The notes under the pieces: model-generated | Told to the model about the DNA's origin: nothing | What the model saw: only the letters and a program-made list of their open reading frames with translations | Databases searched by the model: none | Translations under genes and position numbers: made by a program | Part shown: piece by piece, positions 1 to 56,656 of the stretch | How the letters are laid out: each line of letters starts with the position of its first letter | Position numbering within the stretch: position 1 is the first letter of the stretch | Origin: a virus | Virus record (IMG/VR): IMGVR_UViG_3300036859_000863 | Span: 1 to 56,656 of that record | Strand: one strand, 5' to 3' | DNA length: 56,656 nt

Positions 1-324
1 GGCGGCGCCCCGGCGGGCGTATCGTCCAGCGCGGGCCAGTCGAACCTCGGCGGAATAGCGGGCGCGCTCGGCGTCGGTCAGGTCACGGCACGGGGCAGCG
101 ACGGCGGCAACGGCTACAGCCGCGGGCTGATCGCCGAACTGAAGGTCAACTTCGGGGGCGGCTCCCCACTGTCCGGTCACCGCTACCTCGGCACCGTCGA
201 GGACACCGCGCCCGGTCTGTTCCCCGGCGGCGGCGGCACGGGCGCCTCGGAGGGTTCCCAAGGCTCGGAGGTCGGCGGCACCGGCGCCACCGGGGTCGTG
301 GTCGTCGAGGTGTACGGCACCTGA
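1..324 (+). CDS. Gly-rich tail-tip protein, C-terminal part (cut by window start)
   Basis: Frame 1 is open from the first base to the TGA at 322-324. The peptide is rich in Gly, Ser and Ala and ends with TGATGVVVVEVYGT. This matches the ends of the Gly-rich tail modules at 54730-56295, which finish in VVVVEVVT or MVTIDVYT. It is very likely the other end of the gene that starts at 56295 and runs off the right edge. A direct join of the two window ends is out of frame by one base, so a few bases are missing there. The likely role is a receptor-facing part of the tail tip or fibre; that is inferred from position and composition only. Confidence 0.75.
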   Translation, partial: GGAPAGVSSSAGQSNLGGIAGALGVGQVTARGSDGGNGYSRGLIAELKVNFGGGSPLSGHRYLGTVEDTAPGLFPGGGGTGASEGSQGSEVGGTGATGVVVVEVYGT

Positions 325-1106
325 TGGGCTGCCAGCCGTGCCGCTGCGCACCCGTCGAGGTCGACGACCGACCGGAGTTCCCGGCGCCGTCCACCTCGAC
401 GGCGTTCTGCACGAACACCTACCTGGAGCTACCCGCCGGGATCGGCGCCACCAACCAGGGCGCCACCGCCCCCGACGCGCCGACGCTCGACATAGTCGGC
501 GACTTCGATCTGCGGGCCTGCGTCCTGATGGACGACTGGACTCCGGTCGCCGACTTCGGGTTCGCCGCCGTCATCGGCAAATGGGACACCGGCTCCTACG
601 GGCTGTTCGTCAAATCGACCGGTGTGCTCGGTGCGGTGTGGCTCGACAGCGGCGGTACGCAACGGTCGGCGGATTCGACGGCGGCGACCGGGTTCGTCGA
701 CGGCACCGCCCACTGGATCCGGGTCACCCTCGACGTGGACAACGGGGCGTCCGGGCGAACAGTCACGTTCTTCACCTCGAACCAGCCGATCGACACGAGC
801 CCGGCCGCGGTCACCTGGTCGACGCTCGGCGCCGCCGTCGTGCAGGCCGGCGTCACCACCGTCAGGGCGACTAGCGACCCGCTGTTCATCGGACAGATCG
901 GCACGGTCGAGGAGTGGGCCGGGAACTTCTACTACGGCGAGATACGCAACGGCGTCGGCGGGACGATCGTGGCGTCGCCGGACTTCCGGCACCGGCCGCC
1001 CGGCCAAACCCAGTACGCCGACGGCCAGGGCAACGTGTGGGCGGTGCGAGCCAACAGCGAGGTGAGCTGTCGGACCGCGACCGGGACCGGCTCCCCGCCC
1101 GCCTGA
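324..1106 (+). CDS. Tail protein with LamG-like (concanavalin A-type) domain
   Basis: A 260-residue product. ATG at 324 overlaps the preceding TGA (TGATG). Residues ~55-230 read as a beta-sandwich of the LamG/concanavalin type: alternating hydrophobic strands around FGFAAVIGKWDTGSYGLFV and HWIRVTLDVDNG, with a GEIRNG turn. The C-terminal stretch YADGQGNVWAVRANSEV closely resembles RADAQGNLWTLTGADSKV in the tail protein at 49494-51017, so the two share a module. The N-terminus is Cys-rich (CQPCRC). It is probably a virion surface protein that binds host glycan, sitting last in the tail operon. Confidence 0.65.
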   Translation: MGCQPCRCAPVEVDDRPEFPAPSTSTAFCTNTYLELPAGIGATNQGATAPDAPTLDIVGDFDLRACVLMDDWTPVADFGFAAVIGKWDTGSYGLFVKSTGVLGAVWLDSGGTQRSADSTAATGFVDGTAHWIRVTLDVDNGASGRTVTFFTSNQPIDTSPAAVTWSTLGAAVVQAGVTTVRATSDPLFIGQIGTVEEWAGNFYYGEIRNGVGGTIVASPDFRHRPPGQTQYADGQGNVWAVRANSEVSCRTATGTGSPPA

Positions 1107-1107
1107 C

Positions 1108-1824
1108 ATGCCGAACCCCGTGAACGCCCCTTTAGTCCCGCTTTTTCACTTCTACCACTGCTACGCGGCCGGGGACTGGGCGCGGGCCGTCACCGAGCAC
1201 TGCGACGCCCTGACTCGCTTCGGGCTCTACGACCGTCTGGCGTCGCTGCACGTCGGGTTCGTCGGCAGCGACGAGCAGGTCAAGGCCGCCCGCCGCACGC
1301 TCGACGTGCTCACCCCCGACTACCGGGTGTGCGCCCAGGCCGAAACCGGGTGGGAGCAGGTCACCCTCACCGCGCTGCACGAGTTCGTCCAGGACCACGA
1401 CGGGCTCGTGTCCTACGCGCACACGAAGGGGTCGTCGCGGATCGACCCGATCGACGAGCCGTGGCGCCGGTCGATGGAGTACCACAACTTCGTGGAGTGG
1501 CGGCGACCGGCCGCGGCGTTGGCGTTCGAGGGGGCGGTGGTCGCTGGCTGCCACTGGATGCGGGGCACTTTGATCGAATGGTACGGCGACACGGGGGATA
1601 GCCAGCTCGTCGACGGTCAGGGTCAGGGCGAGTCGGGCTGGTTCGGCGGCAACTACTGGTGGGCGCGCTGCGACGTCCTGCGCCGCAACGTGCCGCCCGA
1701 ACTGGACAGTCGCCACCACGCCGAACACTGGATCGGGCTGATCTCGGGGGCGGTGCCGCTCGACGACGAGTCGATCCTCGACCTGAACCCGGGGCCGCCG
1801 GGGAACTTCAAGACGGACTGGTGA
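1108..1824 (+). CDS. Glycosyltransferase-like protein
   Basis: A 238-residue soluble product. Visible motifs are LFHFYHCYAAGDW near the N-terminus, YAHTKGSS at ~106, a WRRSMEYHNFVEWR helix, and FGGNYWWARCDVL near ~187. The HTKG...WR...(G/A)GNYWWA arrangement is one I associate with phage and bacterial proteins annotated as glycosyltransferase or rhamnan-synthesis-like. No DxD motif is obvious. Its stop overlaps the next start (TGATG at 1822-1826). It lies directly behind the tail genes and ahead of clear glycosyltransferases and sugar methyltransferases, which supports a role in glycan transfer. The substrate is unknown. Confidence 0.5.
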   Translation: MPNPVNAPLVPLFHFYHCYAAGDWARAVTEHCDALTRFGLYDRLASLHVGFVGSDEQVKAARRTLDVLTPDYRVCAQAETGWEQVTLTALHEFVQDHDGLVSYAHTKGSSRIDPIDEPWRRSMEYHNFVEWRRPAAALAFEGAVVAGCHWMRGTLIEWYGDTGDSQLVDGQGQGESGWFGGNYWWARCDVLRRNVPPELDSRHHAEHWIGLISGAVPLDDESILDLNPGPPGNFKTDW

Positions 1825-2567
1825 TGGTGGAGACGTGGGTGACTGTGCACGACCAGGATCTGATCGCCGCCTGCGAAGCCGACGGCCGATTCGCCGAGCT
1901 GCCGGACGTCGGCTACCTATTCGTCGGCCCGCGCCCGGTGGAAAATCTGCCGTTAGGCGCGGGAATCCTCGTGGCTCGCGACTATGAGCCGAACGTCGAG
2001 CATCTGCCCCACTTCTACGACCTGACCGGCTGGCATGTCCTCGCCCGCCACGCCAGCGCCGACCACCTGATCTGCGTCCAGTACGACATGCGTCCGGCCA
2101 TCCCGGACCTGGCCGAGCGGGCGGTCGAGCAGCTCGCCGACGTCCCGGTGGTGGCGTTCACCCCCGCCGGGTACGGGCCGAACTGGATGCTGCTCGTCGA
2201 CGGGTTCGAGCAGGCCTGGCGGCGGGGCATGGCCGCGGTCGGAGCCGACCCGGACCGGTGGCCGCCGTTCGAGACGTGGCCGACCACGGCGGGCACGGCG
2301 TGGCGGCGGGAGGCGTTCGTCGAGTTCCTGGCGTGGTTCGAGCCGCTGTTCGCGGCGTGGGCCGGCGAGCTGTGGGCCGGGCACCTAGCGGAACGGTCAC
2401 TGCACGCCTGGCTATGCGAGACCGGTCGGAAGCCCGGCTACCTGGCCGGAGCGATCGAACACGGGCGAGCCGATATTCACGGCACGGCGGCGCTAATGCG
2501 AGGCGAGCGCGACGTCTACGAGGCGAGGGACCGGGCGTTCCGGAACCAGTCCTCGAACGGCCCGTAG
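1824..2567 (+). CDS. Uncharacterised protein of the glycan block
   Basis: A 247-residue product starting at ATG 1824, coupled to the upstream gene. It is rich in Trp, with segments such as DLTGWHVLARHASADHLICV, PVVAFTPAGYG and WRREAFVEFLAWFEPLFAAW. An AERSLHAWL segment near the C-terminus could be a helical sugar-transfer element, but I do not recognise a family with confidence. Context with the preceding gene suggests a glycosyltransferase accessory or a second transferase. Its last 52 bases overlap the 3' end of the convergent gene 2516-3106, so the two transcripts are antisense to each other there. Confidence 0.45.
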   Translation: MVETWVTVHDQDLIAACEADGRFAELPDVGYLFVGPRPVENLPLGAGILVARDYEPNVEHLPHFYDLTGWHVLARHASADHLICVQYDMRPAIPDLAERAVEQLADVPVVAFTPAGYGPNWMLLVDGFEQAWRRGMAAVGADPDRWPPFETWPTTAGTAWRREAFVEFLAWFEPLFAAWAGELWAGHLAERSLHAWLCETGRKPGYLAGAIEHGRADIHGTAALMRGERDVYEARDRAFRNQSSNGP

Positions 2568-3106
2568 CCGGGGGCGACGACGTCCTCCCGAATCCGCACG
2601 AACCCGCGGGCGGTGAGCCGCTCGTGGATGGCGTCCTTGCGGGCCGGGCCGTCAATGTACACATTTGTTTCCACAGTGATTAGACGGACGGTCCACTGGT
2701 CGAAATCCATGCCGTCGAGGACCTGCAGCTCGTGGCCCTCGACATCGATAGATACATAGTCGATCACCGGCGGCGCGTCGACGAGTTTCAGCATGTGGGT
2801 AAGGGTGTCGGCAGCCATCAGCGTTCCGGCGCCAACGGTGACGCCGTCGAACGGGAGAGGGACGGAGGTGTTCGAGGCGAGGGTGCAGACCCAGGCCGAG
2901 CCGGGCCGGTTGACGATGAGCCGCAGATACGCGGCCGTGTTGGGCTCGACGCACAGCCCGCGCCACCCGTAGTCACGTTCCAGGGCGAGCGTGTTGGAGT
3001 GCTCGACGCCGTCGTAGGCGCCCACGTCGACGAAGAACCCGCCCCGCAGCCCATCGAGCTGCTCGACCACCCATTGGTCCTGGCCGGCCTGAGCGTGAAA
3101 TGTCAC
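2516..3106 (-). CDS. FkbM family SAM-dependent methyltransferase
   Basis: A 196-residue product, probably an O-methyltransferase acting on a sugar hydroxyl. The FkbM signature is clear: FFVDVGAYDGVEHSNT (SAM-binding motif I) at ~28-43, GWRGLCVEPN (acidic ribose-binding Glu) at ~52, and YVSIDVEGHELQVLDG at ~121 followed by ITVETN. The GTG start at 3106 overlaps the upstream stop (GTGA); no in-frame ATG lies early enough. It is the last gene of a three-gene minus-strand operon with a glycosyltransferase and a C-methyltransferase, so it likely finishes a methylated glycan. Confidence 0.85.
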   Translation of the reverse strand: MTFHAQAGQDQWVVEQLDGLRGGFFVDVGAYDGVEHSNTLALERDYGWRGLCVEPNTAAYLRLIVNRPGSAWVCTLASNTSVPLPFDGVTVGAGTLMAADTLTHMLKLVDAPPVIDYVSIDVEGHELQVLDGMDFDQWTVRLITVETNVYIDGPARKDAIHERLTARGFVRIREDVVAPGYGPFEDWFRNARSLAS

Positions 3107-4059
3107 AGCACCCGGCCGCAGATCGCGGCGAAGTCGGTGGCGAACCGCCCGGCGACCGACTGGTAGAGAACTTCGGCGTTGGTCTTCCAGTGGTCGTAGT
3201 CGTCGAGCACGTCGCGCAGCCGCACCTGAGGCCACACGGCGACCCACGGGTGACCGTGCCGGAACATCGACGCATTGGAGACGAGCGTCGGCCGGCGGGC
3301 GGCGATCAGATAATCGAACGCAGATGACAGGCCAGCGTCGGGCTGGCCGGGCTGGTAGAGCAGGCAGCACACGTCGCATCCGGCGAGCATGCGCACAACC
3401 TCGCCCTCGGGCACGTGGGCGACGCTCTGTTCGACACGGACACCGGGCTTCGCGGCGACCACCCGACGGGCCTCGGCGATGACCTCGGGTGCGTACAGCG
3501 GGGCGCCGTTGACGCCGTTGAAGTAGGCCTCCGGGGTGTGCAGCCAGACGATCGCCTCGTCGAGTTGGTGGGCGACCTCGGCGGCGACCTGGTCGAAGCC
3601 TTTGTGCGGGAACGCGAACCCGAACGACCCGATCACCGGCGGTTCGTTCCGGTAGCGCGACATCCCGATTGGCGTGTCGGGCAGCGGCCGGTTCACGCCG
3701 TGCACCCGGTCGTCGTCGCCGACGCCGGGTTCGAGGACGAGGACGTGGTCGAACCCGCGGGCCAGCAGCCCGTCGGCGAGCGGCCGCCACGTCGACAGCT
3801 CGTAGTTGTGGAGCACCGCCAACGTCGGGCAACCCGAGTGGGCGGGCATCAGCCACGGCATGAGGTCGGCCCGGTAGTTGACGACCACGACGTCCGGGTC
3901 GAAGCCGGCGAGGTCCCGGCGGTAGTCGTCCTCGCTGCCGCAGTCGGCGTGGGCGACGTCGAGCGGTCCCTCGGACAGGCGGGCGGCCATGCGCACGCCG
4001 AGGTCGTGGATCCCGCAGACCGGCGAGTGGGCGTGGTCGACGACCAGAACCCGAGTCAT
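3103..4059 (-). CDS. GT-B fold glycosyltransferase (GT1/GT4 type)
   Basis: A 318-residue product. The N-terminal Rossmann half (RVLVVDHAHSPVCGIHDLG, then VVVVNYRADLMPWL) and C-terminal half (IGSFGFAFPHKGFDQ at ~145, GLSSAFDYLIAARRPTLVSNASMFRH at ~250) are typical of retaining GT-B enzymes that use a nucleotide sugar. The ATG at 4059 overlaps the stop of the upstream C-methyltransferase by ATGA. The C-terminal part lacks the full EX7E motif, so the exact family is uncertain. It probably acts with its operon partners on a virion or surface glycan. Confidence 0.8.
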   Translation of the reverse strand: MTRVLVVDHAHSPVCGIHDLGVRMAARLSEGPLDVAHADCGSEDDYRRDLAGFDPDVVVVNYRADLMPWLMPAHSGCPTLAVLHNYELSTWRPLADGLLARGFDHVLVLEPGVGDDDRVHGVNRPLPDTPIGMSRYRNEPPVIGSFGFAFPHKGFDQVAAEVAHQLDEAIVWLHTPEAYFNGVNGAPLYAPEVIAEARRVVAAKPGVRVEQSVAHVPEGEVVRMLAGCDVCCLLYQPGQPDAGLSSAFDYLIAARRPTLVSNASMFRHGHPWVAVWPQVRLRDVLDDYDHWKTNAEVLYQSVAGRFATDFAAICGRVL

Positions 4060-5327
4060 CCGCCGACGACGTCGAACGTGGGGCACGGCACGATGAGCTT
4101 GCCGCCGTCGGCGAGATACTTCGCCTCGCGATCGCGGATTCCGGCGAGGAAATGCCAGGGCAGGACCAGCAGGTAGTCGGGGCGGGCGGAGCGCATGTCG
4201 GCCTCGGAGACGATCGGGATGTCGGTGCCGACGGTGCGCAGCCCCCACTTCTCCTGCTGCCGCTCGCCGATCGCGGTGATCAGCGTGTGGTCCAGCCCGA
4301 AGTACTGGAGGAGCGTATTGCCCTTCGTGGAGGCGCCGCACCCCATGACCGTTTGGCCCTGAGCGACGGCGTCTCGGACGAACCCGACGACCTGGTCGCG
4401 GAGCTTCTCGACCTGCCAGCGGAACTGATCCCATCGGGCAGCGGAGTTCATGCCGAACTCAGCCTCGAAGGCGTGGAGCGAGTCGTAGCGGGCCTCGGCG
4501 ACGTCGCGCCGCTGGCGGGTGGCGAACATGGCGGGGTCGGCGTCGGCGTGTCGTGCGATTACTCGGAGCGACCCGCCGTTCGTGTCGTTGAGCGTGGCGT
4601 CGACGACCGCGAACCCTGCGTCCTCCAGCGTGTCGGAGAGTGTTCGCAATGTGTAGTAGCGGGCGTGCTCGTGACAGATGTTATCGAAGGCCACCTGGCG
4701 GAGCATGAGCGGCGTGTACGCCAGCTGGACGACGAATAGCCCGTCGGGGGAGAGCAGGTTGCGGATCGCTTCGAGGAAGGCCGTAGGGTCCATCAGGTCG
4801 TAGAACATGGCGACGCACGTCACGACCCGCGCCTTGCCGTAGTGACGCTGCACCGCTCTCGACGACGACAGCGCCAGGGGCTCGCGGACGATCAGGTCGG
4901 CGTGGTCGAGGCACTCCTGCAGGAAGGTGCCGCCTATCGGGTCGATCCCGACGAGCGTCGGCGTCCTCGACTTGAACGCGGCCCGCACCTGGGAGAGCAG
5001 CGTCCCGTCGTTGGATGCGACGTCAACCCACACGTCCTCGGGGCCGAGGTCGACGAGATCGGCGGCGGCGGCGACGACGACGTCGCGGAGGGCTCGCCGC
5101 ATCGCCGGGTTCGTGCCCGACCGGTACCAGTAGCGTTCACCCCACATCACGTCGGGGGGCGGTTGCTCGGTCAGGTGCACGACCCGAGTGTCTTCGTCCA
5201 TGACCAACTCCAACGGGGCCGACGGGCAGCGGGGCTGCTCGCCGGGGGCGAGGAAGTCGGAGACGTACAGGTCGCCCAGCGACAGGAGAGACGTCACGAC
5301 CTGCAGGCTAGCGACGGGCACGGTCAC
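4056..5327 (-). CDS. Sugar C-methyltransferase (TylC3-like three-domain type)
   Basis: About 423 residues from GTG 5327; in-frame starts at 5420 (ATG), 5321 and 5297 are also possible. Domain order matches the NDP-hexose C-methyltransferase family: a reduced N-terminal part (LGDLYVSDFL...CPSAPLELV), a SAM-binding core (VWVDVASNDGTLLSQVR; CHEHARYYT) and a C-terminal domain with GCGASTKGNTLLQYFGL and LLVLPWHFLAGI. The usual N-terminal Zn cysteines are mostly missing. It heads the minus-strand glycan operon. Such enzymes make branched deoxysugars, which fits the adjacent glycosyltransferase and FkbM enzyme. The extra N-terminal residues from the ATG look non-coding and overlap a divergent small gene, so the GTG is preferred. 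Confidence 0.82.
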   Translation of the reverse strand: MTVPVASLQVVTSLLSLGDLYVSDFLAPGEQPRCPSAPLELVMDEDTRVVHLTEQPPPDVMWGERYWYRSGTNPAMRRALRDVVVAAAADLVDLGPEDVWVDVASNDGTLLSQVRAAFKSRTPTLVGIDPIGGTFLQECLDHADLIVREPLALSSSRAVQRHYGKARVVTCVAMFYDLMDPTAFLEAIRNLLSPDGLFVVQLAYTPLMLRQVAFDNICHEHARYYTLRTLSDTLEDAGFAVVDATLNDTNGGSLRVIARHADADPAMFATRQRRDVAEARYDSLHAFEAEFGMNSAARWDQFRWQVEKLRDQVVGFVRDAVAQGQTVMGCGASTKGNTLLQYFGLDHTLITAIGERQQEKWGLRTVGTDIPIVSEADMRSARPDYLLVLPWHFLAGIRDREAKYLADGGKLIVPCPTFDVVGG

Positions 5328-5364
5328 GGGCCGGGGATGCGACGGTGCACTACCGTAGGCCGAC

Positions 5365-5466
5365 GTGCTGCTGTGGCTTCTCCTCGGCTGGCTGGGCGCA
5401 TCATGCACGACGGCGCCCATCGTCGGGAGGATCCTGCACCGCGTCCTGCACTTCGACCCGCGTTGA
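5365..5466 (+). CDS. Tiny hydrophobic peptide upstream of glycosyltransferase
   Basis: A 33-residue reading frame from GTG 5365, the first start after an in-frame TAG at 5356. The N-terminus is strongly hydrophobic (VLLWLLLGWLGA) and could be a single membrane segment; the tail is RVLHFDPR. Its TGA overlaps the TTG start of the next gene as TTGA, the same coupling style used elsewhere in the window. No clear Shine-Dalgarno is seen, and it overlaps the possible long N-terminus of the divergent C-methyltransferase, so it remains tentative. Confidence 0.35.
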   Translation: MLLWLLLGWLGASCTTAPIVGRILHRVLHFDPR

Positions 5467-6497
5467 GAGTCGTCGCCGTCTTCGCAGATCTATATGGCTG
5501 CGGCCACTATCGGATCGTGTGGCCCGGCGAGGCGGTGCACCAGGTGGGCGACATCGAGGTGGTGCTGGCGTCCCTGTCCGACGTGATCGGCCCGCCGAAC
5601 GCGATGGGCCAGTGGGTGCGGCTGCCGCCGTGCGACCTGGTGGTGGTGCAGCGGCCGACGCACCGGGCGGTCCGCAACCTAGTCGTCGGCTGCGTCGAGC
5701 GGGGCACCCCGGTGGTGGTCGACATGGACGACGACCTGTCGCGGATCCACCCGCGCAATCCGGCGTTCACGCTGCTACATCCGAAGAACAGCCCGCACAA
5801 CAACTGGGCGATCGCCGGTGAGGCGTGCCGACTGGCGACGATGGTGACGGTGTCGACGCCGGCGCTGGCGGCCCGCTACGGCGGCCACGGTCGGGTGCGG
5901 GTACTGCGCAACTGTGTGCCGGCCCGCTACCTCGACGTCGACCGGGTCGAGCCGGTGCCGCTGACCGTCGGCTGGGCGGGGTCGCTGCACTCGCACCCGG
6001 ACGATCTGGCGCCGGCGGCGCTGGCCGCCCAACGGTCGGGGCTGCCGTTCCAGGTGGTGGGCGACGGCGTCGGGGTGGCTCGGGCGCTCGGAGTGCGCTA
6101 CGTGGGGGTGACGGGGATCGTGCCGTTCGCCGACTGGCCCCGCCAGGTCGCCCAGCTGGGGATCGGGTTAGCGCCGCTGGCCGAGTCGCGGTTCAACGTC
6201 GCCAAGTCGGCGTTGAAGCCGCTGGAGATGGCGGCGGTGGGGGTGCCGTGGGTGGCGTCCCCGGCGGCGGAGTACCGGTGGCTGCACGAGCGGGGCTGCG
6301 GGGTGCTGGCCGACCGTCCGAAGGACTGGCTGCGCGAGGTGCGCGCGCTCGCCTCCGACCCGGGACGGCGGGCGGAGCTGTCCGAGGCGGGTCGTCGGGT
6401 GGCCGAGACGTTGACCTACGAAAACCAAGGATGGCAATGGGCACAGGCATGGGTGGAGGCAGCGGCGATGACTAGTTCCCGCTCTGTTCGTGCCTGA
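5463..6497 (+). CDS. GT-B fold glycosyltransferase (GT4 type)
   Basis: A 344-residue product from TTG 5463 (TTGA overlap); an in-frame ATG at 5403 would add 20 Pro/Arg-rich residues. The N-terminal half has VVAVFADLYGCGHYRIVWP and the acceptor-side segment VVVDMDDDLSRI. The C-terminal half has LTVGWAGSLHSHPDDL and a donor-binding stretch KSALKPLEMAAVGVPWVASP at ~250, typical of GT4. It is transcribed divergently from the C-methyltransferase operon and is the fourth glycan-active gene of the block. Likely cytosolic; the acceptor is unknown. Confidence 0.82.
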   Translation: MRVVAVFADLYGCGHYRIVWPGEAVHQVGDIEVVLASLSDVIGPPNAMGQWVRLPPCDLVVVQRPTHRAVRNLVVGCVERGTPVVVDMDDDLSRIHPRNPAFTLLHPKNSPHNNWAIAGEACRLATMVTVSTPALAARYGGHGRVRVLRNCVPARYLDVDRVEPVPLTVGWAGSLHSHPDDLAPAALAAQRSGLPFQVVGDGVGVARALGVRYVGVTGIVPFADWPRQVAQLGIGLAPLAESRFNVAKSALKPLEMAAVGVPWVASPAAEYRWLHERGCGVLADRPKDWLREVRALASDPGRRAELSEAGRRVAETLTYENQGWQWAQAWVEAAAMTSSRSVRA

Positions 6498-6515
6498 CCC
6501 ACTACCATCGGTGTC

Positions 6516-6605
6516 GTGACTCCTACCGAACCTGACGTGCCCGAGGAGCCGGAGGCGACCGAACCGGAGGACGACGCGCCGGGCGAGCAGATCGGCGACG
6601 ACTGA
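6516..6605 (+). CDS. Small acidic peptide preceding endolysin
   Basis: A 29-residue frame from GTG 6516 to TGA 6603-6605, which overlaps the endolysin ATG (TGATG). Composition is nearly all Glu, Asp, Pro and Thr (for example PEEPEATEPEDD). No domain is recognisable. Codon use matches its neighbours and the overlap suggests coupling that sets endolysin translation. It is too short to assign a function. Confidence 0.45.
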   Translation: MTPTEPDVPEEPEATEPEDDAPGEQIGDD

Positions 6606-7342
6606 TGTGGCGGCTGGCCGGTTCGCTGATCCAACTGCGCACCGAGGTCAACGCCGTCGCCCCGAACCGGAGCAAGGCGAGCGACGGGGCTATCGGGAAC
6701 GCCGCCCACGCCGCGTCGCGTAGCGACCATAACCCGCAGCAGGACGGGGTGGTGTGCGCCCTGGACGTCACCCATGACCCGGCGAACGGCGCCGACTGTC
6801 ACGCCTGGGCAGAGCGGGTGCGCACGTCCGGTCAGCCGTGCCTCAAGTACGTGATCTTCGCCGGCCGGATCGCGTCGGTGACCCGCGGCCTGGAGTGGCG
6901 GGCGTACACGGGGTCGAACCCGCACACGTCGCACATGCACGTCTCCGTCGGCCGCGGCGGCGACGGCCGTTCGACCGAGCCGTACGACGACGAGACCTCG
7001 TGGGGGATCGCCGCCGCGCCGGTCACCGGGACGCCGCAGGTGCAGCCGCCGCCCGCGGAGACGACGATGGCGGCGCCGCCGTTCCCGCTGCCGCAAGGCT
7101 GGTACTTCGGGCCGCGCTCCGGTCCCCGCGAGTCGGTATCCGGGTTCTACGGCCACGGCGACGACCTCGCCGCCTGGCAGCAGCAGATGCAAAGTCGGGG
7201 GTGGCGGATCACGGTCGACGGCCGGTACGGCGACGAGACGGCCCGGGTGGCCAGGCTGTTCCAGGCGGAGAAGGGGCTGGTTCCCGATTCGTTGATCGGC
7301 GAACAGACGTGGCTCGCAGCGTTCACGGCGCCTATCACTTAG
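6605..7342 (+). CDS. Endolysin: M15-type peptidase plus peptidoglycan-binding domain
   Basis: A 245-residue cell-wall hydrolase. The N-terminal domain (~1-130) has the zinc-peptidase pattern SRSDHNP, GVVCALDVTHDP and TSHMHVSV, in which the His of SRSDH, the Asp of ALD and the last His of HMH are the expected metal ligands of M15/VanY-like enzymes. A Pro-rich linker (~135-165) leads to a C-terminal PG_binding_1 domain (~180-240: LAAWQQQMQSRGW, VDGRYGDETARVARLFQ, LIGEQTWLAAF). There is no signal peptide, so release depends on the holin-like proteins just downstream. Confidence 0.88.
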   Translation: MWRLAGSLIQLRTEVNAVAPNRSKASDGAIGNAAHAASRSDHNPQQDGVVCALDVTHDPANGADCHAWAERVRTSGQPCLKYVIFAGRIASVTRGLEWRAYTGSNPHTSHMHVSVGRGGDGRSTEPYDDETSWGIAAAPVTGTPQVQPPPAETTMAAPPFPLPQGWYFGPRSGPRESVSGFYGHGDDLAAWQQQMQSRGWRITVDGRYGDETARVARLFQAEKGLVPDSLIGEQTWLAAFTAPIT

Positions 7343-7357
7343 GGGGGAGGATAGGCG

Positions 7358-7381
7358 GTGGCCGACGTCGACCGTGAATGA
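7358..7381 (+). promoter_or_regulatory. Leader micro-ORF with strong SD, coupled to holin-like gene
   Basis: A purine-rich Shine-Dalgarno (AGGGGGGAGG, 7341-7350) sits 7 bases before GTG 7358. This frame codes only VADVDRE and stops at TGA 7379-7381, overlapping the ATG of the next gene (ATGA). The strong ribosome site therefore seems to feed the holin-like gene by termination and restart. Translation of the micro-ORF is inferred. Confidence 0.4.
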
Positions 7382-7710
7382 TCTCTTTTCTCGCGCAGTC
7401 GCCTGCCGATCCGACGTCCCCGTGGCTGGTGCTCGGCATCCCCGGTTTGATGGTGGTCGGGTTTCTGACCGGCCAGATCGTCACCAAGTTGCAGTTGACG
7501 AGGGAGTCCACTCGGGCCGACCTGTACGAGGCGAAGTACGACGCCCTGCTCACCGAAACGCAGGGTCAGATTCTCCCGGCGATAAAGCAGCACACCCAAA
7601 CGTTGACGGCGTTGGTGCCGGTGCTCGAACGGATGGTGAAGGTGATGGAGGATGAACGAACAACGGTTCCAGCGAGGAGGCCCAGTGGACGACAAACAAC
7701 GGGAAGCTGA
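7378..7710 (+). CDS. Holin-like membrane protein with cytosolic helix
   Basis: A 110-residue product with one clear membrane segment at ~17-36 (LVLGIPGLMVVGFLTGQIV), followed by a long amphipathic helix (ESTRADLYEAKYDALLTE, ILPAIKQHTQTLTALVPVL) and a basic tail. The position right after the endolysin and the small size fit a holin or holin regulator. One transmembrane span is fewer than in most class I/II holins, so it could also be an accessory lysis protein. Translation is probably coupled to the upstream micro-ORF. Confidence 0.55.
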   Translation: MISFLAQSPADPTSPWLVLGIPGLMVVGFLTGQIVTKLQLTRESTRADLYEAKYDALLTETQGQILPAIKQHTQTLTALVPVLERMVKVMEDERTTVPARRPSGRQTTGS

Positions 7711-7843
7711 GGCCCGCAAGGTCGTCGCCGAACTGGCCGAACAGATGAAGATCGCCCAGAAGGCGTTGGACAAACTGAACGAGCTGCTCATCGATGAGAC
7801 CGAACGCGAGTTGAAGAAGATCCACGCCGAACAGGGACCGTGA
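7685..7843 (+). CDS. Small coiled-coil protein of lysis cassette
   Basis: A 52-residue product from GTG 7685, chosen because a good Shine-Dalgarno (GAGGAGG, 7674-7680) lies just upstream; an in-frame ATG at 7652 abuts its own GGAGG and is less likely. It is entirely charged and helical (EARKVVAELAEQMKIAQKALDKLNELL), with heptad spacing of a coiled coil. The start overlaps the end of the holin-like gene, and the TGA overlaps the next ATG. It may pair with the cytosolic helices of the neighbouring membrane proteins. Confidence 0.55.
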   Translation: MDDKQREAEARKVVAELAEQMKIAQKALDKLNELLIDETERELKKIHAEQGP

Positions 7844-8496
7844 TGGCGGACCAGCGGACCGACTGGCTACGCAACACGATCGTTGTCGTGCTGGTGGTCG
7901 GTATCGCCTACATCGTCTATGGCATCGACCAGCGGGCCCGCGAGTCGGAACGCACCGCCGCCGAGGCGTTGGCGTACGCCAACACGGTGAAGATCCAAGC
8001 CGAAGCCCAGGGCGCTGAGGTCAGTGAAGCGCCAGAGGTACTGCAGAATGTTCCGGTTCCGGTTCCTGGGCCTGGCCCGTCGGATGAGCAGGTGCGGGAC
8101 GCGGTGAGGGACTACCTGCTGCGCAACCCGCCGACGCCGGGACGGGCGCCAACCGACGCCGAGGTCCAGGCGGCGGTGACCGCCTACTGCACGGCCCGTG
8201 GCGGCTGCGTCGGTCCTGTCGGAGCTGAAGGCCGGGACGGGCAGCCGGGCAGCCCGGGCGCGGCCGGCAGCCCAGGTCCCAGCCCAACCGACGAACAGGT
8301 GGCGAACGCGGTCGTCGTCTACTGCGACGCCCACGCCGGTTGTGCCGGGGCACAGGGGCCAGCAGGCAGCCCGGGACCGGTCGGCCCCAGTGTCGACGCC
8401 TGCGACCCGCCAGCGGGCTACAACCCGCTTGTGAACCCCGATCAGCCGGGCTGGACCTGCTACACGACCACGACGACGTCGACTACCGTGCCGTGA
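7843..8496 (+). CDS. Single-pass membrane protein with collagen-like repeats
   Basis: A 217-residue product. One membrane segment (~9-27, NTIVVVLVVGIAYIVYGI) is followed by a helix, then a PVPVPGPGP hinge. The rest alternates a short helical repeat, (P/T)(S/T)D(E/A)(Q/E)V..AV..Y, seen three times (~79, ~104, ~147), with collagen-like Gly-X-Y runs (GAEGRDGQPGSPGAAGSPGP; GAQGPAGSPGPVGP). Cys pairs flank the repeats. The C-terminus is Thr-rich. Its place in the lysis cassette suggests an envelope-spanning or holin-like role, possibly trimeric through the collagen repeats; this is inferred. GTG 7840 is an alternative start. Confidence 0.6.
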   Translation: MADQRTDWLRNTIVVVLVVGIAYIVYGIDQRARESERTAAEALAYANTVKIQAEAQGAEVSEAPEVLQNVPVPVPGPGPSDEQVRDAVRDYLLRNPPTPGRAPTDAEVQAAVTAYCTARGGCVGPVGAEGRDGQPGSPGAAGSPGPSPTDEQVANAVVVYCDAHAGCAGAQGPAGSPGPVGPSVDACDPPAGYNPLVNPDQPGWTCYTTTTTSTTVP

Positions 8497-8730
8497 GTGG
8501 GCGTGACCGTCGCTGGGAACCGCGTCTCCTTGTCCGGGGAGATCGACGTCGCCGACCGCGAGAAGCTCGTCGGGGCGTTGGCGGAGGCCGCTGCCTATCA
8601 CCACGCCATGCGAGTGCATGATCTGCGGTCCGACGACATCCCTGATTGGGATGAGGACGTGCGCCCACTGGTCGAAACGTTCTTTGCTGGGCTCGCTTCC
8701 CTTTCCCTATGGGAAGAGGCCGAATCATGA
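8497..8730 (+). CDS. N-terminal half of a STAS-domain protein fused to cassette sequence
   Basis: A 77-residue product. Residues 1-33 (VSLSGEIDVADREKLVGALAEAAA) match the first strand, helix and loop of a STAS anti-sigma-factor antagonist domain. After residue 33 the sequence changes character (YHHAMRVHDLRSDDIPDWDEDV) and ends in SLSLWEEAES, part of a repeated gene seam. The matching second half of the STAS domain lies ~960 bases downstream at 9540-9710. The gene therefore looks like a STAS gene split by an insertion. GTG 8497 directly follows the upstream TGA; GTG 8503 is also possible. Confidence 0.6.
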   Translation: MGVTVAGNRVSLSGEIDVADREKLVGALAEAAAYHHAMRVHDLRSDDIPDWDEDVRPLVETFFAGLASLSLWEEAES

Positions 8731-8843
8731 AGTGGCTTCGCCAACGGCAATGTCTTGTGTGTTGGCGCTGGTCGGGACGTCATCTTGTGTGCAAGCACCA
8801 TAAGCGCGAGTGGCGTGCGATATGGGATGAGGGGGAATCGTGA
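8727..8843 (+). CDS. Small Cys/His protein, possible zinc finger
   Basis: A 38-residue product. ATG 8727 overlaps the preceding stop (ATGA) and its own TGA overlaps the next GTG (GTGA). It contains CLVCWRWSGRHLVCKHH, a CX2C...CX(1-2)H arrangement that could hold one zinc ion. It ends in IWDEGES, a variant of the C-terminal seam peptide shared by the cassette genes. Function unknown. Confidence 0.5.
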   Translation: MKWLRQRQCLVCWRWSGRHLVCKHHKREWRAIWDEGES

Positions 8844-9286
8844 GCCTGCGCCTCGTTCCCGTCTCATTCCGTGAAGCGTCGGCGTTCGTCGCGGCGTTGC
8901 ATCGCCATCACCGCCCGCCGGTGGGGATGAAGTTCGCTATCGGCGCAGCTGACGGCGACGTGCTGGTGGGGGTGGCGATGGTGGGTCGGCCTGTTGCCCG
9001 CCGTTTCGATGACGGTCTGACATTGGAAGTCAACCGCACCTGCACGGACGGGACACAGAACGCCAACAGCATGCTCTACGGGGCCGCCTGGCGAGCAGCG
9101 AAGGCTCTCGGCTATCAGCGGCTCATCACCTACACGCAAGCGGGAGAGAGCGGTACAAGCCTCTCTGCGGCCGGTTGGCGAGTCGTTGCCGAACGTGCAG
9201 CCCGCTCAGGTTGGGATACGCCCTCACGTCGCCGTGACGGCCACGGCGTTGATGGCATCGGCCGCACTTTGTGGGAGGCGTCGTGA
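8840..9286 (+). CDS. XF1762-like protein (GNAT-like family)
   Basis: A 148-residue product from GTG 8840. It carries the family hallmarks I associate with the XF1762 group found in many phages: AALHRHHRPPVGMKFAIG, VGVAMVGRPVARRFDDG, LEVNRTCTDGTQNANSMLYG and TYTQAGESGTSLSAAGW. The fold resembles GNAT acyltransferases, with the RHHRPP motif near the N-terminus, but no substrate is established. It is the largest gene of the cassette inserted in the STAS gene. Confidence 0.75.
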   Translation: MSLRLVPVSFREASAFVAALHRHHRPPVGMKFAIGAADGDVLVGVAMVGRPVARRFDDGLTLEVNRTCTDGTQNANSMLYGAAWRAAKALGYQRLITYTQAGESGTSLSAAGWRVVAERAARSGWDTPSRRRDGHGVDGIGRTLWEAS

Positions 9287-9315
9287 GCGTCCTATGGGAA
9301 GAGGGGGAAACATGA
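9283..9315 (+). other. Empty seam-to-seam mini-ORF
   Basis: GTG 9283 overlaps the stop of the XF1762-like gene and reads only VSVLWEEGET before TGA 9313-9315, which overlaps the next ATG. It therefore consists of a start followed straight away by the seam peptide (LWEEGE) that ends the neighbouring genes. It looks like a module whose middle has been lost, leaving only the joint. Confidence 0.4.
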
Positions 9316-9539
9316 CTCTGCAGGAGGCCAGAGACAACTTCTATAGCCGCGGCCATACCTATCAGACCGAGACGTACGTGCGGGCTTTGGAAGACGAGTA
9401 CGACGAGCTGCGCGGTTTGCTCACTGACATCGTCGCCAACGTATACCGGTTTGAAGGTTCCCAGTGGGTCGAGATTCCGCTATCAGTGATTGAACACCTT
9501 CGCTCTTACCTTTCCCTATGGGAAGAGAAACAGAAATGA
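9312..9539 (+). CDS. Small cassette protein of unknown function
   Basis: A 75-residue product from ATG 9312, preceded by a purine-rich ribosome site (GGAAGAGGGGGAA). It is predicted mostly helical and acidic (ETYVRALEDEYDELRGLLTDIV), with a C-terminal PLSVIEHLRSYLSLWEEKQK. The end repeats the LSLWEE seam found at the end of the split STAS fragment. No domain is recognised. Confidence 0.55.
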   Translation: MTLQEARDNFYSRGHTYQTETYVRALEDEYDELRGLLTDIVANVYRFEGSQWVEIPLSVIEHLRSYLSLWEEKQK

Positions 9540-9554
9540 GCCGTCGGGGGTGCG

Positions 9555-9710
9555 GTGGTGGTCGTCGACGTGACTCGCTGCACGTTCGTGGACTCGACGA
9601 TCCTCGCCGCGATCCTGGCGGACGCGGCGCCTGACGTGACGGTCGTCGGCGCGGTCGGCGAGGTGCGCCGCCTCTTCGAGATCACAGGTATGGAGCGGTA
9701 TCTCGCCTAG
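9555..9710 (+). pseudogene. C-terminal half of the split STAS domain
   Basis: The frame open from 9540 to TAG 9708-9710 reads VVVVDVTRCTFVDSTILAAIL, then VTVVGAVGEVRRLFEITGMERYL. This is the second half of a STAS domain, including the conserved VDS serine that is the phosphorylation site in anti-anti-sigma factors. GTG 9555 or 9558 could start a ~51-residue peptide, but there is no convincing ribosome site. It may be a remnant, or a separately made piece that pairs with the N-terminal half; the sequence alone does not tell. Confidence 0.6.
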
Positions 9711-9720
9711 CCTGAGGATC

Positions 9721-10056
9721 GTGGAGCCGGTCGGGAATCGGATCGGAGCGTGGGACCGGACAGTCGACGTGCTCGCCCGCGAGCCGCAGCTGCTCCTCTC
9801 GGCGGTGCGGGCGTCGCTGCTCGCCGCGGTATCGTTCGGGCTGGGCTGGTCCCCGGAGGCGATCGGCGCGGTGATGATCGCCCTGGAGGCGTGGCTGGCG
9901 TTAGCGTCACGGGTCATGTCGGTGCCGCGCCGCGCCGTCGACGGGCAGGTCAAGGCGGCGGTCGCGGTCGAGCGAGCCGAGATCACGGATTACCTGCATG
10001 CAGCCGAGCAGGCGAAGGCCCGGCCGCTGCGAGTACCGCGACTCGCCGGCGGGTAG
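9721..10056 (+). CDS. Two-span membrane protein, putative holin
   Basis: A 111-residue product from GTG 9721. Two hydrophobic segments (~25-43 LLLSAVRASLLAAVSFGLG, ~47-66 AIGAVMIALEAWLALASRV) are separated by a short GWSPE turn and followed by a charged helix. This layout, REPxLLLxAVRA...SPE...EAWLA...VP, is common in actinophage membrane proteins annotated as holins. It is a better class II holin candidate than the single-span protein at 7378. Confidence 0.6.
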   Translation: MEPVGNRIGAWDRTVDVLAREPQLLLSAVRASLLAAVSFGLGWSPEAIGAVMIALEAWLALASRVMSVPRRAVDGQVKAAVAVERAEITDYLHAAEQAKARPLRVPRLAGG

Positions 10057-10066
10057 AGGAGCGGGC

Positions 10067-10156
10067 GTGAACGTCGAGCGGGTCCTGGTCATCGCCATAC
10101 TGGTGGTGCTGCTGGTGTGGATGCTCAGCTACCTGTTCGGCAATCCCGTGCGCTGA
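10067..10156 (+). CDS. 29-residue single-span membrane peptide
   Basis: GTG 10067 follows a good Shine-Dalgarno (AGAGGAGC). The product is one hydrophobic helix (VLVIAILVVLLVWMLSYLF) with short polar ends. Its TGA lies inside a perfect 18-bp palindrome that also holds the stop of the convergent HNH gene. It is last in the lysis operon and may be a spanin-like or holin-modulating peptide; the role is unproven. Confidence 0.5.
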   Translation: MNVERVLVIAILVVLLVWMLSYLFGNPVR

Positions 10157-10191
10157 CCGGTCAGCGCTGCCAGCCGGGATTGCCCTGGCAG
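10150..10191. terminator. Palindrome and stem-loop at convergent gene ends
   Basis: Bases 10150-10167 form a perfect palindrome, GCGCTGACC/GGTCAGCGC, holding the plus-strand stop (10154-10156) and the minus-strand stop (10161-10163) symmetrically. Next to it CTGCCAG (10167-10173) pairs with CTGGCAG (10185-10191). There is no T tract, which is common for high-GC hosts. A bidirectional terminator is the simplest reading. Confidence 0.45.
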
Positions 10192-10514
10192 TTCTCACTG
10201 AGCGTTACGAGCTGCAGATGAGCGGGATTCCAGCATGCTCGGTGCGGACAGGATGGGCCGCTGCAACTCGCGCCAGCGAGCCGTGCCCTGCGGTGGCAGA
10301 TGTGATCGACGGTCATATCTACCGGGATAGCGCCGACGAAGATCTCGAAGCTGACGCGATGCAGCCGCTTTACGTACTGGCGGCCGTTCTCGTTCCAGCC
10401 GAGCTGCCCGTATCCCCACTTGTCGAGACTGAGGAACGCCGGCCAGCACTCGTCATCGGGACGGCCGCGGGATTCGAACATCAGCCGGAGCACCACTCGG
10501 TTTGGTATGGTCAT
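10161..10514 (-). CDS. HNH endonuclease (homing type)
   Basis: A 117-residue product from ATG 10514, chosen for its ribosome site (TAGGAGTTGGA just upstream). The domain layout is a CWPAFLSLDKWGYGQL strand pair, HRVSFEIFVGAIP, then the HNH core MTVDHICHRR...CSGPSCPHRACWNPAHLQLVT, with Zn-type cysteines and the catalytic His of VDH. It sits downstream of the RecT-like gene behind a strong hairpin. It resembles the nested HNH at 36684-37181 in architecture (HRVxxExxVGxIP...DHxC...CNPAHL), so both may be mobile endonucleases. Confidence 0.85.
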   Translation of the reverse strand: MTIPNRVVLRLMFESRGRPDDECWPAFLSLDKWGYGQLGWNENGRQYVKRLHRVSFEIFVGAIPVDMTVDHICHRRARLAGASCSGPSCPHRACWNPAHLQLVTLSENCQGNPGWQR

Positions 10515-10533
10515 TCCAACTCCTATGGGGTAG
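10515..10533 (-). promoter_or_regulatory. CTACCCC leader element of HNH gene with SD hairpin
   Basis: On the minus strand the leader reads CTACCCC... as part of CTCCTA-CCCCA-TAGGAG just before the ATG. The two 6-base arms pair, which could bury the Shine-Dalgarno. The CTACCCC heptamer recurs upstream of four other operon-leading genes. Confidence 0.45.
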
Positions 10534-10547
10534 GAGTAGATGCCGTC

Positions 10548-10586
10548 GGCCGGTCGGCCCGTAGTCCCAGTGCGAACCGACCGGCC
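10548..10586 (-). terminator. Strong hairpin after RecT-like gene
   Basis: GGCCGGTCGG (10548-10557) and CCGACCGGCC (10577-10586) are perfect 10-base inverted arms around a 19-base loop. On the minus strand it lies directly after the stop of the RecT-like gene and before the HNH leader. It has no T run but would terminate or attenuate transcription into the HNH gene. Confidence 0.5.
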
Positions 10587-10593
10587 CGCGGTT

Positions 10594-11784
10594 CTATCGG
10601 CCGGACGCCTCGTTCTCCGCGGCCTGCGCATGCAACAGTTCCGCTGTCAGTACGAGACGCCGTAAATCGATCGGCCAGCCTTCGTGGTCGATACCCAGTT
10701 CCGTCAAGGTCCCGTTCACCTTCTGGTGGTGGAGCTGGCGGACGTACTCGATGACCGGGGTCGAGTCGGCCTCCGGGAGCTGGGCGAGCAGCTTCTGGAC
10801 CCGCATGGCCGCGGCGTGCAACGCGTGCCGCTCAGCCTCGCTGTCGGCGGGCTGCTCCTCGTTTGGCTCCTCGTCCGCCTGTGTGGCCTCAGGAGCCGTC
10901 GCGGGCGTTTCCCCGGCCGGTTCTGCCTCCGACGCGTCTGCGACGCTCTCGGGGCTGTCTAGCGTCTGCTCGCCGGACTCCAGGAATGCCTCCACAGTCT
11001 CGACCTGCTCGTCGGTCATGTCCTTGGGGACGCGGGTGATGCCGTGCTCGTCGCAGAACTCGCGCAGGATCGCCCGCCGGTCGGCGTCGAGGCCGCGGAT
11101 CCGGTCGGCGAGGGCGATACGACGCTGCCGGCCTTCATCGGGTGGGGGCAGTTCCTGGACGTCAATGGCGTTGCCGCGTTCGTCGACGTCGGCGCCCATC
11201 TCCTCCGGCACGTAGGCGGCACCGAGGAGCACGTCGGCGTACAGCATCCGGCAGAGCTGGCCGAGCGCCCGCGCCCACAGCATCGACCGGGTGTACGCCT
11301 CCCACGGCATGACCTTGCCCTCCTTCGACCGGGCGTACACGGTGCCGTCGTCGCGGCGCTTGCACAGCCCGGCTCGCACGGCGTCGTCGAGCGTGAACTC
11401 GAACTCCATCATGTCGCCCGTGTCGGCCCGCTTGCCGCGGGCGACGGCACGCTCGTGGGTGACGTCCCCGGTGAGACTGTGCCCGGCCCGTCTGACGAGC
11501 GCCTCCATGCCTTCGGGGGAGACGGTCGGCTTGCCGTCGATGACCGCGATGAACCGCATCGCGGTGGTGACCCCCCAGCCCAACTCGCGGCCCATCAGCG
11601 CGGCGGTGACGACGTTCTCCGGCCGACCCCGGTACGCGCCCGGCACCAAGCCGGACGCCGCCATCTGGTCGGCCTGGGCCAGCATCATCTTCCACTCCGA
11701 CTCGCGGGGTGGGGCGACGACGGGCAGACCCTCTGAGGGCGGCTCGGTGGCGGTCGTCTCGATCGGCGGCTCGGCGGCGCTCAC
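10594..11784 (-). CDS. RecT-like single-strand DNA annealing protein
   Basis: A 396-residue product. Residues ~35-200 show the RecT-type core seen in actinophages: QADQMAASGLVPGAYRGRPENVV, GRELGWGVTTAMRFIAVIDGKPTVS, and MLWARALGQLCRMLYADVLLGAAYVPEEMG. It would bind single strands and promote annealing in phage recombination or replication. An acidic Ala/Pro/Glu linker (~270-330) leads to a C-terminal helical domain not typical of short RecT proteins. Its ATG overlaps the stop of the Gam-like gene, so the pair is one minus-strand recombination operon. Confidence 0.75.
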   Translation of the reverse strand: MSAAEPPIETTATEPPSEGLPVVAPPRESEWKMMLAQADQMAASGLVPGAYRGRPENVVTAALMGRELGWGVTTAMRFIAVIDGKPTVSPEGMEALVRRAGHSLTGDVTHERAVARGKRADTGDMMEFEFTLDDAVRAGLCKRRDDGTVYARSKEGKVMPWEAYTRSMLWARALGQLCRMLYADVLLGAAYVPEEMGADVDERGNAIDVQELPPPDEGRQRRIALADRIRGLDADRRAILREFCDEHGITRVPKDMTDEQVETVEAFLESGEQTLDSPESVADASEAEPAGETPATAPEATQADEEPNEEQPADSEAERHALHAAAMRVQKLLAQLPEADSTPVIEYVRQLHHQKVNGTLTELGIDHEGWPIDLRRLVLTAELLHAQAAENEASGR

Positions 11785-12473
11785 GACTCACCGTCGATCA
11801 GCTCGAACGTGCGAGGGGCGACCTCGACCCGATCGGGCTCGCGGGGAACCAGGACGTGCAACCAGTCGTCCACCACCTGGCCGGTCTCCTTCTCGACCGC
11901 CCGGCACATCAGCCACTCGACCCCGTCGAAATCGAGCGCTGCGGACGGCTCCAGCACCCCCTTGTCGTCGGTGACCGCCTCGACGGCCCCGCCGATCGCC
12001 TGCTTGTCCGGCTCGACCCGCACTCGCAGCCAGTCCACCGGCAGCTCGCCGGCGACCTCGACGCTCACCTTCGCCGCCTCCTGGAACAGCGCCGAATCGA
12101 CCTCGACCCTCGTACGGGCCGGCCGCAGCCGCAGCTCGCCGCCCGGCAGCTTCACCGTCCGGGCGCCGGTCGCCTTGGCGTGCGCCCGCATCCACAGCTC
12201 GGCCTGCGCCCGGGCGTACTCGGCCTGCCGGTTCAGGATCCGCAGCCGGTCCTCCAGCCACTCATCGATCACCTGCCGCTCCCGGTCGTGCAGCCGGTGC
12301 ACCTTCACCCGGTCCCGCTCGACGCGGGCCAGGACCCGCAGGATACGGTCGCCGACCAGCAGGTCGGTCGGGTCGAGGTTCGGGTCCGGTTCGAGCTGCC
12401 AGCGGTCGTCGAGGTCGTCGTCGGCGTGGGCTTCCTCCCACGCTTGATCCCAGTCGTCGGGTCGGTCGGTCAT
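11781..12473 (-). CDS. Gam-like host-nuclease inhibitor
   Basis: A 230-residue product. The pattern DRILRVLARVERDRVKVHRLHDRERQVIDEWLEDR (long coiled-coil helices), then AELWMRAHAKATGARTVKLPGGELRLRP and VEVDSALFQEAAK, matches Mu Gam/Gam-like proteins that cap double-strand ends against RecBCD/AdnAB. The C-terminal extension (~150-230) resembles a second beta domain. The ATG has a good ribosome site (GGAGGAGAC). Paired with RecT-like annealing protein it forms a classic phage recombination set without a visible exonuclease. Confidence 0.7.
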   Translation of the reverse strand: MTDRPDDWDQAWEEAHADDDLDDRWQLEPDPNLDPTDLLVGDRILRVLARVERDRVKVHRLHDRERQVIDEWLEDRLRILNRQAEYARAQAELWMRAHAKATGARTVKLPGGELRLRPARTRVEVDSALFQEAAKVSVEVAGELPVDWLRVRVEPDKQAIGGAVEAVTDDKGVLEPSAALDFDGVEWLMCRAVEKETGQVVDDWLHVLVPREPDRVEVAPRTFELIDGES

Positions 12474-12474
12474 G

Positions 12475-12513
12475 TCTCCTCCAAAGGGGTAGGGGTTGCT
12501 ATCAACATACTAC
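12475..12513 (-). promoter_or_regulatory. Regulatory leader of Gam-RecT operon
   Basis: A degenerate dyad TTGCTA-TCAACA-TACTAC (12496-12513) is a weak copy of the TTGCTA-N6-TAGCAA operator found at three other operon heads. On the minus strand it is followed by CTACCCC (12486-12492) and GGAGGAGA before the ATG at 12473. It likely controls the minus-strand operon. Confidence 0.45.
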
Positions 12514-12537
12514 CCAGGGGGTGAGACAGTGAACGCG

Positions 12538-12707
12538 GCGACGCCCCCAAGCTTGGTGTAGCGTTGGGGGCGTCGCACTCGATCCGGCCGGCCGATAGCC
12601 GGACCTGGGATCTGGTGTGACCTCAACCTGCTGTCGACAGAAAGGCCACTCCTGTGAGCCACTCTACCCGAAACTTGTCCACAGGTAACCCGGTTGTTTG
12701 GGGACAA
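12538..12707. other. Candidate replication origin: long hairpin, DnaA boxes
   Basis: The 236-base gap between divergent operons holds a perfect 13-base inverted repeat, GCGACGCCCCCAA (12538-12550) and TTGGGGGCGTCGC (12564-12576), with a 13-base loop. It also has the palindrome CTGTCGACAG (12631-12640) and an exact actinobacterial DnaA box TTGTCCACA (12675-12683). A reverse near-match TTGTCCCCA lies at 12699-12707, part of a GTTGT-N6-ACAAC dyad. Initiator and helicase genes follow at once. An origin, or a bidirectional promoter with a structured element, would both explain it. Confidence 0.5.
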
Positions 12708-12713
12708 CTATGA
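12654..12713 (+). CDS. Possible 19-residue leader peptide
   Basis: GTG 12654 is preceded by AGAAAGG and reads MSHSTRNLSTGNPVVWGQL, ending in a TGA that overlaps ATG 12710 (ATGA). It spans the DnaA boxes. Coupling to the next gene is plausible, but the codon use is not strongly phage-like, so this may be chance. Confidence 0.25.
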   Translation: MSHSTRNLSTGNPVVWGQL

Positions 12714-12949
12714 GCGCCGACGTTGAAGCCGTCGTTCATGACGTCCGGGAATGCCTCGCTGCCATCCGCCGAGGCGTCAAAGCGCTCGCTGAATGCCAGG
12801 ATCGCGGAGAGGCCCTAGAGGTCGGCGAAGTGATAGACGCGTGCGCGGCAACTATCCAGGCCGCACTCGCTGATCCGACGACGTTGGCCGAGGTGTTTCC
12901 TGCTGCGAAGGTTTCCACAATCCTCGAAGCCTGGCAGTCAGCACGATGA
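12710..12949 (+). CDS. Small helical protein upstream of initiator
   Basis: A 79-residue product from ATG 12710; its TGA overlaps the ATG of the initiator gene. It is fully helical (VEAVVHDVRECLAAIRRGVKALAE, VGEVIDACAATIQAALADPTTLAEVF), acidic, with no recognised domain. As the first plus-strand gene after the origin-like region it is probably expressed early. Confidence 0.6.
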   Translation: MSADVEAVVHDVRECLAAIRRGVKALAECQDRGEALEVGEVIDACAATIQAALADPTTLAEVFPAAKVSTILEAWQSAR

Positions 12950-13722
12950 GCACCCGAGTGCAGACATGGGTGTTCCTGAACAGCGAGGCCACGGGCAACG
13001 ACAGGCTCGTGTTGCTGGCGCTAGCCGACGAGGCCGACGACGACGGTGGCTCCTGCTACCCGTCGATTCAGCGGCTGGCGCTCAAGACCCGGTGCAACGC
13101 TCGGACGGTGCGCCGCTGCATCGAGCGGCTGGAGGCTGACGGCGCGCTTGATGTCGAGCGGGGTGGCGCCGGTCGCGGCAACGTCAACCGCTACCGCATT
13201 CTGCTGGATAAGGGGGACAATCTGTCACCCTTACCGGCGGGGATAATGGGGCCTCCAGGTGCCCCATTAGCGGCTGAGAAAAGGGGCGAAAAGGGGCGCC
13301 CAGGGGTGCACCAGACCCATAAACCCACTAATCAAAACACGCGCGTTGAACAACAAACGTTGGTTGAAGATCAAAATGCCGTGTCGAACGATCACGACGA
13401 GGACTCGATGCGGGGCTTCGACCTGTTCTGGTCGGTCTACCCGGCGCGTAACGGCCGCAAGGCAGACAAGCCGGACGCGGTCGCGAAATGGAAACGTCTC
13501 AGCCTCGATGACAAGCGGGCCGCGTATCGGGCCGCAGTGAACCTGTGCGACGCGGTGGCCCGCGGCGAGACCCTCGCCAAAGACGCCCACCGGTTCCTGA
13601 CCAACCGTCGCTGGGAGGCCTGGCTGGCGGACCCTGATCCCGCGGAGCGGCGGCGTCCCCCCTGGGTGCCGGACAACGCGGTCCCCGACGGTGACGGCGG
13701 CTGGCTCATCGAGTACGGCTGA
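12946..13722 (+). CDS. Winged-helix replication initiator-like protein
   Basis: A 258-residue product. The N-terminal winged helix (~5-85) reads TWVFLNSEATGNDRLVLLALADEAD, CYPSIQRLALKTRCNARTVRRCIERLEADGALDVERG and RGNVNRYRI. This is typical of phage O-like or DnaD-like initiators that bind origin DNA and load helicase. A disordered linker (~90-150) follows, coded by DNA with repeats and lower GC. A conserved C-terminal part, FDLFWSVYPARNGRKADKPDAVAKWKRL to HRFLTNRRWEAWL, resembles the C-terminal region of many phage replication proteins. The helicase gene follows with a 1-bp overlap. Confidence 0.75.
   Translation: MSTRVQTWVFLNSEATGNDRLVLLALADEADDDGGSCYPSIQRLALKTRCNARTVRRCIERLEADGALDVERGGAGRGNVNRYRILLDKGDNLSPLPAGIMGPPGAPLAAEKRGEKGRPGVHQTHKPTNQNTRVEQQTLVEDQNAVSNDHDEDSMRGFDLFWSVYPARNGRKADKPDAVAKWKRLSLDDKRAAYRAAVNLCDAVARGETLAKDAHRFLTNRRWEAWLADPDPAERRRPPWVPDNAVPDGDGGWLIEYG
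13245..13380 (+). other. Repeat-rich, AT-richer segment inside initiator gene (origin-like)
   Basis: Within the linker-coding part of the initiator gene there is an inverted repeat AATGGGGC (13245-13252)/GCCCCATT (13261-13268). It is followed by an exact 10-base tandem repeat GAAAAGGGGC (13278-13297), then ~65 bases (13317-13380) clearly richer in A and T than the rest. Lambdoid phages keep their origin iterons and AT-rich melting zone in the same place within gene O, so this is a second origin candidate. Confidence 0.45.
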
Positions 13723-15014
13723 TGGCCGGCGAACCGCTAGCGAACCTCGACATGGAAGCCGCCACGCTCGGAGCGATGCTCAACTCGCACGCCGCCGCCC
13801 GCGTCGCGCTCACGCTGGGGACTGCCGAGGATTTCTTTCGACCTGCGCACGCGGCCGTGTTCGCGGCGATCGCCGAGGTATGGGCCGCCGGAGATCCGCC
13901 CGACGTAGCGACCGTGGCCGACCGGATGCGACGCACCGGGACGCTGGACCTGCTCGATTCGGAAGCCGAGTTGAACCGGTTCCAGATGGTCGCTCCGTCC
14001 ACGACCGGCATCGCCAGCTACATGCGAACGGTGGTCAGCTACTCGGCGACACGACAGCTGGCGCGGCTCGGCGAGGAACTCATGGCCGCGGCCAAGGATC
14101 TGCGGAACCCGGGTGAGCTCATCGACGAGTACCGGACCCGGCTCGACGCCATCCCGTTGACACCCGAGGCACGGGTACCGGCGGGCATCTACACCGCCGA
14201 CGAGTGGTTGGCGCGCCCCGAGTCGGCCGCGAAACCGTGGGTGATACCCGGGCTGTTCCGGGCGGACTGGCGGATCATCCTAGTCGCCGTCGAGGGATTG
14301 GGGAAGACCGCTGTCGCCCAGCAGATCGGGCTGTGCGCGGCGGCCGGCCGACACCCGTTCGTCAAGACGTCGATGGAACCGGTGTCCGTGCTGCTCGTCG
14401 ACCTGGAGAACCCTGCGGAGCGCATCACCGAGGGTTTCGATCAGATCGTGGGGGCGCTGCGGGCGGAGATGGGGGCGAGCTATGACGGCAGCCGGTTTCA
14501 CGTGTGGCCGTACAAGCGCAGCCTGAACCTGCGGCGGCGAGCCGATCGCGAGCGACTGGAGGGAGTGATCGCTAGGTATCGGCCGGAGCTGGTTCTGATC
14601 GGTCCGCTTTACAAGTGCTTCCGCCGCAACCCGCGGGAGGACCTGGAGGACGCGGCACTCGACGTGGCCGTGACCTTCGATGACTTGCAGGACCGATACG
14701 GGTTCGCGCTGATGATCGAACACCACGTCCCGAAGGGGACCCACAACGTTCGAGACCTGGTGCCGTTCGGGTCGGCCGTGTGGTTGAAGTGGCCCGACCT
14801 GGGGATGACGATGAAGAAGGCCGGCCGGGACGCCACGGAGGGCGCCCGCTTGGTGAGCACCTATCGGGAATCGCGGGTTAAGCACTGGTGGCCGTGCGAG
14901 TTGCATCGCAACGGTGGATTGCCGTGGGAAGCCCGGTGGGCGGACGACACTTGGAAATCGGTCATCTATCAGCAGGAGCTGCCGCCTGCTGATCTCGCCG
15001 GACTGGAGTTCTGA
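13722..15014 (+). CDS. Replicative helicase: DnaB N-domain plus RepA/RecA-like ATPase
   Basis: A 430-residue product. Residues ~1-130 match the DnaB N-terminal domain (DMEAATLGAMLNSHAAARVALTLGTAEDFFRPAHAAVFAAI). The C-terminal half is an AAA_25/RepA-like RecA fold with Walker A EGLGKTAVAQQ at ~188, Walker B VSVLLVDLEN at ~222, then LVLIGPLYKCF and LMIEHHVPKG. It would unwind DNA at the phage fork, loaded by the initiator encoded just upstream. Pairing a DnaB N-domain with a RepA-type motor is a known arrangement in actinophages. Confidence 0.82.
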   Translation: MAGEPLANLDMEAATLGAMLNSHAAARVALTLGTAEDFFRPAHAAVFAAIAEVWAAGDPPDVATVADRMRRTGTLDLLDSEAELNRFQMVAPSTTGIASYMRTVVSYSATRQLARLGEELMAAAKDLRNPGELIDEYRTRLDAIPLTPEARVPAGIYTADEWLARPESAAKPWVIPGLFRADWRIILVAVEGLGKTAVAQQIGLCAAAGRHPFVKTSMEPVSVLLVDLENPAERITEGFDQIVGALRAEMGASYDGSRFHVWPYKRSLNLRRRADRERLEGVIARYRPELVLIGPLYKCFRRNPREDLEDAALDVAVTFDDLQDRYGFALMIEHHVPKGTHNVRDLVPFGSAVWLKWPDLGMTMKKAGRDATEGARLVSTYRESRVKHWWPCELHRNGGLPWEARWADDTWKSVIYQQELPPADLAGLEF

Positions 15015-15015
15015 C

Positions 15016-15201
15016 GTGCTCGACCGCGGTGCCGTGCCGCGACTGAAGGTCGAGACGCCGGTCGGGCTCGTGCAGCAGCCGCTCACTACCGACTTCGACA
15101 CGTCGCTGCGGATGGTCGCCGACCTGTGCCTGGCGTTCGCGCCGGAGGCGATCGCCGGAACGACGTGGTGGGTCGAGCCGCCGGCATCGCCCGATGGGTA
15201 G
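15016..15201 (+). CDS. Small hypothetical protein after helicase
   Basis: A 61-residue product from GTG 15016, one base after the helicase stop. It has a beta-like N-terminus (VPRLKVETPVGLVQQPL) and a helix DTSLRMVADLCLAFAPEAIAG. No family is recognised. It ends just before the operator at 15209, so it is the last gene of the origin-proximal operon. Confidence 0.55.
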   Translation: MLDRGAVPRLKVETPVGLVQQPLTTDFDTSLRMVADLCLAFAPEAIAGTTWWVEPPASPDG

Positions 15202-15208
15202 CCGACGT

Positions 15209-15241
15209 GTGCTAGCGTGTTAGCAACTACCCCTGAGGAGG
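15209..15241 (+). promoter_or_regulatory. Operator dyad and CTACCCC/SD leader of ParB-like gene
   Basis: TGCTA-GCGTGT-TAGCA (15210-15225) is a copy of the TTGCTA-N6-TAGCAA dyad. It runs straight into CTACCCC (15227-15233) and a strong Shine-Dalgarno GAGGAGGA before GTG 15247. The shared AGCGTGTTAG string also occurs beside the 24314 copy and may include a -10 element. Confidence 0.55.
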
Positions 15242-15246
15242 AGAGC

Positions 15247-16077
15247 GTGGAAGAGTTTGAACATGTTGAGCCGACCTATCGGACCATAACGCTGACGCCG
15301 GAGCTGGCGAGGGAGTTCCTGCGATCGAACTCTCTGAACCGGAACCTCAATATGCACGTCGTTGAGCGATTCGCCGAGGAGATGGCCCGAGGGAACTGGC
15401 TGGAGAACGGCGACGCGATCCGAAGGTCGATCGACGGTGTACTGCTTGATGGTCAGCATCGGTGCGCCGCCGTAGCGAAGTCCGGCGTAGCTATTCGCTG
15501 CATCCTTGTCGAAGGACTGCCGAAATCGACGATTATCACGATCGACGCCGGCCGACCGCGATCGTTCGCTGACTACCTCAAGATCCAGCATCACGAGAAC
15601 GCCGACGCACTCGCTGCTCTTACGCGGGTGTTGTATCTCTACGAAATCGGCAAGTTCACCACAGGAACCCCGATCAAGCCCACGTTCCAGCAGTTAAAGG
15701 TCGTGCTCGACAATCATCACGACGACATGGTGTCGAGTCTGTCCGTAGCGGCCAGCGTGCGGCGGCGAATCCGAGTCAGCCCGTCTGTGCTGGCGTTAGG
15801 GCACTATGTGTTCGCTCGCATCGACCCTGCCGACGCTAAGGACTTCTTCGAACGTCTGCGCGATGGCGTCGATCTCCCGGAAGGGAATCCGATTCTCACT
15901 CTGCGCCGGTCGATTGAGCGAGATATGACCGCACAGAGCGGGCGGCGAATGGACACCGTCCTACTGATGGCAATCCTGATAAAGGCGTGGAATGCCTACA
16001 GGCGCGGTGACGAGATTCGACTCCTCGCTTGGAAACGCGGTGGCGCCGCGCCGGAAAGATTCCCGGTACCGGAATGA
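15247..16077 (+). CDS. ParB-like domain protein (LLDGQHR type)
   Basis: A 276-residue product from GTG 15247, placed by the strong GAGGAGGA ribosome site. It has MHVVERFAEEMARGNW, DGVLLDGQHRCAAVAKSGV and TIITIDAGRPRSFADYL, the pattern of phage ParB/Srx-like proteins, in which the GQHR loop resembles the ParB GxxR box that binds CTP. The C-terminal half is helical. Its codon use is noticeably less GC-rich than the neighbours, so it may be a recent import. It opens a long middle operon. Confidence 0.6.
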   Translation: MEEFEHVEPTYRTITLTPELAREFLRSNSLNRNLNMHVVERFAEEMARGNWLENGDAIRRSIDGVLLDGQHRCAAVAKSGVAIRCILVEGLPKSTIITIDAGRPRSFADYLKIQHHENADALAALTRVLYLYEIGKFTTGTPIKPTFQQLKVVLDNHHDDMVSSLSVAASVRRRIRVSPSVLALGHYVFARIDPADAKDFFERLRDGVDLPEGNPILTLRRSIERDMTAQSGRRMDTVLLMAILIKAWNAYRRGDEIRLLAWKRGGAAPERFPVPE

Positions 16078-16370
16078 CGACCGACAACTACCGGGCGAAC
16101 CGCCCGCTGACCGCCCGGCTGGTCGCCGGCGGCGGGATCTACTGGTCGAACCGCCGGAGACGCACGGCGCGGGTGGCGGCGGGCTCGACGGCGGTCGTCT
16201 GTCACGCCTGCGAGTTCGAGCTGCACCGCCCGGACCGGCTGGGGGACGCCGAGCGGCTGCGGCGTGAGCACTTGCGGTCGGCGCACTGGCGGGAGCTGGT
16301 GGCGGGCACGGTCGTGCTGGGCGAGGCGCCGGACGACTGGGAGCAGCGCATGCTGGAAGTACTGCGTTGA
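16074..16370 (+). CDS. Small basic protein with possible zinc finger
   Basis: A 98-residue product; ATG 16074 overlaps the upstream stop (ATGA). The segment VCHACEFELHRPD...RLRREHLRSAHW places CX2C and HX4H about 20 residues apart, as in a C2H2 finger. The N-terminus is Arg-rich. A nucleic-acid-binding role is plausible but unproven. Confidence 0.55.
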   Translation: MTTDNYRANRPLTARLVAGGGIYWSNRRRRTARVAAGSTAVVCHACEFELHRPDRLGDAERLRREHLRSAHWRELVAGTVVLGEAPDDWEQRMLEVLR

Positions 16371-17056
16371 ACACCGTCACGGTCCAGCATCCCGCCAAGT
16401 TCTCGGAGCACGTCGTCTCGTCGCTGGCGCGGCTGGTGCGGGCCGAGCAGCTGCGGGTCGGCCAGCCGCTCCGGGTTCTGGACCCGTTCGCCGGTGTCGG
16501 CCGTGTGCACCGGCTGGCGCGGCCGGGACGGGTCGAGACGGTCGGGGTCGAGATCGAGTCCGAGTGGGCGGCGTGCCACCCCGACACGCTGTGCGCCGAC
16601 GCCATCGACTGGATGCGAGCCGAGGCCGCCCGACTGGCGAGCCGGTTCGACGTGATCTGTACCAGCCCGTGCTACGGGAACCGGCTGTCGGACTCGCACG
16701 ACGCCCGAGACGGGTCGGTGCGCCGCTCGTACACCCACGACCTGGGTCGCCCGGTGACCGAGGGGTCGTCGGGGGCGATGCCGTTCGGCCCGGCCTACTG
16801 GGCGTTCCACGCCGAGGCGTACCGCCTATTCCGGCGGGTGCTGCGACCGGGCGGGCTGGTGCTGCTGAACGTTTCGGACTTCGTGCGCGACAGCGAGCTG
16901 GTGCCGGCGGTGGCGTGGCATCGGGGCGCCCTGTACGGGGCGGGGTTCCGGGAGGACGGCCGGCCGGTGCTGGTGGCGACGCAGCGGCTGCGGTTCGGCG
17001 CGAACCACGCGGCGCGGGCCGAGCACGAGGTGATCGTCAGGGCGAGGGTGACGTGA
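16367..17056 (+). CDS. DNA methyltransferase (amino-methyltransferase type)
   Basis: A 229-residue product from TTG 16367 (TTGA overlap). SAM-binding motif I is LDPFAGVGRVHRL at ~42-54 and the acidic motif II is VGVEIESEW. The catalytic motif IV is CTSPCYGNR at ~103, where the usual PPY is PCY. It also has the late motif LRPGGLVLLNVSDFVR. Motif order I then IV fits small N6-adenine or N4-cytosine enzymes. It likely protects phage DNA from host restriction. An HNH gene follows directly. Confidence 0.78.
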   Translation: MNTVTVQHPAKFSEHVVSSLARLVRAEQLRVGQPLRVLDPFAGVGRVHRLARPGRVETVGVEIESEWAACHPDTLCADAIDWMRAEAARLASRFDVICTSPCYGNRLSDSHDARDGSVRRSYTHDLGRPVTEGSSGAMPFGPAYWAFHAEAYRLFRRVLRPGGLVLLNVSDFVRDSELVPAVAWHRGALYGAGFREDGRPVLVATQRLRFGANHAARAEHEVIVRARVT

Positions 17057-17451
17057 AGCGTGGCGGGCGACTGCGACGTTCGACGCCGCTGCGGGCGAAG
17101 ACCCAGCTGCGCCGGGCGACCGGACTGGCGCCCATATCGATGAAACGGCGCGATGAGTCGGAGGTACGGGCTGATGTTCGTGACGAGGTGTTCCGCCGGG
17201 ACGGCGGCTGTCTATTGGCCCGCCTCGGCTGGCACTCCTGCCGGGGACCCCTAACTCCGCATCACTTGCAGAAGGCCAGCCGAGGCGGCGTCTACATGGC
17301 TGAGAACCTGGTGACGCTGTGCGCTGCTGGTAACTCATGGGTCGAGGACTATCCGAGGCTGGCGTGGGAGTTGGGCTTGGTGATACGCGCTGGCGACTTA
17401 CCTGACGATGTGGCTAGGCAACGTGAGCGGTATGGATTGATGCCGTGGTGA
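17053..17451 (+). CDS. HNH endonuclease
   Basis: A 132-residue product from GTG 17053 (GTGA overlap). A basic N-terminus (RLRRSTPLRAKTQLRR) precedes RADVRDEVFRRDGGCLL, LTPHHLQKASRGG and ENLVTLCAAGNSWVEDYPRLA, the HNH fold with its paired His and Asn. It sits between the methyltransferase and a ribbon-helix-helix gene. It may act in host DNA degradation, recombination or packaging; it does not look like an intron homing enzyme. Confidence 0.75.
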   Translation: MKRGGRLRRSTPLRAKTQLRRATGLAPISMKRRDESEVRADVRDEVFRRDGGCLLARLGWHSCRGPLTPHHLQKASRGGVYMAENLVTLCAAGNSWVEDYPRLAWELGLVIRAGDLPDDVARQRERYGLMPW

Positions 17452-17609
17452 ACAAGCCGAGCCTGGTGCAACGCTGGGTGCTGCTGCCGGACTACGTCGT
17501 CGAGCGCCTGGAGGCGGCGGCGATGGAGGCGGGCCGGTCGTTCTCGGCGCACGTCCGCGAGGTGCTCGGCGCCTCCGTGAAGCCGGAGGCGGTTGATGTC
17601 GAGGTGTAG
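17448..17609 (+). CDS. Ribbon-helix-helix-like small protein
   Basis: A 53-residue product from GTG 17448, overlapping the HNH stop (GTGA). The pattern VQRWVLLPDYVVERLEAAAMEAGRSFSAHVREVLG has one short beta strand followed by two helices with the spacing of MetJ/Arc repressors. It could be a small DNA-binding regulator. Its end overlaps the next gene. Confidence 0.55.
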   Translation: MNKPSLVQRWVLLPDYVVERLEAAAMEAGRSFSAHVREVLGASVKPEAVDVEV

Positions 17610-17853
17610 GTCGTGCCACCAGCCGGTCGTCTGGGCGGAGACGGACAAGGGCAAGCGGATACCGCTCGACGGCGAGGACCAGGGCGGATTCACGTCGCTG
17701 GCGACGTTCGCCGACGGCAACCTGGTGGCGGTCGGGTCGAAGTTGGGCGAGTACGGGTCGACGCCGATCGTCCGCTACGTGAAGGCCGGCGAGGGTCGAT
17801 ACAGGACGCATTTCAGCTCGTGTCCCGAGGCGAGCGAGTGGCGACGTCGATGA
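17596..17853 (+). CDS. Zinc-ribbon-like small protein
   Basis: An 85-residue product from ATG 17596 with GGAGG 6 bases upstream. The N-terminal CRSCHQPVVWAETDKGKRIPLDGE is a pattern seen in many actinophages, with CX2C near the start and HFSSCPEA near the end completing a possible metal site. The stop overlaps the next ATG. Function unknown. Confidence 0.65.
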   Translation: MSRCRSCHQPVVWAETDKGKRIPLDGEDQGGFTSLATFADGNLVAVGSKLGEYGSTPIVRYVKAGEGRYRTHFSSCPEASEWRRR

Positions 17854-18041
17854 TCGTGTACGTCGTCACGGGTGAGTGTGGGCTGAACGGCCACTGGGTT
17901 GAGGGCGTGTTCTCGACGCGGGTGGAGGCCGAGTACCACGCCCGGCGCATCGACCGCAGAACGACCACGCACAGCATCACCGGCTACGGGGGGATGGAAG
18001 TGGCCGAGGCCGTCATCGACGGCGAGGTGCGAGAACCGTGA
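17850..18041 (+). CDS. Small hypothetical protein
   Basis: A 63-residue product from ATG 17850 (ATGA overlap). It reads as an alpha/beta mini-domain: IVYVVTGECGLNGHWVEGVFSTRVEAEYHARRID. The FSTRVEAEYHA helix resembles the sequence-tracking motif of small phage proteins with unknown roles. The stop overlaps the RusA start. Confidence 0.6.
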   Translation: MIVYVVTGECGLNGHWVEGVFSTRVEAEYHARRIDRRTTTHSITGYGGMEVAEAVIDGEVREP

Positions 18042-18469
18042 ACGCCCCCGATCTTCAGTTCGAAGTGCTGGGCGACCCTAAGCCGCAGGGCAGCAAGCGG
18101 GCGTACGTGATGGGTGGTCGGGCGGTCGTGGTCGACGACAACAAGAAGGACCTCCGCGACTGGCGGGCCGACGTCGTCGCCGCGGCGTGCGATGCCCTGA
18201 CCGCCGCGGGCTGGCCGACGTCGCCGCCGGAGGGAGCGTTCGGGGTGCACCTGGTGTTCCGGTTGCGCCGCCCGAAGTCGACGAAGCGACAGTGGCCGAC
18301 GGTGCGACCGGATTGGGAAAAGCTCGCCCGCAGCGTCGGCGACGCACTCAAGACGGCAGGTGTGTACAGAGACGACGCCCAGGTTGTGCGAGGCATCGTC
18401 GACAAGGAGTACGGCGACCGGCCGGGCGTGCTCATCAAGATCTATGACTACGAAAGGAACCAGATGTGA
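18038..18469 (+). CDS. rusA: RusA family Holliday-junction resolvase
   Basis: A 143-residue product from GTG 18038. Signature elements are VLGDPKPQGSKRAYV at the N-terminus and RPDWEKLARSVGDALKTAGVYRDDAQVV at ~85-112; the Asp residues of PDWEKL and YRDDAQ are the expected metal ligands. As a dimer it would resolve four-way junctions made during phage recombination, supporting the RecT-like pathway and clearing branched DNA before packaging. Length is normal for the family. Confidence 0.88.
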   Translation: MNAPDLQFEVLGDPKPQGSKRAYVMGGRAVVVDDNKKDLRDWRADVVAAACDALTAAGWPTSPPEGAFGVHLVFRLRRPKSTKRQWPTVRPDWEKLARSVGDALKTAGVYRDDAQVVRGIVDKEYGDRPGVLIKIYDYERNQM

Positions 18470-18813
18470 AGAAGTTCGAGGGCAAGGATGTGGTAGCGGT
18501 CGGGCTGGAGATCCCGGGGGTGGCGGGGGGTTTGCAGCGGGCGATTCGGGTGGAGCCGCGGGAGTTCACGCAGGGCGAGCGGGCGTGGGCGTGCTTCGAG
18601 CTGGTGTGCCAGAAGGTGCGCTACCAGCCGATCGACCGGGAGAATCCGGGCGGCCCGCAGGAGAGGGTGCACGTGTTCGTCGCGGACGGGGCGACGTTCG
18701 TCGACGAGAGCCTGGTCCGCGACCATCTCGACAAGCAGCGGATCATGCTGGAGGAGGCCGCGGGGGTACACAGGCTGGACTTCGAGGACGACGACGAGGC
18801 CGAGGATGCCTAG
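18466..18813 (+). CDS. Conserved phage hypothetical protein next to RusA
   Basis: A 115-residue product from GTG 18466 (GTGA overlap). It contains VVAVGLEIPGVAGGLQRAIRVEPREF, a pattern I have seen in actinophage proteins beside recombination genes, then a basic beta segment KVRYQPI and an acidic tail FEDDDEAEDA. No catalytic motif is visible. It may be a partner of the resolvase or of DNA; unproven. Confidence 0.6.
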   Translation: MKKFEGKDVVAVGLEIPGVAGGLQRAIRVEPREFTQGERAWACFELVCQKVRYQPIDRENPGGPQERVHVFVADGATFVDESLVRDHLDKQRIMLEEAAGVHRLDFEDDDEAEDA

Positions 18814-18973
18814 CGAGCAGGCGTTCGAGGCGCGCTGCAAGGCGCTCGACGTGGCGTTAGAGATCCACTATCGGAAAGCCGGTCAGGGGACGGTCGAGCC
18901 GGCGTCGAAGCTGCTAGCCGACGCCCGCGAGATCGAGGAGTATCTGACGCGTCGGGAGAGGGTCGAGCAGTGA
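18806..18973 (+). CDS. Small helical protein
   Basis: A 55-residue product from ATG 18806, overlapping the upstream gene by 8 bases; its TGA overlaps the next GTG. It is all helix and highly charged (FEARCKALDVALEIHYRKAG, AREIEEYLTRRERVEQ). No domain is recognised. Confidence 0.5.
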   Translation: MPSEQAFEARCKALDVALEIHYRKAGQGTVEPASKLLADAREIEEYLTRRERVEQ

Positions 18974-19212
18974 GCGCATCCGAGGATGATATGGACGGCC
19001 TCAAGTCGCTGCCCAGCGACGTGTTACTGCTGTGGGTAGGGCAGTTGTCGGAGCAGATCCGGGACGCGGAGGTGGCGCAGGAACACCGTCGGGACGTAGC
19101 AGCGGAGCTGATGCGCAGGCGGGTGGGGGCGAAGCGGATCGCCGAGGCGTGCGGTCTGTCGGTGCACGCCGTGCGCCGGTGGCTGTTCCTGCGGTCGAAG
19201 GCCGAGGACTAG
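18970..19212 (+). CDS. Small helix-turn-helix protein
   Basis: An 80-residue product from GTG 18970. The C-terminal half RRRVGAKRIAEACGLSVHAVRRWLF is a clear helix-turn-helix with AEACGLS as turn and VHAVRRWL as recognition helix. The N-terminal part is an acidic helix for dimer formation. It ends two bases before the dyad at 19215 and is a reasonable candidate for the protein that binds the TTGCTA-N6-TAGCAA operators, although position alone does not prove it. Confidence 0.6.
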   Translation: MSASEDDMDGLKSLPSDVLLLWVGQLSEQIRDAEVAQEHRRDVAAELMRRRVGAKRIAEACGLSVHAVRRWLFLRSKAED

Positions 19213-19214
19213 AT

Positions 19215-19283
19215 TTGCTATCGCGGTAGCAATCGTGGTACGCTGGTTCCTGTCGGGGCGAGCCCGGCACCTACCCCAGGGAG
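19215..19283 (+). promoter_or_regulatory. Perfect operator dyad, promoter region and leader
   Basis: TTGCTA-TCGCGG-TAGCAA (19215-19232) has perfect 6-base arms. A TACGCT-like -10 lies about 18 bases after TTGCTA, so the dyad would overlap the -35. Further on come CTACCCC (19271-19277) and AGGGAG before ATG 19289. This is the clearest copy of the combined operator and leader arrangement. Confidence 0.6.
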
Positions 19284-19288
19284 ACGAG

Positions 19289-19549
19289 ATGGACCTACAC
19301 GAGATCGAGGAGCGTGAGTTCGGCCGCGGCCCCCGCCTGTGGGACGCCGACCCCGACGTGTGCTGCGCCGCCTTCCAGCTCGGGGCGTGCGAGCACACCG
19401 AGTACTTCGACGAGGAACGCGATCTCGACGAGCTGCTGGCCAGCCTGACGCCGGTCGCCGTCGAGGTGCTCGGCGTCGACGAGGAAGGCGAGGAGCCGGC
19501 GTGGGCGTTCCAGTACGACACCCGCAGCGAGGAAGCGGGCGAGCGGTGA
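19289..19549 (+). CDS. Small acidic protein, operon head
   Basis: An 86-residue product starting at ATG 19289 behind AGGGAG. It is rich in Asp and Glu (about a third of residues) with Cys/His pieces DVCCAAFQLGACEHTEYFDEERDLDELL that could bind a metal. The acidity might mimic DNA, as in some anti-restriction proteins, but no family is recognised. Confidence 0.5.
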   Translation: MDLHEIEEREFGRGPRLWDADPDVCCAAFQLGACEHTEYFDEERDLDELLASLTPVAVEVLGVDEEGEEPAWAFQYDTRSEEAGER

Positions 19550-19815
19550 TGGCTGGCTACGTGAACGAGCACGAGGCGGCGTCTAGGACGATGAAGGTCC
19601 TGCGGCTGGTCGAGGCGATCGACTACCAGGTAGGCCACTACGACCCACGGGACGTGTCGACGGTCGTCTCCCGGCTGACCGACGCCCAGTGGCGGGGTCT
19701 GGCGATCGTGGCGGGAGTGCGGCCGCCGGGGCCAGAGACGCGTCGGCTGGTGGCGCTGCACTTCCTGAAGCGGGCCGAGCAAGCGAAGGCTGATCCTTTT
19801 GAGGGGCTCGGATGA
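19549..19815 (+). CDS. Small helical hypothetical protein
   Basis: An 88-residue product from ATG 19549 (TGATG overlap). Helical segments include HEAASRTMKVLRLVEAIDYQVGHY and SRLTDAQWRGLAIVAGVRPPGPETRRLV. The latter resembles a short DNA- or protein-binding helical bundle. No family is recognised; the stop overlaps the next start. Confidence 0.55.
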   Translation: MAGYVNEHEAASRTMKVLRLVEAIDYQVGHYDPRDVSTVVSRLTDAQWRGLAIVAGVRPPGPETRRLVALHFLKRAEQAKADPFEGLG

Positions 19816-20033
19816 GCGTCGATAGGGAGTCGTTCACCGAGCCGTGGACGGACGACGAGAACGCCGCCTACGACGCCCACTTCTTCCCGGAGGGCGAGCC
19901 GGGGGCGCTGTGCCCGGCGTGCGGGTTCGGGGTCGACGAGCACGAGCTGGCGACCGACGAGGACGACGGGGGCCGCGAGTTCACCTATCAGCGGTGCCCG
20001 GAGCGGCCCGACCTGCGGATAGTGGAGTCGTGA
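19812..20033 (+). CDS. Small acidic zinc-ribbon-like protein
   Basis: A 73-residue product from ATG 19812 (ATGA). It carries ALCPACGFGVDEHE and later YQRCPER, giving CX2C plus a distant Cys and His. It is strongly acidic. Function unknown; it is coupled to the downstream protease-like gene through GTGA. Confidence 0.55.
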   Translation: MSVDRESFTEPWTDDENAAYDAHFFPEGEPGALCPACGFGVDEHELATDEDDGGREFTYQRCPERPDLRIVES

Positions 20034-20776
20034 GCGCGTACGGTGTGTTCTCGCGGGTGGTCGGGGACCGCGCCCCGGCTTCCCGTCGGGCAGGTCGCGG
20101 TCGTCGTGTGATCCCCTCCGAGGGCCGCGAACCTGCCCCCCGACGGCGAGCCCTTCCGTTCGCCGAGACGCTCTTCGTGCTCGCCGCGGCGGGCGTACTG
20201 ATGTTCACGTTCGACGCACCGACGGCGTCCGAGCCTCGCTCGTTCGGTTACACGTCTTTGCCGCCGCAGGCCGCAGCCGCGCCGCCCGCATCGACGATCA
20301 CCACGACCCCGGCGCCCGTCACAGCAACGACGGTCGCGCCGACGACCACGTCGGTTCCGCCGCCGGTGGAGCCTGAGGCGGTCGTCGCCGAGACGGTTCC
20401 GCCGTCGGGCTGCGAGGCGGCCGTCGAACGGGTCGCCGGCCGGGCGGGGGTGCCGGCGGGTTGGACGATCGAGTGCGACCCTCGCGACACCGGGCATCGG
20501 GGCGAGGCCTACCTGCGTGAGGACCGGATCGTGGTCTACTGGAACGAGTCGGCCCACGAGTACGACCTGACGGTGGCTCACGAGCTGGGCCACGCCTGGG
20601 ACAACTACCAGATCCAGTCGGAGGCGCCGGGCGCCCCGGCGGCGCGGGCGGCGCGCGAGGCGTGGCTGGGGCGGCCGATGACCGACGACGAGTGGCGAGG
20701 CTGGTACCGGTTGTTCGGAGAGCGGTACGCCGAGCATCTGGCGGCGACGTGGGGCTATCCGGGGGCGGGGCACTGA
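20030..20776 (+). CDS. Membrane-anchored zinc metalloprotease-like protein
   Basis: A 248-residue product from GTG 20030. A basic N-terminus (~40 residues) precedes one membrane segment (AETLFVLAAAGVLMFTF, ~45-62). A Thr/Pro/Val-rich linker follows, then an extracytoplasmic domain with the zincin motif LTVAHELGHAWDN (HELGH, ~187). Two Cys (~125 and ~147) could form a disulfide. The topology suggests action outside the membrane, for example on envelope proteins or in superinfection control. The third zinc ligand is not certain; a DE/ERYAEH stretch at the C-terminus may supply it. Confidence 0.65.
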   Translation: MSAYGVFSRVVGDRAPASRRAGRGRRVIPSEGREPAPRRRALPFAETLFVLAAAGVLMFTFDAPTASEPRSFGYTSLPPQAAAAPPASTITTTPAPVTATTVAPTTTSVPPPVEPEAVVAETVPPSGCEAAVERVAGRAGVPAGWTIECDPRDTGHRGEAYLREDRIVVYWNESAHEYDLTVAHELGHAWDNYQIQSEAPGAPAARAAREAWLGRPMTDDEWRGWYRLFGERYAEHLAATWGYPGAGH

Positions 20777-22245
20777 TGGCCGGGTTCACACCGACGGCCG
20801 AGCAGGAGCAGGTGATCGACCTGTTCTCGACGGAGCGGGACGTGGCGGTGCAGGCGCTGGCCGGGACCGGTAAGACGAGCACAATCGAGCTGCTGGCCCG
20901 TTCGACGCCGCGGCGGGGCCGCTACCTGGTGTTCAACAAGGCGGCCTCGAACGACGCGGCGGCGCGCATGCCGCTGTCGATGGAATGCTCGACGATCCAC
21001 AGCCTGGCGTTCCGGGCGTACGGCCACCGATTCTCGCACCGGCTCGGCGGCGGGCGGGTGCAGTCGTGGCGGCTGGCGCAGCTGATGGGGATCGACCCGT
21101 TCATGGTGACGGTCGACGACCGCAACAAGCTGCTGCAGCCGAGCATGCTCGCCAGCTGGACGATCCGGGCGCTCAAGGTGTTCTGCCAGTCGGGGGACGA
21201 CGAGCCGTCGTGGCGGCACTTCCCGTACCTGGAGGGGATCGACGACCACCCGGAGCCGGGCGTGAAGGGCTACCGCAACAACCGGGCGCTGGCGAAGGCG
21301 TTGGAGCCGAAGCTGGCCGAGGCGTGGGAGGACTGGCAGTCCCCCGGCGGGAAGCTCCCCTACGATCACTCGGCCTATCTGGCCGGGTATGTGTTGGGCG
21401 ACCCGAGGGTGCCGGTCGACTACATCGCGGCCGACGAGTTCCAGGACCAGTCGGGCCGCATGCTGCAGCTCGTCGCCTACAACCAGGCGCGGGGCGTCCA
21501 GCTGGTGGCGACGGGCGACGTACAGCAGCACCTCTACGGGTTCACCGGAGCGGTCGACGGGTTCGAGCGGCTCGACTTCGCGGCGACGGGCTGGCTGACG
21601 GGGAGCTTCCGGTTCGGGCAGGGCCTCGCCGACGTCGCCAACCTGGCGCTGCGCAAGCTCGGGTCGCAGGCGATGCTGCAGGGCCTGGCGGCGCACGACT
21701 CGACGGTGGGCGAGGTGGAGGACCCGCGGGCGGTGCTGTGTCGTACGAACAGCGGGGCGGTCGAGCAGGTGTTGAAGCTGCGCAAGCGGGGACTGCGGCC
21801 GCATCTGGTGGGCGGCGCGGCGGAGGTGGTGCGGTTCGCGAAGGCCGTCGCCGATCTCCAGGAGGGCCGCAAGACCTACCACCCGGAGCTGGCGTGTTTC
21901 GATTCGTGGGCGCAGGTGATCGAGTACACAGAACAGGACCCGAGCGGGGATGAACTCAAGCTGATGGTCGATCTGGTGAGGGAGTACGGGGTGCAGATCA
22001 TCTGCGACGCTCTCGACGGACTGCCGGCCGAGGAGTACGCCGACGTGATCGTGTCGACGGTCCACAAGTCGAAGGGGCGGGAGTGGGAGACGGTGCGGCT
22101 GGCGGGCGACTTCCAGGAGCCGTCGCCGGGACCGGAGGGTGCGCCCGAGTGGCGGGTAGGCTACGTGGCCTGTACTCGGGCGAAGCGGGTGCTAGACCCG
22201 AGGGCGTGCGGCCCGGTACAGGCGCTGATCGGCGGGGCGGCGTGA
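20776..22245 (+). CDS. UvrD/Rep-like superfamily 1 helicase
   Basis: A 489-residue product from ATG 20776. Motifs in order are FTPTAEQEQVIDLF (Q motif), ALAGTGKTSTIELLA (I), AADEFQDQSGRMLQLV (II, DEFQD), LVATGDVQQHLYGFTGA (III), STVHKSKGREWETVRL (V) and GYVACTRAKRVL (VI). It is shorter than full UvrD because the 1B/2B insertions are reduced. It is a 3'-5' DNA helicase probably used in recombination or replication restart. Confidence 0.87.
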   Translation: MAGFTPTAEQEQVIDLFSTERDVAVQALAGTGKTSTIELLARSTPRRGRYLVFNKAASNDAAARMPLSMECSTIHSLAFRAYGHRFSHRLGGGRVQSWRLAQLMGIDPFMVTVDDRNKLLQPSMLASWTIRALKVFCQSGDDEPSWRHFPYLEGIDDHPEPGVKGYRNNRALAKALEPKLAEAWEDWQSPGGKLPYDHSAYLAGYVLGDPRVPVDYIAADEFQDQSGRMLQLVAYNQARGVQLVATGDVQQHLYGFTGAVDGFERLDFAATGWLTGSFRFGQGLADVANLALRKLGSQAMLQGLAAHDSTVGEVEDPRAVLCRTNSGAVEQVLKLRKRGLRPHLVGGAAEVVRFAKAVADLQEGRKTYHPELACFDSWAQVIEYTEQDPSGDELKLMVDLVREYGVQIICDALDGLPAEEYADVIVSTVHKSKGREWETVRLAGDFQEPSPGPEGAPEWRVGYVACTRAKRVLDPRACGPVQALIGGAA

Positions 22246-22712
22246 CCGCCTTCGTGTGGGACGACGGCGGCCGTGCCGCCGCGGGCTTCGCCGGCGTTCA
22301 CCGGCAGGACTGCGTGGCTCGGGCGATCGCGATCGCCACCGAGTTGCCGTACCGGCAGGTATACGACGCGCTGAACGAGGCCGCCCAACGCGAGCGGCCC
22401 CGGCAGGGCCGCCGGCGGTCGAGCGCCCGCACCGGCGTCTATAAGGCGACGATCCGCCGGTACCTGTCCGACCTGGGCTGGCGGTGGACGCCGACCATGG
22501 CGATCGGGTCGGGCACGACCGTGCACCTGCGGGCCGACGAGCTGCCGGCGGGGCGGCTGGTCGTGTCGTGCTCGCGGCATCTGGTGGCGGTCGTCGACGG
22601 CGTGGTCCACGACGTGGACCCGGAGGTCGACCGGGACGGCACCCGCTGCGTGTACGGCTACTGGGAGGCACCGCAGGTGGACGTCGACGCGCAGGTAACG
22701 TTAGAGCGATGA
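22242..22712 (+). CDS. Papain-like cysteine peptidase-like phage protein
   Basis: A 156-residue product from GTG 22242. It has HRQDCVARAIAIATELPYRQVYDALNE, YLSDLGWRWTPTMAIGSGTTVHLRADELPAGRLVV and SRHLVAVVDGVVHD, then CVYGYW. The conserved Cys (DCV), His (RHLVAV) and Asp (VHD) are arranged like a C39/papain-type catalytic set. This family is very common in phages, but its activity is, to my knowledge, undetermined. The GTGA overlap couples it to the helicase gene. Confidence 0.6.
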   Translation: MTAFVWDDGGRAAAGFAGVHRQDCVARAIAIATELPYRQVYDALNEAAQRERPRQGRRRSSARTGVYKATIRRYLSDLGWRWTPTMAIGSGTTVHLRADELPAGRLVVSCSRHLVAVVDGVVHDVDPEVDRDGTRCVYGYWEAPQVDVDAQVTLER

Positions 22713-23428
22713 CGTCGACCGATCAGCTGCCTCGCTGGATCGAGTACGTCGCCCTCGACGAGCTGCGGCCGCACCCGGACAACCCGAAGGCGCATGACGT
22801 CGAGGAGCTGCGGGCGTCGATCGATCGGTTCGACTTCACCGAGCCGCACCTGGTCGACGAGCGCACCGGGTTGCTCATCTCTGGCCACGGGAGGCGGGAG
22901 GTCCTACTGCTGCTTCGCGACGAGGGCGCCGACCCTCCGGACGGGGTACTGTCGGCGTCGACGGCGAACGGGGCGTGGTCGGTGCCGGTGGTGCGGGGCT
23001 GGTCGTCGCGAGACGACGCCGAGGCGAAGGCGTACCTGGCGGCGGCGAACCAGCTGACGACGAGGGGCGGCTGGGACGACCGCGGCCTGCTGACGCTCTT
23101 AAACGACTTGTCGGCCGGCCCGGGTCTGGTCGGCACCGGGTTCGGCGGCGAGGACGTCGAGCGGCTGACGCGGCTGATCGACGCGATCGACTGGGAGGCG
23201 GGGGAGGGCACGAACCCGTACGACGAGTGGCGCGGCATGCCCGACTACGAGTCAACAGACCGGACGGCGTTTCGGGCGATCCTCGTGAACTTCGCTAGCG
23301 CCGCCGACGTCACCCGTTTCGAGGAGGCCCTCGGCGTGTCGCTACCCTCTAAGGACCGGTCGATGTGGTACCCGGCGAAGGAGAAGCTCGTCGCCGTAGA
23401 CCAGCAGTGGGTATCCGAGGGCGGCTAG
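22709..23428 (+). CDS. ParB-like nuclease domain protein
   Basis: A 239-residue product from ATG 22709 (ATGA). The N-terminal ParB/Spo0J core is clear: EYVALDELRPHPDNPKAHDVEELRASIDRFDF, PHLVDERTGLLISGHGRREVLLLL (GHGR box), and KAYLAAANQLTTRGGWDDRGLL. In phages such proteins often pair with DNA methyltransferases or modification enzymes. Here it immediately precedes a TET-associated-type glycosyltransferase, so it may guide or support DNA modification. Confidence 0.78.
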   Translation: MTSTDQLPRWIEYVALDELRPHPDNPKAHDVEELRASIDRFDFTEPHLVDERTGLLISGHGRREVLLLLRDEGADPPDGVLSASTANGAWSVPVVRGWSSRDDAEAKAYLAAANQLTTRGGWDDRGLLTLLNDLSAGPGLVGTGFGGEDVERLTRLIDAIDWEAGEGTNPYDEWRGMPDYESTDRTAFRAILVNFASAADVTRFEEALGVSLPSKDRSMWYPAKEKLVAVDQQWVSEGG

Positions 23429-24307
23429 GTGCGGCCCCGCTATCCGATCTACATCCCGTCCCGTCGGCGGGCTGATTCTCGGCTGACTGTCCGGCTCCTG
23501 GAGTCGATGGGCGTCCCGTTCACGGTCGTAGTCGAGGAGGACGAGGCCGAGGAGTACCGGGCCGTGGTACGAGGCGGCGATGTCCTCGTACTCGATCCCC
23601 GATACCAACGGGCGTACGACCCATGCGTCGACCTGCAGCCCGGCGAGTCGAAGGGCTCGGGACCAGCCCGGAACTTCATCTGGGATCACGCCGCGGCCTC
23701 CGGAGCGGAGCGCCACTGGGTCATTGACGACAACGTCCGGAACCTCTACCGGATCCACCTCAACCGCAAGCTGCGGGTCGGCGACGGGACTGGGTTCCGG
23801 GTGATGGAGGATTTCGTCGACCGTTACCGCAACGTGGCGATAGCGGGGCCGAACTACGAGGCGTTCGACCAGACAGGGGGTCGGCCGCCATTCCAGATGA
23901 ATACCCGGATCTACTCGTGCATCCTCCTAAAGACCGACCTCCCATACCGCTGGCGGGGCCGCTACAACGAGGACACCGACCTGTCGTTGCGGGTTCTCAA
24001 GGACGGGTGGTGCACGGTCCTCTTTAACGCCTTCCAGCAGGACAAGATCGCTACCCAACGGATGCGCGGCGGGAACACCGACGAGGTGTACGCCGACGGG
24101 ACGACGGCGAAATCGCTGATGCTCGTGCGCCTCCATCCTGACGTGGCGAAGCCAGCTATGCGGTTCGGGCGCGAGCACCACTATGTGGACTACCGGCGAT
24201 TCCGAAATCAGCGGCTGCTCCTCCGTGAGGACGTCGAGATCTCGGACGGCCCGGATAACTACGGGCTCGAACTCGTCGAGCGCGACCCGAAACTCGGCCA
24301 ACGATGA
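23429..24307 (+). CDS. TET-associated glycosyltransferase-like (TAGT) protein
   Basis: A 292-residue product from GTG 23429, directly after the ParB-like gene. Landmarks are YPIYIPSRRRADSRLTVRLL, FTVVVEEDEAEEY, GPARNFIWDHAAASGAERHWVIDDN (a DDN donor-binding site), FVDRYRNVAIAGPNY, WRGRYNEDTDLSLRVLKDGW and MRGGNTDEVY. These match the TAGT family of GT-A enzymes, which in TET phages add sugars to 5-hydroxymethylcytosine in DNA. No TET oxygenase, C5-methyltransferase or hydroxymethylase is visible in this window, so the acceptor base is open. Confidence 0.78.
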   Translation: MRPRYPIYIPSRRRADSRLTVRLLESMGVPFTVVVEEDEAEEYRAVVRGGDVLVLDPRYQRAYDPCVDLQPGESKGSGPARNFIWDHAAASGAERHWVIDDNVRNLYRIHLNRKLRVGDGTGFRVMEDFVDRYRNVAIAGPNYEAFDQTGGRPPFQMNTRIYSCILLKTDLPYRWRGRYNEDTDLSLRVLKDGWCTVLFNAFQQDKIATQRMRGGNTDEVYADGTTAKSLMLVRLHPDVAKPAMRFGREHHYVDYRRFRNQRLLLREDVEISDGPDNYGLELVERDPKLGQR

Positions 24308-24313
24308 AACTGT

Positions 24314-24331
24314 TTGCTATCGACGTAGCAA
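24314..24331 (+). promoter_or_regulatory. Perfect operator dyad TTGCTA-N6-TAGCAA
   Basis: TTGCTA-TCGACG-TAGCAA has perfect 6-base arms and differs from the 19215 copy only in the spacer (TCGACG against TCGCGG). A TTAGAG-like -10 follows 18 bases after TTGCTA. It begins seven bases after the TAGT stop and controls the DUF932-like operon. Confidence 0.6.
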
Positions 24332-24545
24332 AGCGTGTTAGAGTGGTATCTGTTCAGCAACGAGCAGTGAAGCCGCTCGGAGGTGAGAGCCCGCCGGAAG
24401 GAGGAACCTACGAAGGTTCCGAGCAATACGGGACGGGGAGGCGCACACATCCGGCGAGGTAATCATCGCCCGCAAGGGGGGACTACCCGGCCTCTCCTGC
24501 TCGGCGCTGAATGAATCGATAACTACCCCCAAGGAGATTCTCACG
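24332..24545 (+). ncRNA. Structured 5' leader of DUF932-like operon
   Basis: About 214 bases without a convincing gene. A perfect hairpin GGAACCT-ACGA-AGGTTCC lies at 24404-24421, and CGAGC/GCTCG arms at 24361-24379. CCGAGC/GCTCGG blocks could pair over a longer range. The leader ends with CTACCCC (24523-24529) and AAGGAG before ATG 24546. A 52-residue frame (ATG 24304 to TAA 24462) overlaps it, but its third positions are not GC-biased. It may be a cis-acting regulatory RNA; no known riboswitch class is recognised. Confidence 0.45.
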
Positions 24546-25757
24546 ATGGAACTATCAACCCGTAACGCCAGCCTCGACGACCTCGTCGGGCTGCTTACCG
24601 ACCAGCACGCCCGCAAGCTCGACATGGTCGTCCCGGCGTCGGCGGTCCACGCCTACAACGGGAACCTCGTCGTCGAGGGCGCCGACCCGGTGATCGAGGC
24701 CGACGGCGTCACGACCGCCGACGGCTGGTACCGGCCGACCGAGGTGTGTGACGAACATTTGGCCGACAAGCTCGGGATCCCGCTCGCCTATCTGCGTCGG
24801 ACGCGGTTCGAGCGCACCGACCTGTGGGACGCCAACGTCGAAGGCTGGCTGCAGGGCTCGCAGGGCCGCGGCCGCCACTCCGCCGAGGGCGGCAGCCCGG
24901 CCGACCCGCGCTCGTTCCTGCTGCGCACGTTCCAGCACTCGGTGCCGGGCGAGGCAGGCGTGGCCCGCGCCTTCCTGTCGGACCGGTTCGGGATCATCGA
25001 CAACCTCGACGTACTGACGGCCGCCCTCGAAGGGGTGCGCGACGCGGGCGTCGAGGTCGTCGTCGACGGCTGCGACCTGACCGAACGCAAGATGCAGGTC
25101 CGGGTGGTCGCCCCGGCGATCCAGGCGTACGCGCCGACGCTGCTCGCCGGCTATCGCAGCCCGAACTCGGGCTGGACGGTGGACCGGGCCCGCGAAGTGG
25201 CGGCCCGCGAGGGACAGGGGTTCGTCGGGGGCGAGCCGATCGTGTTCGCCGGGTTCGTGATCTCGAACAGCGAGACCGGGGGCGGGGCGTTCTCGATCGT
25301 GCCGCGCTGCGTCGTGCAGGTGTGCAAGAACGGGTTGACGTTCACGATGGACGCCCTCCGCCAGGTGCACCTGGGCGGCAAGCTCGACGAGGGAGTGGTG
25401 CGCTGGTCGTCGGAGACGGCGCAGCGGTCGCTGGAGCTGGTGGCGTCGAAGGCGAAGGACGCGGTGACGACGTTCCTGGACGTCGACTACGTGCAGGGCA
25501 AGCTCGACGAGATCGAGGCGAAGGCCGACCGCGAGGTGACCGAACCGCAGAAGACGATCGAGACGATCGGTAAGCGGCTGCGCTTCTCGCAGGAGCGCAT
25601 CGACTCGGTGCTCGGCCACTTCATCCGAGGCGGCCAGCTCACCGCCGGCGGGGTGCTGAACGCGGTGACGGCGGCGGCGCAGGACGTCGCCGATCCGGAC
25701 GACGCGTTCGAGCTTGAGGTGGCGGCGCTGCAGGCGTTCGAGCTGGCAGCGTCGTGA
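24546..25757 (+). CDS. DUF932-like protein
   Basis: A 403-residue product from ATG 24546 with AAGGAG upstream. It resembles the phage/plasmid DUF932 family: an N-terminal alpha/beta part ending CDEHLADKLGIPLAYLRRTR, LSDRFGIIDNLDVLTAALEG, FAGFVISNSETGGGAFSIVPRCVVQVCKNGLTF, then long C-terminal helices. The biochemical role of DUF932 is not established, though it is often linked to plasmids, phages and defence islands. The structured leader and dyad suggest tight control and perhaps strong expression. Confidence 0.65.
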   Translation: MELSTRNASLDDLVGLLTDQHARKLDMVVPASAVHAYNGNLVVEGADPVIEADGVTTADGWYRPTEVCDEHLADKLGIPLAYLRRTRFERTDLWDANVEGWLQGSQGRGRHSAEGGSPADPRSFLLRTFQHSVPGEAGVARAFLSDRFGIIDNLDVLTAALEGVRDAGVEVVVDGCDLTERKMQVRVVAPAIQAYAPTLLAGYRSPNSGWTVDRAREVAAREGQGFVGGEPIVFAGFVISNSETGGGAFSIVPRCVVQVCKNGLTFTMDALRQVHLGGKLDEGVVRWSSETAQRSLELVASKAKDAVTTFLDVDYVQGKLDEIEAKADREVTEPQKTIETIGKRLRFSQERIDSVLGHFIRGGQLTAGGVLNAVTAAAQDVADPDDAFELEVAALQAFELAAS

Positions 25758-26185
25758 CGGCCGTCGTGACCGGGTCGGGGGCTGCCACCCTGGCTCCCGG
25801 CCCGGTGCGACGGTTCCGGGCGGTCGACGTGATCGCCCGCACCGGATGCAGCGAGCGGCAGCTCACGTACTGGCGCATGTACGGTGGGATCGGAAGGGTG
25901 CGAGGCGCTATCGCCTGGTTCTCGTGGCGTGAGCTGCTTCTCGCCGGCTGCTGGGTGGCGATGCACGGCGGCTGGGAGCACGGTTCGAACAACACCCAGA
26001 TCGGGGTGCTGCGCGAGACGGTTCGCATGGCGTTCGACGAGGACGACTGGGCGCGGTGGCTGCTGGTGCGACCCGGCGAGTATCACTGGGTGGTCGACGA
26101 GGCGAACCTGCCCGACCTGGTGGCGACCTCGGGGCCGGCGTGGTGGCTGCTCGATGTCGCCCAGATCATGGAGGGCCTGCGGTGA
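25754..26185 (+). CDS. MerR-like helix-turn-helix protein
   Basis: A 143-residue product from GTG 25754 (GTGA). The segment RFRAVDVIARTGCSERQLTYWRMYGGIG matches the MerR-type winged helix-turn-helix (ARTGCSERQLTYW as turn and recognition helix). The Trp-rich rest (WFSWRELLLAGCWVAMHGGWEH, PGEYHWVV) has no effector motif I know. It is probably a regulator of the accessory operon or a DNA-binding adaptor. Confidence 0.6.
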   Translation: MTAVVTGSGAATLAPGPVRRFRAVDVIARTGCSERQLTYWRMYGGIGRVRGAIAWFSWRELLLAGCWVAMHGGWEHGSNNTQIGVLRETVRMAFDEDDWARWLLVRPGEYHWVVDEANLPDLVATSGPAWWLLDVAQIMEGLR

Positions 26186-26460
26186 CGTACATCGAGCGAG
26201 AGCGGGGCGACCGGCGGCAGGGGCCGCGGCGGCTGGAGGAGGTCGAGCTACACTACGCCGAACAGGCACTGGTAGCGACGGCGCTGGAGGTCAGCTCGTG
26301 GCGAGAACCACCGGGCTCGGCGCTCGACCGGCTCGACCGGGCCGCCGACGGCTACCGTGCGGCGCTACGCCGCCTGCAGGAAGCCCGGAGGGCACGCCAG
26401 GAGGCCGCAGAGGCCGCCGCGACCGTTCCCGGCGACGCGACCACGAGCGGGTCGCCGTGA
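26182..26460 (+). CDS. Charged coiled-coil small protein
   Basis: A 92-residue product from GTG 26182 (GTGA). It is Arg/Glu/Ala-rich and helical throughout (RRLEEVELHYAEQALVATALEV, LDRLDRAADGYRAALRRLQEARRARQEAAEAAA), likely a two-helix coiled coil. No known domain. Confidence 0.55.
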   Translation: MTYIERERGDRRQGPRRLEEVELHYAEQALVATALEVSSWREPPGSALDRLDRAADGYRAALRRLQEARRARQEAAEAAATVPGDATTSGSP

Positions 26461-26633
26461 GCCGCTCTCTGGGCCGTGTGGCGGTCGCGCTCGTCTCCGG
26501 GGTGGCGGCGACGCTGCTGCTGGTGTGGCTGGCCGACGTGAAGGGCGCGTGGCGGTTGGCGGCCGGCTGCGGGATCGTCTACGCCGGGCTGCTGTTCCTG
26601 GCGACCGATGCCGACCCTGAGGAGGACGAGTGA
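26457..26633 (+). CDS. Small two-span membrane protein
   Basis: A 58-residue product from GTG 26457. Two hydrophobic segments (VAVALVSGVAATLLLVWL and LAAGCGIVYAGLLFLA) are joined by a short loop, with an acidic tail DADPEEDE. It is coupled by GTGA on both sides. The role is unknown; small membrane proteins among early phage genes can affect superinfection or host physiology. Confidence 0.55.
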   Translation: MSRSLGRVAVALVSGVAATLLLVWLADVKGAWRLAAGCGIVYAGLLFLATDADPEEDE

Positions 26634-26803
26634 GGACGTGGCTGCGCACATCGATGGTGGTCACCCGAGCTTGGTTCACGGGCCTCGTGCTCGTACTAGC
26701 GGCCGATCCGCTTCCAGGCGCGCTCGGTGGGCTCGCCCTCGTAGTCGGAATCGGGCTTGTCCTGTGGGACTGGCTGTTAGCCGTGACCGAGGGCAACCGG
26801 TGA
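26630..26803 (+). CDS. Second small two-span membrane protein
   Basis: A 57-residue product from GTG 26630 (GTGA overlap), ending TGA 26801-26803 inside the next GTGA. Hydrophobic segments are WFTGLVLVLAADPLPG and LGGLALVVGIGLVLWDWLL. It lies in tandem with the previous membrane protein and may form a pair with it. No family is recognised. Confidence 0.5.
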   Translation: MRTWLRTSMVVTRAWFTGLVLVLAADPLPGALGGLALVVGIGLVLWDWLLAVTEGNR

Positions 26804-27048
26804 CTGTTCCCTCTGCCCTAGAAGTCCTCATCGACGCGTTGCCGCCGTTAACGCACGGTGGACAGGGTTACTACCAGGAGGCGGTAGCCAGCAACCTGCT
26901 TGATGCGCTGTCTGCTGCCGGATACGTGATCGTTCCCCGCTGGCTGCTGATCGGCTTGGTCGACTGCCACGAGTTCCCCAGTTCCGAACGGTGCGAGTTT
27001 GTGGCCGAAGCCCGCCGGACGCTGGCTCCGGAAGCGAATACAGAATGA
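26800..27048 (+). CDS. Small hypothetical protein, start of low-GC small-gene run
   Basis: An 82-residue product from GTG 26800. It is helical (SALEVLIDALPPLTH, VASNLLDALSAAGYVIVPRWLLIGLVD) with a C-terminal EFPSSERCEFVAEARRTLAPEANTE. The motif LLDALSAAGYVIVP recurs in related form (ALDTLSLAGYTLG) in the protein at 28279-28830, hinting at a shared module. From here to ~29.3 kb the GC content visibly drops. Confidence 0.55.
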   Translation: MTVPSALEVLIDALPPLTHGGQGYYQEAVASNLLDALSAAGYVIVPRWLLIGLVDCHEFPSSERCEFVAEARRTLAPEANTE

Positions 27049-27224
27049 AGGCTCCGCGCAATCCAGACGGCACACTACGGTGGTGTGATACGGAAGGCCC
27101 GCCCGAAAGCACCTACGACGATACGGTCCCAATCGTGCGCTGCGCCGAGCTATACGGCCACGACGGAGCCCACGAGAACGGCTCATGGAAGTGGCCCGCC
27201 GAGCCAGAACCGAGCACAGAATGA
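27045..27224 (+). CDS. Small hypothetical protein
   Basis: A 59-residue product from ATG 27045 (ATGA). It begins KAPRNPDGTLRWCDTEGPPESTYDD and includes CAELYGHDGAHENGSW, where Cys and His residues might bind a metal. It ends in PEPSTE, part of a seam repeated at the ends of neighbouring genes. Confidence 0.5.
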   Translation: MKAPRNPDGTLRWCDTEGPPESTYDDTVPIVRCAELYGHDGAHENGSWKWPAEPEPSTE

Positions 27225-27379
27225 ACCGCGTCACTAGGGTGTACTTCCCGTTTCCGTTGCGCTCCGACTTCTTGGCGGTCATAGAGATGCCCGAGCGGTT
27301 CACGGCTGAGGAGGCGGAACGTGTCTGCGCCTATGTGCGGTCATTGGCTGTTGATGAGCCGGAACCGAGCGAGCCGTGA
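27221..27379 (+). CDS. Small hypothetical protein
   Basis: A 52-residue product from ATG 27221 (ATGA). It has a beta strand RVTRVYFPFPL, then a helix FTAEEAERVCAYVRSLA, and ends with DEPEPSEP. Its last codons (GGAACCGAGCGAGCCGTGA) are an exact copy of the end of the next gene. Confidence 0.5.
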   Translation: MNRVTRVYFPFPLRSDFLAVIEMPERFTAEEAERVCAYVRSLAVDEPEPSEP

Positions 27380-27495
27380 CCAAGTATCAATGCCCTCTGT
27401 GCCGAGGGCCGCACGGGTCGCAGGACTGCCCAAGCCTTGCTCCTACCGAACGTGATCTACCGGGGGTCCCAGTCGCGGAACCGAGCGAGCCGTGA
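27376..27495 (+). CDS. 39-residue protein with zinc-knuckle-like motif
   Basis: From GTG 27376 (GTGA overlap) to TGA 27493-27495. YQCPLCRGPHGSQDCPS gives CX2CX3HX4C, close to the CCHC knuckle of nucleic-acid-binding proteins. The C-terminus VAEPSEP is the repeated seam. Given the motif and the conserved overlaps it is probably a real, very small gene. Confidence 0.5.
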   Translation: MTKYQCPLCRGPHGSQDCPSLAPTERDLPGVPVAEPSEP

Positions 27496-27686
27496 GCGCC
27501 GACATCTGCCCTGTGGTCGGACAGACGTTAGAGGGCCATCACCACGGCTGTTCGCTCGGCAAGGGCCACGACGGCTACCACGTCTGTTTCAAGTGCCGAG
27601 GCACGTTCGCCGATTGGGATTGCTGGTCTGAGCCGCTAGCGAAACTGCGGGCGGTTTCTTCTACAGAGGAAGGGAACGAGCCGTGA
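27492..27686 (+). CDS. Small Cys/His-rich protein
   Basis: A 64-residue product from GTG 27492. It contains ICPVVGQTLEGHHHGCSLGKGHDGYHVCFKCRGTF, with several Cys and His spaced to bind one or two zinc ions. It ends AVSSTEEGNEP, a variant of the seam peptide that also ends the next gene (AVSSTEDQDQ). Function unknown. Confidence 0.55.
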   Translation: MSADICPVVGQTLEGHHHGCSLGKGHDGYHVCFKCRGTFADWDCWSEPLAKLRAVSSTEEGNEP

Positions 27687-27847
27687 GCGCCGAGCGCCAC
27701 CAAGACGGCGCTAAGCACACCGAACGCTGCAATCACGCCCTGTGTCCGTGCTACCTGGAAGGGATGGCAGCAGGGTTGAAGCCAACCGGGCGGGTGCTGC
27801 ATGAAGTGCTCGCGGCGGTTTCTTCTACAGAGGACCAAGACCAATGA
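27683..27847 (+). CDS. Small Cys/His protein
   Basis: A 54-residue product from GTG 27683 (GTGA). It has RHQDGAKHTERCNHALCPCYLEGMAAG and ends LAAVSSTEDQDQ. Its first codons (GTGAGCGCCGA) repeat those of the preceding gene, as though both starts came from one seam. The stop overlaps the next ATG. Confidence 0.5.
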   Translation: MSAERHQDGAKHTERCNHALCPCYLEGMAAGLKPTGRVLHEVLAAVSSTEDQDQ

Positions 27848-28107
27848 GCTACACGACCACCCACACTCACACGATCACCGAGTTCGCCAATCCGTACTTG
27901 CGCTGCGACGTGTGCGGTCAGCCGGTCGAAGGCATGATCGCTCTAGAGGGCCAGGCCACGACCTGTAACCACAGAGGCGAACTGATCCCCTGCCGCCACC
28001 TCGGCGTCACCAGCATCTGCCCGTCGTGGAGCCCGGTTGTGGGTGTCGGCTGCCGCTGCCAAGAACATCTCGGCTACGTACCACACGCAGAGGACCAAGA
28101 CCAATGA
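27844..28107 (+). CDS. Small Cys-rich zinc-binding-like protein
   Basis: An 87-residue product from ATG 27844 behind the AGAGGA ribosome site of the repeated seam. YLRCDVCGQPVEG, TTCNHRGELIPCRH and ICPSW...GCRCQEHLG give about eight Cys and several His, as in treble-clef or tandem zinc-ribbon proteins. It ends HAEDQDQ, the same seam peptide. Confidence 0.55.
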   Translation: MSYTTTHTHTITEFANPYLRCDVCGQPVEGMIALEGQATTCNHRGELIPCRHLGVTSICPSWSPVVGVGCRCQEHLGYVPHAEDQDQ

Positions 28108-28289
28108 GCGGGAGTCGTCAGAAGATCGTCAATGGCAAAGCCTTCGACTGGCCGTACACATGGCGCTGTCTTGACTGTGGCTACGTCGGCCATTCCAACT
28201 TCCACGATTTGAGCGGCCCGAACATTCATGGCACCCAGCCCGGCGTGTCCGGGTTTCTTCTACAGAGGACCAAGACCCATGAGCGTTGA
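28104..28289 (+). CDS. Small zinc-ribbon-like protein
   Basis: A 61-residue product from ATG 28104. It contains YTWRCLDCGYVGHSNFHDLSG (CX2C plus His). At its 3' end the same nucleotide seam as in the two preceding junctions is read in another frame (GFLLQRTKTHER instead of VSSTEDQDQ), so its TGA falls 9 bases inside the next gene. This suggests the seam was joined here without regard to the reading frame. Confidence 0.5.
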   Translation: MSGSRQKIVNGKAFDWPYTWRCLDCGYVGHSNFHDLSGPNIHGTQPGVSGFLLQRTKTHER

Positions 28290-28830
28290 CTGCTGTTCAA
28301 TCGAACACCCCCATAACGGGGCACCCCCACCGGACGGCCAACACCACTGGCTGAGAGCCGTGAGCGGAGAACCAGCAACGAGCCAAGACCTCTCAGGAGA
28401 CCAAGCCGTGAGCGTTGTAGAGGCACTTGCCAAGAGTCTGTGGGAGATCGGCAACCGACGAATCGGTCACCGGCCCTGGGAGACTGTCGCTGACACCTAC
28501 CTGGCGGAAGCGCAGGAGGCGCTCGACACGTTAAGCCTGGCGGGCTACACGCTCGGAACCACTGATCTTGAAGCCGAGCTCGCCACCCTCCACACCAAGC
28601 TCAGCGATTTGCAGTTGGCTATCGCTGATACGGAGGACGACCACCACGGCGAACATACGGCGTGGAAACAGGAGATCGCCACTCTTCGCAGCATCATCCG
28701 CCGCTACCAGTCGGGATGGTTCCTGAGCGACGATTGGCCCGGCAAGTGGTGTCACAAGCGCTGGCCGAACGAGATGCAAACTCCCGATGAGGTCGCCTTC
28801 TTCGAGCAGGAAGCCGAGAACGATGCCTGA
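28279..28830 (+). CDS. Composite small-module protein
   Basis: A 183-residue product from ATG 28279. The N-terminal ~40 residues (DCCSIEHPHNGAPPPDGQHHWLRAVSGEP) look like a Cys/His module, then a helical domain begins at SVVEALAKSLWEIGNRRIGHRPWETVAD. The DNA at 28360-28412 contains GCCGTGAGCG twice, the seam sequence, so this gene may be two modules fused in frame; GTG 28408 could be an older internal start. The C-terminal half is coiled coil plus WPGKWCHKRWPNEM and DEVAFFEQEAEN. Confidence 0.5.
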   Translation: MSVDCCSIEHPHNGAPPPDGQHHWLRAVSGEPATSQDLSGDQAVSVVEALAKSLWEIGNRRIGHRPWETVADTYLAEAQEALDTLSLAGYTLGTTDLEAELATLHTKLSDLQLAIADTEDDHHGEHTAWKQEIATLRSIIRRYQSGWFLSDDWPGKWCHKRWPNEMQTPDEVAFFEQEAENDA

Positions 28831-29314
28831 CATGTTCATGGGCCCACCAACCGAACCCGTTGCCGAAGCGGCACCGATGCCGACGAACCTTGCCGCTCAC
28901 CGAGCCGCTTGGAGTGCATCCCTTGAAGAAGAATCACCAGCGGGCGAAGCTGAACGTGCCTTCTCATACATCGAGGCTCTTGAAGCCGAGAACAAGACCC
29001 TCCGCTCACAGGTGGCTGAACTTCGTGGACGGCATGGATGGCAGACAGGTGTTGGAGCAGACGGTCGCCTTCTTCCAACAGGAGGCCGGGAGGTGAGTTG
29101 GTTTGACCCACCAATGCGAGACGGGTTCTACGATCAGGAGACTGCACTGATAGCGGTGGTTGAGTTCTGGATCAAGGGTGGCCCTAGTCACTCAGATGAT
29201 TTGCCGTTCGGCCCATACAAACGACAGCTTGAAGCGGTCGAGTCGGGAGTTGAGATGCTCAAGTCCGGAAGGTGGCAGTGGTTCACGATCGAGCAAAGGC
29301 TGGTGTTGCCGTGA
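28823..29314 (+). CDS. Small coiled-coil protein, possibly two fused genes
   Basis: A 163-residue frame from ATG 28823. The first half (LAAHRAAWSASLEEES, AFSYIEALEAENKTLRSQVAELRG) is a coiled coil. The second half (VSWFDPPMRDGFYDQETALIAVVEFW) could start on its own at GTG 29093. In another frame the DNA before 29093 reads QTVAFFQQEAGR then TGA overlapping that GTG, matching the end of the upstream gene (EVAFFEQEAEN). Either a frameshift has merged two genes, or the frames agree by chance. Confidence 0.45.
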   Translation: MPDMFMGPPTEPVAEAAPMPTNLAAHRAAWSASLEEESPAGEAERAFSYIEALEAENKTLRSQVAELRGRHGWQTGVGADGRLLPTGGREVSWFDPPMRDGFYDQETALIAVVEFWIKGGPSHSDDLPFGPYKRQLEAVESGVEMLKSGRWQWFTIEQRLVLP

Positions 29315-29778
29315 GCCCGTCACTGGACGAACTGCAAGTTGTTTACGAGCATGCCACCTACCCGCAGAACCTCAAGGCAGCCAAGGCGTACATCGATGCT
29401 CTCCGCCAAGCCCTAGAGGAAGCCACCGCCCGCTGCGATGAACTGATCCGACTCCACAACGAGGACTTCATCGGATCGGCACGATGGTACAGCGAGATGG
29501 TGGGGGAACGGGACGCCGCTCGGGTTGAGGTCAACCGCTTAGAGGCCGTGAACGAACGGCTACGGCACCGGCAGTGGTCGCCTCACGCGGTGGAAGAACT
29601 GCGAGCCGAGAACGAAATAGCGCATCACAACGTCGGGGCATTGCAAGCGGAAGTGTTTCAGCTTCGTTCCCTGCTCACCGAGATAGCCGCCTGTGACACC
29701 CGATCGGTCGGGGTCGGTTACACGACGCTAGAGATGACCAGCGACCTGTGGGACCGCATCCAACAAACCACGCCATGA
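29311..29778 (+). CDS. Coiled-coil protein upstream of terminase
   Basis: A 155-residue product from GTG 29311 (GTGA). A long helical protein: KAYIDALRQALEEATARCDELIRL, ERDAARVEVNRLEAVNERLRHR, ENEIAHHNVGALQAEVFQLRSLLTEI. Its stop overlaps the terminase small-subunit ATG. It may simply end the accessory operon; a packaging role is possible from position but has no sequence support. Confidence 0.55.
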   Translation: MSPSLDELQVVYEHATYPQNLKAAKAYIDALRQALEEATARCDELIRLHNEDFIGSARWYSEMVGERDAARVEVNRLEAVNERLRHRQWSPHAVEELRAENEIAHHNVGALQAEVFQLRSLLTEIAACDTRSVGVGYTTLEMTSDLWDRIQQTTP

Positions 29779-30404
29779 CTCAAAACCCCAACCCCGCACG
29801 CCAAGGCAAATGCCCCGGCACCAACCGACGCGGCGAACCATGCGGCCGCCCCGCCGGCGAAGGCACCGACTACACAGGCGTAGAAGGCGCCCTCTGCCGC
29901 TTCCACACAGGCTGCACCCCGAACGGCGAGAAACACAACCAACGACTCGCCGCCGAACAGGCCGCCGCCAAACACCGCCTGGAACTGGTCGACGTCGAAC
30001 TCCCGACCCGCGACCCCGGCGAACGGCTGCTCTGGCTGGTAGCGATGTGCTCCTGCCAGGTCGAGTTCTACGCCCGCAAGGTCCAGGAGCTCGACGACCA
30101 GCAGCTGGTGCAGGGGGTGCAGCAGATCGTCGAGACCCGCTCGGCGGCCGGCGACGTCGAGCGCCGCACGGTCGTCGGCAGCACCCCGAACGTGTGGCTG
30201 CGACTGTTGAACGACAAGCAGCGGCAGCTGGCGGAGGTGTGCCGCGACGCGATGCGGGCGGGCGTGGAGGAGCGCATGGTGCGGCTGGCGGAGCGGCAGG
30301 CGGAGACGATGGTTCGGGTGCTGCGCCTGTCGCTGGCCGAGTATGGCCTGGACGGCGCCGACGCCGACCGGGTGGTGGCGCGGCACCTGCGGGCCGTCGA
30401 ATAG
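29775..30404 (+). CDS. terS: Terminase small subunit
   Basis: A 209-residue product from ATG 29775 (ATGA). The N-terminal zinc-binding-like part KCPGTNRRGEPCGRPAGEGTDYTGVEGALCRFHTGCTPNGEKH is typical of actinophage small terminases. It is followed by helices (LLWLVAMCSCQVEFYARKVQEL, RLLNDKQRQLAEVCRDAMRAGVEERMVRLAE) and LRLSLAEYGLD...VVARHLRAV. It recognises the packaging site and recruits the large subunit. Unusually, ~815 bases with a regulator gene separate it from the large subunit. Confidence 0.8.
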   Translation: MTQNPNPARQGKCPGTNRRGEPCGRPAGEGTDYTGVEGALCRFHTGCTPNGEKHNQRLAAEQAAAKHRLELVDVELPTRDPGERLLWLVAMCSCQVEFYARKVQELDDQQLVQGVQQIVETRSAAGDVERRTVVGSTPNVWLRLLNDKQRQLAEVCRDAMRAGVEERMVRLAERQAETMVRVLRLSLAEYGLDGADADRVVARHLRAVE

Positions 30405-30419
30405 ACCCGGCGGGGCTGC

Positions 30420-30437
30420 GACGCTAGTGGTAGCGTC
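30420..30437 (+). terminator. Hairpin after terminase small subunit
   Basis: GACGCTA-GTGG-TAGCGTC is a perfect 7-base stem with a 4-base loop, starting 16 bases after the terS stop and followed by CCCCGGG. It lacks a T run but could end the accessory/terS transcript. Confidence 0.5.
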
Positions 30438-30908
30438 CCCGGGCGTGACGCCGCCGACTGGACCCCCGCCCTCCGATCGGCCGCAGAACGCGAAGGAGGG
30501 CCGCCAGACGAACTGACGACCCTCCGACACGTCGATTTGGCACTTACAGGTGACGTGGGGAAGGTTAACACCCGCGCAAGGTCGCGACGACATCAAAGAC
30601 GCCTACGGCAAGCCGAGGGGTCACCCGATAACGCTCATGGGAAGCGACGGGAAGGGACCTGCTTACCAACCGAGCCAGCAATGCGCCGAGCGCCCTGGCC
30701 GGGAACACCGGGAGCCCACACCGTTCCAGCAGTTACTGCTGGCCAAGCCGGGACCGGCCGAAATCCGGGGAGGGTGACGCTGCGCCTGAGAGGGACGCGT
30801 TGGGGTAACGGTCGTGGTCGGAGTTTCACGAAGCTCGCCAGCGCAGACTTCCAGTCGGTCGGCTGCACCCGTTCCCGCCCAAGCGAATGGGTGCGGTCAC
30901 GCGCCCCT
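30438..30908 (+). other. Non-coding gap between terS and terL region
   Basis: About 470 bases with no convincing gene. Frames at 30550-30777 and 30537-30953 are open but lack the G/C third-position bias of the other genes. It holds GGAGGG/CCCTCC arms (30495-30500/30520-30525) and a tight hairpin CCAGCAG-TTA-CTGCTGG (30726-30742). No tRNA cloverleaf could be drawn. It is a candidate cos/pac packaging site or a structured RNA. Confidence 0.4.
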
Positions 30909-30927
30909 GTATATCCGCGTGATATAC
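30909..30927. promoter_or_regulatory. Perfect palindromic operator GTATATC-N5-GATATAC
   Basis: Seven-base arms GTATATC (30909-30915) and GATATAC (30921-30927) flank CGCGT. It ends one base before the ATG of a ribbon-helix-helix gene. The TATAC could serve as a -10, so bound repressor would cover the promoter. Autoregulation by the adjacent gene is the simplest model. Confidence 0.65.
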
Positions 30928-30928
30928 G

Positions 30929-31222
30929 ATGGCAGTCGTGGCACGGAAGATGATCCAGACCCGGCTCGACGAGGCCCTCGTGACCGCGTTCGACGCCAGC
31001 GCCGAACGGCGTGGGCTGACCCGCACGGCGGCGATCGAGAAGCTGATGCGTCGCCAGGTCGAGGTCGACGCTCGCACCGACGAGTACCCGATGGACTTCG
31101 CCAAGCGACCGCCCGAGAGATTCGTCGCGGACCAGAAGCCGTCGACCTGCAGGCATCCGATCGGGCAGCGCATCGGCGACTCGTGCGCGGCGTGCGGTGC
31201 GAAGGTGTCAAAGGCGAAGTGA
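30929..31222 (+). CDS. Ribbon-helix-helix regulator with C-terminal zinc ribbon
   Basis: A 97-residue product. RKMIQTRLDEALVTAFDASAERRGLTRTAAIEKLMRRQVE is a ribbon-helix-helix (CopG/Arc-type) DNA-binding domain. The C-terminal STCRHPIGQRIGDSCAACGAKV adds C...H...CX2C, a small zinc ribbon. ATG 30929 has no ribosome site; GTG 30938 begins exactly at the conserved part and would fit a leaderless transcript. It likely binds the palindrome just upstream and controls terL and the head genes. Confidence 0.75.
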   Translation: MAVVARKMIQTRLDEALVTAFDASAERRGLTRTAAIEKLMRRQVEVDARTDEYPMDFAKRPPERFVADQKPSTCRHPIGQRIGDSCAACGAKVSKAK

Positions 31223-32667
31223 CGCTGCTGCGATCGGTCGAAGAGGTGGCGGCCAATTTGCTCGACCCGCCGGCGTCCGGTCTGAACGTCGACCCGGTGC
31301 GCTGGGTGCGGGAGCGGCTACGGGCCGAGCCGTGGTCGGTGGAGGCGGAGATCCTGGAGGCGATCCGCGACCACGGGGAGGTGGCGGTGCAGTCGTGCCA
31401 CAACATCGGCAAGGACTGGACGGCGGCGGCGGCGGCGTGCTGGTGGCTGGACGTCCACAAGCCGGGCAGCGCGTTCGTGGTGTCGACGGCGCCGACGGGG
31501 CATCAGGTGAAGGCGATCCTGTGGCGGTACATCGGCCGCATGCATCGGGCCGGGGGGCTGCCGGGGCGGGTGAACCTGTCGGAGTGGTACATCGGGCCGG
31601 AGCTGGTGGGGTTCGGCCGCAAGCCGGCGGAGTACACGCCGGAGGCGTTCCAGGGGATCCACGCCCCGCACGTGCTCGTCGTATTGGACGAGGCGTCGGG
31701 CATCCCCGGGTCGCTGTGGGAGGCGTCGTCGTCGCTGACGTCGAACGAGGGCAGCCGTACTTTGGCGATCGGGAACCCGGACCGCACCGGCTCCGAGTTC
31801 TGGCGGGTGTGTCAGCCGGGGTCGGGGTGGCGGGTGATCCAGGTCGGGTTCGAGCGCACCCCGAACTTCACGGGCGAGCGGATCGCCCCGGAGCTGGCGG
31901 CCGAGCTGATCTCGCCCGGCTGGGTCGAGTCGCGCCGGGCGCGGTGGGGTGAGGAGTCGCCGCTGTTCATGGCGAAGTGCCGGGGTCTGTTCCCGGACGA
32001 CGCCGACGACGGGGTGGTGCCGGCGTCGAAGCTGGCGGTGTGCCGCCAGGAGCGGGAGGTGCCGCTGCCGGACGACGGGTCGGTGCAGCTCGGCGTAGAC
32101 GTCGGCGCGTCGGAGACGGGCGACCAGACGGTGATCCGCGAGCGCCGGGGCCGGAAGGCCGGTCGGGTGTGGCGGCTGCGGACGGGGGACAGCATGCGGA
32201 TCGTGGGCGAGGTCGTGAACGCGGTGCGCGAGTCGGGGGCGACGCTGGTGGCGGTAGACGTGATCGGCGTCGGCTTCGGGGTCGCCGGCCGGCTCACCGA
32301 GGTGCTCGCCGAGCTGCCAGAACTCAAGTGCACGGTGGTGGGCGTGAACGTAGGCGAGGCCGCCAAGCAGCCGACCCGGTTCGTACGGTTGCGGTCGGAG
32401 TTGTGGTGGGAGATCGGCCGGGAGCTGACGGTGGAGGCCGGCTGGGACCTGTCGGGGATCGACGACGACACCGCCGCCGACCTGACCGCACCCCGCTACA
32501 CGTTGGACAGCTCGGGGCGGGTGAAGGTCGAGTCGAAGGACGACGTGCGAGCACGGCTGGGGCGGTCGACGGACGACGCCGACGCGCTGCTGCTGGCGTT
32601 CTACGAGGCGTCGTCCCCTGGGCAGGTGGCGGACTCATCGATGTACGAGAGACCGCTCGGCTGGTAA
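31219..32667 (+). CDS. terL: Terminase large subunit
   Basis: A 482-residue product from GTG 31219 (GTGA). The ATPase half has an atypical Walker A, SCHNIGKDW (Asp where Ser/Thr is normal), a motif FVVSTAPTGHQVKAILWRYI and Walker B HVLVVLDEASGIP. The nuclease half has QLGVDVGASETGDQTVI, TLVAVDVIGVGFGVAGRL and DDADALLLAFYE, whose acidic residues bind the metals. It is the packaging motor and DNA-cutting enzyme. Length is typical for actinophages. Confidence 0.87.
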   Translation: MTLLRSVEEVAANLLDPPASGLNVDPVRWVRERLRAEPWSVEAEILEAIRDHGEVAVQSCHNIGKDWTAAAAACWWLDVHKPGSAFVVSTAPTGHQVKAILWRYIGRMHRAGGLPGRVNLSEWYIGPELVGFGRKPAEYTPEAFQGIHAPHVLVVLDEASGIPGSLWEASSSLTSNEGSRTLAIGNPDRTGSEFWRVCQPGSGWRVIQVGFERTPNFTGERIAPELAAELISPGWVESRRARWGEESPLFMAKCRGLFPDDADDGVVPASKLAVCRQEREVPLPDDGSVQLGVDVGASETGDQTVIRERRGRKAGRVWRLRTGDSMRIVGEVVNAVRESGATLVAVDVIGVGFGVAGRLTEVLAELPELKCTVVGVNVGEAAKQPTRFVRLRSELWWEIGRELTVEAGWDLSGIDDDTAADLTAPRYTLDSSGRVKVESKDDVRARLGRSTDDADALLLAFYEASSPGQVADSSMYERPLGW

Positions 32668-32707
32668 GACCCCTGCCGGTTGCGTCGAGGGCGTAACGTG
32701 GCAGGCG

Positions 32708-33022
32708 ATGTGGCTGACCGTGCTATTGACGTTGCTGGCGGTAGCGCGGGCGACGCGTCTGCTGACGGTTGATACGTTCCCGCCGATCGCGTCGGTCAAG
32801 GGTCGTCTGGTGCGAGCGAATGCTCCCGACTGGCTGATCTACATGTTCGGGACCGGCAAGAAGGACGAGCCCGGTTGCCCGTGGTGCGTGTCGGTGTGGC
32901 TGGCGGCGCCGGTCGTCTGGCTGGTCGACGTGCACGTCGCCGGCGGGCTGGTCGCCCCGGTGCTGGTGTGGGCGGCGAGCAGCGTGGCGGCCGGGTACAT
33001 GGTCGGTTTGGAGCCGGAGTGA
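32708..33022 (+). CDS. DUF1360-like membrane protein
   Basis: A 104-residue product from ATG 32708. N-terminal hydrophobic helix (WLTVLLTLLAVARATRLLTVD), a cytosolic stretch, then GCPWCVSVWLAAPVVWLVDV with the CPWC motif inside or next to a membrane segment, and a third helix. The pattern RxTRLLxxD...CPxCxSxW is seen in phage proteins between terminase and portal. Function unknown. Confidence 0.6.
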   Translation: MWLTVLLTLLAVARATRLLTVDTFPPIASVKGRLVRANAPDWLIYMFGTGKKDEPGCPWCVSVWLAAPVVWLVDVHVAGGLVAPVLVWAASSVAAGYMVGLEPE

Positions 33023-33216
33023 TCGTGACGTTCCCGGTCGAGGAGGTCACCGAGCGGGGGACGGTGCGGTCGGGGTCGGTGACGTTCGAGTTCCAGGAGG
33101 GGGAGCGGATGACCGGCTGGTGGGAGTGCCCGCCGGGGCTGCGGCAGTGGGTGGTGCCGGTGTCGGTGGTGAACCTGGAGCTGACGAGACGGGAGCTGGA
33201 GGACGGCTGTGGCTGA
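33019..33216 (+). CDS. Small beta-rich protein before portal
   Basis: A 65-residue product from GTG 33019 (GTGA). Beta-rich: VIVTFPVEEVTERGTVRSGSVTFEF, TGWWECPPGLRQWVVPVSVVNLEL. Its end overlaps the portal start by 8 bases. No family is recognised. Confidence 0.5.
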   Translation: MIVTFPVEEVTERGTVRSGSVTFEFQEGERMTGWWECPPGLRQWVVPVSVVNLELTRRELEDGCG

Positions 33217-34990
33217 CCGTCGGATCCGGCGCCGGGAGCAGCCGAACTCGTTCACGGCGGCGGCGCAGCTGTTGGACGCCGGGAACCGGATGGCGGTGCC
33301 GCGGGTCGAGTCGTGGCAGGACGAGGCGTGGGGCCACTACGACGACGGCGCCGAGGTGTGGTACGCGTCGGAGTGGTTCGGGAACGGCCTGTCGCGGGCC
33401 CGGCTGGTGGCGGCGAAGCGGCCGGTGTCGCCGGGCGACGAGCCGGAGGTGGTGCACGACGGCCGGCCGGCGGAGCTGGTGTCGCTGGTCGCCGGGGGGG
33501 TGACCGGGCAGTCGGCGATGCTGCAGAACGTGGGGGTGCACCTGCAGGTGCCGGGCGACAGCTACGTGACGGCGCAGACCGACGCCACCGAGACGTCGTG
33601 GATGGTGCTGTCCCCGGACGAGGTGCAGGTCGACAAGGCGGGCGGGGTCGATGTGTGGAAGGTGCAGACCGAGGAGAACGTGTGGGTGCCGTTGCCGGTG
33701 GAGTCGCACGTGATTCGGGTGTGGCGGCCGCACAAGCGGCGTCATTGGCAGGCCGACTCGCCGGTCAGACATGCGCTGGCGACGTTGCGGGAACTACGGC
33801 ACGCAAGCGAGCACATCGACGCGTCGCTGCTGTCGCGGCTGTCGGGGTTCGGGCTGTTCCTGTACCCGTCGGAGGCGGTGTTCCCGGTGAAGGAGAAGTT
33901 CGCGAACGAGCCGGACCCGTTCGCCGCCGAGTTCATGGAGGTCGCCCAGCTGGCGATCAAGAACCGGGGTTCGGCGGCGGCGCGGATCCCGCTGTTCACG
34001 CAGATGAAGGGCGAGCTGATCGGCCTGTGCCGGCACATGATGTTCGAGTCGCCGCTCGACGACAAGGCGATCGCGCTGCGGGAGGCGGCGATCCGCCGGT
34101 ACGCGACGGCGGCGGACATGCCGGGCGAGGTGCTGCTGGGGGTGGGGGACATCAACCACTGGGGGCAGTGGTTCATCGAGGACTCGGCGATCAAGATGAA
34201 CTTCGTGCCGGCGTTGGAGCTGATCGTCGACGCCCTCACCCGGGCGTACCTGCGGCCGATGCTGGAGGCGGAGGCGGCGACGGACGGAAACCGCGAGTTC
34301 GTGGCGGACGAGTGGATGGTGTGGTTCGACACGTCGGAGATGACCGCCAACCCGGACCGCTCGGACGACGCTATCGCGCTGTACGATCGGCTGGAGATCA
34401 ACGGGGCGGCGCTGCGGCGGGAGACCGGCCTGGACGAGGCGGACGCCCCGACCGACGAGGAGGTGGCGGCGCTGGCGGCCCGCAAGCTGCTGACGTCCCC
34501 GCTGACCGCGATACAGGGTTTACAGCTGCTAGGGATCGACGCCTCCGACCTAACCCCGCCGGCGTCCGCCCCGGTGGCCGCGGCGCCGCCGTCGCCGAAC
34601 GGCCAGGGCGAAGGACCGCCGGTGGGGGAGGAGCAGCCGGAGGCGACGCAGCAGATCGCGGCGTCGGTGATCGCGGCGGCGTACCCGATCGTGCACCGGG
34701 CTCTGGAGGTCGCCGGGAACCGTGCCCGCTCCAAACTGGGAGGCGCCCAGAAGCTCTCGGGAAGCCCGGCGGACTGCGCGCCGGAGCTGATGCACACGTG
34801 CGCCGACCCGGAGGTGTGCGGCGGCGCCGACTTCCTGCTGGCGGGGGCGTGGGACAAGGTCCCGACGTTGGCCGGCTACCTGGGAGTTGACCCGGAGGAT
34901 TTGACGTTGCGGCTCGACACGTTCGCCCGCACGCTGCTCGCTCGACGCACACCGCTGTCGCGTGAGGCGCTAGAGGCAGCGCTAACGTGA
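33209..34990 (+). CDS. Portal protein
   Basis: A 593-residue product from GTG 33209. It shows actinophage portal features: DDGAEVWYASEWFGNGLSRARLVAAKR near the N-terminus, VESHVIRVWRPHKRRHWQADSPVRHAL at ~175, FTQMKGELIGLCRHMMFESPLDDKAIALREAAIRRYATAADMPGEVLLGVGDINHWGQWFIEDSAIK (stem and clip), and DEWMVWFDTSEMTANPDRSDDAI. A dodecamer of it would form the DNA entry channel at one capsid vertex. The C-terminal ~130 residues are a low-complexity and helical extension. Confidence 0.85.
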   Translation: MADRRIRRREQPNSFTAAAQLLDAGNRMAVPRVESWQDEAWGHYDDGAEVWYASEWFGNGLSRARLVAAKRPVSPGDEPEVVHDGRPAELVSLVAGGVTGQSAMLQNVGVHLQVPGDSYVTAQTDATETSWMVLSPDEVQVDKAGGVDVWKVQTEENVWVPLPVESHVIRVWRPHKRRHWQADSPVRHALATLRELRHASEHIDASLLSRLSGFGLFLYPSEAVFPVKEKFANEPDPFAAEFMEVAQLAIKNRGSAAARIPLFTQMKGELIGLCRHMMFESPLDDKAIALREAAIRRYATAADMPGEVLLGVGDINHWGQWFIEDSAIKMNFVPALELIVDALTRAYLRPMLEAEAATDGNREFVADEWMVWFDTSEMTANPDRSDDAIALYDRLEINGAALRRETGLDEADAPTDEEVAALAARKLLTSPLTAIQGLQLLGIDASDLTPPASAPVAAAPPSPNGQGEGPPVGEEQPEATQQIAASVIAAAYPIVHRALEVAGNRARSKLGGAQKLSGSPADCAPELMHTCADPEVCGGADFLLAGAWDKVPTLAGYLGVDPEDLTLRLDTFARTLLARRTPLSREALEAALT

Positions 34991-35220
34991 CGCTCCGACA
35001 TCGCCGGTTCGATCTGGTGCGAGACGAGGACGTGACCGGCGTGTCTGGTACCGGCGTGGTCGCCCAGGGCGTGTGGTTCCCGGACGGCGATGTCGTGGTG
35101 TTGCGCTGGACGTCGGCGTGGCCTACCAGCGTGGTGTTCCACGAGCGGGGCCTCGATTCGATCGAGGCGGTGCACGGCCACAACGGCAAGACACGAGTCG
35201 AGTGGCTCGATGCCGACTAA
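34987..35220 (+). CDS. Small hypothetical protein between portal and MuF
   Basis: A 77-residue product from GTG 34987 (GTGA). A compact beta domain: RRFDLVRDEDVTGVSGTGVVAQGVWFPDGDVVVLRWTSAWPTSVVFHERGLDSIEAVHGHNGKT. This layout (GTGVVAxGVxFxDGxVxLRW...S...) is common in actinophages near structural genes. Function unknown. Confidence 0.6.
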   Translation: MTLRHRRFDLVRDEDVTGVSGTGVVAQGVWFPDGDVVVLRWTSAWPTSVVFHERGLDSIEAVHGHNGKTRVEWLDAD

Positions 35221-37981
35221 CGACCATCGCAAGCTGCTGGCCGAGCTGGAGGACCTGGCCGCCGCCGCGGTCGACGTCGCGCTGCGGAACGTGGCCCGCC
35301 GGTTCGCCGTCGCCCTCCGCCGTATGGGTGCGGTGTCCGCGGACGACGCCGCGGTGGTGCGCTCGATGTGGGTGGACGAGATCGACGGGCCGCTCGTCGA
35401 CGCTGTAGAGGCCGCCCAGGAGCTCGGTGTGACGGCCGGGGAGGCGCAACTCGGCATACCCGCCGGGCGGCCGCCGCTGGCGCTCAGGGAGGCTCTGGAG
35501 GGCGCCAGGAACCGGCTGGCGCGCGTCGGCGACGAAGTCTGGCAGCACGCCCGCGCCCAGTTGGTGGAGGGGGTGGAGCTGGGCGAGTCGATACCGAAGC
35601 TGGCGAAGCGGATATCGCGGCTCCCGGATCTCGCCGGCCCGAGGGCCACGGTCGTCGCCCGCACCGAGGTCGTGTCCGCCAGCAACAAGGCGACGCTGGC
35701 GGTAGCCCGGGACCGGGGGGTGGCGACGGTCAAGACCTGGTTGGCCACCGACGACGACCGCACCCGCGAGTCGCACGCGGCGGCCGAGGCCGACCCGGCG
35801 AACCAGCGGATCCCGATGGACCACCCGTTCACGGTGGGCGGCTGGCCGGCCGACTACCCGGGTGATCCCGGTTTGCCCCCCGATGAGGCGATCAACTGCC
35901 GCTGCACCGTTGTGGTCGAGCGAGATCCGGCGGCCGAGCAGGATCAGGAAGTACCGTTGGCGGCGGCCGCGACCGAGGAGGAGACGATCGTGCCTTGGAG
36001 CAAAGTCAAGGGCGGCGGCGACTGCGGAGACGACCAGTGGGCGGTCCTCAAGGACTCCGACGGCAGCACGGCGGGGTGTCACGACACCGAGGAGGAGGCG
36101 GACGCCCAGCTCGCCGCGCTGTACGCGAGCGAGCCGGACGCCGCCGTCGAGCTGCTCCCGCTCGTAGAGGGGCCGACGTGGGAGGGCGTGATCGCGATCG
36201 AGGGGAAACCGACGGAGGAGGCCCCGGCCCGCGAGTTCGCGCCCGGCAGCCTGACGTGGGAGCGGCTGCCGATCGTGCTGCAGTGGGAGAAGGAGGGCAC
36301 CCACGGCGGCGACCACAGCGTGACCGTCCCGGTCGGTTCGGTGGACGAGATCGAGCGTCGCGACGGCGGCGAGATCTGGGGGCGGGGCCGGCTGTCGACG
36401 TCGTCGCCGGACGCGTTGACGGTGACGGAGATGATGCGCGAGGGGTTCGTACGTTGGGTGTCGATCGTCCCGGACGGCATATCGGATGCCGACGTCGAGC
36501 TGGTCATGCCCGACGAACCGCCCGCCGTTGAGGACGAGGAGATAGAGGACCTGCTGTTCGGCCCGACCCCGGAGACGGTGATCTTCCACGCCGGAAGGAT
36601 CAGGGCGGTGACGCTCGTCGACATCGCCGCGTTTATCGACGCGGTTGTAACACTGGAGGAACCCTTAGAAGTAAGCTCTGCTAATGAAACCGCGAGCGAG
36701 AACACCAGCGTTACAGCGGATACTTCGTCGAATCGATGTCTCGAATGCGGAAGCGTGCTGGCTGTGGCCGGGGGCAACGGCGGCCGGGTACGGGGTGATC
36801 GACGTCGAGGGGACGAATCGGGGAGTGCATCGAGTGATGTACGAAGCGCTGGTCGGTCCGATTCCAGTGGGGTTGACGATCGATCATCTCTGTCGGCAAC
36901 CGCTGTGCTGCAATCCAGCGCATCTGGAACCGGTGACGATGTGGGAGAACTTGCGGCGAGCGCCGAACACCAGCGTTTCCAAGTCGTTGCGCATGACGCA
37001 TTGCACCAACGGTCATCTATACGACGAGACGAACACGGTCATGGGGAAACGAGTCAACGGCGAGACCTACAGGATGTGTCGAACCTGCCGTCAGGAAAGT
37101 CGGTTACGTCGCTACGCAGCGGACCCGGAGCGATTCAGGACCTATCAGCGGGAATACCGGCGGATGAGGCGCAACTCATAGCGGCCGGTACGCACACGCT
37201 GGTGTTGCATGACCGGCCGCCGGCGTGGTGGTTCAACGAACCGACCGATGAGACCCCGCACGGCGCGCTGACGGTCACCGACGAGGGCCGCCTGTACGGA
37301 TATCTGGCGCCGTCGAACGTAGGGCACATCTCGCCGCTGTTCCGGGGACGCACCGTCCCGTTGGGCACCGACTACTCGCGGTTCCACCGGGGCGAGGTGG
37401 TGTGCGAGGGCGGCGAGCGGGTCGTCGCAGGGAACGTGACGATGGGCTGCAACCACGCCCCGCGGGTGGCGTCGGTGCCGGAGATCGAGCAGTTCGAGAA
37501 CACATGCGCCGTATTTGGTCGGGTGCGGGTCGGCGAGAACCGGCACGGCGCCTGGGTCGCCGGCTACGTGCTGCCGGGCGTGACCGCGGACATGGTGGAG
37601 CGGGCGATGGGTTGCCAGCTGTCGGGCTACTGGAGGCCGAAGGAGAGCGGCGGCGGGGTCGAGCTGTTCTCGGCGCTGCTGGTGCCGGTGCCGGGGTTCC
37701 CGATGGGGAGGTCGCGGCCGTCGGTGCGAGTCCGGAACGGGGCGATGGTGTCGTCGGCGGTGCCGGTCCGGTTCGAGGACGGACACCTGCACGGCCATGA
37801 CTTCGCTATGGCGATGGCCGCGGCAGCAGGAGGGGGCTGCGGGTGCGGCGGTCACGTCGAAGGCGAACCGGCGATTACCGCGGCGGCGCTACGTTCGATC
37901 GTCTCGGTCGCCGAGCAGAACCGGCAGCGCCGACGACAGGCGGCCGCCGCGCTCGCCGCCCGGATCGAGGCGGGCGTCTGA
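35210..37981 (+). CDS. MuF-like head protein fused to capsid maturation protease, with internal HNH insertion
   Basis: A 923-residue frame from ATG 35210. Residues ~1-245 are Mu gpF-like (VVARTEVVSASNKATLAVARDRGV, WLATDDDRTRESHAAAEADP, GDPGLPPDEAINCRCTVVVE). Residues ~260-480 are protease-like (VKGGGDCGDDQWAVLKDSDG, GCHDTEEEADAQLAALYASE, WEGVIAIEG, EFAPGSLTWERLPIVLQW). After ~485 a Ser/Arg-rich stretch of ~170 residues corresponds to DNA that codes an HNH enzyme in another frame (36684-37181). The conserved part resumes at PPAWWFNEPTDETPHGALTVTDEGRLYGYLA. Normal homologues would lack the ~500-base insert. Confidence 0.7.
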   Translation: MPTNDHRKLLAELEDLAAAAVDVALRNVARRFAVALRRMGAVSADDAAVVRSMWVDEIDGPLVDAVEAAQELGVTAGEAQLGIPAGRPPLALREALEGARNRLARVGDEVWQHARAQLVEGVELGESIPKLAKRISRLPDLAGPRATVVARTEVVSASNKATLAVARDRGVATVKTWLATDDDRTRESHAAAEADPANQRIPMDHPFTVGGWPADYPGDPGLPPDEAINCRCTVVVERDPAAEQDQEVPLAAAATEEETIVPWSKVKGGGDCGDDQWAVLKDSDGSTAGCHDTEEEADAQLAALYASEPDAAVELLPLVEGPTWEGVIAIEGKPTEEAPAREFAPGSLTWERLPIVLQWEKEGTHGGDHSVTVPVGSVDEIERRDGGEIWGRGRLSTSSPDALTVTEMMREGFVRWVSIVPDGISDADVELVMPDEPPAVEDEEIEDLLFGPTPETVIFHAGRIRAVTLVDIAAFIDAVVTLEEPLEVSSANETASENTSVTADTSSNRCLECGSVLAVAGGNGGRVRGDRRRGDESGSASSDVRSAGRSDSSGVDDRSSLSATAVLQSSASGTGDDVGELAASAEHQRFQVVAHDALHQRSSIRRDEHGHGETSQRRDLQDVSNLPSGKSVTSLRSGPGAIQDLSAGIPADEAQLIAAGTHTLVLHDRPPAWWFNEPTDETPHGALTVTDEGRLYGYLAPSNVGHISPLFRGRTVPLGTDYSRFHRGEVVCEGGERVVAGNVTMGCNHAPRVASVPEIEQFENTCAVFGRVRVGENRHGAWVAGYVLPGVTADMVERAMGCQLSGYWRPKESGGGVELFSALLVPVPGFPMGRSRPSVRVRNGAMVSSAVPVRFEDGHLHGHDFAMAMAAAAGGGCGCGGHVEGEPAITAAALRSIVSVAEQNRQRRRQAAAALAARIEAGV
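36684..37181 (+). CDS. HNH endonuclease nested inside capsid protease gene
   Basis: A 165-residue product from ATG 36684. Core motifs are ACWLWPGATAAGYGVIDVEG, VHRVMYEALVGPIPVGLTIDHLCRQPLCCNPAHLEPVTMWEN, then THCTNGHLYDETNT with C...H and a second CX2C (MCRTCRQ). The C-terminus is basic, for DNA binding. GC is visibly lower than in the host gene. Flanks are too short for a group I intron core, so this looks like an intron-less homing endonuclease that inserted itself; the host frame stays open right through it. Confidence 0.82.
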   Translation: MKPRARTPALQRILRRIDVSNAEACWLWPGATAAGYGVIDVEGTNRGVHRVMYEALVGPIPVGLTIDHLCRQPLCCNPAHLEPVTMWENLRRAPNTSVSKSLRMTHCTNGHLYDETNTVMGKRVNGETYRMCRTCRQESRLRRYAADPERFRTYQREYRRMRRNS

Positions 37982-38184
37982 TGTGCGATTGTGGCGAGTC
38001 GATGAGTCTGGCGGGCGCGCAGATCGTCACGTCGAACACGGCGGCGGCGATGGTCGCCGGCGCGCCGCCCGCCGACCGCTACACGGTGACCTGCCCGGAC
38101 GGCACGTCGACCGGCTACCACATGTGGGTGGAGGCGGCGGCGGCGAAACACCAGTGCGGCGGGACGCTGGTCGAGATCCGCTGA
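37981..38184 (+). CDS. Small protein after capsid protease
   Basis: A 67-residue product from ATG 37981 (overlaps the upstream TGA). MCDCGESMSLAGAQIVTSN and YTVTCPDGTSTGYHMWVEAAAAKHQCGGTLVEI suggest a small beta domain with four Cys, perhaps binding zinc. It lies between protease and head genes; function unknown. Confidence 0.55.
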   Translation: MCDCGESMSLAGAQIVTSNTAAAMVAGAPPADRYTVTCPDGTSTGYHMWVEAAAAKHQCGGTLVEIR

Positions 38185-38187
38185 CCG

Positions 38188-38244
38188 ATGCTTGACCTCA
38201 CGTCCCTGCCCCGCCCAACTGGTCGCCACCCAGCCGTGCGCTAG
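38188..38244 (+). CDS. Possible 18-residue leader peptide
   Basis: ATG 38188 to TAG 38242-38244, directly abutting the next ATG (TAGATG). It reads MLDLTSLPRPTGRHPAVR. It could couple translation to the head-fibre-like gene, but no ribosome site is clear. Confidence 0.25.
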   Translation: MLDLTSLPRPTGRHPAVR

Positions 38245-38991
38245 ATGGCGATCACCGCGACTGACTTGACATCAGGGTCGGACACGACGTTGGCGACCTC
38301 TTACGTCACGGCGTCGATCACACCGACCGCGAACCGGCTGGTCCTGTTGACGACGGCGGCGTCGAAGGCAACGACACCGTCGCAACCCACCGTGTCAGGG
38401 GCGGGTCTCACGTGGGTGTTCGTGTCCGGGTTCGTGTTCGACACCGAAACGACGGTCACCGTGAACATGGAACGCATCGACGTGTTCCGGGCCTTGTCCG
38501 CGTCGCCGGGTTCGGGGGCGGTGACGATCAACTACGGCAGCAACCAGACCGGATGTCTGTGGTCGATCGTAGAGTTCGACGGGATCGACACGTCGGGAAG
38601 CAACGGCGCCAACGCGGTGGCGCAGCCGACCCAGACGGCTCCCGATCCGATCCCGGCCACCCAGGGGTCGCTCACGCTGGCCGCGGCCGGGAACAGCAAC
38701 AACCGCCCGTTCTCGGCGTGGGCGCATGAGACGCAGGAGGCCACCAACCCCCGTTCCGGTTGGACCGAGATCCACGACGCGCTCATGGGCAGTCCCGCTA
38801 ACGGCCTGGAAACTCAGTGGCGGGGCGACGCGTTTGAGACGACCGCGAGCGCGTCGTGGGCTACGCCGTCGACGTTCGGCGGTGTCGCCCTCGAATTGGT
38901 CGCGGCCGCCGCGGGCGGCGGGCAACCGGCGCTCGCCCGTTTCCGTTCCGTGCCTCACGTCCAGCCCGGCCGGGGAGGCGACTACCGATGA
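38245..38991 (+). CDS. Beta-rich structural protein
   Basis: A 248-residue product from ATG 38245. Alternating short strands rich in Thr, Ser and Val (AITATDLTSGSDTTLATSYVTASITPTANRLVLLTTAA, GAVTINYGSNQTGCLWSIVEFDGID, GGVALELVAAA) indicate a beta-sandwich. Proteins like this lie among head genes of other actinophages. A capsid decoration or fibre role is inferred from position. Confidence 0.5.
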   Translation: MAITATDLTSGSDTTLATSYVTASITPTANRLVLLTTAASKATTPSQPTVSGAGLTWVFVSGFVFDTETTVTVNMERIDVFRALSASPGSGAVTINYGSNQTGCLWSIVEFDGIDTSGSNGANAVAQPTQTAPDPIPATQGSLTLAAAGNSNNRPFSAWAHETQEATNPRSGWTEIHDALMGSPANGLETQWRGDAFETTASASWATPSTFGGVALELVAAAAGGGQPALARFRSVPHVQPGRGGDYR

Positions 38992-39000
38992 GGAGCCACG

Positions 39001-40041
39001 ATGGCCGCCAGTGACGCCCGGTTCGTTCCCGTCCGCAACGCCGCCTACCGGGTGACCTTCCCGATCTTGGACGCTGACGGCGACCTGGTGGCCGGGGCGG
39101 CGTCGTTGGACTCGGAGGTGTCGAAGGACGGCGGGACGTTCGCGGACTGCACCAACGAGGCGACCGAGATCGCCGCCGCCTCGGGCATGTACTTCCTGGA
39201 TCTGACCGCAACGGAGATGGACGCCGACACGGTGGCGGTGATCGTCAAGACCGGGACCGCCGGGGCGAAGACCACGCCGATCGTGCTGTACACCGCTGCT
39301 CGTGACGTCGACGATCTAGCGTTCCCGACCGTTTCGGGACGGTCGATCGACGTCACCGCCACCGGCGAGGTCGGCGTCGATTTGGACAACGCGGCCGGGA
39401 CGTTGGACGCCGCCCAGTTCGGCGCCGGGTTCATCACGTCGACGAAGTTCGCGGCCGGCGCGGTCGACGCCGCCGCGATCGCCGACGGCGCCATCGACGC
39501 GGCAACGTTCGCGGCGGGGGCGATCACCGCGGCCGCCGTCGCCACCGACGCCATCGGCGCCGCCGAACTGGCAGCCGACGCGGTAACCGAGATCGCCAAC
39601 GCGGTGGCCGCCCCCGCGGCGGCGACGATCGCCGACGCGGTGTGGGACGAAACACGAGCGGGCCACGTCACCGCCGGGACGTTCGGGGAAGGCGCCGCCA
39701 GCGTGCAAGGGAACGTGACCGGGTCGGTGGCTAGTGTGGTCGGCGCGGTCGGGTCCGTCACCGCGCCCGTGACGGTGGGCGCCAACGGCGACAAGACCGG
39801 TTACAGCCTGTCGGCGGCCGGGGTGGACGCCATCCTCGACGACTCTCTGTCCGAGCTGGCGGCGGCCCCCGCGGCGACGCCGACGTTACGGCAGGCGTTG
39901 CAGTGGCTCTACCAGATGTTCCGCAACCGGGTGACCGCGACCGCCGCCGCCACGACGGTGCAGAACGGCGCGGGGACGACGATCGCGACCGCCCCGCTCA
40001 GCGACGACGGGACGACGTTCACGAGAGGCGGATACAGCTGA
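39001..40041 (+). CDS. Head-fibre-like protein with Ala/Gly-Ile repeats
   Basis: A 346-residue product from ATG 39001 with AGGAG upstream. The N-terminal ~105 residues form a beta domain (RVTFPILDADGDLV, GMYFLDLTATEMDADTVAVIVKT). The middle (~145-215) is a repeat array of AAAIADGAIDAATFAAGAITAAAVATDAIGAAEL type, which usually forms a trimeric beta-helix or triple-strand shaft in phage fibres. The C-terminal part includes LRQALQWLYQMFRNRV. Placement before the capsid gene suggests a head fibre or decoration rather than a tail fibre. Confidence 0.55.
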   Translation: MAASDARFVPVRNAAYRVTFPILDADGDLVAGAASLDSEVSKDGGTFADCTNEATEIAAASGMYFLDLTATEMDADTVAVIVKTGTAGAKTTPIVLYTAARDVDDLAFPTVSGRSIDVTATGEVGVDLDNAAGTLDAAQFGAGFITSTKFAAGAVDAAAIADGAIDAATFAAGAITAAAVATDAIGAAELAADAVTEIANAVAAPAAATIADAVWDETRAGHVTAGTFGEGAASVQGNVTGSVASVVGAVGSVTAPVTVGANGDKTGYSLSAAGVDAILDDSLSELAAAPAATPTLRQALQWLYQMFRNRVTATAAATTVQNGAGTTIATAPLSDDGTTFTRGGYS

Positions 40042-40280
40042 TGGCAGTGGACACGAGAGACGAGCGGGCGGCGGCCGCCCACCACTGGCTGCCGGACCCG
40101 GACGGCACGGTCGGGACGTTGGACCGACGGCAGGCGGCCCGCGAGTACCCGCTGCTGTCGCTGCCGGCGCTGCCGACGCCCGCGGACCCGCACGCGCTGA
40201 CGTGCAGCTACCGCGACCGCGGCCACACGTGTACGCGCTCCGACCGGGGGCACACGGCGACCGCCCGGGAGTCGTGTTGA
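40041..40280 (+). CDS. Small hypothetical head-region protein
   Basis: A 79-residue product from ATG 40041 (TGATG overlap). RAAAAHHWLPDPDGTVGTLDRRQAAREYPLLSLPALPTP, then CSYRDRGHTCTRSDRGHTATARESC, where a RxxRGHTxTxR motif occurs twice. This duplicated motif with paired Cys/His could bind zinc. Function unknown. Confidence 0.5.
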   Translation: MAVDTRDERAAAAHHWLPDPDGTVGTLDRRQAAREYPLLSLPALPTPADPHALTCSYRDRGHTCTRSDRGHTATARESC

Positions 40281-40621
40281 GCGGCCTGCGCTACCACCAG
40301 CATGCGGAGCGGCCGGCGGCGAGGCTGTGGCTGTACGACGACGACGGCACGCTCATCGACTTCTCCGACCCGGCCTACAGCTTCACGTTCAAGATCGGGG
40401 TCCCCGGCCGGTCGGCCGAGCTGACGAAGACGGCGGGGATCGCGGGGGCGGCCGGGTCGGGCAGCGAACCGGCGGGGGTCCCGAACGTGACGGTGACGTG
40501 GGCGGCGGGGGAGCTGAACCTGCCGGCCCGGGTCCGCTACCGCTGGCAGCTGACGGCGACGATCGGCGGGCTCGACCGGGTGTTCGAGGAGTCGTTCGAG
40601 GTGCTCGCCCAGATCCTCTGA
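40274..40621 (+). CDS. Small beta-sandwich structural protein
   Basis: A 115-residue product from GTG 40274; TTG 40277 (TTGA overlap) is an alternative. Beta strands ARLWLYDDDGTLIDFSDPAYSFTFKIGVPG, VTVTWAAGELNL and YRWQLTATIGGLDRVFEESFEVLAQIL suggest an Ig-like or BppU-like domain, often found in capsid decoration or baseplate proteins. It is the last gene before the capsid promoter region. Confidence 0.5.
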   Translation: MLSGLRYHQHAERPAARLWLYDDDGTLIDFSDPAYSFTFKIGVPGRSAELTKTAGIAGAAGSGSEPAGVPNVTVTWAAGELNLPARVRYRWQLTATIGGLDRVFEESFEVLAQIL

Positions 40622-40819
40622 CCGGCGGGATGCGTGCGTCCGGTTGACCGGGAGGTGTATGGTGCGCGCAGCACGACTCACCTAGTGGGGGTGCCGTCCA
40701 GCTCAGTGAAGGCGCTGGACGTGAAGACGGACATGGTTCGCCGGATCGAGCACCGCGACTGCCGTCGCCGGTAGCCGGTGCAGAGCCCTCCCGGAAGATC
40801 GCATTGACCCGGAGGAACC
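40622..40819 (+). promoter_or_regulatory. Leader region of capsid operon
   Basis: A 198-base gap before the capsid gene, the largest within the head genes. It holds TTGACC (about 40643) and a TGTATGGT extended -10-like element, but their spacing is poor. A 27-residue frame (GTG 40691 to TAG 40774) is open and ends in VRRIEHRDCRRR. The region ends in GGAGGA before ATG 40820. A late promoter for capsid expression is plausible. Confidence 0.35.
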
Positions 40820-42595
40820 ATGGCCAAGAACGAGGCAGCGAACACCCCGCCCGTCGTCCCCGAGGACCTGTCCGAACTCGCGTTGGACGAGCTGGTCGCG
40901 CTCGACGAGCAGCTGACCGCCCTGTTCAACGGCATGTACGACCCGGACGACCCGACGGCGGACGTCGACGTGGCGGCGCTGACCGCCCTGTCGGAGGACA
41001 TCCAGCGGGTGCGGGGAGAGCACTCCGAGCGGGTCGAGGCGGCCCGGCAGGCCCGCGAGCAGGTCGCCGCGCTCGCCGCCCAGGTGAACGCCGAGGTCGA
41101 GCAGCCCGACGAAGACGAGGACGACGAGGAGGAGGGCGCCGGGGAACCCCCGGCCGAGCCGGAGGACCCGGAGGCCGAGGTCGTTCCCGCCGACGAGGTC
41201 GAGGTACTCGACCCGGAGAAGGTCGCGGTCGCCGCCGCCGGCAAGCTGTCGGCGCAGCCGCGGCGCTACCCGAAGCTGAACGCCTCGTGGGCCGACGTGC
41301 GGCGCCGCGCCCCGGCGGCTGCCGCCCCCAACGGCGGCAGCGCGGTAGTGACCGCGTCGTCGGACATCCCGGACGTCCCGATGGGTTCCCGCCTGAACCT
41401 CGACCAGCTGGTGGAGGCGATCCACGCCAAGGCGTCGAGCGTGGCCGTCACCCAGCTCGGCGCCAACGCCCCGGTGCACCGGGTAGCGGAGATGCGACTC
41501 GACTTCCCGGAGACGCTGTCGGTGCTCGGCGACCTGTCGGACCCGGCCGAGACCGAGGCGCTCATGGCCCGCGTCGGCGACCAGGGTCGGCTGCTGTCGG
41601 CGATGCCGGCGGCCGGCGGGTGGTGCGCCCCGTCGGAGACCCGCTACAGCTTTTTCAACGTGACCTGCCAGGACGGCGGCGTCGATCTGCCGACGTTCGG
41701 GGTGAACCGCGGCGGGCTGCGCTTCCCGGTATCCCCCACGTTGGCGGACGTGTTTACCGGGACGTTCACGTCGGGCACGAACCCGTGGCTGTGGACCGAA
41801 ACGGACGACATCGCCACCGTGACCGGAACCCCGAACAAGCCGTGCGTGCGGGTGCCGTGCCCGACGTTCACCGACGTGCGGCTGGAGTGCTACGGCATCT
41901 GTCTGACCGCCGGGAACCTCGCCGACGACGCCTACCCGGAGGCGACCGCCAACCAGCTGCGCCTGCTGGAGGCGGCCCACTTCCACGCGTCGAACGCCCG
42001 CTACATCGCCCAGATGGTGGGTCTGTCGACGCCGACCGGGGGGCCGACCGCGATCGGCGCCGCCGGGTCGGGGACGTTCGCGCCGCTGCTCGGCTCGGTC
42101 GAGCTGGCCGCCATCGACTACAAGACCCGCTTCGGGATGTGCGAGGACGACATCCTGGAGACGGTGCTGCCGGCGTGGGCGAAGGGCGCCATCCGCTCCG
42201 ACCTGGCGAAGCGCTCCGGGGTCGACCTGCTGTCGGTGTCGGACGCCCAGATCGCCGACCACTTCGACGCCCGCCGGGTGCGGGTCCAGTTCGTGCAGGA
42301 TTGGCAGGTGCGCAGCGCCGGGCTGCCGGGCGGGGCGACGCCGATCACGGCGTGGCCGACGACGGTCGACTTCATGATCTACGCGGCCGGGACGTTCCAG
42401 CGCGGCAACGGCATGTCGCTGCGGATCGCCATGCTGCGCGACAGCGTCCTGAACGCCGAGAACGACCACACCGCCCTGTTCATGGAGGAGTGCCATCTGA
42501 TCGCCCGGTTCGGGCACGAGTCCCGCCAGTACCGGGTGGCGATCTGCACCGACGGCACCACCGGGGCGTCCGACCTGACCGCCTGCGGCGTCTGA
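40820..42595 (+). CDS. Major capsid protein with N-terminal scaffold region
   Basis: A 591-residue product from ATG 40820 (GGAGGA). Residues ~1-95 are coiled coil (LSELALDELVALDEQLTALFNGM, RVRGEHSERVEAARQAREQVAALAAQV), then a very acidic stretch (DEDEDDEEEGAGEPPAEPED). This is the kind of delta/scaffold domain removed by the capsid protease. The mature part (~180-591) carries ETRYSFFNVTCQDGGVDLPTFGVNRGGLRFPVSPTL, a Cys-containing core and MEECHLIARFGHESRQYRVAICTDGTTGAS. It fits the HK97 fold as seen in actinophages. Confidence 0.78.
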   Translation: MAKNEAANTPPVVPEDLSELALDELVALDEQLTALFNGMYDPDDPTADVDVAALTALSEDIQRVRGEHSERVEAARQAREQVAALAAQVNAEVEQPDEDEDDEEEGAGEPPAEPEDPEAEVVPADEVEVLDPEKVAVAAAGKLSAQPRRYPKLNASWADVRRRAPAAAAPNGGSAVVTASSDIPDVPMGSRLNLDQLVEAIHAKASSVAVTQLGANAPVHRVAEMRLDFPETLSVLGDLSDPAETEALMARVGDQGRLLSAMPAAGGWCAPSETRYSFFNVTCQDGGVDLPTFGVNRGGLRFPVSPTLADVFTGTFTSGTNPWLWTETDDIATVTGTPNKPCVRVPCPTFTDVRLECYGICLTAGNLADDAYPEATANQLRLLEAAHFHASNARYIAQMVGLSTPTGGPTAIGAAGSGTFAPLLGSVELAAIDYKTRFGMCEDDILETVLPAWAKGAIRSDLAKRSGVDLLSVSDAQIADHFDARRVRVQFVQDWQVRSAGLPGGATPITAWPTTVDFMIYAAGTFQRGNGMSLRIAMLRDSVLNAENDHTALFMEECHLIARFGHESRQYRVAICTDGTTGASDLTACGV

Positions 42596-42632
42596 GCCGG
42601 GGAGTGACCGAAACGACGAGAGGAGGTGACCG

Positions 42633-43541
42633 ATGCCGACGGAGGTCCAGAACTTCGTAGAGGCAGCGCCGTCGACGGTCATCCCGCTCGGCTACGGCCT
42701 GTTCGCGGCGGCCACGATGCAGGAGCTGGGCGGCCGCGAGTCCGGCGGGATACAGACGACCGCCGACCCGTGCGTCGCGGGTCGCCCCACCCAGGACGGC
42801 TGCCCGACCGACTCCGGCACCGACACCAAGACGGCGACGTCGACCGGGTTGGACGACTTCGCGGCCGAGCCGTTCACGGTGTACAGCCGGATCGACTGCG
42901 GCCCGGTCGGGTTCTGGGACCAGGCCGACGAGCGTGCCCGCCGCGCCCTGCTGGGCGGCGAGGCCCGCGCCGTCGAGCGGGCGTTCTGGACCGGCGACCT
43001 GCTCGGCCCGAACGTCCTGAACCCGCATCTGGCGGCCGACACCGCGATCGTCGCCGGCGGGCTGACCGTGCAGCAGGCGGCCACCGTGGTCGTCTCCGGG
43101 GGACCGGCGAACGGGGTGCCGTTCCCGGAGGCGATCGGACTGGTCGAGGGGGCGCTGGCGTCCTGTCTCGGCGGCTACGGCACGATCCACGTGCCCCGCT
43201 GGACGGCCGCGACGTTCGGCGCCGAGGAACTCGTGTTCCGTGACGGCCAGAACCTGCGGACGATGCTCGGCACCCCGGTGGCGGCCGGCGCCGGCTACGT
43301 CGGCACCGGCCCGGACGGTTCGACGCCGCCGGCCGGGTCGGCGTGGATCTACGGCACCGGCCCGGTCACGGTCCGGCGGGGCGGGGTGCGGGTGTTCTCT
43401 CGCGAGGAGTCGTTCGACCGGTTCGAGAACCGGGTGGCGATGATCGCCGAACGCACCTACGTGGTCTCGTGGGAGTGCTGCCTGTTCGCGCTGCTCGTCG
43501 ACGTCGGCGGGTTCACCCCGCCGCTGGTGGCGGCGCCGTGA
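42633..43541 (+). CDS. Second capsid-like protein (possible vertex/pentamer subunit)
   Basis: A 302-residue product from ATG 42633 with the ideal AGGAGGTGA upstream. Features are EPFTVYSRIDCGPVGFWDQADERARRALLGGEARAVERAFWTGDLLG (reminiscent of HK97-fold P-domain helices in encapsulin-like proteins), LVEGALASCLGGYGTIHVPRWTAATFG, and FENRVAMIAERTYVVSWECCLFALLVDV at the end. Some actinophages encode separate hexamer and pentamer capsid subunits; this is the likely pentamer or a minor capsid protein. The identity is inferred. Confidence 0.5.
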   Translation: MPTEVQNFVEAAPSTVIPLGYGLFAAATMQELGGRESGGIQTTADPCVAGRPTQDGCPTDSGTDTKTATSTGLDDFAAEPFTVYSRIDCGPVGFWDQADERARRALLGGEARAVERAFWTGDLLGPNVLNPHLAADTAIVAGGLTVQQAATVVVSGGPANGVPFPEAIGLVEGALASCLGGYGTIHVPRWTAATFGAEELVFRDGQNLRTMLGTPVAAGAGYVGTGPDGSTPPAGSAWIYGTGPVTVRRGGVRVFSREESFDRFENRVAMIAERTYVVSWECCLFALLVDVGGFTPPLVAAP

Positions 43542-43786
43542 TCGTGACCGCGGTCGACTTCGACCGCTACCTGTGGGCGACGTCGCTGGCGGTCGACGCC
43601 GGGTTCTCGCCGCGCCCGCTGGGCGGAAACAGCTTCGAGATCGACGTCACCGCCCTCGACGTGCTCAGCCCGGCGGTGACCCTCGGCGCGGTGTCGACCG
43701 ACGCCCCGGTCGAAGCGCCCGCACCGACCGAACCCCCGTCTGTCAAGCGCGCCGCCCGTCGCCGGGCCGCCACCAAGGAGGAGTAA
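43538..43786 (+). CDS. Small head-region protein
   Basis: An 82-residue product from GTG 43538 (GTGA). A short fold VDFDRYLWATSLAVDAGFSPRPLGGNSFEIDVTALDVL is followed by a Pro/Ala tail and a basic end KRAARRRAATKEE. No family is recognised. It lies between the second capsid protein and the tail-tube-like gene. Confidence 0.5.
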   Translation: MIVTAVDFDRYLWATSLAVDAGFSPRPLGGNSFEIDVTALDVLSPAVTLGAVSTDAPVEAPAPTEPPSVKRAARRRAATKEE

Positions 43787-43789
43787 CCC

Positions 43790-44461
43790 GTGGCCTCACT
43801 CTGTCTCGCCCCCATCCGCGGCGACGTGCTGCGCATCGTTAAGGAGGACGTGTGCGGCGTCCCGGTGACCGGCGCGGCGTCGGCGCAGGTCGTGTCGGCC
43901 GGGTTCGTGTCGATCGACGTCGACCCGAACTACGAGCTGCAGGGCGCCATCCGGGAGCGGCTGGCGAACGGGTCGCTGTGCGTGAACGAACCGGACGTCG
44001 CCCAGCTGCTGGAGATCGAGGTGGCGATCAACTTCTGTCTCGTCGACCCGGACATCGCGGCGATCACGATGGGGGCGACGCTGATCACCGGCGGCCCTCC
44101 GGTGACCGGCACCGGGTTCGCGCTCCGCGAGGGGATCATCACCGCCCGCTGGTCGCTGGAGGTGTGGCAGCCCACCGCGGGGGCGTCGGCGTGCGACCCG
44201 TCGGGGCTGCCGCAGCGGCTCTACCACGCGTTCCCGAATCTCGGGTCGGCCCAGCTGGGGTCGTTCACGATCGAGAACGGGCGGCTCAACTTCCAGATCA
44301 CGGCCCGCACCAAAGCCGGGTCGCTGCTGTGGGGTAACGGGCCGGGCAGCGCCGGGCCGTGGACGGCGTCGATCCTGTCGGGCACCCACTATCTGGCGAA
44401 CTACACGACGGTGGCGACCCCGGCGATCCCGGCGGACTGCGGCGCCTTCGCGCTGGTCTGA
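43790..44461 (+). CDS. Major tail (tube) protein candidate
   Basis: A 223-residue product from GTG 43790 with a strong GGAGGAG site. LRIVKEDVCGVPVTGAASAQVVSAGFVSIDVDPNYELQ, LEIEVAINFCLVDPDIAAITMGATLI, ITARWSLEVWQP and LNFQITARTKAGS match the pattern of actinophage major tail proteins (a VxxxDxCGxPVxG start, paired Cys, beta-barrel strands). Rings of it would stack into the tail tube. Its position before rather than after the connector genes is a little unusual. Confidence 0.6.
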   Translation: MASLCLAPIRGDVLRIVKEDVCGVPVTGAASAQVVSAGFVSIDVDPNYELQGAIRERLANGSLCVNEPDVAQLLEIEVAINFCLVDPDIAAITMGATLITGGPPVTGTGFALREGIITARWSLEVWQPTAGASACDPSGLPQRLYHAFPNLGSAQLGSFTIENGRLNFQITARTKAGSLLWGNGPGSAGPWTASILSGTHYLANYTTVATPAIPADCGAFALV

Positions 44462-44472
44462 CCGGACGGTCG

Positions 44473-45270
44473 ATGACCTTCGACGACAGCGGCTTGCCGG
44501 CCGGCTCGCTGTCGGGGCCGTGCGACGTGTGGCCGCTGCCGGATGAGTGGTGCTGCACGATACCGGCGACGCCGGCGGTGACGGGGGCGGCGGCGGCCGC
44601 GGCGACCGAGATCCTGTGGGCGGCGTCCGGACGGCGGTTCGGGACGTGCACGGCGACGGTGTACCCGTGTCCGGAGGAGTGCGCCCCGTCGTGGGCGCCG
44701 CTGTCCGCGGCGTGGGGCTGGCCGTACCCGCGGCTGGTCGACGGGTCGTGGGTGAACGCCGGCTGCGGCGACTGCGGCGACGACTGCGCGTGCACGTCGG
44801 CGGCGACGGTCGTGTTCCACCAGTTCCCGGTGCTGTCGGTCGGCGAGGTCGTCGTCGACGGCGAGGTGCTGGCGACCGGCTCCTACCAGCTGTGGGACCA
44901 CCGGCGGCTGGTGCGCAGCGACGGCGGCCGCTGGCCGCTGTGCCAGGACTGGGCGGCGGGCGGGTCGTGGTCGGCGCGGCTGACGGTGGGGGAGCCGGTG
45001 CCGGCGACCGGGGTGCTGGCGATGGGCGAGCTGACCTGCGAGCTGACGAAGGGCTGCGCCGGCGGCGACTGTCGGCTGCCGCGCCGGGTCGTCGATATGA
45101 CTCGGGCGGGGGTGTCGGTGTCGTTCGCCGACGTGCAGCAGCTGGTCGAGGGCCGGCTGTTCGGCCTGGAGGCGGTCGACTACTTCGTGGGGGCGTTCAA
45201 CCCGCACGGGTTGCCGGACCGGCCGCGCATCTACAGTCCGGACGTGGCGCCGCAGCGGCAGAGGACCTGA
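44473..45270 (+). CDS. Head-to-tail adaptor, Cys-rich
   Basis: A 265-residue product from ATG 44473. CDVWPLPDEWCCTIP, AATEILWAASGRRFGTCTATVYPCPEECAPSW and AGCGDCGDDCACTSAATVVFHQFPVLSVGEVVVDGEVL match the cysteine-rich adaptor family (connector docking to the portal) found in actinophages. The C-terminal part has LTCELTKGCAGGDCRLPRRVVDMTRAGVSVSFADVQQLVEGRLFGLEAVDYFV. Many Cys may form disulfides or a metal site. Confidence 0.72.
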   Translation: MTFDDSGLPAGSLSGPCDVWPLPDEWCCTIPATPAVTGAAAAAATEILWAASGRRFGTCTATVYPCPEECAPSWAPLSAAWGWPYPRLVDGSWVNAGCGDCGDDCACTSAATVVFHQFPVLSVGEVVVDGEVLATGSYQLWDHRRLVRSDGGRWPLCQDWAAGGSWSARLTVGEPVPATGVLAMGELTCELTKGCAGGDCRLPRRVVDMTRAGVSVSFADVQQLVEGRLFGLEAVDYFVGAFNPHGLPDRPRIYSPDVAPQRQRT

Positions 45271-45271
45271 C

Positions 45272-45796
45272 GTGGCCGCCGACCCGGCGATCCTCTACCT
45301 GGTGGGCCGCGATCTCGTCGAGTGCGCCCGCGCCCGGCTGGCGGCGACGCCGTACGGGGAGCCGTCGCGGGTGTCGATGACCGCGGGGGCGGTCGTCGAG
45401 GAGGTCGACGGCGAGGGCTGCTGCAGCCAGCTGACGGGGACGGTCGCAAGGGTGTACCCGTCGACGAGCTTCCCGCTGCAGGACGGCGACGCCCAGCCGT
45501 GCCACGTACCGTTGACCGCGGTCGAGTACCGGCTGCGGGTGGTGCGCTGCTCGACCCAGCCGCAGGCGCCGATGGAGCTGGCCCCGACGGTCGAGGCGTT
45601 GGACGAGGAGGCGCGCCGCTGGGCGGTCGACGCGCTGGCGGTGCGCACCGCGGTGGCGTGCTGCCTGCAGGCGCTCGGTAACCAGGTCGAGTGGCTGATG
45701 GGCGACACGACCCCGACCGGCCCGGGCGGCGGGTGCGTCGGCTCGGAGACGGCCGTCACCGTCGGGTTCGGCGACCTGTGCAACTGCAGGGCCTGA
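45272..45796 (+). CDS. Head-tail connector (stopper-like) protein
   Basis: A 174-residue product from GTG 45272, one base after the adaptor stop. YLVGRDLVECARARLAATPYGEPSRVSMTAGAVVEEVDGEGCCSQLTGTVARVYPS, then VEYRLRVVRCSTQPQAPM and a helix RTAVACCLQALGNQVEWLMGD. Position between adaptor and tail-completion protein fits a connector or neck subunit of this phage type. Confidence 0.6.
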   Translation: MAADPAILYLVGRDLVECARARLAATPYGEPSRVSMTAGAVVEEVDGEGCCSQLTGTVARVYPSTSFPLQDGDAQPCHVPLTAVEYRLRVVRCSTQPQAPMELAPTVEALDEEARRWAVDALAVRTAVACCLQALGNQVEWLMGDTTPTGPGGGCVGSETAVTVGFGDLCNCRA

Positions 45797-45799
45797 CCG

Positions 45800-46087
45800 G
45801 TGGCGATCAGGATCGACCCCGACTGGCTGAGGGACCCGAACGGCCCGGTCGTCCGCTGGCTGAACGGGTTGGGCGTCGACATCGAGGCGCAGGCCCGGCA
45901 GCAGGCGCCGGTCGACACCGGTCGGCTGCGGTCGTCGATCGAGCACTACGTGAGGGTCGAAGGCGGCGCCCCGGCGCTGTTCGTGGGGTCGCGGGTCGAG
46001 TACGCGGCGTACGCTCACCGGCGGGGCGAGGAGCGTGCCCACTGGCTGCTCGACCCGTTCCATACAGTGGTGGCGAGAAACACCTGA
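45800..46087 (+). CDS. HK97 gp10-like tail completion protein
   Basis: A 95-residue product from GTG 45800. LGVDIEAQARQQAPVDTGRLRSSIEHYVRVEGG and FVGSRVEYAAYAHRRGEERAHWLLDPF follow the gp10/tail-completion pattern (APVDTGRLR, VGSxVxYA). It probably finishes the neck or tail end before head joining. Confidence 0.75.
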   Translation: MAIRIDPDWLRDPNGPVVRWLNGLGVDIEAQARQQAPVDTGRLRSSIEHYVRVEGGAPALFVGSRVEYAAYAHRRGEERAHWLLDPFHTVVARNT

Positions 46088-46106
46088 GCCATGGAGGACA
46101 TCGCCC

Positions 46107-46430
46107 GTGAAGGACTTCACCGATACCGACCGGCCGACCGAACCGATCCGATTCACCGTCGACGGCGACACGTTCGAGTGCGCCGCCGTCCTGCCGGCCG
46201 GCGCCGGCTACGACCTGGTGGCGGCGGCGACGAGCGGCGACAAGGGCCAGATGGTGGCGCTGGCGGGGGCGAGCCTCGACGCCATCATGCTGCCCGAGTC
46301 GGCCCGCCGGTTCGCGCAGCGCATGCGGGACCCGGAGCGGCCGATCACCGACGCCCAGGTGGGCGCCATCCTGCGGTGGCTGACCGAGCAGTACTCGGCC
46401 CGCCCTACCACACCTGCCTCCAGCTCCTAG
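46107..46430 (+). CDS. Tail assembly chaperone (gpG-like)
   Basis: A 107-residue product from GTG 46107 with GGAGG 8 bases upstream. It begins VKDFTDTDRPTEPIRFTVDGDTFECAAVLPAGAGYDLVAAATSG and ends ILRWLTEQYSARPTTPASSS, the usual shape of actinophage chaperones (RPT-P-SSS ending). It binds the tape measure protein during tail assembly. The upstream part of the frame is also the start of the frameshifted longer product. Confidence 0.78.
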   Translation: MKDFTDTDRPTEPIRFTVDGDTFECAAVLPAGAGYDLVAAATSGDKGQMVALAGASLDAIMLPESARRFAQRMRDPERPITDAQVGAILRWLTEQYSARPTTPASSS

Positions 46431-46708
46431 GCTGGGCGGCAGGCAGGCTCCCGGAGCTGCGGGGTCGGGCGCTCCGCGACGGGCTGCGACTGATGGACCT
46501 CCCGCTGGCCGACCACTGCGACGTGCTCGTCTCCTACGTGTACGACGGCCGCGACGGCGACGTCCGCAAGGCGATCGACAAGGCGCTCACGCCGCCGGCG
46601 CCGCCGCGGACGGTGCACGGGCTGCCGACACCGGAGGGGTGGCCGACCGACGAGCAGATCGCCGCCGAGGGCGCCGCCACCGCTAGGGCGCTGGGGGCGG
46701 CCGTCTGA
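46107..46708 (+). CDS. Frameshifted tail chaperone (gpGT-like, -1 frameshift)
   Basis: The -1 frame is open past the gpG stop to TGA 46706-46708, which overlaps the tape-measure ATG. A -1 slip at C-CCT-A (46403-46407) lets a proline tRNA move from CCT to CCC, giving a product of ~200 residues. It would continue YHTCLQLLGWAAGRLPELRGRALRDGLRLMDLPLADHCDVLVSYVYDGRDGDV. Such G/GT frameshifts are conserved in tailed phages. The exact slip site is inferred; no classic heptamer is present. Confidence 0.65.
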
Positions 46709-49494
46709 TGCCGGGGAACGTCATAGCCGAGGCGTTCGTCGCGGTGCGGATCGACCCGCGCCAGCTCGAAGCCGACCTGCGGGCGGCGGCCGGCGACCTG
46801 CAGGTGACCGCACGGGTGGCGGCCGACACGGCGTCGCTCGCTCCGGCGATCCAGGACGCGGTCGAGGCGTCCGACACGCAGGTGACGGTCACCGCCGACG
46901 CCGAACCGGTCGCCGGGGAGATCAGCGCCGCGGTCGCCGAGGCCGACACGCTGGTCCCGGTCACCGCCGACGTGACGGGTGCCCGCTCGGAGCTGGAGAC
47001 GATCGGCGATGGCGTGTCGGTCGAGGTGCCGGTCGAGGTGGACACGACGGCGGCGCAGGCCGAGGTCGAGCAGCTCGGCCAGTCGGCGCAGACCGCGGCC
47101 GGCGGCACCGAGGCGTTGGGCGGGGCGGTCGGGAACCTGGGGGCGGTCACCGACCTGGCCGGCGGCAAGGCCCAGGGGCTCGGTCAGGCGCTGCAGGGCA
47201 TGGGCGGCAAGGCCGGGATCGCGGGGGCGGCGCTGCTGCCGCTGGCCGGGTTCACGGGCCTGCTGTTCCAGAACGCGGTCGACGCCGAGGCGGCCACGTT
47301 CCGGTTCGAGAACACGCTCGGCGACATGGCGTCGACGGTCGACGAGATCGACGTCGGCGGTCTGTCGGAGGGGATCTCCGACCTGACGCTGCGGTTGGGT
47401 TCCGGCGACGACGAGCTGCGCAACGTCGTGTCGTCGTTCTTTCAGCTCGGCCAGTCGGCGGGCCGCTCCCGTCAGGAGGTCGGCGTCGCCGCCGAGCAGC
47501 TGGTGGCGTTGGCGGCGAGGGCGAGGGCGCTCAACCCGGAGTTGGGGTCGGTCGACAGCATCGCCCAGTCGCTGCAGGGTAGCCTGGCCCGAGGCGGCCC
47601 GTCGCTCGCCGCGTTCGGGATCGCGCTCACGTCGTCGGAGATCGAGGCGCGGGCGCTGGCCGACACCGGCAAGGCGGCGTCGGACGAGCTGACCCAGTTC
47701 GACAAGGCGGCGGCGGGCGCGGCGCTCGCCACCGAGCGGCTCGGCAGCCGGCTGCGGGAGGACATCGACAAGGGCGCCGAGAACCCGGCGATCCGGCTCG
47801 CCGCCCTGACCACCAAGCTGTCCGAGTTCCTGGAGACGTTGGGCACCCCGCTGGTGGCCCCGATCTTCGAGATCCTGGAGGAGCTCGAACCGGTCGCCGA
47901 GGAGGTCGCCAAGAGCTTGGCCGACGTGATCGTCGCCGGGCTGCCGATCGTCGAGCTGTTCGCCGACCTGCTCCCGGTCGTCACGGTGGCGCTCAAACCG
48001 CTGCAGCTGTTGGCGGCGGCGGTCGTTCTCATCGAGGACGCCGTCGCGGCCGCGGTCGGCCCGATCCAGGATTTCATCGACCTGCTCGGCGACCTGCCGG
48101 TCATCTCGCAGCTGGTCGACGCCGTCGGGTTCGTCGGCGACGCCGTCGGCTCGGCCACGGACGCGATCGGCGACGCCGCCGGCGCGGTCGCCGACTTCGT
48201 GTCCGGCGGGGAGGAGCTGCACGGCACCGTCGTCGAGATGGGCGAGGGATTCGAGACCGCCGAGGAGAAGGCGGCCCGGTTCGCGCGGCAGATCGGCGAG
48301 ACTACCGAGCTGGTGCGCCGCGGGGTCGTCGCCCAGGGGGAGGCGATCGCCGGGGCGTTCGCCGCCGCGGTCGCCGGGATCGACGAGTTCGTGGCGTCGG
48401 CCACGGGGGCGCTGCCGTCGGTGGCCGACGCGTTCGACGCGGTCGGCGAGGACAGCGTCCTCTCGGTCGGCGAGTTCGTCGCCGCGCTCGACGCGTCGGC
48501 CGCCACGGTCGGCGAGTTCCGCGACAACCTGGCGCTGCTCGCCGCCGAGGGGTTCACCGGTCTGGCGGCGACGATCGCCGAGCAGGGACCGGCCGTCGGG
48601 GGCGCGCTCGCCGAGGAGCTGGCGACCGCCCTGGAGTCCGGCAACCGCGAGATCGTCGACGGCGTGCAGGCCGCCACCGACGCGTTCAACGCCGAGTGGA
48701 CGTCGACGGTCGAGTTCTTCCGCAGCACGCTGGGCCCCGAGTTCATCCTGTCGGCGGGGTTGATGGGTTCGGGGGCGGCCGCCGCGTTCGGGCGCAACCT
48801 GACGTTCGCCGAACGGGTGCGGGTCGCCGGCGAGCTGGCCAAGTCGGGGCTAGACCAGCAGGGCCAGGCGATCGCGGCGATCGCCGCGGTCGAGGGCGAG
48901 CACGCCGCCCGCCTGTACGGCGAGAACCTCGGTCTCGAAGCGGTGACGGTCGACGCCGCCGTCCGGGCCGGGCAGGCGATCCGTGACCACGCCCCGGTGG
49001 GCGCCTACCGGGACGCCGGGATCGTGCTCGGCGACGCGTTCAACGACGGGGTGATCGGCCAGCTGGAGCTGCTCGGTCGGCTGTCGGCGCAGGCGGCGAC
49101 GAGGGCGATCAGCGAGGGGCTGCAGATCACCCGCACCCAGTTCGGGATCCAGTCGCCGTCGAAGGTGTGGGCCGAACGGCTGGGCCGACCGATCGGCGAG
49201 GGCATCGCGGTCGGGTTGGCCGCCACCCAGTCGGACGTGACGGCCGCCGGCCTGTCCGCCCTCTCCGGGCTCGACTCGCTCTCGGCGTCGGCGACCGTCG
49301 CCGGACCGACGGCGGCCGTCGCCGCGAACGGCGCGGCACCCGCGGCGGGCGGGGCGGCGGGCGGTTCGCTGGGGACGGTGGAGGCGCTGCTCGGCGAACT
49401 GGTGAGCCAGTTCCGTCGCCTCGACGGCGCCGACGTGGTCACCCTGTCCCGGCTGGTCGAGGAGGGCGACCGGGTGCGAGCGAGGAGACGCTGA
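46708..49494 (+). CDS. Tape measure protein
   Basis: A 928-residue product from ATG 46708 (TGATG overlap). N-terminal repeats of IDPRQLEADLRAAAGDLQVTA and VTVTADAEPVAGEI type, a hydrophobic segment (GIAGAALLPLAGFTGLLF, ~170), long Ala/Val-rich helices with likely membrane-active regions (~410-450), and a C-terminal FGIQSPSKVWAERLGRPIGEGIAVGL motif typical of tape measure proteins. At about 0.15 nm per residue the tail should be near 140 nm. No lysozyme or peptidase domain is visible. Confidence 0.88.
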   Translation: MPGNVIAEAFVAVRIDPRQLEADLRAAAGDLQVTARVAADTASLAPAIQDAVEASDTQVTVTADAEPVAGEISAAVAEADTLVPVTADVTGARSELETIGDGVSVEVPVEVDTTAAQAEVEQLGQSAQTAAGGTEALGGAVGNLGAVTDLAGGKAQGLGQALQGMGGKAGIAGAALLPLAGFTGLLFQNAVDAEAATFRFENTLGDMASTVDEIDVGGLSEGISDLTLRLGSGDDELRNVVSSFFQLGQSAGRSRQEVGVAAEQLVALAARARALNPELGSVDSIAQSLQGSLARGGPSLAAFGIALTSSEIEARALADTGKAASDELTQFDKAAAGAALATERLGSRLREDIDKGAENPAIRLAALTTKLSEFLETLGTPLVAPIFEILEELEPVAEEVAKSLADVIVAGLPIVELFADLLPVVTVALKPLQLLAAAVVLIEDAVAAAVGPIQDFIDLLGDLPVISQLVDAVGFVGDAVGSATDAIGDAAGAVADFVSGGEELHGTVVEMGEGFETAEEKAARFARQIGETTELVRRGVVAQGEAIAGAFAAAVAGIDEFVASATGALPSVADAFDAVGEDSVLSVGEFVAALDASAATVGEFRDNLALLAAEGFTGLAATIAEQGPAVGGALAEELATALESGNREIVDGVQAATDAFNAEWTSTVEFFRSTLGPEFILSAGLMGSGAAAAFGRNLTFAERVRVAGELAKSGLDQQGQAIAAIAAVEGEHAARLYGENLGLEAVTVDAAVRAGQAIRDHAPVGAYRDAGIVLGDAFNDGVIGQLELLGRLSAQAATRAISEGLQITRTQFGIQSPSKVWAERLGRPIGEGIAVGLAATQSDVTAAGLSALSGLDSLSASATVAGPTAAVAANGAAPAAGGAAGGSLGTVEALLGELVSQFRRLDGADVVTLSRLVEEGDRVRARRR

Positions 49495-51017
49495 TGGCGA
49501 CGTGCGACCCGACGTTGATCGTGGCGGAGACGGGCTGCCGGTTCGAGGTGAACCTGCCGCCGCCGATGGCGGTCGAGCACGTCCGACCCGGGAGCGTGGT
49601 GACGACGATCGACGGGTCGGCGCACGTGCAGCGCGCCGCGAGGAGACACCGCCGGTTCGCGTGGACCGTGGCCGGCGGACCGGAGGACGTCGGCGACTGG
49701 CTGGCGTTAGAGCAGGACGTGTTCGGCCTGCCGTTCCGGTGGTACGACCCGTGGGCGGCGTGCGTGAACCTGCTGCCCGCCGAGGTGACGTCGGTGTCGG
49801 TGACCGGCGACGCCTGGCGGTCGACGGCGTCGAGTCCCGCCGGGATCGACGGCGCCGGACTGGTGGCGCTCGACGGGAACCGGTGCGCGGCCCGGTCGAT
49901 CTCCCCGCGGGAGACGCTCACGCTGCCGCGCCGCGACGGGGCGCTCGACCCGGTGCCGGTGAAACCGGGGGTGACGTACACGGCGTCGGCGTTCGTCGAG
50001 CAGGTGGCGTCCGCCTACCTGTGTCTGCTGTGGTACGACCAGACGGGGGCGTTCCTGTCCCGGAACTGTTCGGTGACCGGCGGGCCGCAACGGTTCGCGG
50101 TGTCGGCGCCCGCCCCGACCGGGGCGGCGTACGCGGCGCTGGAACTCACCACCAACGGCCAGGAGCAGGTGCTGGCGGTCAACAACACGGTGACCGGGAC
50201 GGGGGCGACGTCGACCGACGTGGGGCCGCTGACCGCCGACCTCGACGTCGAGGTGAAGGTGGCGGCCATCGACTGGTCGCCGTCACAGGCGCTGGTCGCC
50301 CAGTGGACGACGGCCGGGAACCAGCGATCGTGGCAGTTCCGTATCTCCGCCGATGGGCTGGCCCTGGACCTGTCGTCGAACGGGACGCTCGTCACCGGCC
50401 ACGCCCAGCCGTTCGTCGCCCCGATCGTCGCGGTCGACGGGCAGCCGCTGCGAGTGCGGTTCACCCGGTCGGCGTTTACCGGGCTGATCCGCTTCTACGT
50501 CCTCCAGAACGACGTGTGGGTACAGCAGGGCGCCACCCAGGCCGGCTACGTCGGCAGCCTGCACGCCTCGACGGGGGCGACGACCGTCGGGTTCCACGAC
50601 GCCGGCACCAACGACCTGAACGGCTGGGTGTGGGACGTCGACGTCTCGTCGGCGGGGGCACCGACCGGCGCGCCGCTGGCGGTGACCGGGTCGCCCGACT
50701 GGACGTCGGCGCCGTGGAAGGTCGGCGACAGCCAGGCGACGGGGATCCGGGCGGACGCCCAGGGCAACCTGTGGACGCTCACCGGCGCCGACTCGAAGGT
50801 GGTGCTGCAGGCGTTCGGGCAGCCCGGCGGCCGGGTCGCCGGCTTCCAGCTGCACGAAGGCGCCGCCGCGATCCGCTGGCATCCGGGGATGGGGCCGCCG
50901 CGGGTGGCGCTCGCCGGCGGCTCGGAACGCTACCTGCGTATCGGCGAGGAATGCTCCGGCTGCTCCGGCCAGCACCTGCGGTCGTTCTCGGTCGAGCTAG
51001 TGGAGGTGCACTGCTGA
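49494..51017 (+). CDS. Distal tail / minor tail protein with carbohydrate-binding and LamG-like domains
   Basis: A 507-residue product from ATG 49494 (GAGGAG upstream). The N-terminal ~95 residues (ETGCRFEVNLPPPMAVEHVRPGSVVTTIDGSAHVQRAARRHRRFAWTVAGG) resemble the distal tail core. The middle (~110-240) reads as a carbohydrate-binding beta-sandwich (GVTYTASAFVEQVASAYLCLLWYDQTGAF). The C-terminal part (~245-430) is LamG-like, with the RADAQGNLWTLTGADSKV end shared with the protein at 324-1106. It likely forms the tail-tip ring and carries receptor-binding parts. Confidence 0.65.
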   Translation: MATCDPTLIVAETGCRFEVNLPPPMAVEHVRPGSVVTTIDGSAHVQRAARRHRRFAWTVAGGPEDVGDWLALEQDVFGLPFRWYDPWAACVNLLPAEVTSVSVTGDAWRSTASSPAGIDGAGLVALDGNRCAARSISPRETLTLPRRDGALDPVPVKPGVTYTASAFVEQVASAYLCLLWYDQTGAFLSRNCSVTGGPQRFAVSAPAPTGAAYAALELTTNGQEQVLAVNNTVTGTGATSTDVGPLTADLDVEVKVAAIDWSPSQALVAQWTTAGNQRSWQFRISADGLALDLSSNGTLVTGHAQPFVAPIVAVDGQPLRVRFTRSAFTGLIRFYVLQNDVWVQQGATQAGYVGSLHASTGATTVGFHDAGTNDLNGWVWDVDVSSAGAPTGAPLAVTGSPDWTSAPWKVGDSQATGIRADAQGNLWTLTGADSKVVLQAFGQPGGRVAGFQLHEGAAAIRWHPGMGPPRVALAGGSERYLRIGEECSGCSGQHLRSFSVELVEVHC

Positions 51018-52189
51018 TGCCGCTGATCAACCTCACCGAACTGATCTCCGCCCCGGCGGTCGCGGGCACCGACGTGATGTACGCGGTGCTCGACCCGGCC
51101 GGGGCGCGACTGCCGCGCAAGACGACCGTCGTCAACCTGCTCAACCGACGACCCGCCGGCACCGAGAACGGGTTCGTGGTCACCCCGCCCACCGGGTGGG
51201 GCGACGGCACCGAAACCTACGGTTCGGAGCAGGCGTTCCTGGTGCTCTCCGACTCCGACGCCCCCCTGTCGGTGACCACCGAACCGACTTCCAACATCAC
51301 GGCGACCACCAACGCCACCCCGGTGGCGGTGACGACCAGCCCGGCTCACGGCTACTCAACCGGGGACGTCGTGCGCATCACCGGAACCGGGATCGGCGCC
51401 CTCGACAACCGGTGGTGGAAGATCACGGTCACCTCGTCGACGACCTTCACGTTGAACAGCTCGACCGCGCCCGGCTCGACGTCGGCGACCGGGTACGTGT
51501 TCGCCAGCCGCAACCCGATCCTGCTGCGCATGGACGGTTTGGGCAGCATCGGCATGGGCGGCGGCATCCACCTCGCCACCGGTCTGCGAGGCAAGAGCGG
51601 CCAGACGTTCGCGCCCGGCGCCGCCGTGTCGCTGTGGATCACTCCCAGCTACGACGCCGCCGGGATCATCATCACCAACCCGTCGACCACCCACTGGCCC
51701 GGAACCCCGATATCGGCGTTCATGTCGTGCTTGGACGTGAGAGCCGACCCCGACGTCGTCGTGTTCGAGGTCACCGCCGCCGGTCAGGCCGTCGCACGCC
51801 GAGGGCTGCGCATCTCGGCCGACGGGTCCTCCAACGCCCTGGAGTTCGGCACTACGGGGGACGCCAAGATGTACCGGGGTGCGGCGGCCTCTATCTACAG
51901 CGACTCGACGGTCGTCGCCCGAGCCGGGTTCGCCGATCAGGCGTACATCGGGAGTTTCTTCGGGTCGGCCGGGCTGATCTTCGGTTCGGCGATCGACACC
52001 GGGATCTACCGGCAGTCGGTCGGGATCATCCACGTAGCGAACGCCTTCCGGTTCCCGGAGATCACCGACCCCGCCGCCCCGGCCGCGAACCACGGCCTCC
52101 TCTACTTCCGGGACAACGGTGCCGGCAAGACCCAGGCCTGTATCCGGTTCCCGACGGGAGCGATGCAGGTCATCGCGACGGAGCCGTGA
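51017..52189 (+). CDS. Minor tail / fibre protein
   Basis: A 390-residue product from ATG 51017 (TGATG). The N-terminal region INLTELISAPAVAGTDVMYAVLDPAGARLPRKTTVVNLLNR is a common tail-fibre start. Residues ~90-155 (VTTSPAHGYSTGDVVRITGTG, RWWKITVTSSTTFTLNSS) match the repeat module seen in tail proteins that resembles a ubiquitin-activating-enzyme-like domain. The rest is beta-helical to LLYFRDNGAGKTQACIRFPTGAMQVIATEP, a frequent fibre C-terminus. Confidence 0.62.
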   Translation: MPLINLTELISAPAVAGTDVMYAVLDPAGARLPRKTTVVNLLNRRPAGTENGFVVTPPTGWGDGTETYGSEQAFLVLSDSDAPLSVTTEPTSNITATTNATPVAVTTSPAHGYSTGDVVRITGTGIGALDNRWWKITVTSSTTFTLNSSTAPGSTSATGYVFASRNPILLRMDGLGSIGMGGGIHLATGLRGKSGQTFAPGAAVSLWITPSYDAAGIIITNPSTTHWPGTPISAFMSCLDVRADPDVVVFEVTAAGQAVARRGLRISADGSSNALEFGTTGDAKMYRGAAASIYSDSTVVARAGFADQAYIGSFFGSAGLIFGSAIDTGIYRQSVGIIHVANAFRFPEITDPAAPAANHGLLYFRDNGAGKTQACIRFPTGAMQVIATEP

Positions 52190-52335
52190 TGATCCCCGAA
52201 CAGTCCGACGCCGTCCTCGCCCTGATATCCGACTTCTACCGGCAGCTGCAGGCGGCCATGGGTCGGATCGCCGAGCTGGAGGCGCAGCTCGGCGAGGTCC
52301 GGCAGGAGGGCGGCTATGAGCCCGCTGACGACTGA
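52189..52335 (+). CDS. 48-residue coiled-coil protein in tail operon
   Basis: From ATG 52189 (TGATG) to TGA 52333-52335, overlapping the next gene by 20 bases. It reads EQSDAVLALISDFYRQLQAAMGRIAELEAQLGEVRQEGG, a single amphipathic coiled-coil helix. It may trimerise tail-tip proteins or be a small chaperone. No family is recognised. Confidence 0.5.
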   Translation: MIPEQSDAVLALISDFYRQLQAAMGRIAELEAQLGEVRQEGGYEPADD

Positions 52336-54730
52336 GGACGGCGTAACCCAACTGGCGGTCGAGGACGGCGTGACCGCGCTCGGCCTCGAAGAGACGGAGG
52401 AGCTCGGCTTCACGGTCGGCGCCGGCGTGCGCAGGGGCGCGGTCACGACGGGCGCGGCGCTGGAGATCGACAACACCGACGGCGACTGCACCGAGGCGTT
52501 CGACGGGCACGACATGGCGGGCTGGAGCCTGCGCCGGGAGATCACGACGACCCTGCCGGATCAGGTACGCCTGGTGTCGGGCGAGTCGGTCGCCGGGATG
52601 TCGCTGTCGCTGGTGGCGTGCCCGGACGTCGGTTACAACGGGCGGTGGACGCCGTGGCGGACGAACGTGAGCCGAGCAAACCAGGACGCCCGGTTCGAGG
52701 CGTCGCTGAACGACGACCGGCAGCGGCTGTTCACCGGGATCGTCGCCCGCGCCCGGAACCAGGCGTCGTCGCCGGTGTTGAACTTAGAGTTGGACGACCT
52801 GCTCGCCGACCTGTCCGACGAGGTGCTGGTCCCGGCGACGACGAACACGACTGCCTTCCCGGCGGGGCTGCGGTCCGAGTGGATCATCGACCTGGCGGCC
52901 CGCACCGGCGGCTGGTCGACGACGCCGCTCGTCACCGACGCGACGGTGGTCGCCGGCACGATGCAGGGGTCGGTGTCGGCCGAGGTCGGGTTGACGACGC
53001 TCGTCGAAATCCAGGCGGGCGACGAGAACCTGTTCTTCACGGTTCCGTGGGGGATCGCCCCCGACCGGGTGGGGGTCCGCTACGAACTGTCGACGGGCGA
53101 CCAGCCGGGGACGGCGCTCGACCGCAGCGAGACGTGGGCGTACACGTTCCTGATCACCACGCCGCCGTCGCCGCTCGACCCGGAGGTCAACCAGGCGCTG
53201 ATCGACGGCCAGGCGAGCTTCGGTACCGCCGACCCGCGGTTGACGTTCCAGACCCGCTGGGAGGAGGGACGCTCCCCGACCGGCGACGTGGTCGTCACCC
53301 TGGCGCAGGTCGACGTCTTCATCCTCGCGTCGGGAGCGACCCGGATGCGGCTCCAGTTCGAGGTCGTCGAAGGACTCTCCGACGACATCACCACCTTCAC
53401 GGACGTGCTCGCCGGCGCGGTGCGACCCGGCCTGAACACGATCGCGATCACACCCTCGGCCGACGGGCGCAGCATGCGTCTCCGGGTGTGGCACGAGGGC
53501 AGCGCCACCGCCGACCAGACGTTCGCGCTCGACGCCCCGTCGCCGTCGTGGCCGCCGACCGGCACCGAGAACCTGATCATGCGGAATACCGACATTCTCG
53601 GTTTAGGTCCCCGGTTCGGCGGCGTGCTCGTCGAACACTACACCGGCGTCTACTCGACCGCGAACGTGCCGCTGCGCCCGGAGCGCGGCATCGACTGGGA
53701 CCCGCAGGGCAGCGAGTCGGCGCTTACCGCGGTCCCGCCGATGGCGCTGCTCACCGCCCGCGAGGTGATCCGGCTCGTCGTCGAGGCCGAGCTGGGGGCG
53801 TTCTGGCTCGACGAGTTCGGGACCCTCGTGGTGCGCTGGCGCGACTTCCTCGCCGGCATCGGACGCCTCGACCGCACGGTCACGCCATGCCAGCTCGTCG
53901 ACCTCGACTGGCGCGAGGGGATCGAGCAGGTATACCGGCGGATCGTCGTCCCGACACGACCGCCGCTGATCACCGCCAACACCGTCGTCTACAGCGGCTC
54001 GGTCATCGCGATACCGCCCGGAACCACCAGGGTGGTGGTGTCGACGACCGTGAACGGCCGCCCCGCCGCCGCCATCGGGCTGCACCCGGCGCCGCCCGGC
54101 ACGGTCGACACGATGCGCGCCAACACGGCGGCGGACGGCAGCGGAGTCAACCTGCTGGTCATATTCAGCTACCGGGCGCTGTCGTCGTCGACGTTCGAGA
54201 TCAGCCTCGTCAACTTCGTCGGCTCGACCCTGTACACCGTGAACCCGGACGGCACGTCGAGCTTCGTGCTGGTCGCCGACACCGCGGTCGCCGAGGGTGA
54301 ACGGGTCGACGCGGTCGCCGACACCGACGCCGACCGGGGCGGGACGCTCACCCTGACGGACAACGTGTTCCGCCAGGACTTAGGGTCGGCCCAGGACCTC
54401 GCCGAACGGCTCGCCGTCGAACTCGGCGCAGCCCGCCCGGTGATCGACGCCCTGGAGATCGTCCCCGACCTCGACGTCCACCTCGGCGACGTCGCTAAGA
54501 TCGACGACCCGACCCACACCGGGGCGGTGCTGCGAGCGATCGTGGAGGGCATCGAGTGGACGCAACGCCCCGACTCGCTGCGCCAGACGCTGCAGCTGCG
54601 GGTCCTGTCGGTCACGCTCGGCGACCTGGACCTGGCGATGGCCGGCTCGACGCTCGGCGGCCTGGACGACACGTGGGCGGGCGAGACGCTCGGCGACCTC
54701 GACGACGACCCGCTGCGGGAGAGCGTCTGA
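52316..54730 (+). CDS. Large minor tail protein (baseplate hub-like)
   Basis: An 804-residue product from ATG 52316. The N-terminal ~140 residues (GVRRGAVTTGAALEIDNTDGDCTEAFDGHDMAGWSL, GYNGRWTPWRTNVSRANQDARFEASLNDDRQRLFTGIVAR) resemble tail-hub proteins. A middle LamG-like region (~170-420) and a late hub-type domain (EVIRLVVEAELGAFWLDEFGTLVVRWRDFL, VDLDWREGIEQVYRRIVVP, VHLGDVAKIDDP) follow. It ends LGDLDDDPLRESV with short GDLD/GGLDD repeats. It likely sits at the tail tip between tape measure and fibres. Confidence 0.68.
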   Translation: MSPLTTEDGVTQLAVEDGVTALGLEETEELGFTVGAGVRRGAVTTGAALEIDNTDGDCTEAFDGHDMAGWSLRREITTTLPDQVRLVSGESVAGMSLSLVACPDVGYNGRWTPWRTNVSRANQDARFEASLNDDRQRLFTGIVARARNQASSPVLNLELDDLLADLSDEVLVPATTNTTAFPAGLRSEWIIDLAARTGGWSTTPLVTDATVVAGTMQGSVSAEVGLTTLVEIQAGDENLFFTVPWGIAPDRVGVRYELSTGDQPGTALDRSETWAYTFLITTPPSPLDPEVNQALIDGQASFGTADPRLTFQTRWEEGRSPTGDVVVTLAQVDVFILASGATRMRLQFEVVEGLSDDITTFTDVLAGAVRPGLNTIAITPSADGRSMRLRVWHEGSATADQTFALDAPSPSWPPTGTENLIMRNTDILGLGPRFGGVLVEHYTGVYSTANVPLRPERGIDWDPQGSESALTAVPPMALLTAREVIRLVVEAELGAFWLDEFGTLVVRWRDFLAGIGRLDRTVTPCQLVDLDWREGIEQVYRRIVVPTRPPLITANTVVYSGSVIAIPPGTTRVVVSTTVNGRPAAAIGLHPAPPGTVDTMRANTAADGSGVNLLVIFSYRALSSSTFEISLVNFVGSTLYTVNPDGTSSFVLVADTAVAEGERVDAVADTDADRGGTLTLTDNVFRQDLGSAQDLAERLAVELGAARPVIDALEIVPDLDVHLGDVAKIDDPTHTGAVLRAIVEGIEWTQRPDSLRQTLQLRVLSVTLGDLDLAMAGSTLGGLDDTWAGETLGDLDDDPLRESV

Positions 54731-56295
54731 TGTCGCGCACGAAACCGGACGGGATCTTCTACCCGGCGAGGGCGGACACGTTCCCTCCCGGTTTCGCCGG
54801 CGCGGCGGGCACGGGGCTGCCGGTCGGCTGGCTGCAGCGCACCCAGGAGACGGTCGCCGACGCCCTCGCGGGCCGCGGCGTGTACAAGACGACGGTGCTG
54901 TACACGACGTCGGGGGTGTTCGACAAGGCCGACCACCCGAACCTGACCCGGATCGTGGTCACGGTCGTCGGCGGCGGCGGCGGAGGGGGCGGGGTAAATA
55001 CACAGGGGGCGAACCAGTTCGGCGAGGCCGGCGGCGGCGGTGGAGGTGGTGTCACCATGAAGGTGATCGGCGTCGCCGAGTTGCAGGACCGTGAACTCGT
55101 GACGGTCGGCGCCGGCGGGGCCGGTGGGTCCGCGGTCGGCGGGCCTGGCGGCGCCGGAGGTTTGACAAGGTTCGGGTTCCCGGAGCACTGCTCGGCGACC
55201 GGTGGTGGGGGCGCCTCCGGCGTGAACGTCAACGGTGACACCGTCGGCGGCACGGGCGGCGCCGGCCTGAACGGCACCGTAAACCTGACCGGCGACTGGG
55301 GCGGCCCAGGTAACGTCGTGCCTTCTGTCACCTGGCTGGCGATGACGAGGGGGGGCGGAAACACGTTCGCGGGATCGAGACGGAACGTCGGGTTCCCCGG
55401 CGCGGCCGGCTATTTCCCTGGCGGCGGCGGCGTCGGCGCCATCGTGGACGCGTCGTCGCCGGGCCTGGCGGGCGGCGCCGGCGCGGCCGGCATGGTCACG
55501 ATCGACGTCTACACGTCAGTCGACACGTCGGGGCTGTTCTACCCCGACAGGCCGGATACGTTCCCGCCCGGGTTCGCGGGCACGGTCGGCTCGGATCCGG
55601 GGGCGTGGCTGCAGAGGATGCAGGACACGGTACAGGCGGCGCTGCCGACGCTGGAAACGAACCGGCAGATGGCGGTGTTCACGGCCAGCGGATCGTTCGT
55701 CAAGGCGAGCTTCCCGGGACTTAAACGGGTACGGGTCACGGTCGTCGGCGGCGGAGGAGGCGGAGGAGGCGCCCCGGCGACGGGTGCGGGCCAGGCCGCC
55801 GAGGCCGCCGGTGGCGGCGCGGGAGGAACGGTGATCGAGGTCATAGAGGCGGCGGCGCTCGCCGCGTCCGAGACGGTGACGGTCGGCGGTGGCGGCGCAG
55901 GAGGGGCGGCGGGCGCCAACAACGGATCCGCGGGGGGAACGTCGTCGTTCGGGGCGCACTGCTCGGCCACTGGCGGCGCGGGCGGCGCTCAGGGAGTCGT
56001 GACGAGCGGAAACTTCGCTACGGCCAGCGGGCTCGGTGGCTCCGGCTCCGGTGGGCTGTTGAACCTGAACGGCAGCGAAGGGCACAACGGGCAGGTAGTA
56101 AACGGTCTCCGAACCCGCCAGGGACACGGCGGCCGGTCGACGGTATCCGGGGTTCGCCGTTGCCCCGGTGGCGCCGGCTCGACCGGCTACGAACGAGGCG
56201 GGGGCGGGTCGGCGGCCAGCGTCGGGGCGTCCACCGCGGCGGCGGCTGGCGGGGCAGGCGCCGCCGGGGTCGTGGTCGTCGAGGTGGTCACCTGA
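54730..56295 (+). CDS. Gly-rich tail-tip protein with two tandem modules
   Basis: A 521-residue product from ATG 54730 (TGATG). It holds two copies of one module (~1-260 and ~265-521). Each begins (D/S)G(I/L)FYP.R.DTFPPGFAG, continues with WLQR.Q(E/D)TV.(D/A)AL and a (T/A)SG.F.KA strand, then runs of poly-Gly (VVGGGGGGGG) and Ser/Thr/Ala segments. The first module ends VTIDVYT, the second VVVVEVVT. Such Gly-rich domains form polyglycine-type sandwiches at phage tips that bind receptors. A third module follows in the next gene. Confidence 0.72.
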   Translation: MSRTKPDGIFYPARADTFPPGFAGAAGTGLPVGWLQRTQETVADALAGRGVYKTTVLYTTSGVFDKADHPNLTRIVVTVVGGGGGGGGVNTQGANQFGEAGGGGGGGVTMKVIGVAELQDRELVTVGAGGAGGSAVGGPGGAGGLTRFGFPEHCSATGGGGASGVNVNGDTVGGTGGAGLNGTVNLTGDWGGPGNVVPSVTWLAMTRGGGNTFAGSRRNVGFPGAAGYFPGGGGVGAIVDASSPGLAGGAGAAGMVTIDVYTSVDTSGLFYPDRPDTFPPGFAGTVGSDPGAWLQRMQDTVQAALPTLETNRQMAVFTASGSFVKASFPGLKRVRVTVVGGGGGGGGAPATGAGQAAEAAGGGAGGTVIEVIEAAALAASETVTVGGGGAGGAAGANNGSAGGTSSFGAHCSATGGAGGAQGVVTSGNFATASGLGGSGSGGLLNLNGSEGHNGQVVNGLRTRQGHGGRSTVSGVRRCPGGAGSTGYERGGGGSAASVGASTAAAAGGAGAAGVVVVEVVT

Positions 56296-56365
56296 TGCCT
56301 ACGACCAGTCCGGACGGGCTGTTCTACCCCGACAGGCCGGATACGTTCCCGCCCGGGTTCGCGGG
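55531..56365 (+). repeat. 50-base direct repeat of tail module start
   Basis: Bases 55531-55580 and 56316-56365 are identical over 50 positions and code GLFYPDRPDTFPPGFAG. A diverged third copy lies near 54749. The identity at DNA level, beyond protein need, points to a recent duplication or gene conversion of the Gly-rich tail module. Confidence 0.75.
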
Positions 56366-56656
56366 GGACGGCGCGGTCGGCTGGCTGCAGCAGATGGCCG
56401 ACACCGTGCAGGCGGCGCTGCTGGCCCGCGGGACGCTGATCGGCTGGAACGTGTTCACCGCGAGCGGCGAGTTCCGAAAGGCGAGCTTCGCGAACCTGCT
56501 CGCCGTGAAAGTGACCTGCGTCGGCGGCGGCGGCGGCGGCGGCGGGATCGCCCCCGGGTCCGGTCAGGCCGGCGAATCGGGCGGCGGGGCGGGCGGGTCC
56601 ATGTCGACGAGCGTGATCGCGGCGGTGACCCTCCCCGATATCGTGACCGTCACCGT
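56295..56656 (+). CDS. Gly-rich tail-tip protein, N-terminal part (cut by window end)
   Basis: ATG 56295 overlaps the upstream TGA. The 120 visible residues (TTSPDGLFYPDRPDTFPPGFAGDGAVGWLQQMADTVQAALLARG, VFTASGEFRKASFANLLAVKVTCVGGGGGGGGI) are a third copy of the Gly-rich module. The frame is open to the window edge and probably continues at base 1 of this window, since 1-324 ends like the other modules. A direct join is out of frame by one base, so some bases are missing at the break. Confidence 0.72.
   Translation, partial: MPTTSPDGLFYPDRPDTFPPGFAGDGAVGWLQQMADTVQAALLARGTLIGWNVFTASGEFRKASFANLLAVKVTCVGGGGGGGGIAPGSGQAGESGGGAGGSMSTSVIAAVTLPDIVTVT

What the first reader, a model, noticed from the sequence alone, without database searches (positions are those of the whole stretch)
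8701..9539. Repeated translational seams (J1) and an empty module inside the cassette
Four copies of a seam built on CTATGGGAAGAG each code a C-terminal LWEE/IWDEGE and give the next gene its ribosome site and overlapping start. At 9283-9315 a start is joined directly to a seam with nothing between, like a module whose body was lost. This suggests that genes are exchanged by recombination between identical seams, in which any body bounded by seams stays translated. It recalls start-associated sequences of cluster K mycobacteriophages but includes the stop side too.
Basis: partly seen in the sequence, partly recalled or inferred. Interest (0 to 1): 0.78.

Follow-up and report, generated by a model that had tools for sequence, protein, structure and literature searches.

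The report
Repeated gene seams in a phage
In an uncultivated, GC-rich tailed phage, short repeated sequences that end one tiny gene and start the next mark places where whole tiny genes are gained or lost; a sister phage shows this directly for two other seam families, but the seam family reported here (J1) is found in this genome alone.

Summary
CTATGGGAAGAG occurs exactly at 8707, 9292 and 9516, with a two-mismatch copy at 8820; each codes LWEE/IWDE and runs into an overlapping ATGA/GTGA start. A 19-nt repeat joins seams 1 and 4 (0 of 1000 shuffles). The start-plus-seam ORF 9283-9315 (MSVLWEEGET*) exists. New: the cassette (about 8591-9543) lies inside a STAS gene; joining the flanks restores the whole STAS_2 domain. 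A syntenic sister phage lacks both STAS and cassette. The J1 motif occurs in no other phage as a seam family, so exchange through J1 itself is inferred. The mechanism is directly supported in a second array of the same phage (27.0-29.1 kb): nine consecutive seams form a chain in which each shares 9-22 nt with the next, and the sister phage carries one of them (28/30 nt) joined straight to the neighbouring orthologous body, where this phage has 448 bp with three extra tiny genes. Another seam is tandem and empty in the sister, filled here. Known precedents are Corndog gene 14, the LRRHood 29-bp repeats and cluster K start-associated sequences; iterated chains that carry stop side plus start are a variant not found in the literature searched. 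Gain or loss direction and enzyme are unknown.

The parts
8497..8590 (+). 5' half of a STAS-domain gene (GTG start overlaps the collagen-like gene's stop)
   Evidence: Pfam STAS_2 profile positions 1-28 weak alone; joined with 9540-9710 the whole domain 1-80/80, 43.1 bits, above gathering 29.2
8591..9543 (+). inserted cassette (about 953 bp), edges placed at a shared GCCG (8587-8590, 9540-9543); the 4-nt repeat may be chance
   Evidence: interrupts STAS in frame; G+C about 60% against about 72% on both sides; sister phage lacks it
8608..8730 (+). possible 40-aa ORF ending SLWEEAES, also read as the tail of the broken STAS frame
   Evidence: coding status not proven
8700..8730 (+). J1 seam 1: CCTTTCCCTATGGGAAGAGGCCGAATCATGA
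8727..8843 (+). 38-aa ORF, CxxC..CxxH, ends AIWDEGES
   Evidence: no confident family
8820..8843 (+). J1 seam 2 (diverged copy): ATATGGGATGAGGGGGAATCGTGA
8840..9286 (+). Mom-like acyltransferase gene; native C-terminus RTLWEAS* with overlapping GTGA
   Evidence: Pfam Mom E 4.8e-5; 78% identity to a viral-contig relative; tail conserved in the family
9283..9315 (+). start joined directly to J1 seam 3 ('empty module', MSVLWEEGET*)
9312..9539 (+). 75-aa ORF, ends SLWEEKQK
   Evidence: no relatives
9509..9539 (+). J1 seam 4: 19 nt identical to seam 1, then AAACAGAAATGA
9540..9710 (+). 3' half of the STAS gene
   Evidence: STAS_2 profile 26-80
27027..27474 (+). 448-bp block of three tiny genes (27045, 27221, 27376), absent from the sister phage, where body and seam are joined directly
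27475..27504 (+). J3 seam, 28/30 nt identical to the sister phage seam (L108 7630-7659) that follows a different body
27653..27693 (+). composite seam: left 21 nt as the next seam (27844), right 17 nt as the previous one (27492)
27817..27849 (+). J2 seam GGTTTCTTCTACAGAGGACCAAGACCAATGAGC; further copies at 28077 and 28252 (the latter out of frame with the upstream gene)
28795..28828 (+). J5 seam copy 1 (VAFFEQEAENDA*)
29067..29097 (+). J5 seam copy 2 (VAFFQQEAGR*), 272 nt from copy 1; 30 nt apart in the sister phage

Best explanation
The J1 seams are short gene-junction sequences that hold, in one stretch, the last codons of one gene, the ribosome site and the overlapping start of the next. 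They are duplicated at DNA level and work like sockets: short-homology recombination between two seams adds or removes whatever tiny gene lies between, and both neighbours stay translated because each seam supplies a stop and a coupled start. The J1 cassette (a Mom-like gene plus tiny ORFs) is a recently acquired block of such genes that landed inside a STAS gene and broke it. Shown: the repeats, their junction position, the split STAS domain, absence of STAS and cassette in a sister phage, and body gain or loss at two other seam families of the same phage. Inferred: that J1 was built in the same way, that recombination is by general or phage recombinases at short homology, and that the seams do work as ribosome sites.
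For: J1 repeats are beyond chance. DNA-level descent rather than peptide convergence: CTA is 20 of 546 Leu codons and GAA 78 of 415 Glu codons in 11 large ORFs, yet all three exact copies use CTA-TGG-GAA. Bodies between seams are unrelated; only the tails match. STAS joined from the flanks is whole and the insert is lower in G+C. In the sister phage the collagen-like gene overlaps the holin-like gene directly, without STAS or cassette. J3: 28/30 nt shared with the sister at a different body, with 448 bp and three tiny genes extra here, the break falling where the orthologous body ends. J5: two copies 30 nt apart in the sister, 272 nt apart here, with copy-specific flanks matching. Adjacent seams in the chain are more alike than permuted orders: 29 of 200,000. 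Single seam-bounded genes with other seam sequences recur in unrelated phages (L063, L073, L169, L179).
Against: No J1 seam family in any other viral contig or genome. Only one sister genome, so gain and loss cannot be told apart. The J5 second copy here is out of frame with the likeliest ORF (28826-29314). The permutation test rests on nine seams chosen after seeing them. Enrichment of long junction repeats in unrelated phages is small (3 against 10 pairs of 16 nt or more, of 4807 and 52229). The sequence is a metagenomic assembly. Coding of the tiny ORFs is not proven.
Confidence: 0.66

Rival explanations
1. The seams are start-associated regulatory elements kept alike by selection on translation start (ribosome binding or a bound factor), not traces of gene exchange.
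For: All lie at the ribosome-site position with purine-rich GGGAAGAG or AGAGGACC and an overlapping start. Cluster K and cluster EF phages have such elements (PMC3203893, PMC7302621).
Against: The identity extends over pyrimidine-rich stretches with no ribosome role (TTTCTTCTAC, CCTTTCCC) and into the next gene's second to fourth codons. Seams differ between arrays of one phage, J1 is absent from the sister, and neighbours share parts as a chain. Cluster K and EF consensus are at chance level here.
Confidence: 0.15
2. Tandem duplication of gene plus seam, followed by fast divergence of the bodies while seams stay alike.
For: Adjacent seams are most alike. Weak body similarities exist across arrays (9312 and 29311, E 0.008).
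Against: Neighbouring bodies show no similarity outside the tails, though the seams between them are up to 22 nt identical. The sister phage shows one seam with no extra bodies.
Confidence: 0.1
3. The LWEE tail is a selected C-terminal peptide motif.
For: Four tails read LWEE or IWDE, and Mom relatives end in LWE.
Against: Rare codons are repeated exactly. A W-E tail is what TGGGAG(G), a ribosome site in this frame, encodes; in array 2 one nearly identical seam (28252-28284) is out of frame with the gene upstream. Tails differ between arrays.
Confidence: 0.04
4. J1 seams are copies of a mom gene's 3' end, and the 'empty module' is the relic of a second mom copy replaced by the present one.
For: Mom relatives end in R[TV]LWE with an overlapping start, one with CTATGGGAGGCG (L026). 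The empty ORF follows mom directly.
Against: The resemblance covers three residues that a ribosome site in this frame would give anyway. No mom body remains at the other seams.
Confidence: 0.1

Closest known systems
Corndog gene 14 and YungJamal gene 60 insertions, cluster O mycobacteriophages (PMC4351075)
   Same: A single small gene at a stop/start junction flanked by a short direct repeat that is present once in relatives lacking the gene.
   Different: There single cases; here a chain of up to nine seams whose shared part changes from junction to junction, plus a separate cassette with its own seam.
LRRHood 29-bp repeats around four genes (PMC3029335)
   Same: Block of genes flanked by direct repeats, single copy in relatives, one copy at a gene's 3' end.
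   Different: Not iterated gene by gene.
Start-associated sequences, cluster K (PMC3203893) and Microbacterium cluster EF (PMC7302621)
   Same: Repeated sequence at ribosome-site position before many starts.
   Different: Those are spread over the genome, conserved across relatives and often tied to upstream inverted repeats; J1 is local, includes the stop side in coding sequence, and is absent from the sister.
Short conserved boundary sequences at phage module borders (idea cited in PMC3029335)
   Same: Short conserved junction sequence as a recombination point.
   Different: There proposed between functional modules; here between genes of roughly 30-90 codons.

Membership tests
Start-associated sequences (cluster K / EF type) | motif at the ribosome-site position just before a start | tested here: met
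   all four J1 seams run into an overlapping start
Start-associated sequences (cluster K / EF type) | consensus GGGATAGGAGCCC or GGGAAAGGACCCC | tested here: not met
   one 2-mismatch match each, below chance, not at J1
Start-associated sequences (cluster K / EF type) | many copies across the genome, conserved in relatives | tested here: not met
   four copies in 0.8 kb; J1 absent from the sister genome
Start-associated sequences (cluster K / EF type) | associated 17-bp imperfect inverted repeats upstream of many copies | tested here: inconclusive
   by inspection of upstream sequence only: a short palindrome TTCCC-TAT-GGGAA in two copies; no systematic search was made
Repeat-flanked gene gain/loss (Corndog gene 14 type) | gene flanked by direct repeats at its junctions | tested here: met
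   J1, J2 and J3 seams
Repeat-flanked gene gain/loss (Corndog gene 14 type) | single repeat copy or tandem copy without the gene in a relative | tested here: met
   met for J3 and J5 in the sister; not met for J1, where the whole locus is absent
Mom DNA-modification family (ORF 8840-9286) | sequence match to the family | tested here: inconclusive
   Pfam Mom E 4.8e-5, 23.5 bits, below the 27.1 cut-off; one phage relative annotated Mom-like
Transposon or intron | transposase, terminal inverted repeats or self-splicing RNA | tested here: not met
   no such gene in the cassette; no Rfam match; only a 4-nt repeat at the edges

The most novel reading that the evidence does not exclude
Some phages assemble and reshuffle operons of tiny genes through iterated 'sockets': each seam is a composite whose left part is shared with one neighbouring seam and right part with the other, recording successive gene-by-gene insertions, with translation always kept intact.
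Probability: 0.35. Interest if true: 0.72.

Novelty: new variant of a known kind. Interest (0 to 1): 0.52.

Why it matters
How phages gain their many tiny genes of unknown function without breaking neighbouring ones is an open question; most mosaic boundaries show no shared sequence. Arrays in which every junction carries a readable trace of the last insertion, and a sister genome with empty and filled states, make the question testable by sequence search and by simple recombination assays.

Tried and rejected
J1 seam search in viral contigs and bacterial genomes: nothing related. J2 in viral contigs and J3 in bacterial genomes: no hit. Relatives of the 75-aa ORF, holin-like ORF and portal by exact peptides in viral contigs: none; the terminase alignment found the sister. 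Array and cassette bodies against 50,697 phages: no match. STAS in phages and in 16 terminase relatives: none. RNA element: no Rfam match. Whole-genome translated BLAST between window and sister was too noisy to use. Hairpin in the seam: only two of four copies have the palindrome, and predicted folds differ from copy to copy. Corndog records were not in the collection.

Full report
What is there. The four J1 seams are at the stated places. Each ends an open frame in LWEE or IWDE plus two to four residues and runs into a 4-nt overlapping start. The repeats are not chance: the 19-nt repeat and the triple 12-mer are not reached in 1000 shuffles of the region, and a 23-nt degenerate form, written to cover all four copies, is absent from 100 shuffles of the window. 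Exact reuse of the rare codon CTA (3.7% of Leu codons in 11 large ORFs) argues for copied DNA rather than convergent peptide tails. The 10-codon start-plus-seam ORF at 9283-9315 is real. The Mom-like gene just before it ends in LWEAS*, which is its family's own tail (R[TV]LWE followed by an overlapping start in many relatives), so it need not be a seam copy. TGGGAG(G) read in this frame gives W-E and is at the same time a ribosome site; that explains why such tails recur.

What it lies in. The ORF before the cassette matches the first third of the STAS_2 profile and the ORF after it the rest. Joined, they give the whole domain at 43.1 bits, above the curated cut-off, against 14.8 and 25.8 bits for the halves alone. 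So the cassette (about 8591-9543, lower in G+C) interrupts a STAS gene. The last seam's start leads only into an out-of-frame piece of that gene.

A second array. At 27.0-28.4 kb nine consecutive junctions each share 9 to 22 nt in register with the next; among 780 pairs of other starts in the window only 0.9% reach 9 and none reaches 12. The shared part changes along the chain: the seam at 27683 has the left part of its right neighbour and the right part of its left neighbour. Adjacent similarity exceeds nearly all permutations (29 of 200,000). The nine seams were chosen after inspection, so this number is indicative only. Bodies between seams are unrelated and have no confident relatives in the libraries searched.

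The sister phage. A terminase alignment brought in a 56,623-bp viral contig (L108; L188 and L189 hold the rest), syntenic with the window at about 68-85% nucleotide identity in core genes. Three comparisons matter. First, the J1 locus: there the collagen-like gene overlaps the holin-like gene directly, with neither STAS nor cassette, and no J1 motif occurs in the sister. Second, J3: the ortholog of gene 26800 runs straight into a seam that is 28/30 nt identical to window 27475-27504, whereas here 448 bp with three tiny genes lie between, and the genes after the seam differ beyond the first four residues. Third, J5: two FFEQEA seams are in tandem in the sister, 30 nt apart, and 272 nt apart here with a body between; the flanks of each copy match copy for copy. 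The sister therefore holds what looks like a true empty module.

Reading. Seams of this kind are the ends and points of gene-by-gene gain or loss. For J3 and J5 this is shown as a difference between two genomes, though not its direction. For J1 it is inferred from the same anatomy. Elsewhere, single genes bounded by 18-24-nt junction repeats occur in unrelated phage contigs (L063, L073, L169, L179) at low frequency, and published cases exist (Corndog gene 14, PMC4351075; LRRHood, PMC3029335). What appears undescribed in the papers found is the iterated, composite chain and the seam that carries stop side, ribosome site and start together. Start-associated sequences resemble it in position only (PMC3203893, PMC7302621).

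Limits. One sister genome, metagenomic assemblies, no proof that the tiny ORFs are translated, no recombinase tested.

Noticed in passing
8497-9710: STAS-domain gene split by the cassette; no STAS relative at this place was found in any phage record searched.
   Followed up: yes
8840-9286 and L015-L094: Mom-like proteins across many phages end in R[TV]LWE with an overlapping start for the next gene, so the C-terminus doubles as a ribosome site.
   Followed up: partly
9312-9539 and 29311-29778: The 75-aa cassette protein resembles part of an array-2 protein (55% over 20 residues, E 0.008), a possible shared body with different tails.
   Followed up: no
54751-56365 (50-nt exact repeat at 55531 and 56316) and 266-312: Repeated glycine-rich coding modules at both contig ends, perhaps one tail-fibre-like gene running across a circular junction.
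   Followed up: no
L063:3249-3350: 34-aa zinc-ribbon-like ORF right after a mom gene, bounded by identical 18-nt junctions AAGGAGCAGACGAAATGA.
   Followed up: partly
28279-28830: Two array genes appear fused in frame at a former seam (GTG at 28408, ACCAAGCCGTGAGCGTTG).
   Followed up: no

What the first reader, a model, noticed from the sequence alone, without database searches (positions are those of the whole stretch)
27201..28412. A second seam system (J2/J3) linking seven or more tiny zinc-type genes
TTTCTTCTACAGAGGA with its extension recurs three times, plus a shorter fourth copy, and GGAACCGAGCGAGCCGTGA twice exactly, always at gene joints. One copy (28251-28285) is used in a different frame, showing that the DNA, not the peptide, is the conserved unit. 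Most linked genes are 39-87 residue Cys/His-rich proteins. Two unrelated seam sequences serving the same layout in one phage suggest a general way of building and swapping operons of small accessory genes.
Basis: partly seen in the sequence, partly recalled or inferred. Interest (0 to 1): 0.78.

Follow-up and report, generated by a model that had tools for sequence, protein, structure and literature searches.

The report
Repeated joints linking phage accessory genes
A phage strings tiny, unrelated genes together with near-identical short DNA joints that hold the stop and start signals, and in related phages whole genes differ exactly between such joints, which makes the old 'boundary sequence' idea of phage mosaicism directly testable.

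Summary
Within 27,045-28,830, successive gene joints carry two repeat families (J2: 26/22/21-nt exact matches; J3: 20 and 17 nt), far beyond chance, mostly at the tail of a chain of twelve 4-nt stop/start overlaps (1,000 shuffles reach at most five). Gene bodies between the repeats are unrelated. One J2 copy is read in another frame by its upstream gene. Neighbouring joints are most alike (order permutation p=1.3e-4) and one joint is a J2-left/J3-right hybrid, so joints were copied locally.

J2/J3 occur nowhere else searched, so swapping could not be tested on them. Phages related by terminase have their own ~40-nt joint families (X, Y) at the same kind of overlap. There, 180 joint pairs share the flank outside the search motif although neither neighbouring gene is related (0 of 9,028 in a shifted control), and DNA homology between contigs breaks at joints (22 of 114 ends against 6.2 expected, p<=0.0005).

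Best reading: translation-coupling joints that also serve as short-homology boundaries for gain, loss and exchange of small accessory genes. Coupling, and recombination as the cause in this window, are inferred. Precedents: SAS repeats, lambdoid boundary sequences, lambda nin chain, T4 PeSLs. This is a variant.

The parts
25754..28107 (+). Chain of small genes linked by twelve successive 4-nt stop/start overlaps (starts 25754, 26182, 26457, 26630, 26800, 27045, 27221, 27376, 27492, 27683, 27844, 28104)
   Evidence: longest chain in 1000 dinucleotide shuffles of 26401-29000 is 5 joints
27030..27050 (+). Joint 27045 (partial J3-like, shares ACAGAATGAA with joint 27221)
   Evidence: score 14 with its neighbour
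27204..27226 (+). Joint 27221 (GAGCCAGAACCGAGCACAGAATGAA), intermediate between joint 27045 and J3
   Evidence: scores 14 and 13 with its two neighbours
27360..27379 (+). J3 copy 1 CGGAACCGAGCGAGCCGTGA, end of 27221-27379 and start of 27376-27495
27476..27502 (+). J3 copy 2 CGGAACCGAGCGAGCCGTGA plus GCGCCGA, end of 27376-27495 and start of 27492-27686
27650..27693 (+). Hybrid joint 27683: J2 left half (GGCGGTTTCTTCTACAGAGGA) joined to J3 right half (CGAGCCGTGAGCGCCGA)
   Evidence: 21-nt exact match to 27814 and 17-nt exact match to 27486
27814..27849 (+). J2 full copy, end of 27683-27847 and start of 27844-28107
28088..28109 (+). J2 short copy CAGAGGACCAAGACCAATGAGC, end of 27844-28107 and start of 28104-28289
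28252..28284 (+). J2 full copy read in a different frame by the upstream gene; ATG of the downstream gene at 28279
28391..28414 (+). Seam-like sequence AGGAGACCAAGCCGTGAGCGTTG in frame inside ORF 28279-28830, at GTG 28408
   Evidence: score 15 with joint 28279
27376..27495 (+). 39-codon gene flanked by two exact J3 copies (CPLCRGPHGSQDCP, Cys/His motif)
27492..27686 (+). 64-codon Cys/His-rich gene, shares start and tail DNA with the next gene but not its body
   Evidence: body p=0.57
27683..27847 (+). 54-codon Cys/His-rich gene
27844..28107 (+). 87-codon Cys/His-rich gene
28104..28289 (+). 61-codon gene with C-x2-C motif; 11-nt overlap with the next gene
28279..28830 (+). 183-codon gene downstream of the last J2 copy
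28782..28825 (+). Further joint pair, copy 1 (GGTCGCCTTCTTCGAGCAGGAAGCCGAGAACGATG) at start 28823
   Evidence: score 21 with the joint at 29093
29062..29096 (+). Further joint pair, copy 2 (GGTCGCCTTCTTCCAACAGGAGGCCGGGAGGTGA) at GTG 29093

Best explanation
The seams are gene joints of an accessory operon: the tail of one gene, a ribosome-binding stretch and a stop codon overlapping the next start codon, in one block of 20-35 nt. Ribosomes finishing one tiny gene re-initiate on the next (inferred). Because each joint is a self-contained end-plus-start, and near-identical joints sit next to each other, recombination between joints, or with another phage carrying the same joint, can insert, delete or replace whole genes without breaking frame or coupling. 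The array is the product of repeated local copying of joints with unrelated genes placed between them. Shown here: repeated joints at overlaps, unrelated bodies, neighbour-graded and hybrid joints, one copy used in another frame; and, in terminase-related phages with their own joint families, unrelated genes behind the same joint and homology breaks at joints. Inferred: translational coupling, recombination rather than selection on the sequence as the cause, and that J2/J3 behave like the joints of the relatives.
For: Exact 17-26 nt repeats at joints. Chain of 12 overlaps, shuffles at most 5. Bodies unrelated. Adjacent joints most alike: p=1.3e-4, Mantel r=-0.60, 0 of 5000 permutations on a 17-joint set. 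Hybrid joint 27683 = J2 left + J3 right. Different frame at 28252. Relatives: 63 stretches with the joint motif against 1 for its reversal; L086/L088 share 43 nt of joint at 97.7% with unrelated proteins on both sides; L116/L214/L188 share a 54/56 joint with one or both neighbouring genes unrelated; 180 of 9028 gene-unrelated joint pairs share 22 or more of 32 flank bases, shifted control 0; homology ends at joints 22 of 114 against 6.2 (p<=0.0005) and 11 of 115 against 5.0 (p=0.005); no third-position bias.
Against: No relative carries J2 or J3, so exchange at these two sequences is untested. Breaks at gene ends are also expected if random recombination is followed by selection for intact genes (PMC3233612). 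A short local duplication of the joint alone, without exchange between phages, would give the same picture in this window. Relatives were chosen by the motif (the flank identity counted lies outside it). Coupling rests on geometry only; the J3 ribosome-binding stretch is weak (-3.5 against a median of -5.8 kcal/mol).
Confidence: 0.62

Rival explanations
1. Start-associated regulatory element: the repeats are binding sites of a phage or host factor that co-regulates these genes, as proposed for SAS/ESAS, and their repetition is kept by selection.
For: Position at ribosome-binding sites, DNA-level conservation, unrelated genes downstream, as described for SAS in cluster K (PMC3203893) and motifs in Microbacterium clusters EC, EF, EI (PMC7302621).
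Against: Two different sequences serve the same chain, neighbours share half-joints, and joint 27683 is a hybrid; SAS in Anaya is one 13-mer dispersed over about 30 kb with no significant neighbour effect (p=0.06); over 30 other coupled starts of this phage lack the repeats.
Confidence: 0.15
2. Tandem duplication of whole genes whose bodies then diverged beyond recognition while the joints stayed.
For: Genes 27492-27686 and 27683-27847 share both a 17-nt start and a 21-nt tail, and the hybrid joint is what a tandem duplication junction would look like. The later coiled-coil genes 28823 and 29311 show weak body similarity (p=0.005 and p=0.01).
Against: Bodies align at shuffle level (p=0.57) while joints are exact over 20-26 nt, including bases with no evident constraint (other joints in the chain replace them). 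In the relatives the same joint links genes in 10-16 distinct clusters.
Confidence: 0.12
3. Convergence on a good ribosome-binding and overlap sequence without copying.
For: GAGGA nine bases before ATGAGC recurs in relatives.
Against: Identity extends well beyond the SD (GGTTTCTTCTACAGAGGACCAAGACC); J2 SD strength is only median and J3 weak; similarity follows gene order.
Confidence: 0.05
4. SD-hiding hairpin: UCUUC-UACA-GAGGA in J2 blocks the ribosome-binding site until the upstream ribosome melts it.
For: The hairpin forms in the two full J2 copies, with an extra G-C pair in the 28279 joint where the 27844 joint has C and A.
Against: Energies are close to shuffles (z about -0.6 to -1.6) and not special among 91 starts; the short J2 copy lacks the left arm; J3 has no such hairpin.
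Confidence: 0.04

Closest known systems
Short conserved boundary sequences at phage module borders (model stated in PMC3029335 and PMC3233612)
   Same: Short sequence at gene borders, conserved while neighbouring genes differ; proposed site of homologous recombination
   Different: Here the boundary is a stop/start overlap with the ribosome-binding stretch, occurs in tandem along one operon, and neighbouring copies grade into each other; usual examples are single conserved borders compared between phages
Start-Associated Sequences (SAS/ESAS) of cluster K mycobacteriophages and motifs of Microbacterium clusters EC, EF, EI (PMC3203893, PMC7302621)
   Same: Repeats at start codons that include the SD, in front of unrelated non-structural genes
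   Different: SAS is one 13-mer dispersed over the genome, mostly at gene gaps above 50 bp; here two intergrading 20-35 nt sequences at 4-nt overlaps within 1 kb, extending into the upstream gene
Lambda/P22 nin region chain of ATGA-linked genes (Kroger and Hobom 1982, cited in PMC8022706)
   Same: Chain of small non-essential-type genes linked by ATGA overlaps
   Different: nin joints are not near-identical repeats (best scores 12 and 15, null 95% 12)
PeSL mobile regulatory cassettes of T4-like phages (Arbiol 2010, Comeau 2014, cited in PMC4503421)
   Same: Repeated regulatory units between small accessory ORFs, proposed to mediate gene shuffling
   Different: PeSLs are promoter plus stem-loop units between genes; here the unit is a translational joint with no gap between genes

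Membership tests
Start-Associated Sequences (SAS) | Repeat lies at the start codon and contains the SD | tested here: met
   (clear for J2; J3 SD weak)
Start-Associated Sequences (SAS) | One motif dispersed through the non-structural half, mostly in gene gaps above 50 bp (PMC3203893) | tested here: not met
   Two sequences, all within 27.2-28.3 kb, at 4- or 11-nt overlaps
Start-Associated Sequences (SAS) | Motif conserved in front of orthologous genes across related phages | tested here: inconclusive
   No close relative found
Lambda nin-type chain | Successive small genes joined by ATGA/GTGA overlaps | tested here: met
Lambda nin-type chain | Homologous nin genes between replication genes and late activator | tested here: not met
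   No Pfam or PHROG relation of the nine genes scanned; array lies just before terminase
Boundary sequences for modular exchange | Sequence conserved while the genes on one or both sides differ between related phages | tested here: inconclusive
   Met for joint types X and Y of terminase relatives; not testable for J2/J3, only within-genome evidence
PeSL cassettes | Promoter and stem-loop terminator in an intergenic unit | tested here: not met
   Genes overlap, so there is no intergenic space; folds not above background. A promoter scan was not run
Translationally coupled overlapping genes | Stop/start overlap of 4 nt or a very short distance | tested here: met
Translationally coupled overlapping genes | Downstream translation depends on upstream translation | not testable with these tools
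   Needs reporters or ribosome profiling

The most novel reading that the evidence does not exclude
A group of high-GC, actinophage-like phages uses standardized ~40-bp stop/start joints of several sequence types (J2/J3 here, X and Y in relatives) as an exchange interface: recombination at these joints assembles, trims and reorders operons of tiny accessory genes while always keeping translational coupling, a natural cassette-assembly standard.
Probability: 0.33. Interest if true: 0.82.

Novelty: new variant of a known kind. Interest (0 to 1): 0.6.

Why it matters
It also offers a way to find and delimit tiny accessory genes that gene finders miss: several of these ORFs were left out by a coding model trained on the same phage.

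Tried and rejected
J2 16-mer in viral contigs: 70 single-copy hits, none carrying the rest of the joint at a gene joint in the checks made; the two best longer look-alikes (L036, antisense inside a gene; L075, inside an ORF of a Clostridiales contig) are chance. SD-hiding hairpin: not above background. Homologues of the small genes by tblastn, DNA search, Pfam and PHROGs: none beyond one weak PHROG. Portal-region gene as bait: no relatives. A first all-relatives test of isolated short matches was uninformative because conserved terminase motifs dominate. Minicistrons of 5-16 codons between joints looked like 'empty cassettes' but are not enriched over the opposite strand, 12 against 18. Peptide-tag reading of joint types X/Y: differences are not concentrated at third codon positions.

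Full report
What is there. The window is a 56,656-bp linear virus record, about 70% GC, with only distant terminase relatives (42-43% in the first searches, up to 56% with an alignment query). A purpose-made gene finder gives 81 genes. The stretch 27-30 kb, upstream of the terminase genes, is lower in GC (60-63%) and consists of tiny plus-strand ORFs. From 25754 to 28104 twelve successive starts are linked by 4-nt stop/start overlaps; dinucleotide shuffles of the region reach at most five. This is the best evidence that the tiny ORFs are genes, because their codon scores are poor.

The repeats. Exact repeats of 26, 22, 21, 20 and 17 nt all lie at these joints and are essentially absent from shuffles. 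Lined up at the start codon: 27045 GGAAGCGAATACAGA|ATGAA; 27221 GAGCCAGAACCGAGCACAGA|ATGAA; 27376 GAGCCGGAACCGAGCGAGCC|GTGAC; 27492 GCGGAACCGAGCGAGCC|GTGAGCGCCGA; 27683 GGCGGTTTCTTCTACAGAGGAAGGGAACGAGCC|GTGAGCGCCGA; 27844 GGCGGTTTCTTCTACAGAGGACCAAGACCA|ATGAGC; 28104 CAGAGGACCAAGACCA|ATGAGC; 28279 GGGTTTCTTCTACAGAGGACCAAGACCC|ATGAGC. Each joint resembles its neighbour on the left half, the right half, or both. Order permutation gives p=1.3e-4 and the Mantel correlation with distance is -0.60 (p=3e-4); on a 17-joint set that includes joints without repeats, none of 5000 permutations is as high. Joint 27683 is a J2-left/J3-right hybrid, so J2 and J3 are one evolving series rather than two independent systems.

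Bodies and frame. Gene bodies with seams trimmed show no convincing similarity in the seam stretch; the few low protein p-values do not survive correction for 55 pairs, and the one pair also supported by DNA (28823/29311) lies downstream of the seams. Genes 27492-27686 and 27683-27847 share a 17-nt start and a 21-nt tail, yet their middles align at shuffle level (p=0.57). At 28252 the same DNA is read as GFLLQRTKTHER instead of VSSTEDQDQ, and the overlap is 11 nt instead of 4. What is shared is DNA, not peptide and not gene.

Controls in known phages. With the same measure, lambda and P22 nin joints, the textbook ATGA chains, are not near-identical repeats of one another (best scores 12 and 15, null 95% 12). 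Anaya SAS sites are repeats but without a significant neighbour effect (p=0.06). A second overlap chain in this window (16-20 kb) has no repeats.

Relatives. Eighty contigs were collected by terminase, independent of any seam. Exact joint repeats of 15 nt or more with dissimilar flanks were found in one of them (L127, 24 nt, two successive joints), against five pairs in the window. Allowing mismatches, adjacent linked joints score 15 or more in 8 of 559 pairs against 2 of 2207 non-adjacent pairs. Five contigs (L086, L088, L094, L100, L116) share a joint consensus near GCGAGGAGNCNACCRCATGAGCGAG. L086 and L088 are 96% identical for 2.86 kb, then carry different small genes; at 5263 and 4907 (reverse strand) 43 nt of joint are 97.7% identical while the proteins on both sides are unrelated.

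Breakpoints. A scan for the 21-nt motif found 63 stretches; its reversal found 1. Among these and the terminase set, homology ends fall within -50..+12 of an overlap joint in 22 of 114 right ends (local null 6.2, p<=0.0005) and 11 of 115 left ends (5.0, p=0.005). L116/L214 share joint (54/56) and upstream gene but not the downstream gene; L116/L188 share the joint (54/56) and neither gene; L195/L197, L177/L231 and L100/L190 share the upstream gene only. In 9,028 joint pairs whose two neighbouring genes are both unrelated, 180 have 22 or more of 32 identical bases left of the motif; a 36-nt shift gives 0. These fall into two types: X (GCGGGCCCGGTGCGYCCGGGCGAGGAGCCGACCACATGAGC; 20 contexts, 14 downstream and 10 upstream gene clusters) and Y (CCGGAGCGCCCGGTGRGCAGCGAGGAGACGACCACATGAGC; 28 contexts, 14 and 16). 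Proteins with a CP[VH]CHATP motif stand behind X in L178 and behind Y in L226. Differences from the consensus are not concentrated at third codon positions, so the peptide is not the conserved unit. The set was chosen by the motif; the identities counted lie outside it.

How it probably works. Overlap joints commonly give translational coupling (reviewed in PMC12548453; the titles and abstracts of PMC6728339 and PMC10666635 say the same). A block containing gene end, ribosome-binding stretch and next start can be cut and rejoined within itself with no loss of frame or coupling. Local copying of such blocks creates direct repeats around genes, and recombination between repeats removes or inserts whole genes. 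The hybrid joint and the gene flanked by two identical J3 copies (27376-27495) are the expected footprints. Exchange is supported by comparison in the relatives only; in the window it is inferred. Selection for intact genes after illegitimate recombination can also place breaks at gene ends (PMC3233612), but does not by itself explain near-identical joints between unrelated genes.

Known kinds. [quoted passage not shown]). SAS repeats at starts are known (PMC3203893, PMC7302621), as are ATGA chains (PMC8022706) and PeSL shuffling cassettes in T4-like phages (PMC4503421, citing Arbiol 2010 and Comeau 2014). The combination seen here, tandem neighbour-copied translational joints as exchange boundaries, was not found in the papers searched, which cover open-licence papers only. 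I rate it a new variant of a known kind.

Limits. Zinc binding, expression and coupling are untested. The host is unknown; 'actinophage-like' rests on GC content and on terminase matches to Streptomyces, Arthrobacter and Microbacterium phages among others.

Noticed in passing
   Followed up: partly
window 9283-9315: A ten-codon minicistron (VSVLWEEGET*) between two overlap joints, start directly followed by the next seam; minicistrons were not enriched in relatives.
   Followed up: partly
window 28823-29096: Two open frames overlap; a frame ending VAFFQQEAGR* resembles the C-terminus of the preceding gene (VAFFEQEAENDA*), and the ORF 28823-29314 runs through a seam-like GTGA at 29093, suggesting a frameshift or fusion of two genes at a joint.
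   Followed up: partly
L116 14691-14949 (reverse strand), L180, L187, L229, L233: Type Y joints often contain an in-frame GTGAGC followed directly by the tail (PVSSEETT*), as if an older start had been fused into the joint.
   Followed up: partly
L127:2656-2679 and 3039-3062: 24-nt exact joint repeat CGACGAGGCGACGTCGTGAGCGCC at two successive GTGA overlaps in a terminase relative.
   Followed up: partly
window 55531-55580 and 56316-56365: 50-nt exact repeat in successive genes at the right end (GLFYPDRPDTFPPGFAG), likely duplicated repeat proteins.
   Followed up: no

What the first reader, a model, noticed from the sequence alone, without database searches (positions are those of the whole stretch)
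36655..37181. HNH gene nested in the capsid protease gene while the host frame stays open
A lower-GC HNH endonuclease gene sits in the middle of the MuF/capsid-protease gene, but in another frame. The host frame has no stop through the ~500-base insert, giving a ~170-residue Ser/Arg-rich stretch. Flanks look too short for a group I intron, and the frame mismatch excludes an intein. So an essential protein may carry an out-of-frame translation of an endonuclease as an internal linker, or be split functionally at that point.
Basis: partly seen in the sequence, partly recalled or inferred. Interest (0 to 1): 0.7.

Follow-up and report, generated by a model that had tools for sequence, protein, structure and literature searches.

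The report
Endonuclease gene hidden inside capsid protease
A selfish DNA-cutting (HNH) gene sits out of frame inside the linker of a phage head-maturation protein whose own reading frame stays open straight through it, so one stretch of DNA can encode an enzyme and a floppy linker; a similar arrangement was reported in 2025 for the phage ShiLan methylase, and this is a new case in a virion-assembly gene.

Summary
An intact HNH_3 endonuclease ORF (36684-37181) lies in another frame inside a 923-aa MuF/capsid-maturation-protease ORF (35210-37981) that has no stop through the insert. The host frame there encodes about 174 residues with no homology and AlphaFold pLDDT near 33; the same DNA in the HNH frame gives a confident fold (pLDDT 92). 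The element is bare: about 20 nt lies before the HNH start, and homology to the closest relative resumes at the last base of the HNH stop. No intron was detected. The insertion site is a junction between protease and C-terminal domains, where relatives carry either short linkers or other folded domains; the closest relative has a 157-residue domain there. Given the HNH gene's own codons, the host frame would be open about 1% of the time, which suggests but does not prove selection. A second independent case (L040) was found, with an uninterrupted homologue. The arrangement matches the out-of-frame HNH insertion published for phage ShiLan (PMC11855218), so this is a new member of a known kind. 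What is new: a head-protease host gene, a domain plug-in site and a second unreported example. Translation of either product is inferred, not shown.

The parts
35210..37981 (+). Host gene: MuF / capsid maturation protease fusion, 923 aa, open through the insert (first possible ATG 35090)
35549..35911 (+). MuF domain (PF04233) of the host gene
36164..36667 (+). Protease domain; fold matches T4 gp21 capsid protease (VIA Z 10.2, 116 residues aligned, rmsd 2.5) and herpesvirus assemblins
36664..37181 (+). Insert: host-frame linker of about 174 residues, no homologue, pLDDT about 26-41, GC about 0.60; right edge defined by DNA homology to L012 resuming at 37181
36684..37181 (+). HNH endonuclease ORF, 165 aa, +1 frame relative to the host, stop codon at the right edge of the insert; all columns invariant in its family intact; pLDDT 92
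36822..36956 (+). HNH_3 catalytic core (PF13392)
37182..37981 (+). C-terminal domain of the host protein, 76-78% identical to L012; phrog_859 positions 554-779

Best explanation
This is a ShiLan-type out-of-frame HNH insertion element: a mobile HNH endonuclease gene with almost no flanking sequence, inserted in a virion-assembly gene. It does not splice. It is tolerated because it sits in the interdomain linker of the MuF/capsid-maturation protease, and because the host reading frame happens to be, and is probably kept, free of stops. Ribosomes on the host frame make one long protein with a disordered linker of about 174 residues. Separate internal initiation at the ATG 36684 makes the endonuclease, which would cut alleles that lack the insert and so spread by homing. 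Shown: two frames, intact HNH, intact host domains, bare edges, no detectable intron, variable junction in relatives, disordered linker prediction. Inferred: translation of both products, homing activity, purifying selection on openness, and whether the insert replaced an earlier domain such as that of L012.
For: Open host frame with intact domains on both sides, 73% and 76-78% identical to L012. HNH family and all its invariant residues intact. Edges: homology to L012 stops just upstream of the HNH start and resumes at the HNH stop codon. No Rfam intron. The junction holds short linkers or unrelated domains in about 100 relatives, with both domains in one ORF. Linker pLDDT about 33, HNH frame 92. 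Host-phase frame open about 1% by synonymous shuffle. Codon-position GC shows the host coding signal on both sides but not inside the insert. An independent case, L040: HNH inside a small phage gene whose uninterrupted homologue is in L342/L343 (E 5e-19), host frame open, P(open) 0.7%. Published precedent: ShiLan gp65 (PMC11855218), checked here in JN020143: HNH_3 in another frame, P(open) 1.6%.
Against: No transcript, protein or homing data. Only one genome with this insert, and no sibling with and without it at the same DNA-level site. No Shine-Dalgarno at normal spacing before 36684. Openness could be chance (22% with phage codon usage), and over 174 HNH genes with GC below 0.66 the number open in this phase (3) is not clearly above expectation (1.84). 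Cases are found because they are open, so their probabilities are not an unbiased test.
Confidence: 0.77

Rival explanations
1. Openness of the host frame is luck only: the HNH gene landed in a dispensable linker, the host protein reads through, and there is no selection on the overprinted frame beyond the initial survival filter.
For: With the phage's own codon usage 22% of recoded HNH genes would be open in this phase; over 174 HNH genes 3 open observed against 1.84 expected.
Against: Using the gene's actual codons the probability is 0.5-1.2%; 0 of 33 risky codon pairs use T; L040 and ShiLan show the same at 0.7% and 1.6%.
Confidence: 0.35
2. A degenerate or unknown self-splicing intron removes the insert from the mRNA.
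For: HNH genes are commonly intron-borne; intron splicing in actinophage capsid and tail genes is known (PMC3706429, listed; discussed).
Against: No Rfam hit even at E<=10; only about 20 nt outside the ORF, so no room for a core; an intron need not leave the host frame open.
Confidence: 0.06
3. The protein is split: N-terminal MuF-protease and C-terminal domain act as separate products, the latter started internally after the HNH stop.
For: In Gordonia phage Halo3 the C-terminal domain is found without the protease domain in the same ORF (L014).
Against: No stop before 37981 in the host frame, so the upstream product always runs on into the C-terminal domain; nearly all relatives keep both domains in one ORF.
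Confidence: 0.1
4. Ribosomal frameshifting or bypassing at the junction makes a protease-HNH fusion or skips the insert, as in T4 gene 60.
For: HNH is in the +1 frame relative to the host.
Against: The HNH frame has a stop (TAA) four codons before its ATG, so a +1 shift upstream would end there; the gene 60 gap is about 50 nt (own knowledge), this one over 500; no need, since the host frame is open.
Confidence: 0.03
5. Assembly chimera: an HNH gene was joined into the protease gene by short-read misassembly.
For: Single metagenomic contig.
Against: Frame kept on both sides, exact junction at the stop codon, a similar independent case in another metagenome (L040), and ShiLan is an isolated, sequenced phage.
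Confidence: 0.03

Closest known systems
[quoted passage not shown] first described 2023, PMC9957025)
   Same: HNH gene of the same broad family (PF13392) in another frame inside a phage gene; host frame without stops; start codon about 18-20 nt into the insert and stop codon at its very end; no intron or intein; disordered in-frame translation; no clear RBS.
   Different: Host gene is a capsid-maturation protease (virion assembly) rather than a dispensable methylase; the ShiLan HNH is not detected with our HNH profile, so it is a different subfamily; the other reading phase; insertion at a variable interdomain junction rather than between highly conserved residues; patchy distribution and homing not testable here.
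Pacc40 gp60 hidden HNH-like insertion (same paper)
   Same: Out-of-frame ORF in a phage gene with an open host frame.
   Different: Helicase-methylase host gene; its HNH assignment is less certain according to the authors.
phrog_826 free-standing HNH endonucleases of actinophages
   Same: Sequence family of the enzyme (E=1e-44).
   Different: Those compared here are free-standing genes between other genes; 3-11 stops in the corresponding frame in six phage examples.
Group I intron-borne HNH endonucleases (I-HmuI type)
   Same: Similar fold, weakly supported (VIA Z 6.9 to I-HmuI, tied with unrelated SMAD rows).
   Different: No intron core found, no room for one.

Membership tests
ShiLan-type out-of-frame HNH insertion element | HNH endonuclease ORF wholly inside another phage gene, same strand, different frame | tested here: met
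ShiLan-type out-of-frame HNH insertion element | No stop codon in the host frame through the insert | tested here: met
ShiLan-type out-of-frame HNH insertion element | Insert edges hug the ORF (start near the 5' edge, stop at the 3' edge) | tested here: met
   left edge about 36664, start 36684; homology to L012 resumes at 37181
ShiLan-type out-of-frame HNH insertion element | No detectable intron or intein | tested here: met
   Rfam: none at gathering score, only a chance snoRNA at E<=10; no Pfam or PHROG hit in the host-frame insert
ShiLan-type out-of-frame HNH insertion element | Patchy distribution / horizontal movement between alleles | tested here: inconclusive
   absent from all about 100 relatives of the host gene found, but no second copy of this insert known
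ShiLan-type out-of-frame HNH insertion element | Both products translated; endonuclease active | not testable with these tools
   needs bench work
HNH_3 endonuclease (PF13392) | Profile match above cut-off with conserved residues intact | tested here: met
   48.8 bits against 24.8; all columns invariant among its homologues present
Capsid maturation protease (T4 gp21 / herpes assemblin fold) | Protease fold | tested here: met
   VIA Z 10.2 to T4 gp21, 116 residues aligned, rmsd 2.5; activity not tested
Group I intron | Conserved catalytic core | tested here: not met
Intein | Splicing domains in the host frame | tested here: not met
   no Pfam or PHROG match for the host-frame insert

The most novel reading that the evidence does not exclude
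Bare HNH genes that overprint their host gene are a recurrent third solution, beside introns and inteins, to living inside important phage genes: virions carry the out-of-frame peptide as a linker, the host frame is under selection to stay open within the endonuclease gene, and at this junction the endonuclease may also drive the exchange of plug-in domains seen among relatives.
Probability: 0.4. Interest if true: 0.7.

Novelty: new member of a known kind. Interest (0 to 1): 0.5.

Why it matters
The kind was described only in 2025 from phage methylases that related phages can do without. A case in a head-maturation protease removes the easy escape that the host gene is dispensable and asks whether an out-of-frame endonuclease translation can be a working part of a virion protein. 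It makes dual coding directly testable by virion mass spectrometry and RT-PCR. Together with L040 it suggests that the arrangement is wider than methylases, and that annotation pipelines may miss it because each frame hides the other.

Tried and rejected
Group I or other intron: none in Rfam. Intein: insert has no match in the host frame. Split gene: no stop. Trace of the L012 plug-in domain under the HNH gene: none at DNA level, so replacement against insertion into a short linker cannot be decided. Host-frame 'AGIPADEAQ' at the right edge resembles L007 'ADIPAEDK' but is too short to use. Other HNH genes open in the same phase (L049, L052, L064, L291, L365) were inspected or judged from their flanks: GC-rich chance or a neighbouring gene's frame, not nested in an interrupted gene. 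A search for interrupted host genes with closed frames found none, but the comparison set was small. Metagenome contigs could not be searched. Sequence search of solved structures with the HNH profile gave nothing; Foldseek gave only weak homing-endonuclease matches.

Full report
What is there. The window is a 56,656-base IMG/VR virus record. An HNH endonuclease ORF at 36684-37181 lies on the same strand as, and in another frame from, a MuF/capsid-maturation-protease ORF that is open from 35090 to 37981, most likely starting at 35210. The insert has GC about 0.60 against about 0.70-0.74 around it. The HNH protein matches HNH_3 (E=5e-13) and phrog_826 (E=1e-44), and all columns invariant in its alignments are intact. 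The host protein has a MuF domain, a protease domain with the T4 gp21/herpes assemblin fold (Z 10.2, 116 residues, rmsd 2.5) and a conserved C-terminal domain.

Where the insert lies. The profile phrog_859 matches the left part up to position 531 and the right part from 554, so uninterrupted homologues have almost nothing between. Among about 100 relatives the same junction carries mostly linkers of 20-45 residues. In others it carries one of several domains: a domain with the motif FIHHE..VGAAN in L012, L107, L164, L178-L182 and L186; a YKLPFAD-type domain in L007 and Streptomyces prophages; helix-turn-helix-like and other segments elsewhere (the grouping is by eye, no Pfam model matched those tested). 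In the closest relative, L012 (73% identity in the protease region, 76-78% in the C-terminal domain), a 157-residue domain sits there and no HNH_3 exists in the record. DNA homology between the window and L012 resumes at 37181, the last base of the HNH stop codon. The left edge is about 36664, some 20 nt before the HNH start. So the element is essentially a bare ORF.

Not an intron or intein. Rfam gives no match over the window at gathering score, and only a chance snoRNA at E<=10 over 36450-37350. The host-frame translation of the insert has no Pfam or PHROG match. A model built from 23 homologues gives pLDDT about 26-41 for the linker between well-predicted domains, while the HNH frame gives mean pLDDT 92.

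Is openness more than chance? Keeping the HNH protein and its own codons, the host-phase frame is open in 1.0-1.2% of shuffles, and 0.5% when codon order is permuted; with the phage's GC-rich codon usage it would be 22%. No codon ending in T stands before a codon starting AA, AG or GA (0 of 33, against 22 of 131 elsewhere), which is the same signal seen another way. In a survey of 198 distinct HNH genes, 174 of them below GC 0.66, three are open in this phase against 1.84 expected: the window, L040 and L365. Two of the three are nested in an interrupted gene; L365 is not, judged from its upstream flank. So openness is unusual for the individual gene and goes with nesting. But the cases were found because they are open, so this is suggestive rather than proof of selection.

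A second case. In L040 (another metagenomic virus) an HNH gene of the same family at 1366-1890 lies in the same phase inside an open frame 1212-2051. The two host parts, '...GELYEQD' and 'LWYDPDDTEPCSQCGGE...', join in an uninterrupted homologue in L342/L343 ('GELHEEDPLWYDPDDTEPCHQCGGE', E=5e-19). The gap is flanked by an 8-nt repeat TGGTACGA spaced 549 nt apart, in phase with the host. P(open) is 0.7%.

Comparison with the known. Arsenault et al. 2025 (PMC11855218) describe the ShiLan domain: an HNH gene out of frame in a mycobacteriophage methylase, host frame without stops, start 18 bp into the insert, stop in its last four bases, no intron or intein, disordered in-frame structure, patchy distribution. 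I read the same arrangement in JN020143: HNH ORF inside gp65, HNH_3 E=9e-8, P(open) 1.6%. The window shares the sequence-level features that could be tested. It differs in host gene (virion assembly), reading phase, HNH subfamily and the nature of the insertion site. I therefore file it as a new member of that kind. MuF proteins are known carriers of fused effector domains (PMC5512222), which fits the plug-in nature of the junction.

Mechanism. Most likely, host-frame translation gives one long protein with an unfolded linker at a place that tolerates inserts, and internal initiation gives the endonuclease, which spreads by cutting alleles without it. The sequence shows the dual frames, the edges and the intact domains; translation, cutting and selection are inferred. 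No Shine-Dalgarno stands at normal distance before 36684, as was also reported for ShiLan. That the host gene is essential is inferred from the role of capsid maturation proteases in other phages and was not tested.

Limits. One genome, no transcript or protein data, no close sibling with or without the insert at the DNA level; whether it replaced a domain like that of L012 or entered a short linker is open.

Noticed in passing
L040:1212-2051 (IMGVR_UViG_3300027857_000025): Second nested out-of-frame HNH gene, in a small zinc-finger-like phage gene, flanked by 8-nt direct repeats TGGTACGA; uninterrupted homologue in L342/L343.
   Followed up: yes
window 36700-36712, 36965-36977, 37196-37206: 13-mer GAACACCAGCGTT occurs twice inside the insert and its 11-nt core once inverted in the right flank; with one mismatch allowed 0.7 matches are expected in the whole window and five found. 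Meaning unknown.
   Followed up: partly
window 10164-10646 (-): A second HNH-like ORF of the window (161 aa open frame), weakly similar to the nested one.
   Followed up: no
L007, L012, L107, L164, L172, L178, L186, L189-L211: The junction between protease and C-terminal domains is a plug-in site for several different domains, including what looks like an ADP-ribosyltransferase-like segment in L206 (not tested).
   Followed up: partly
L325 (G076:C1:33260-33385 -) and L275 (G028:C1:20967-21068 +): HNH_3 matches lying in frame within very long open frames (1855 and 933 aa); possibly inteins or fusions.
   Followed up: no
L345:1501-1881 (Clavibacter phage CN1A): HNH gene 51% identical to that of L040 lies unannotated in the GenBank record.
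   Followed up: no
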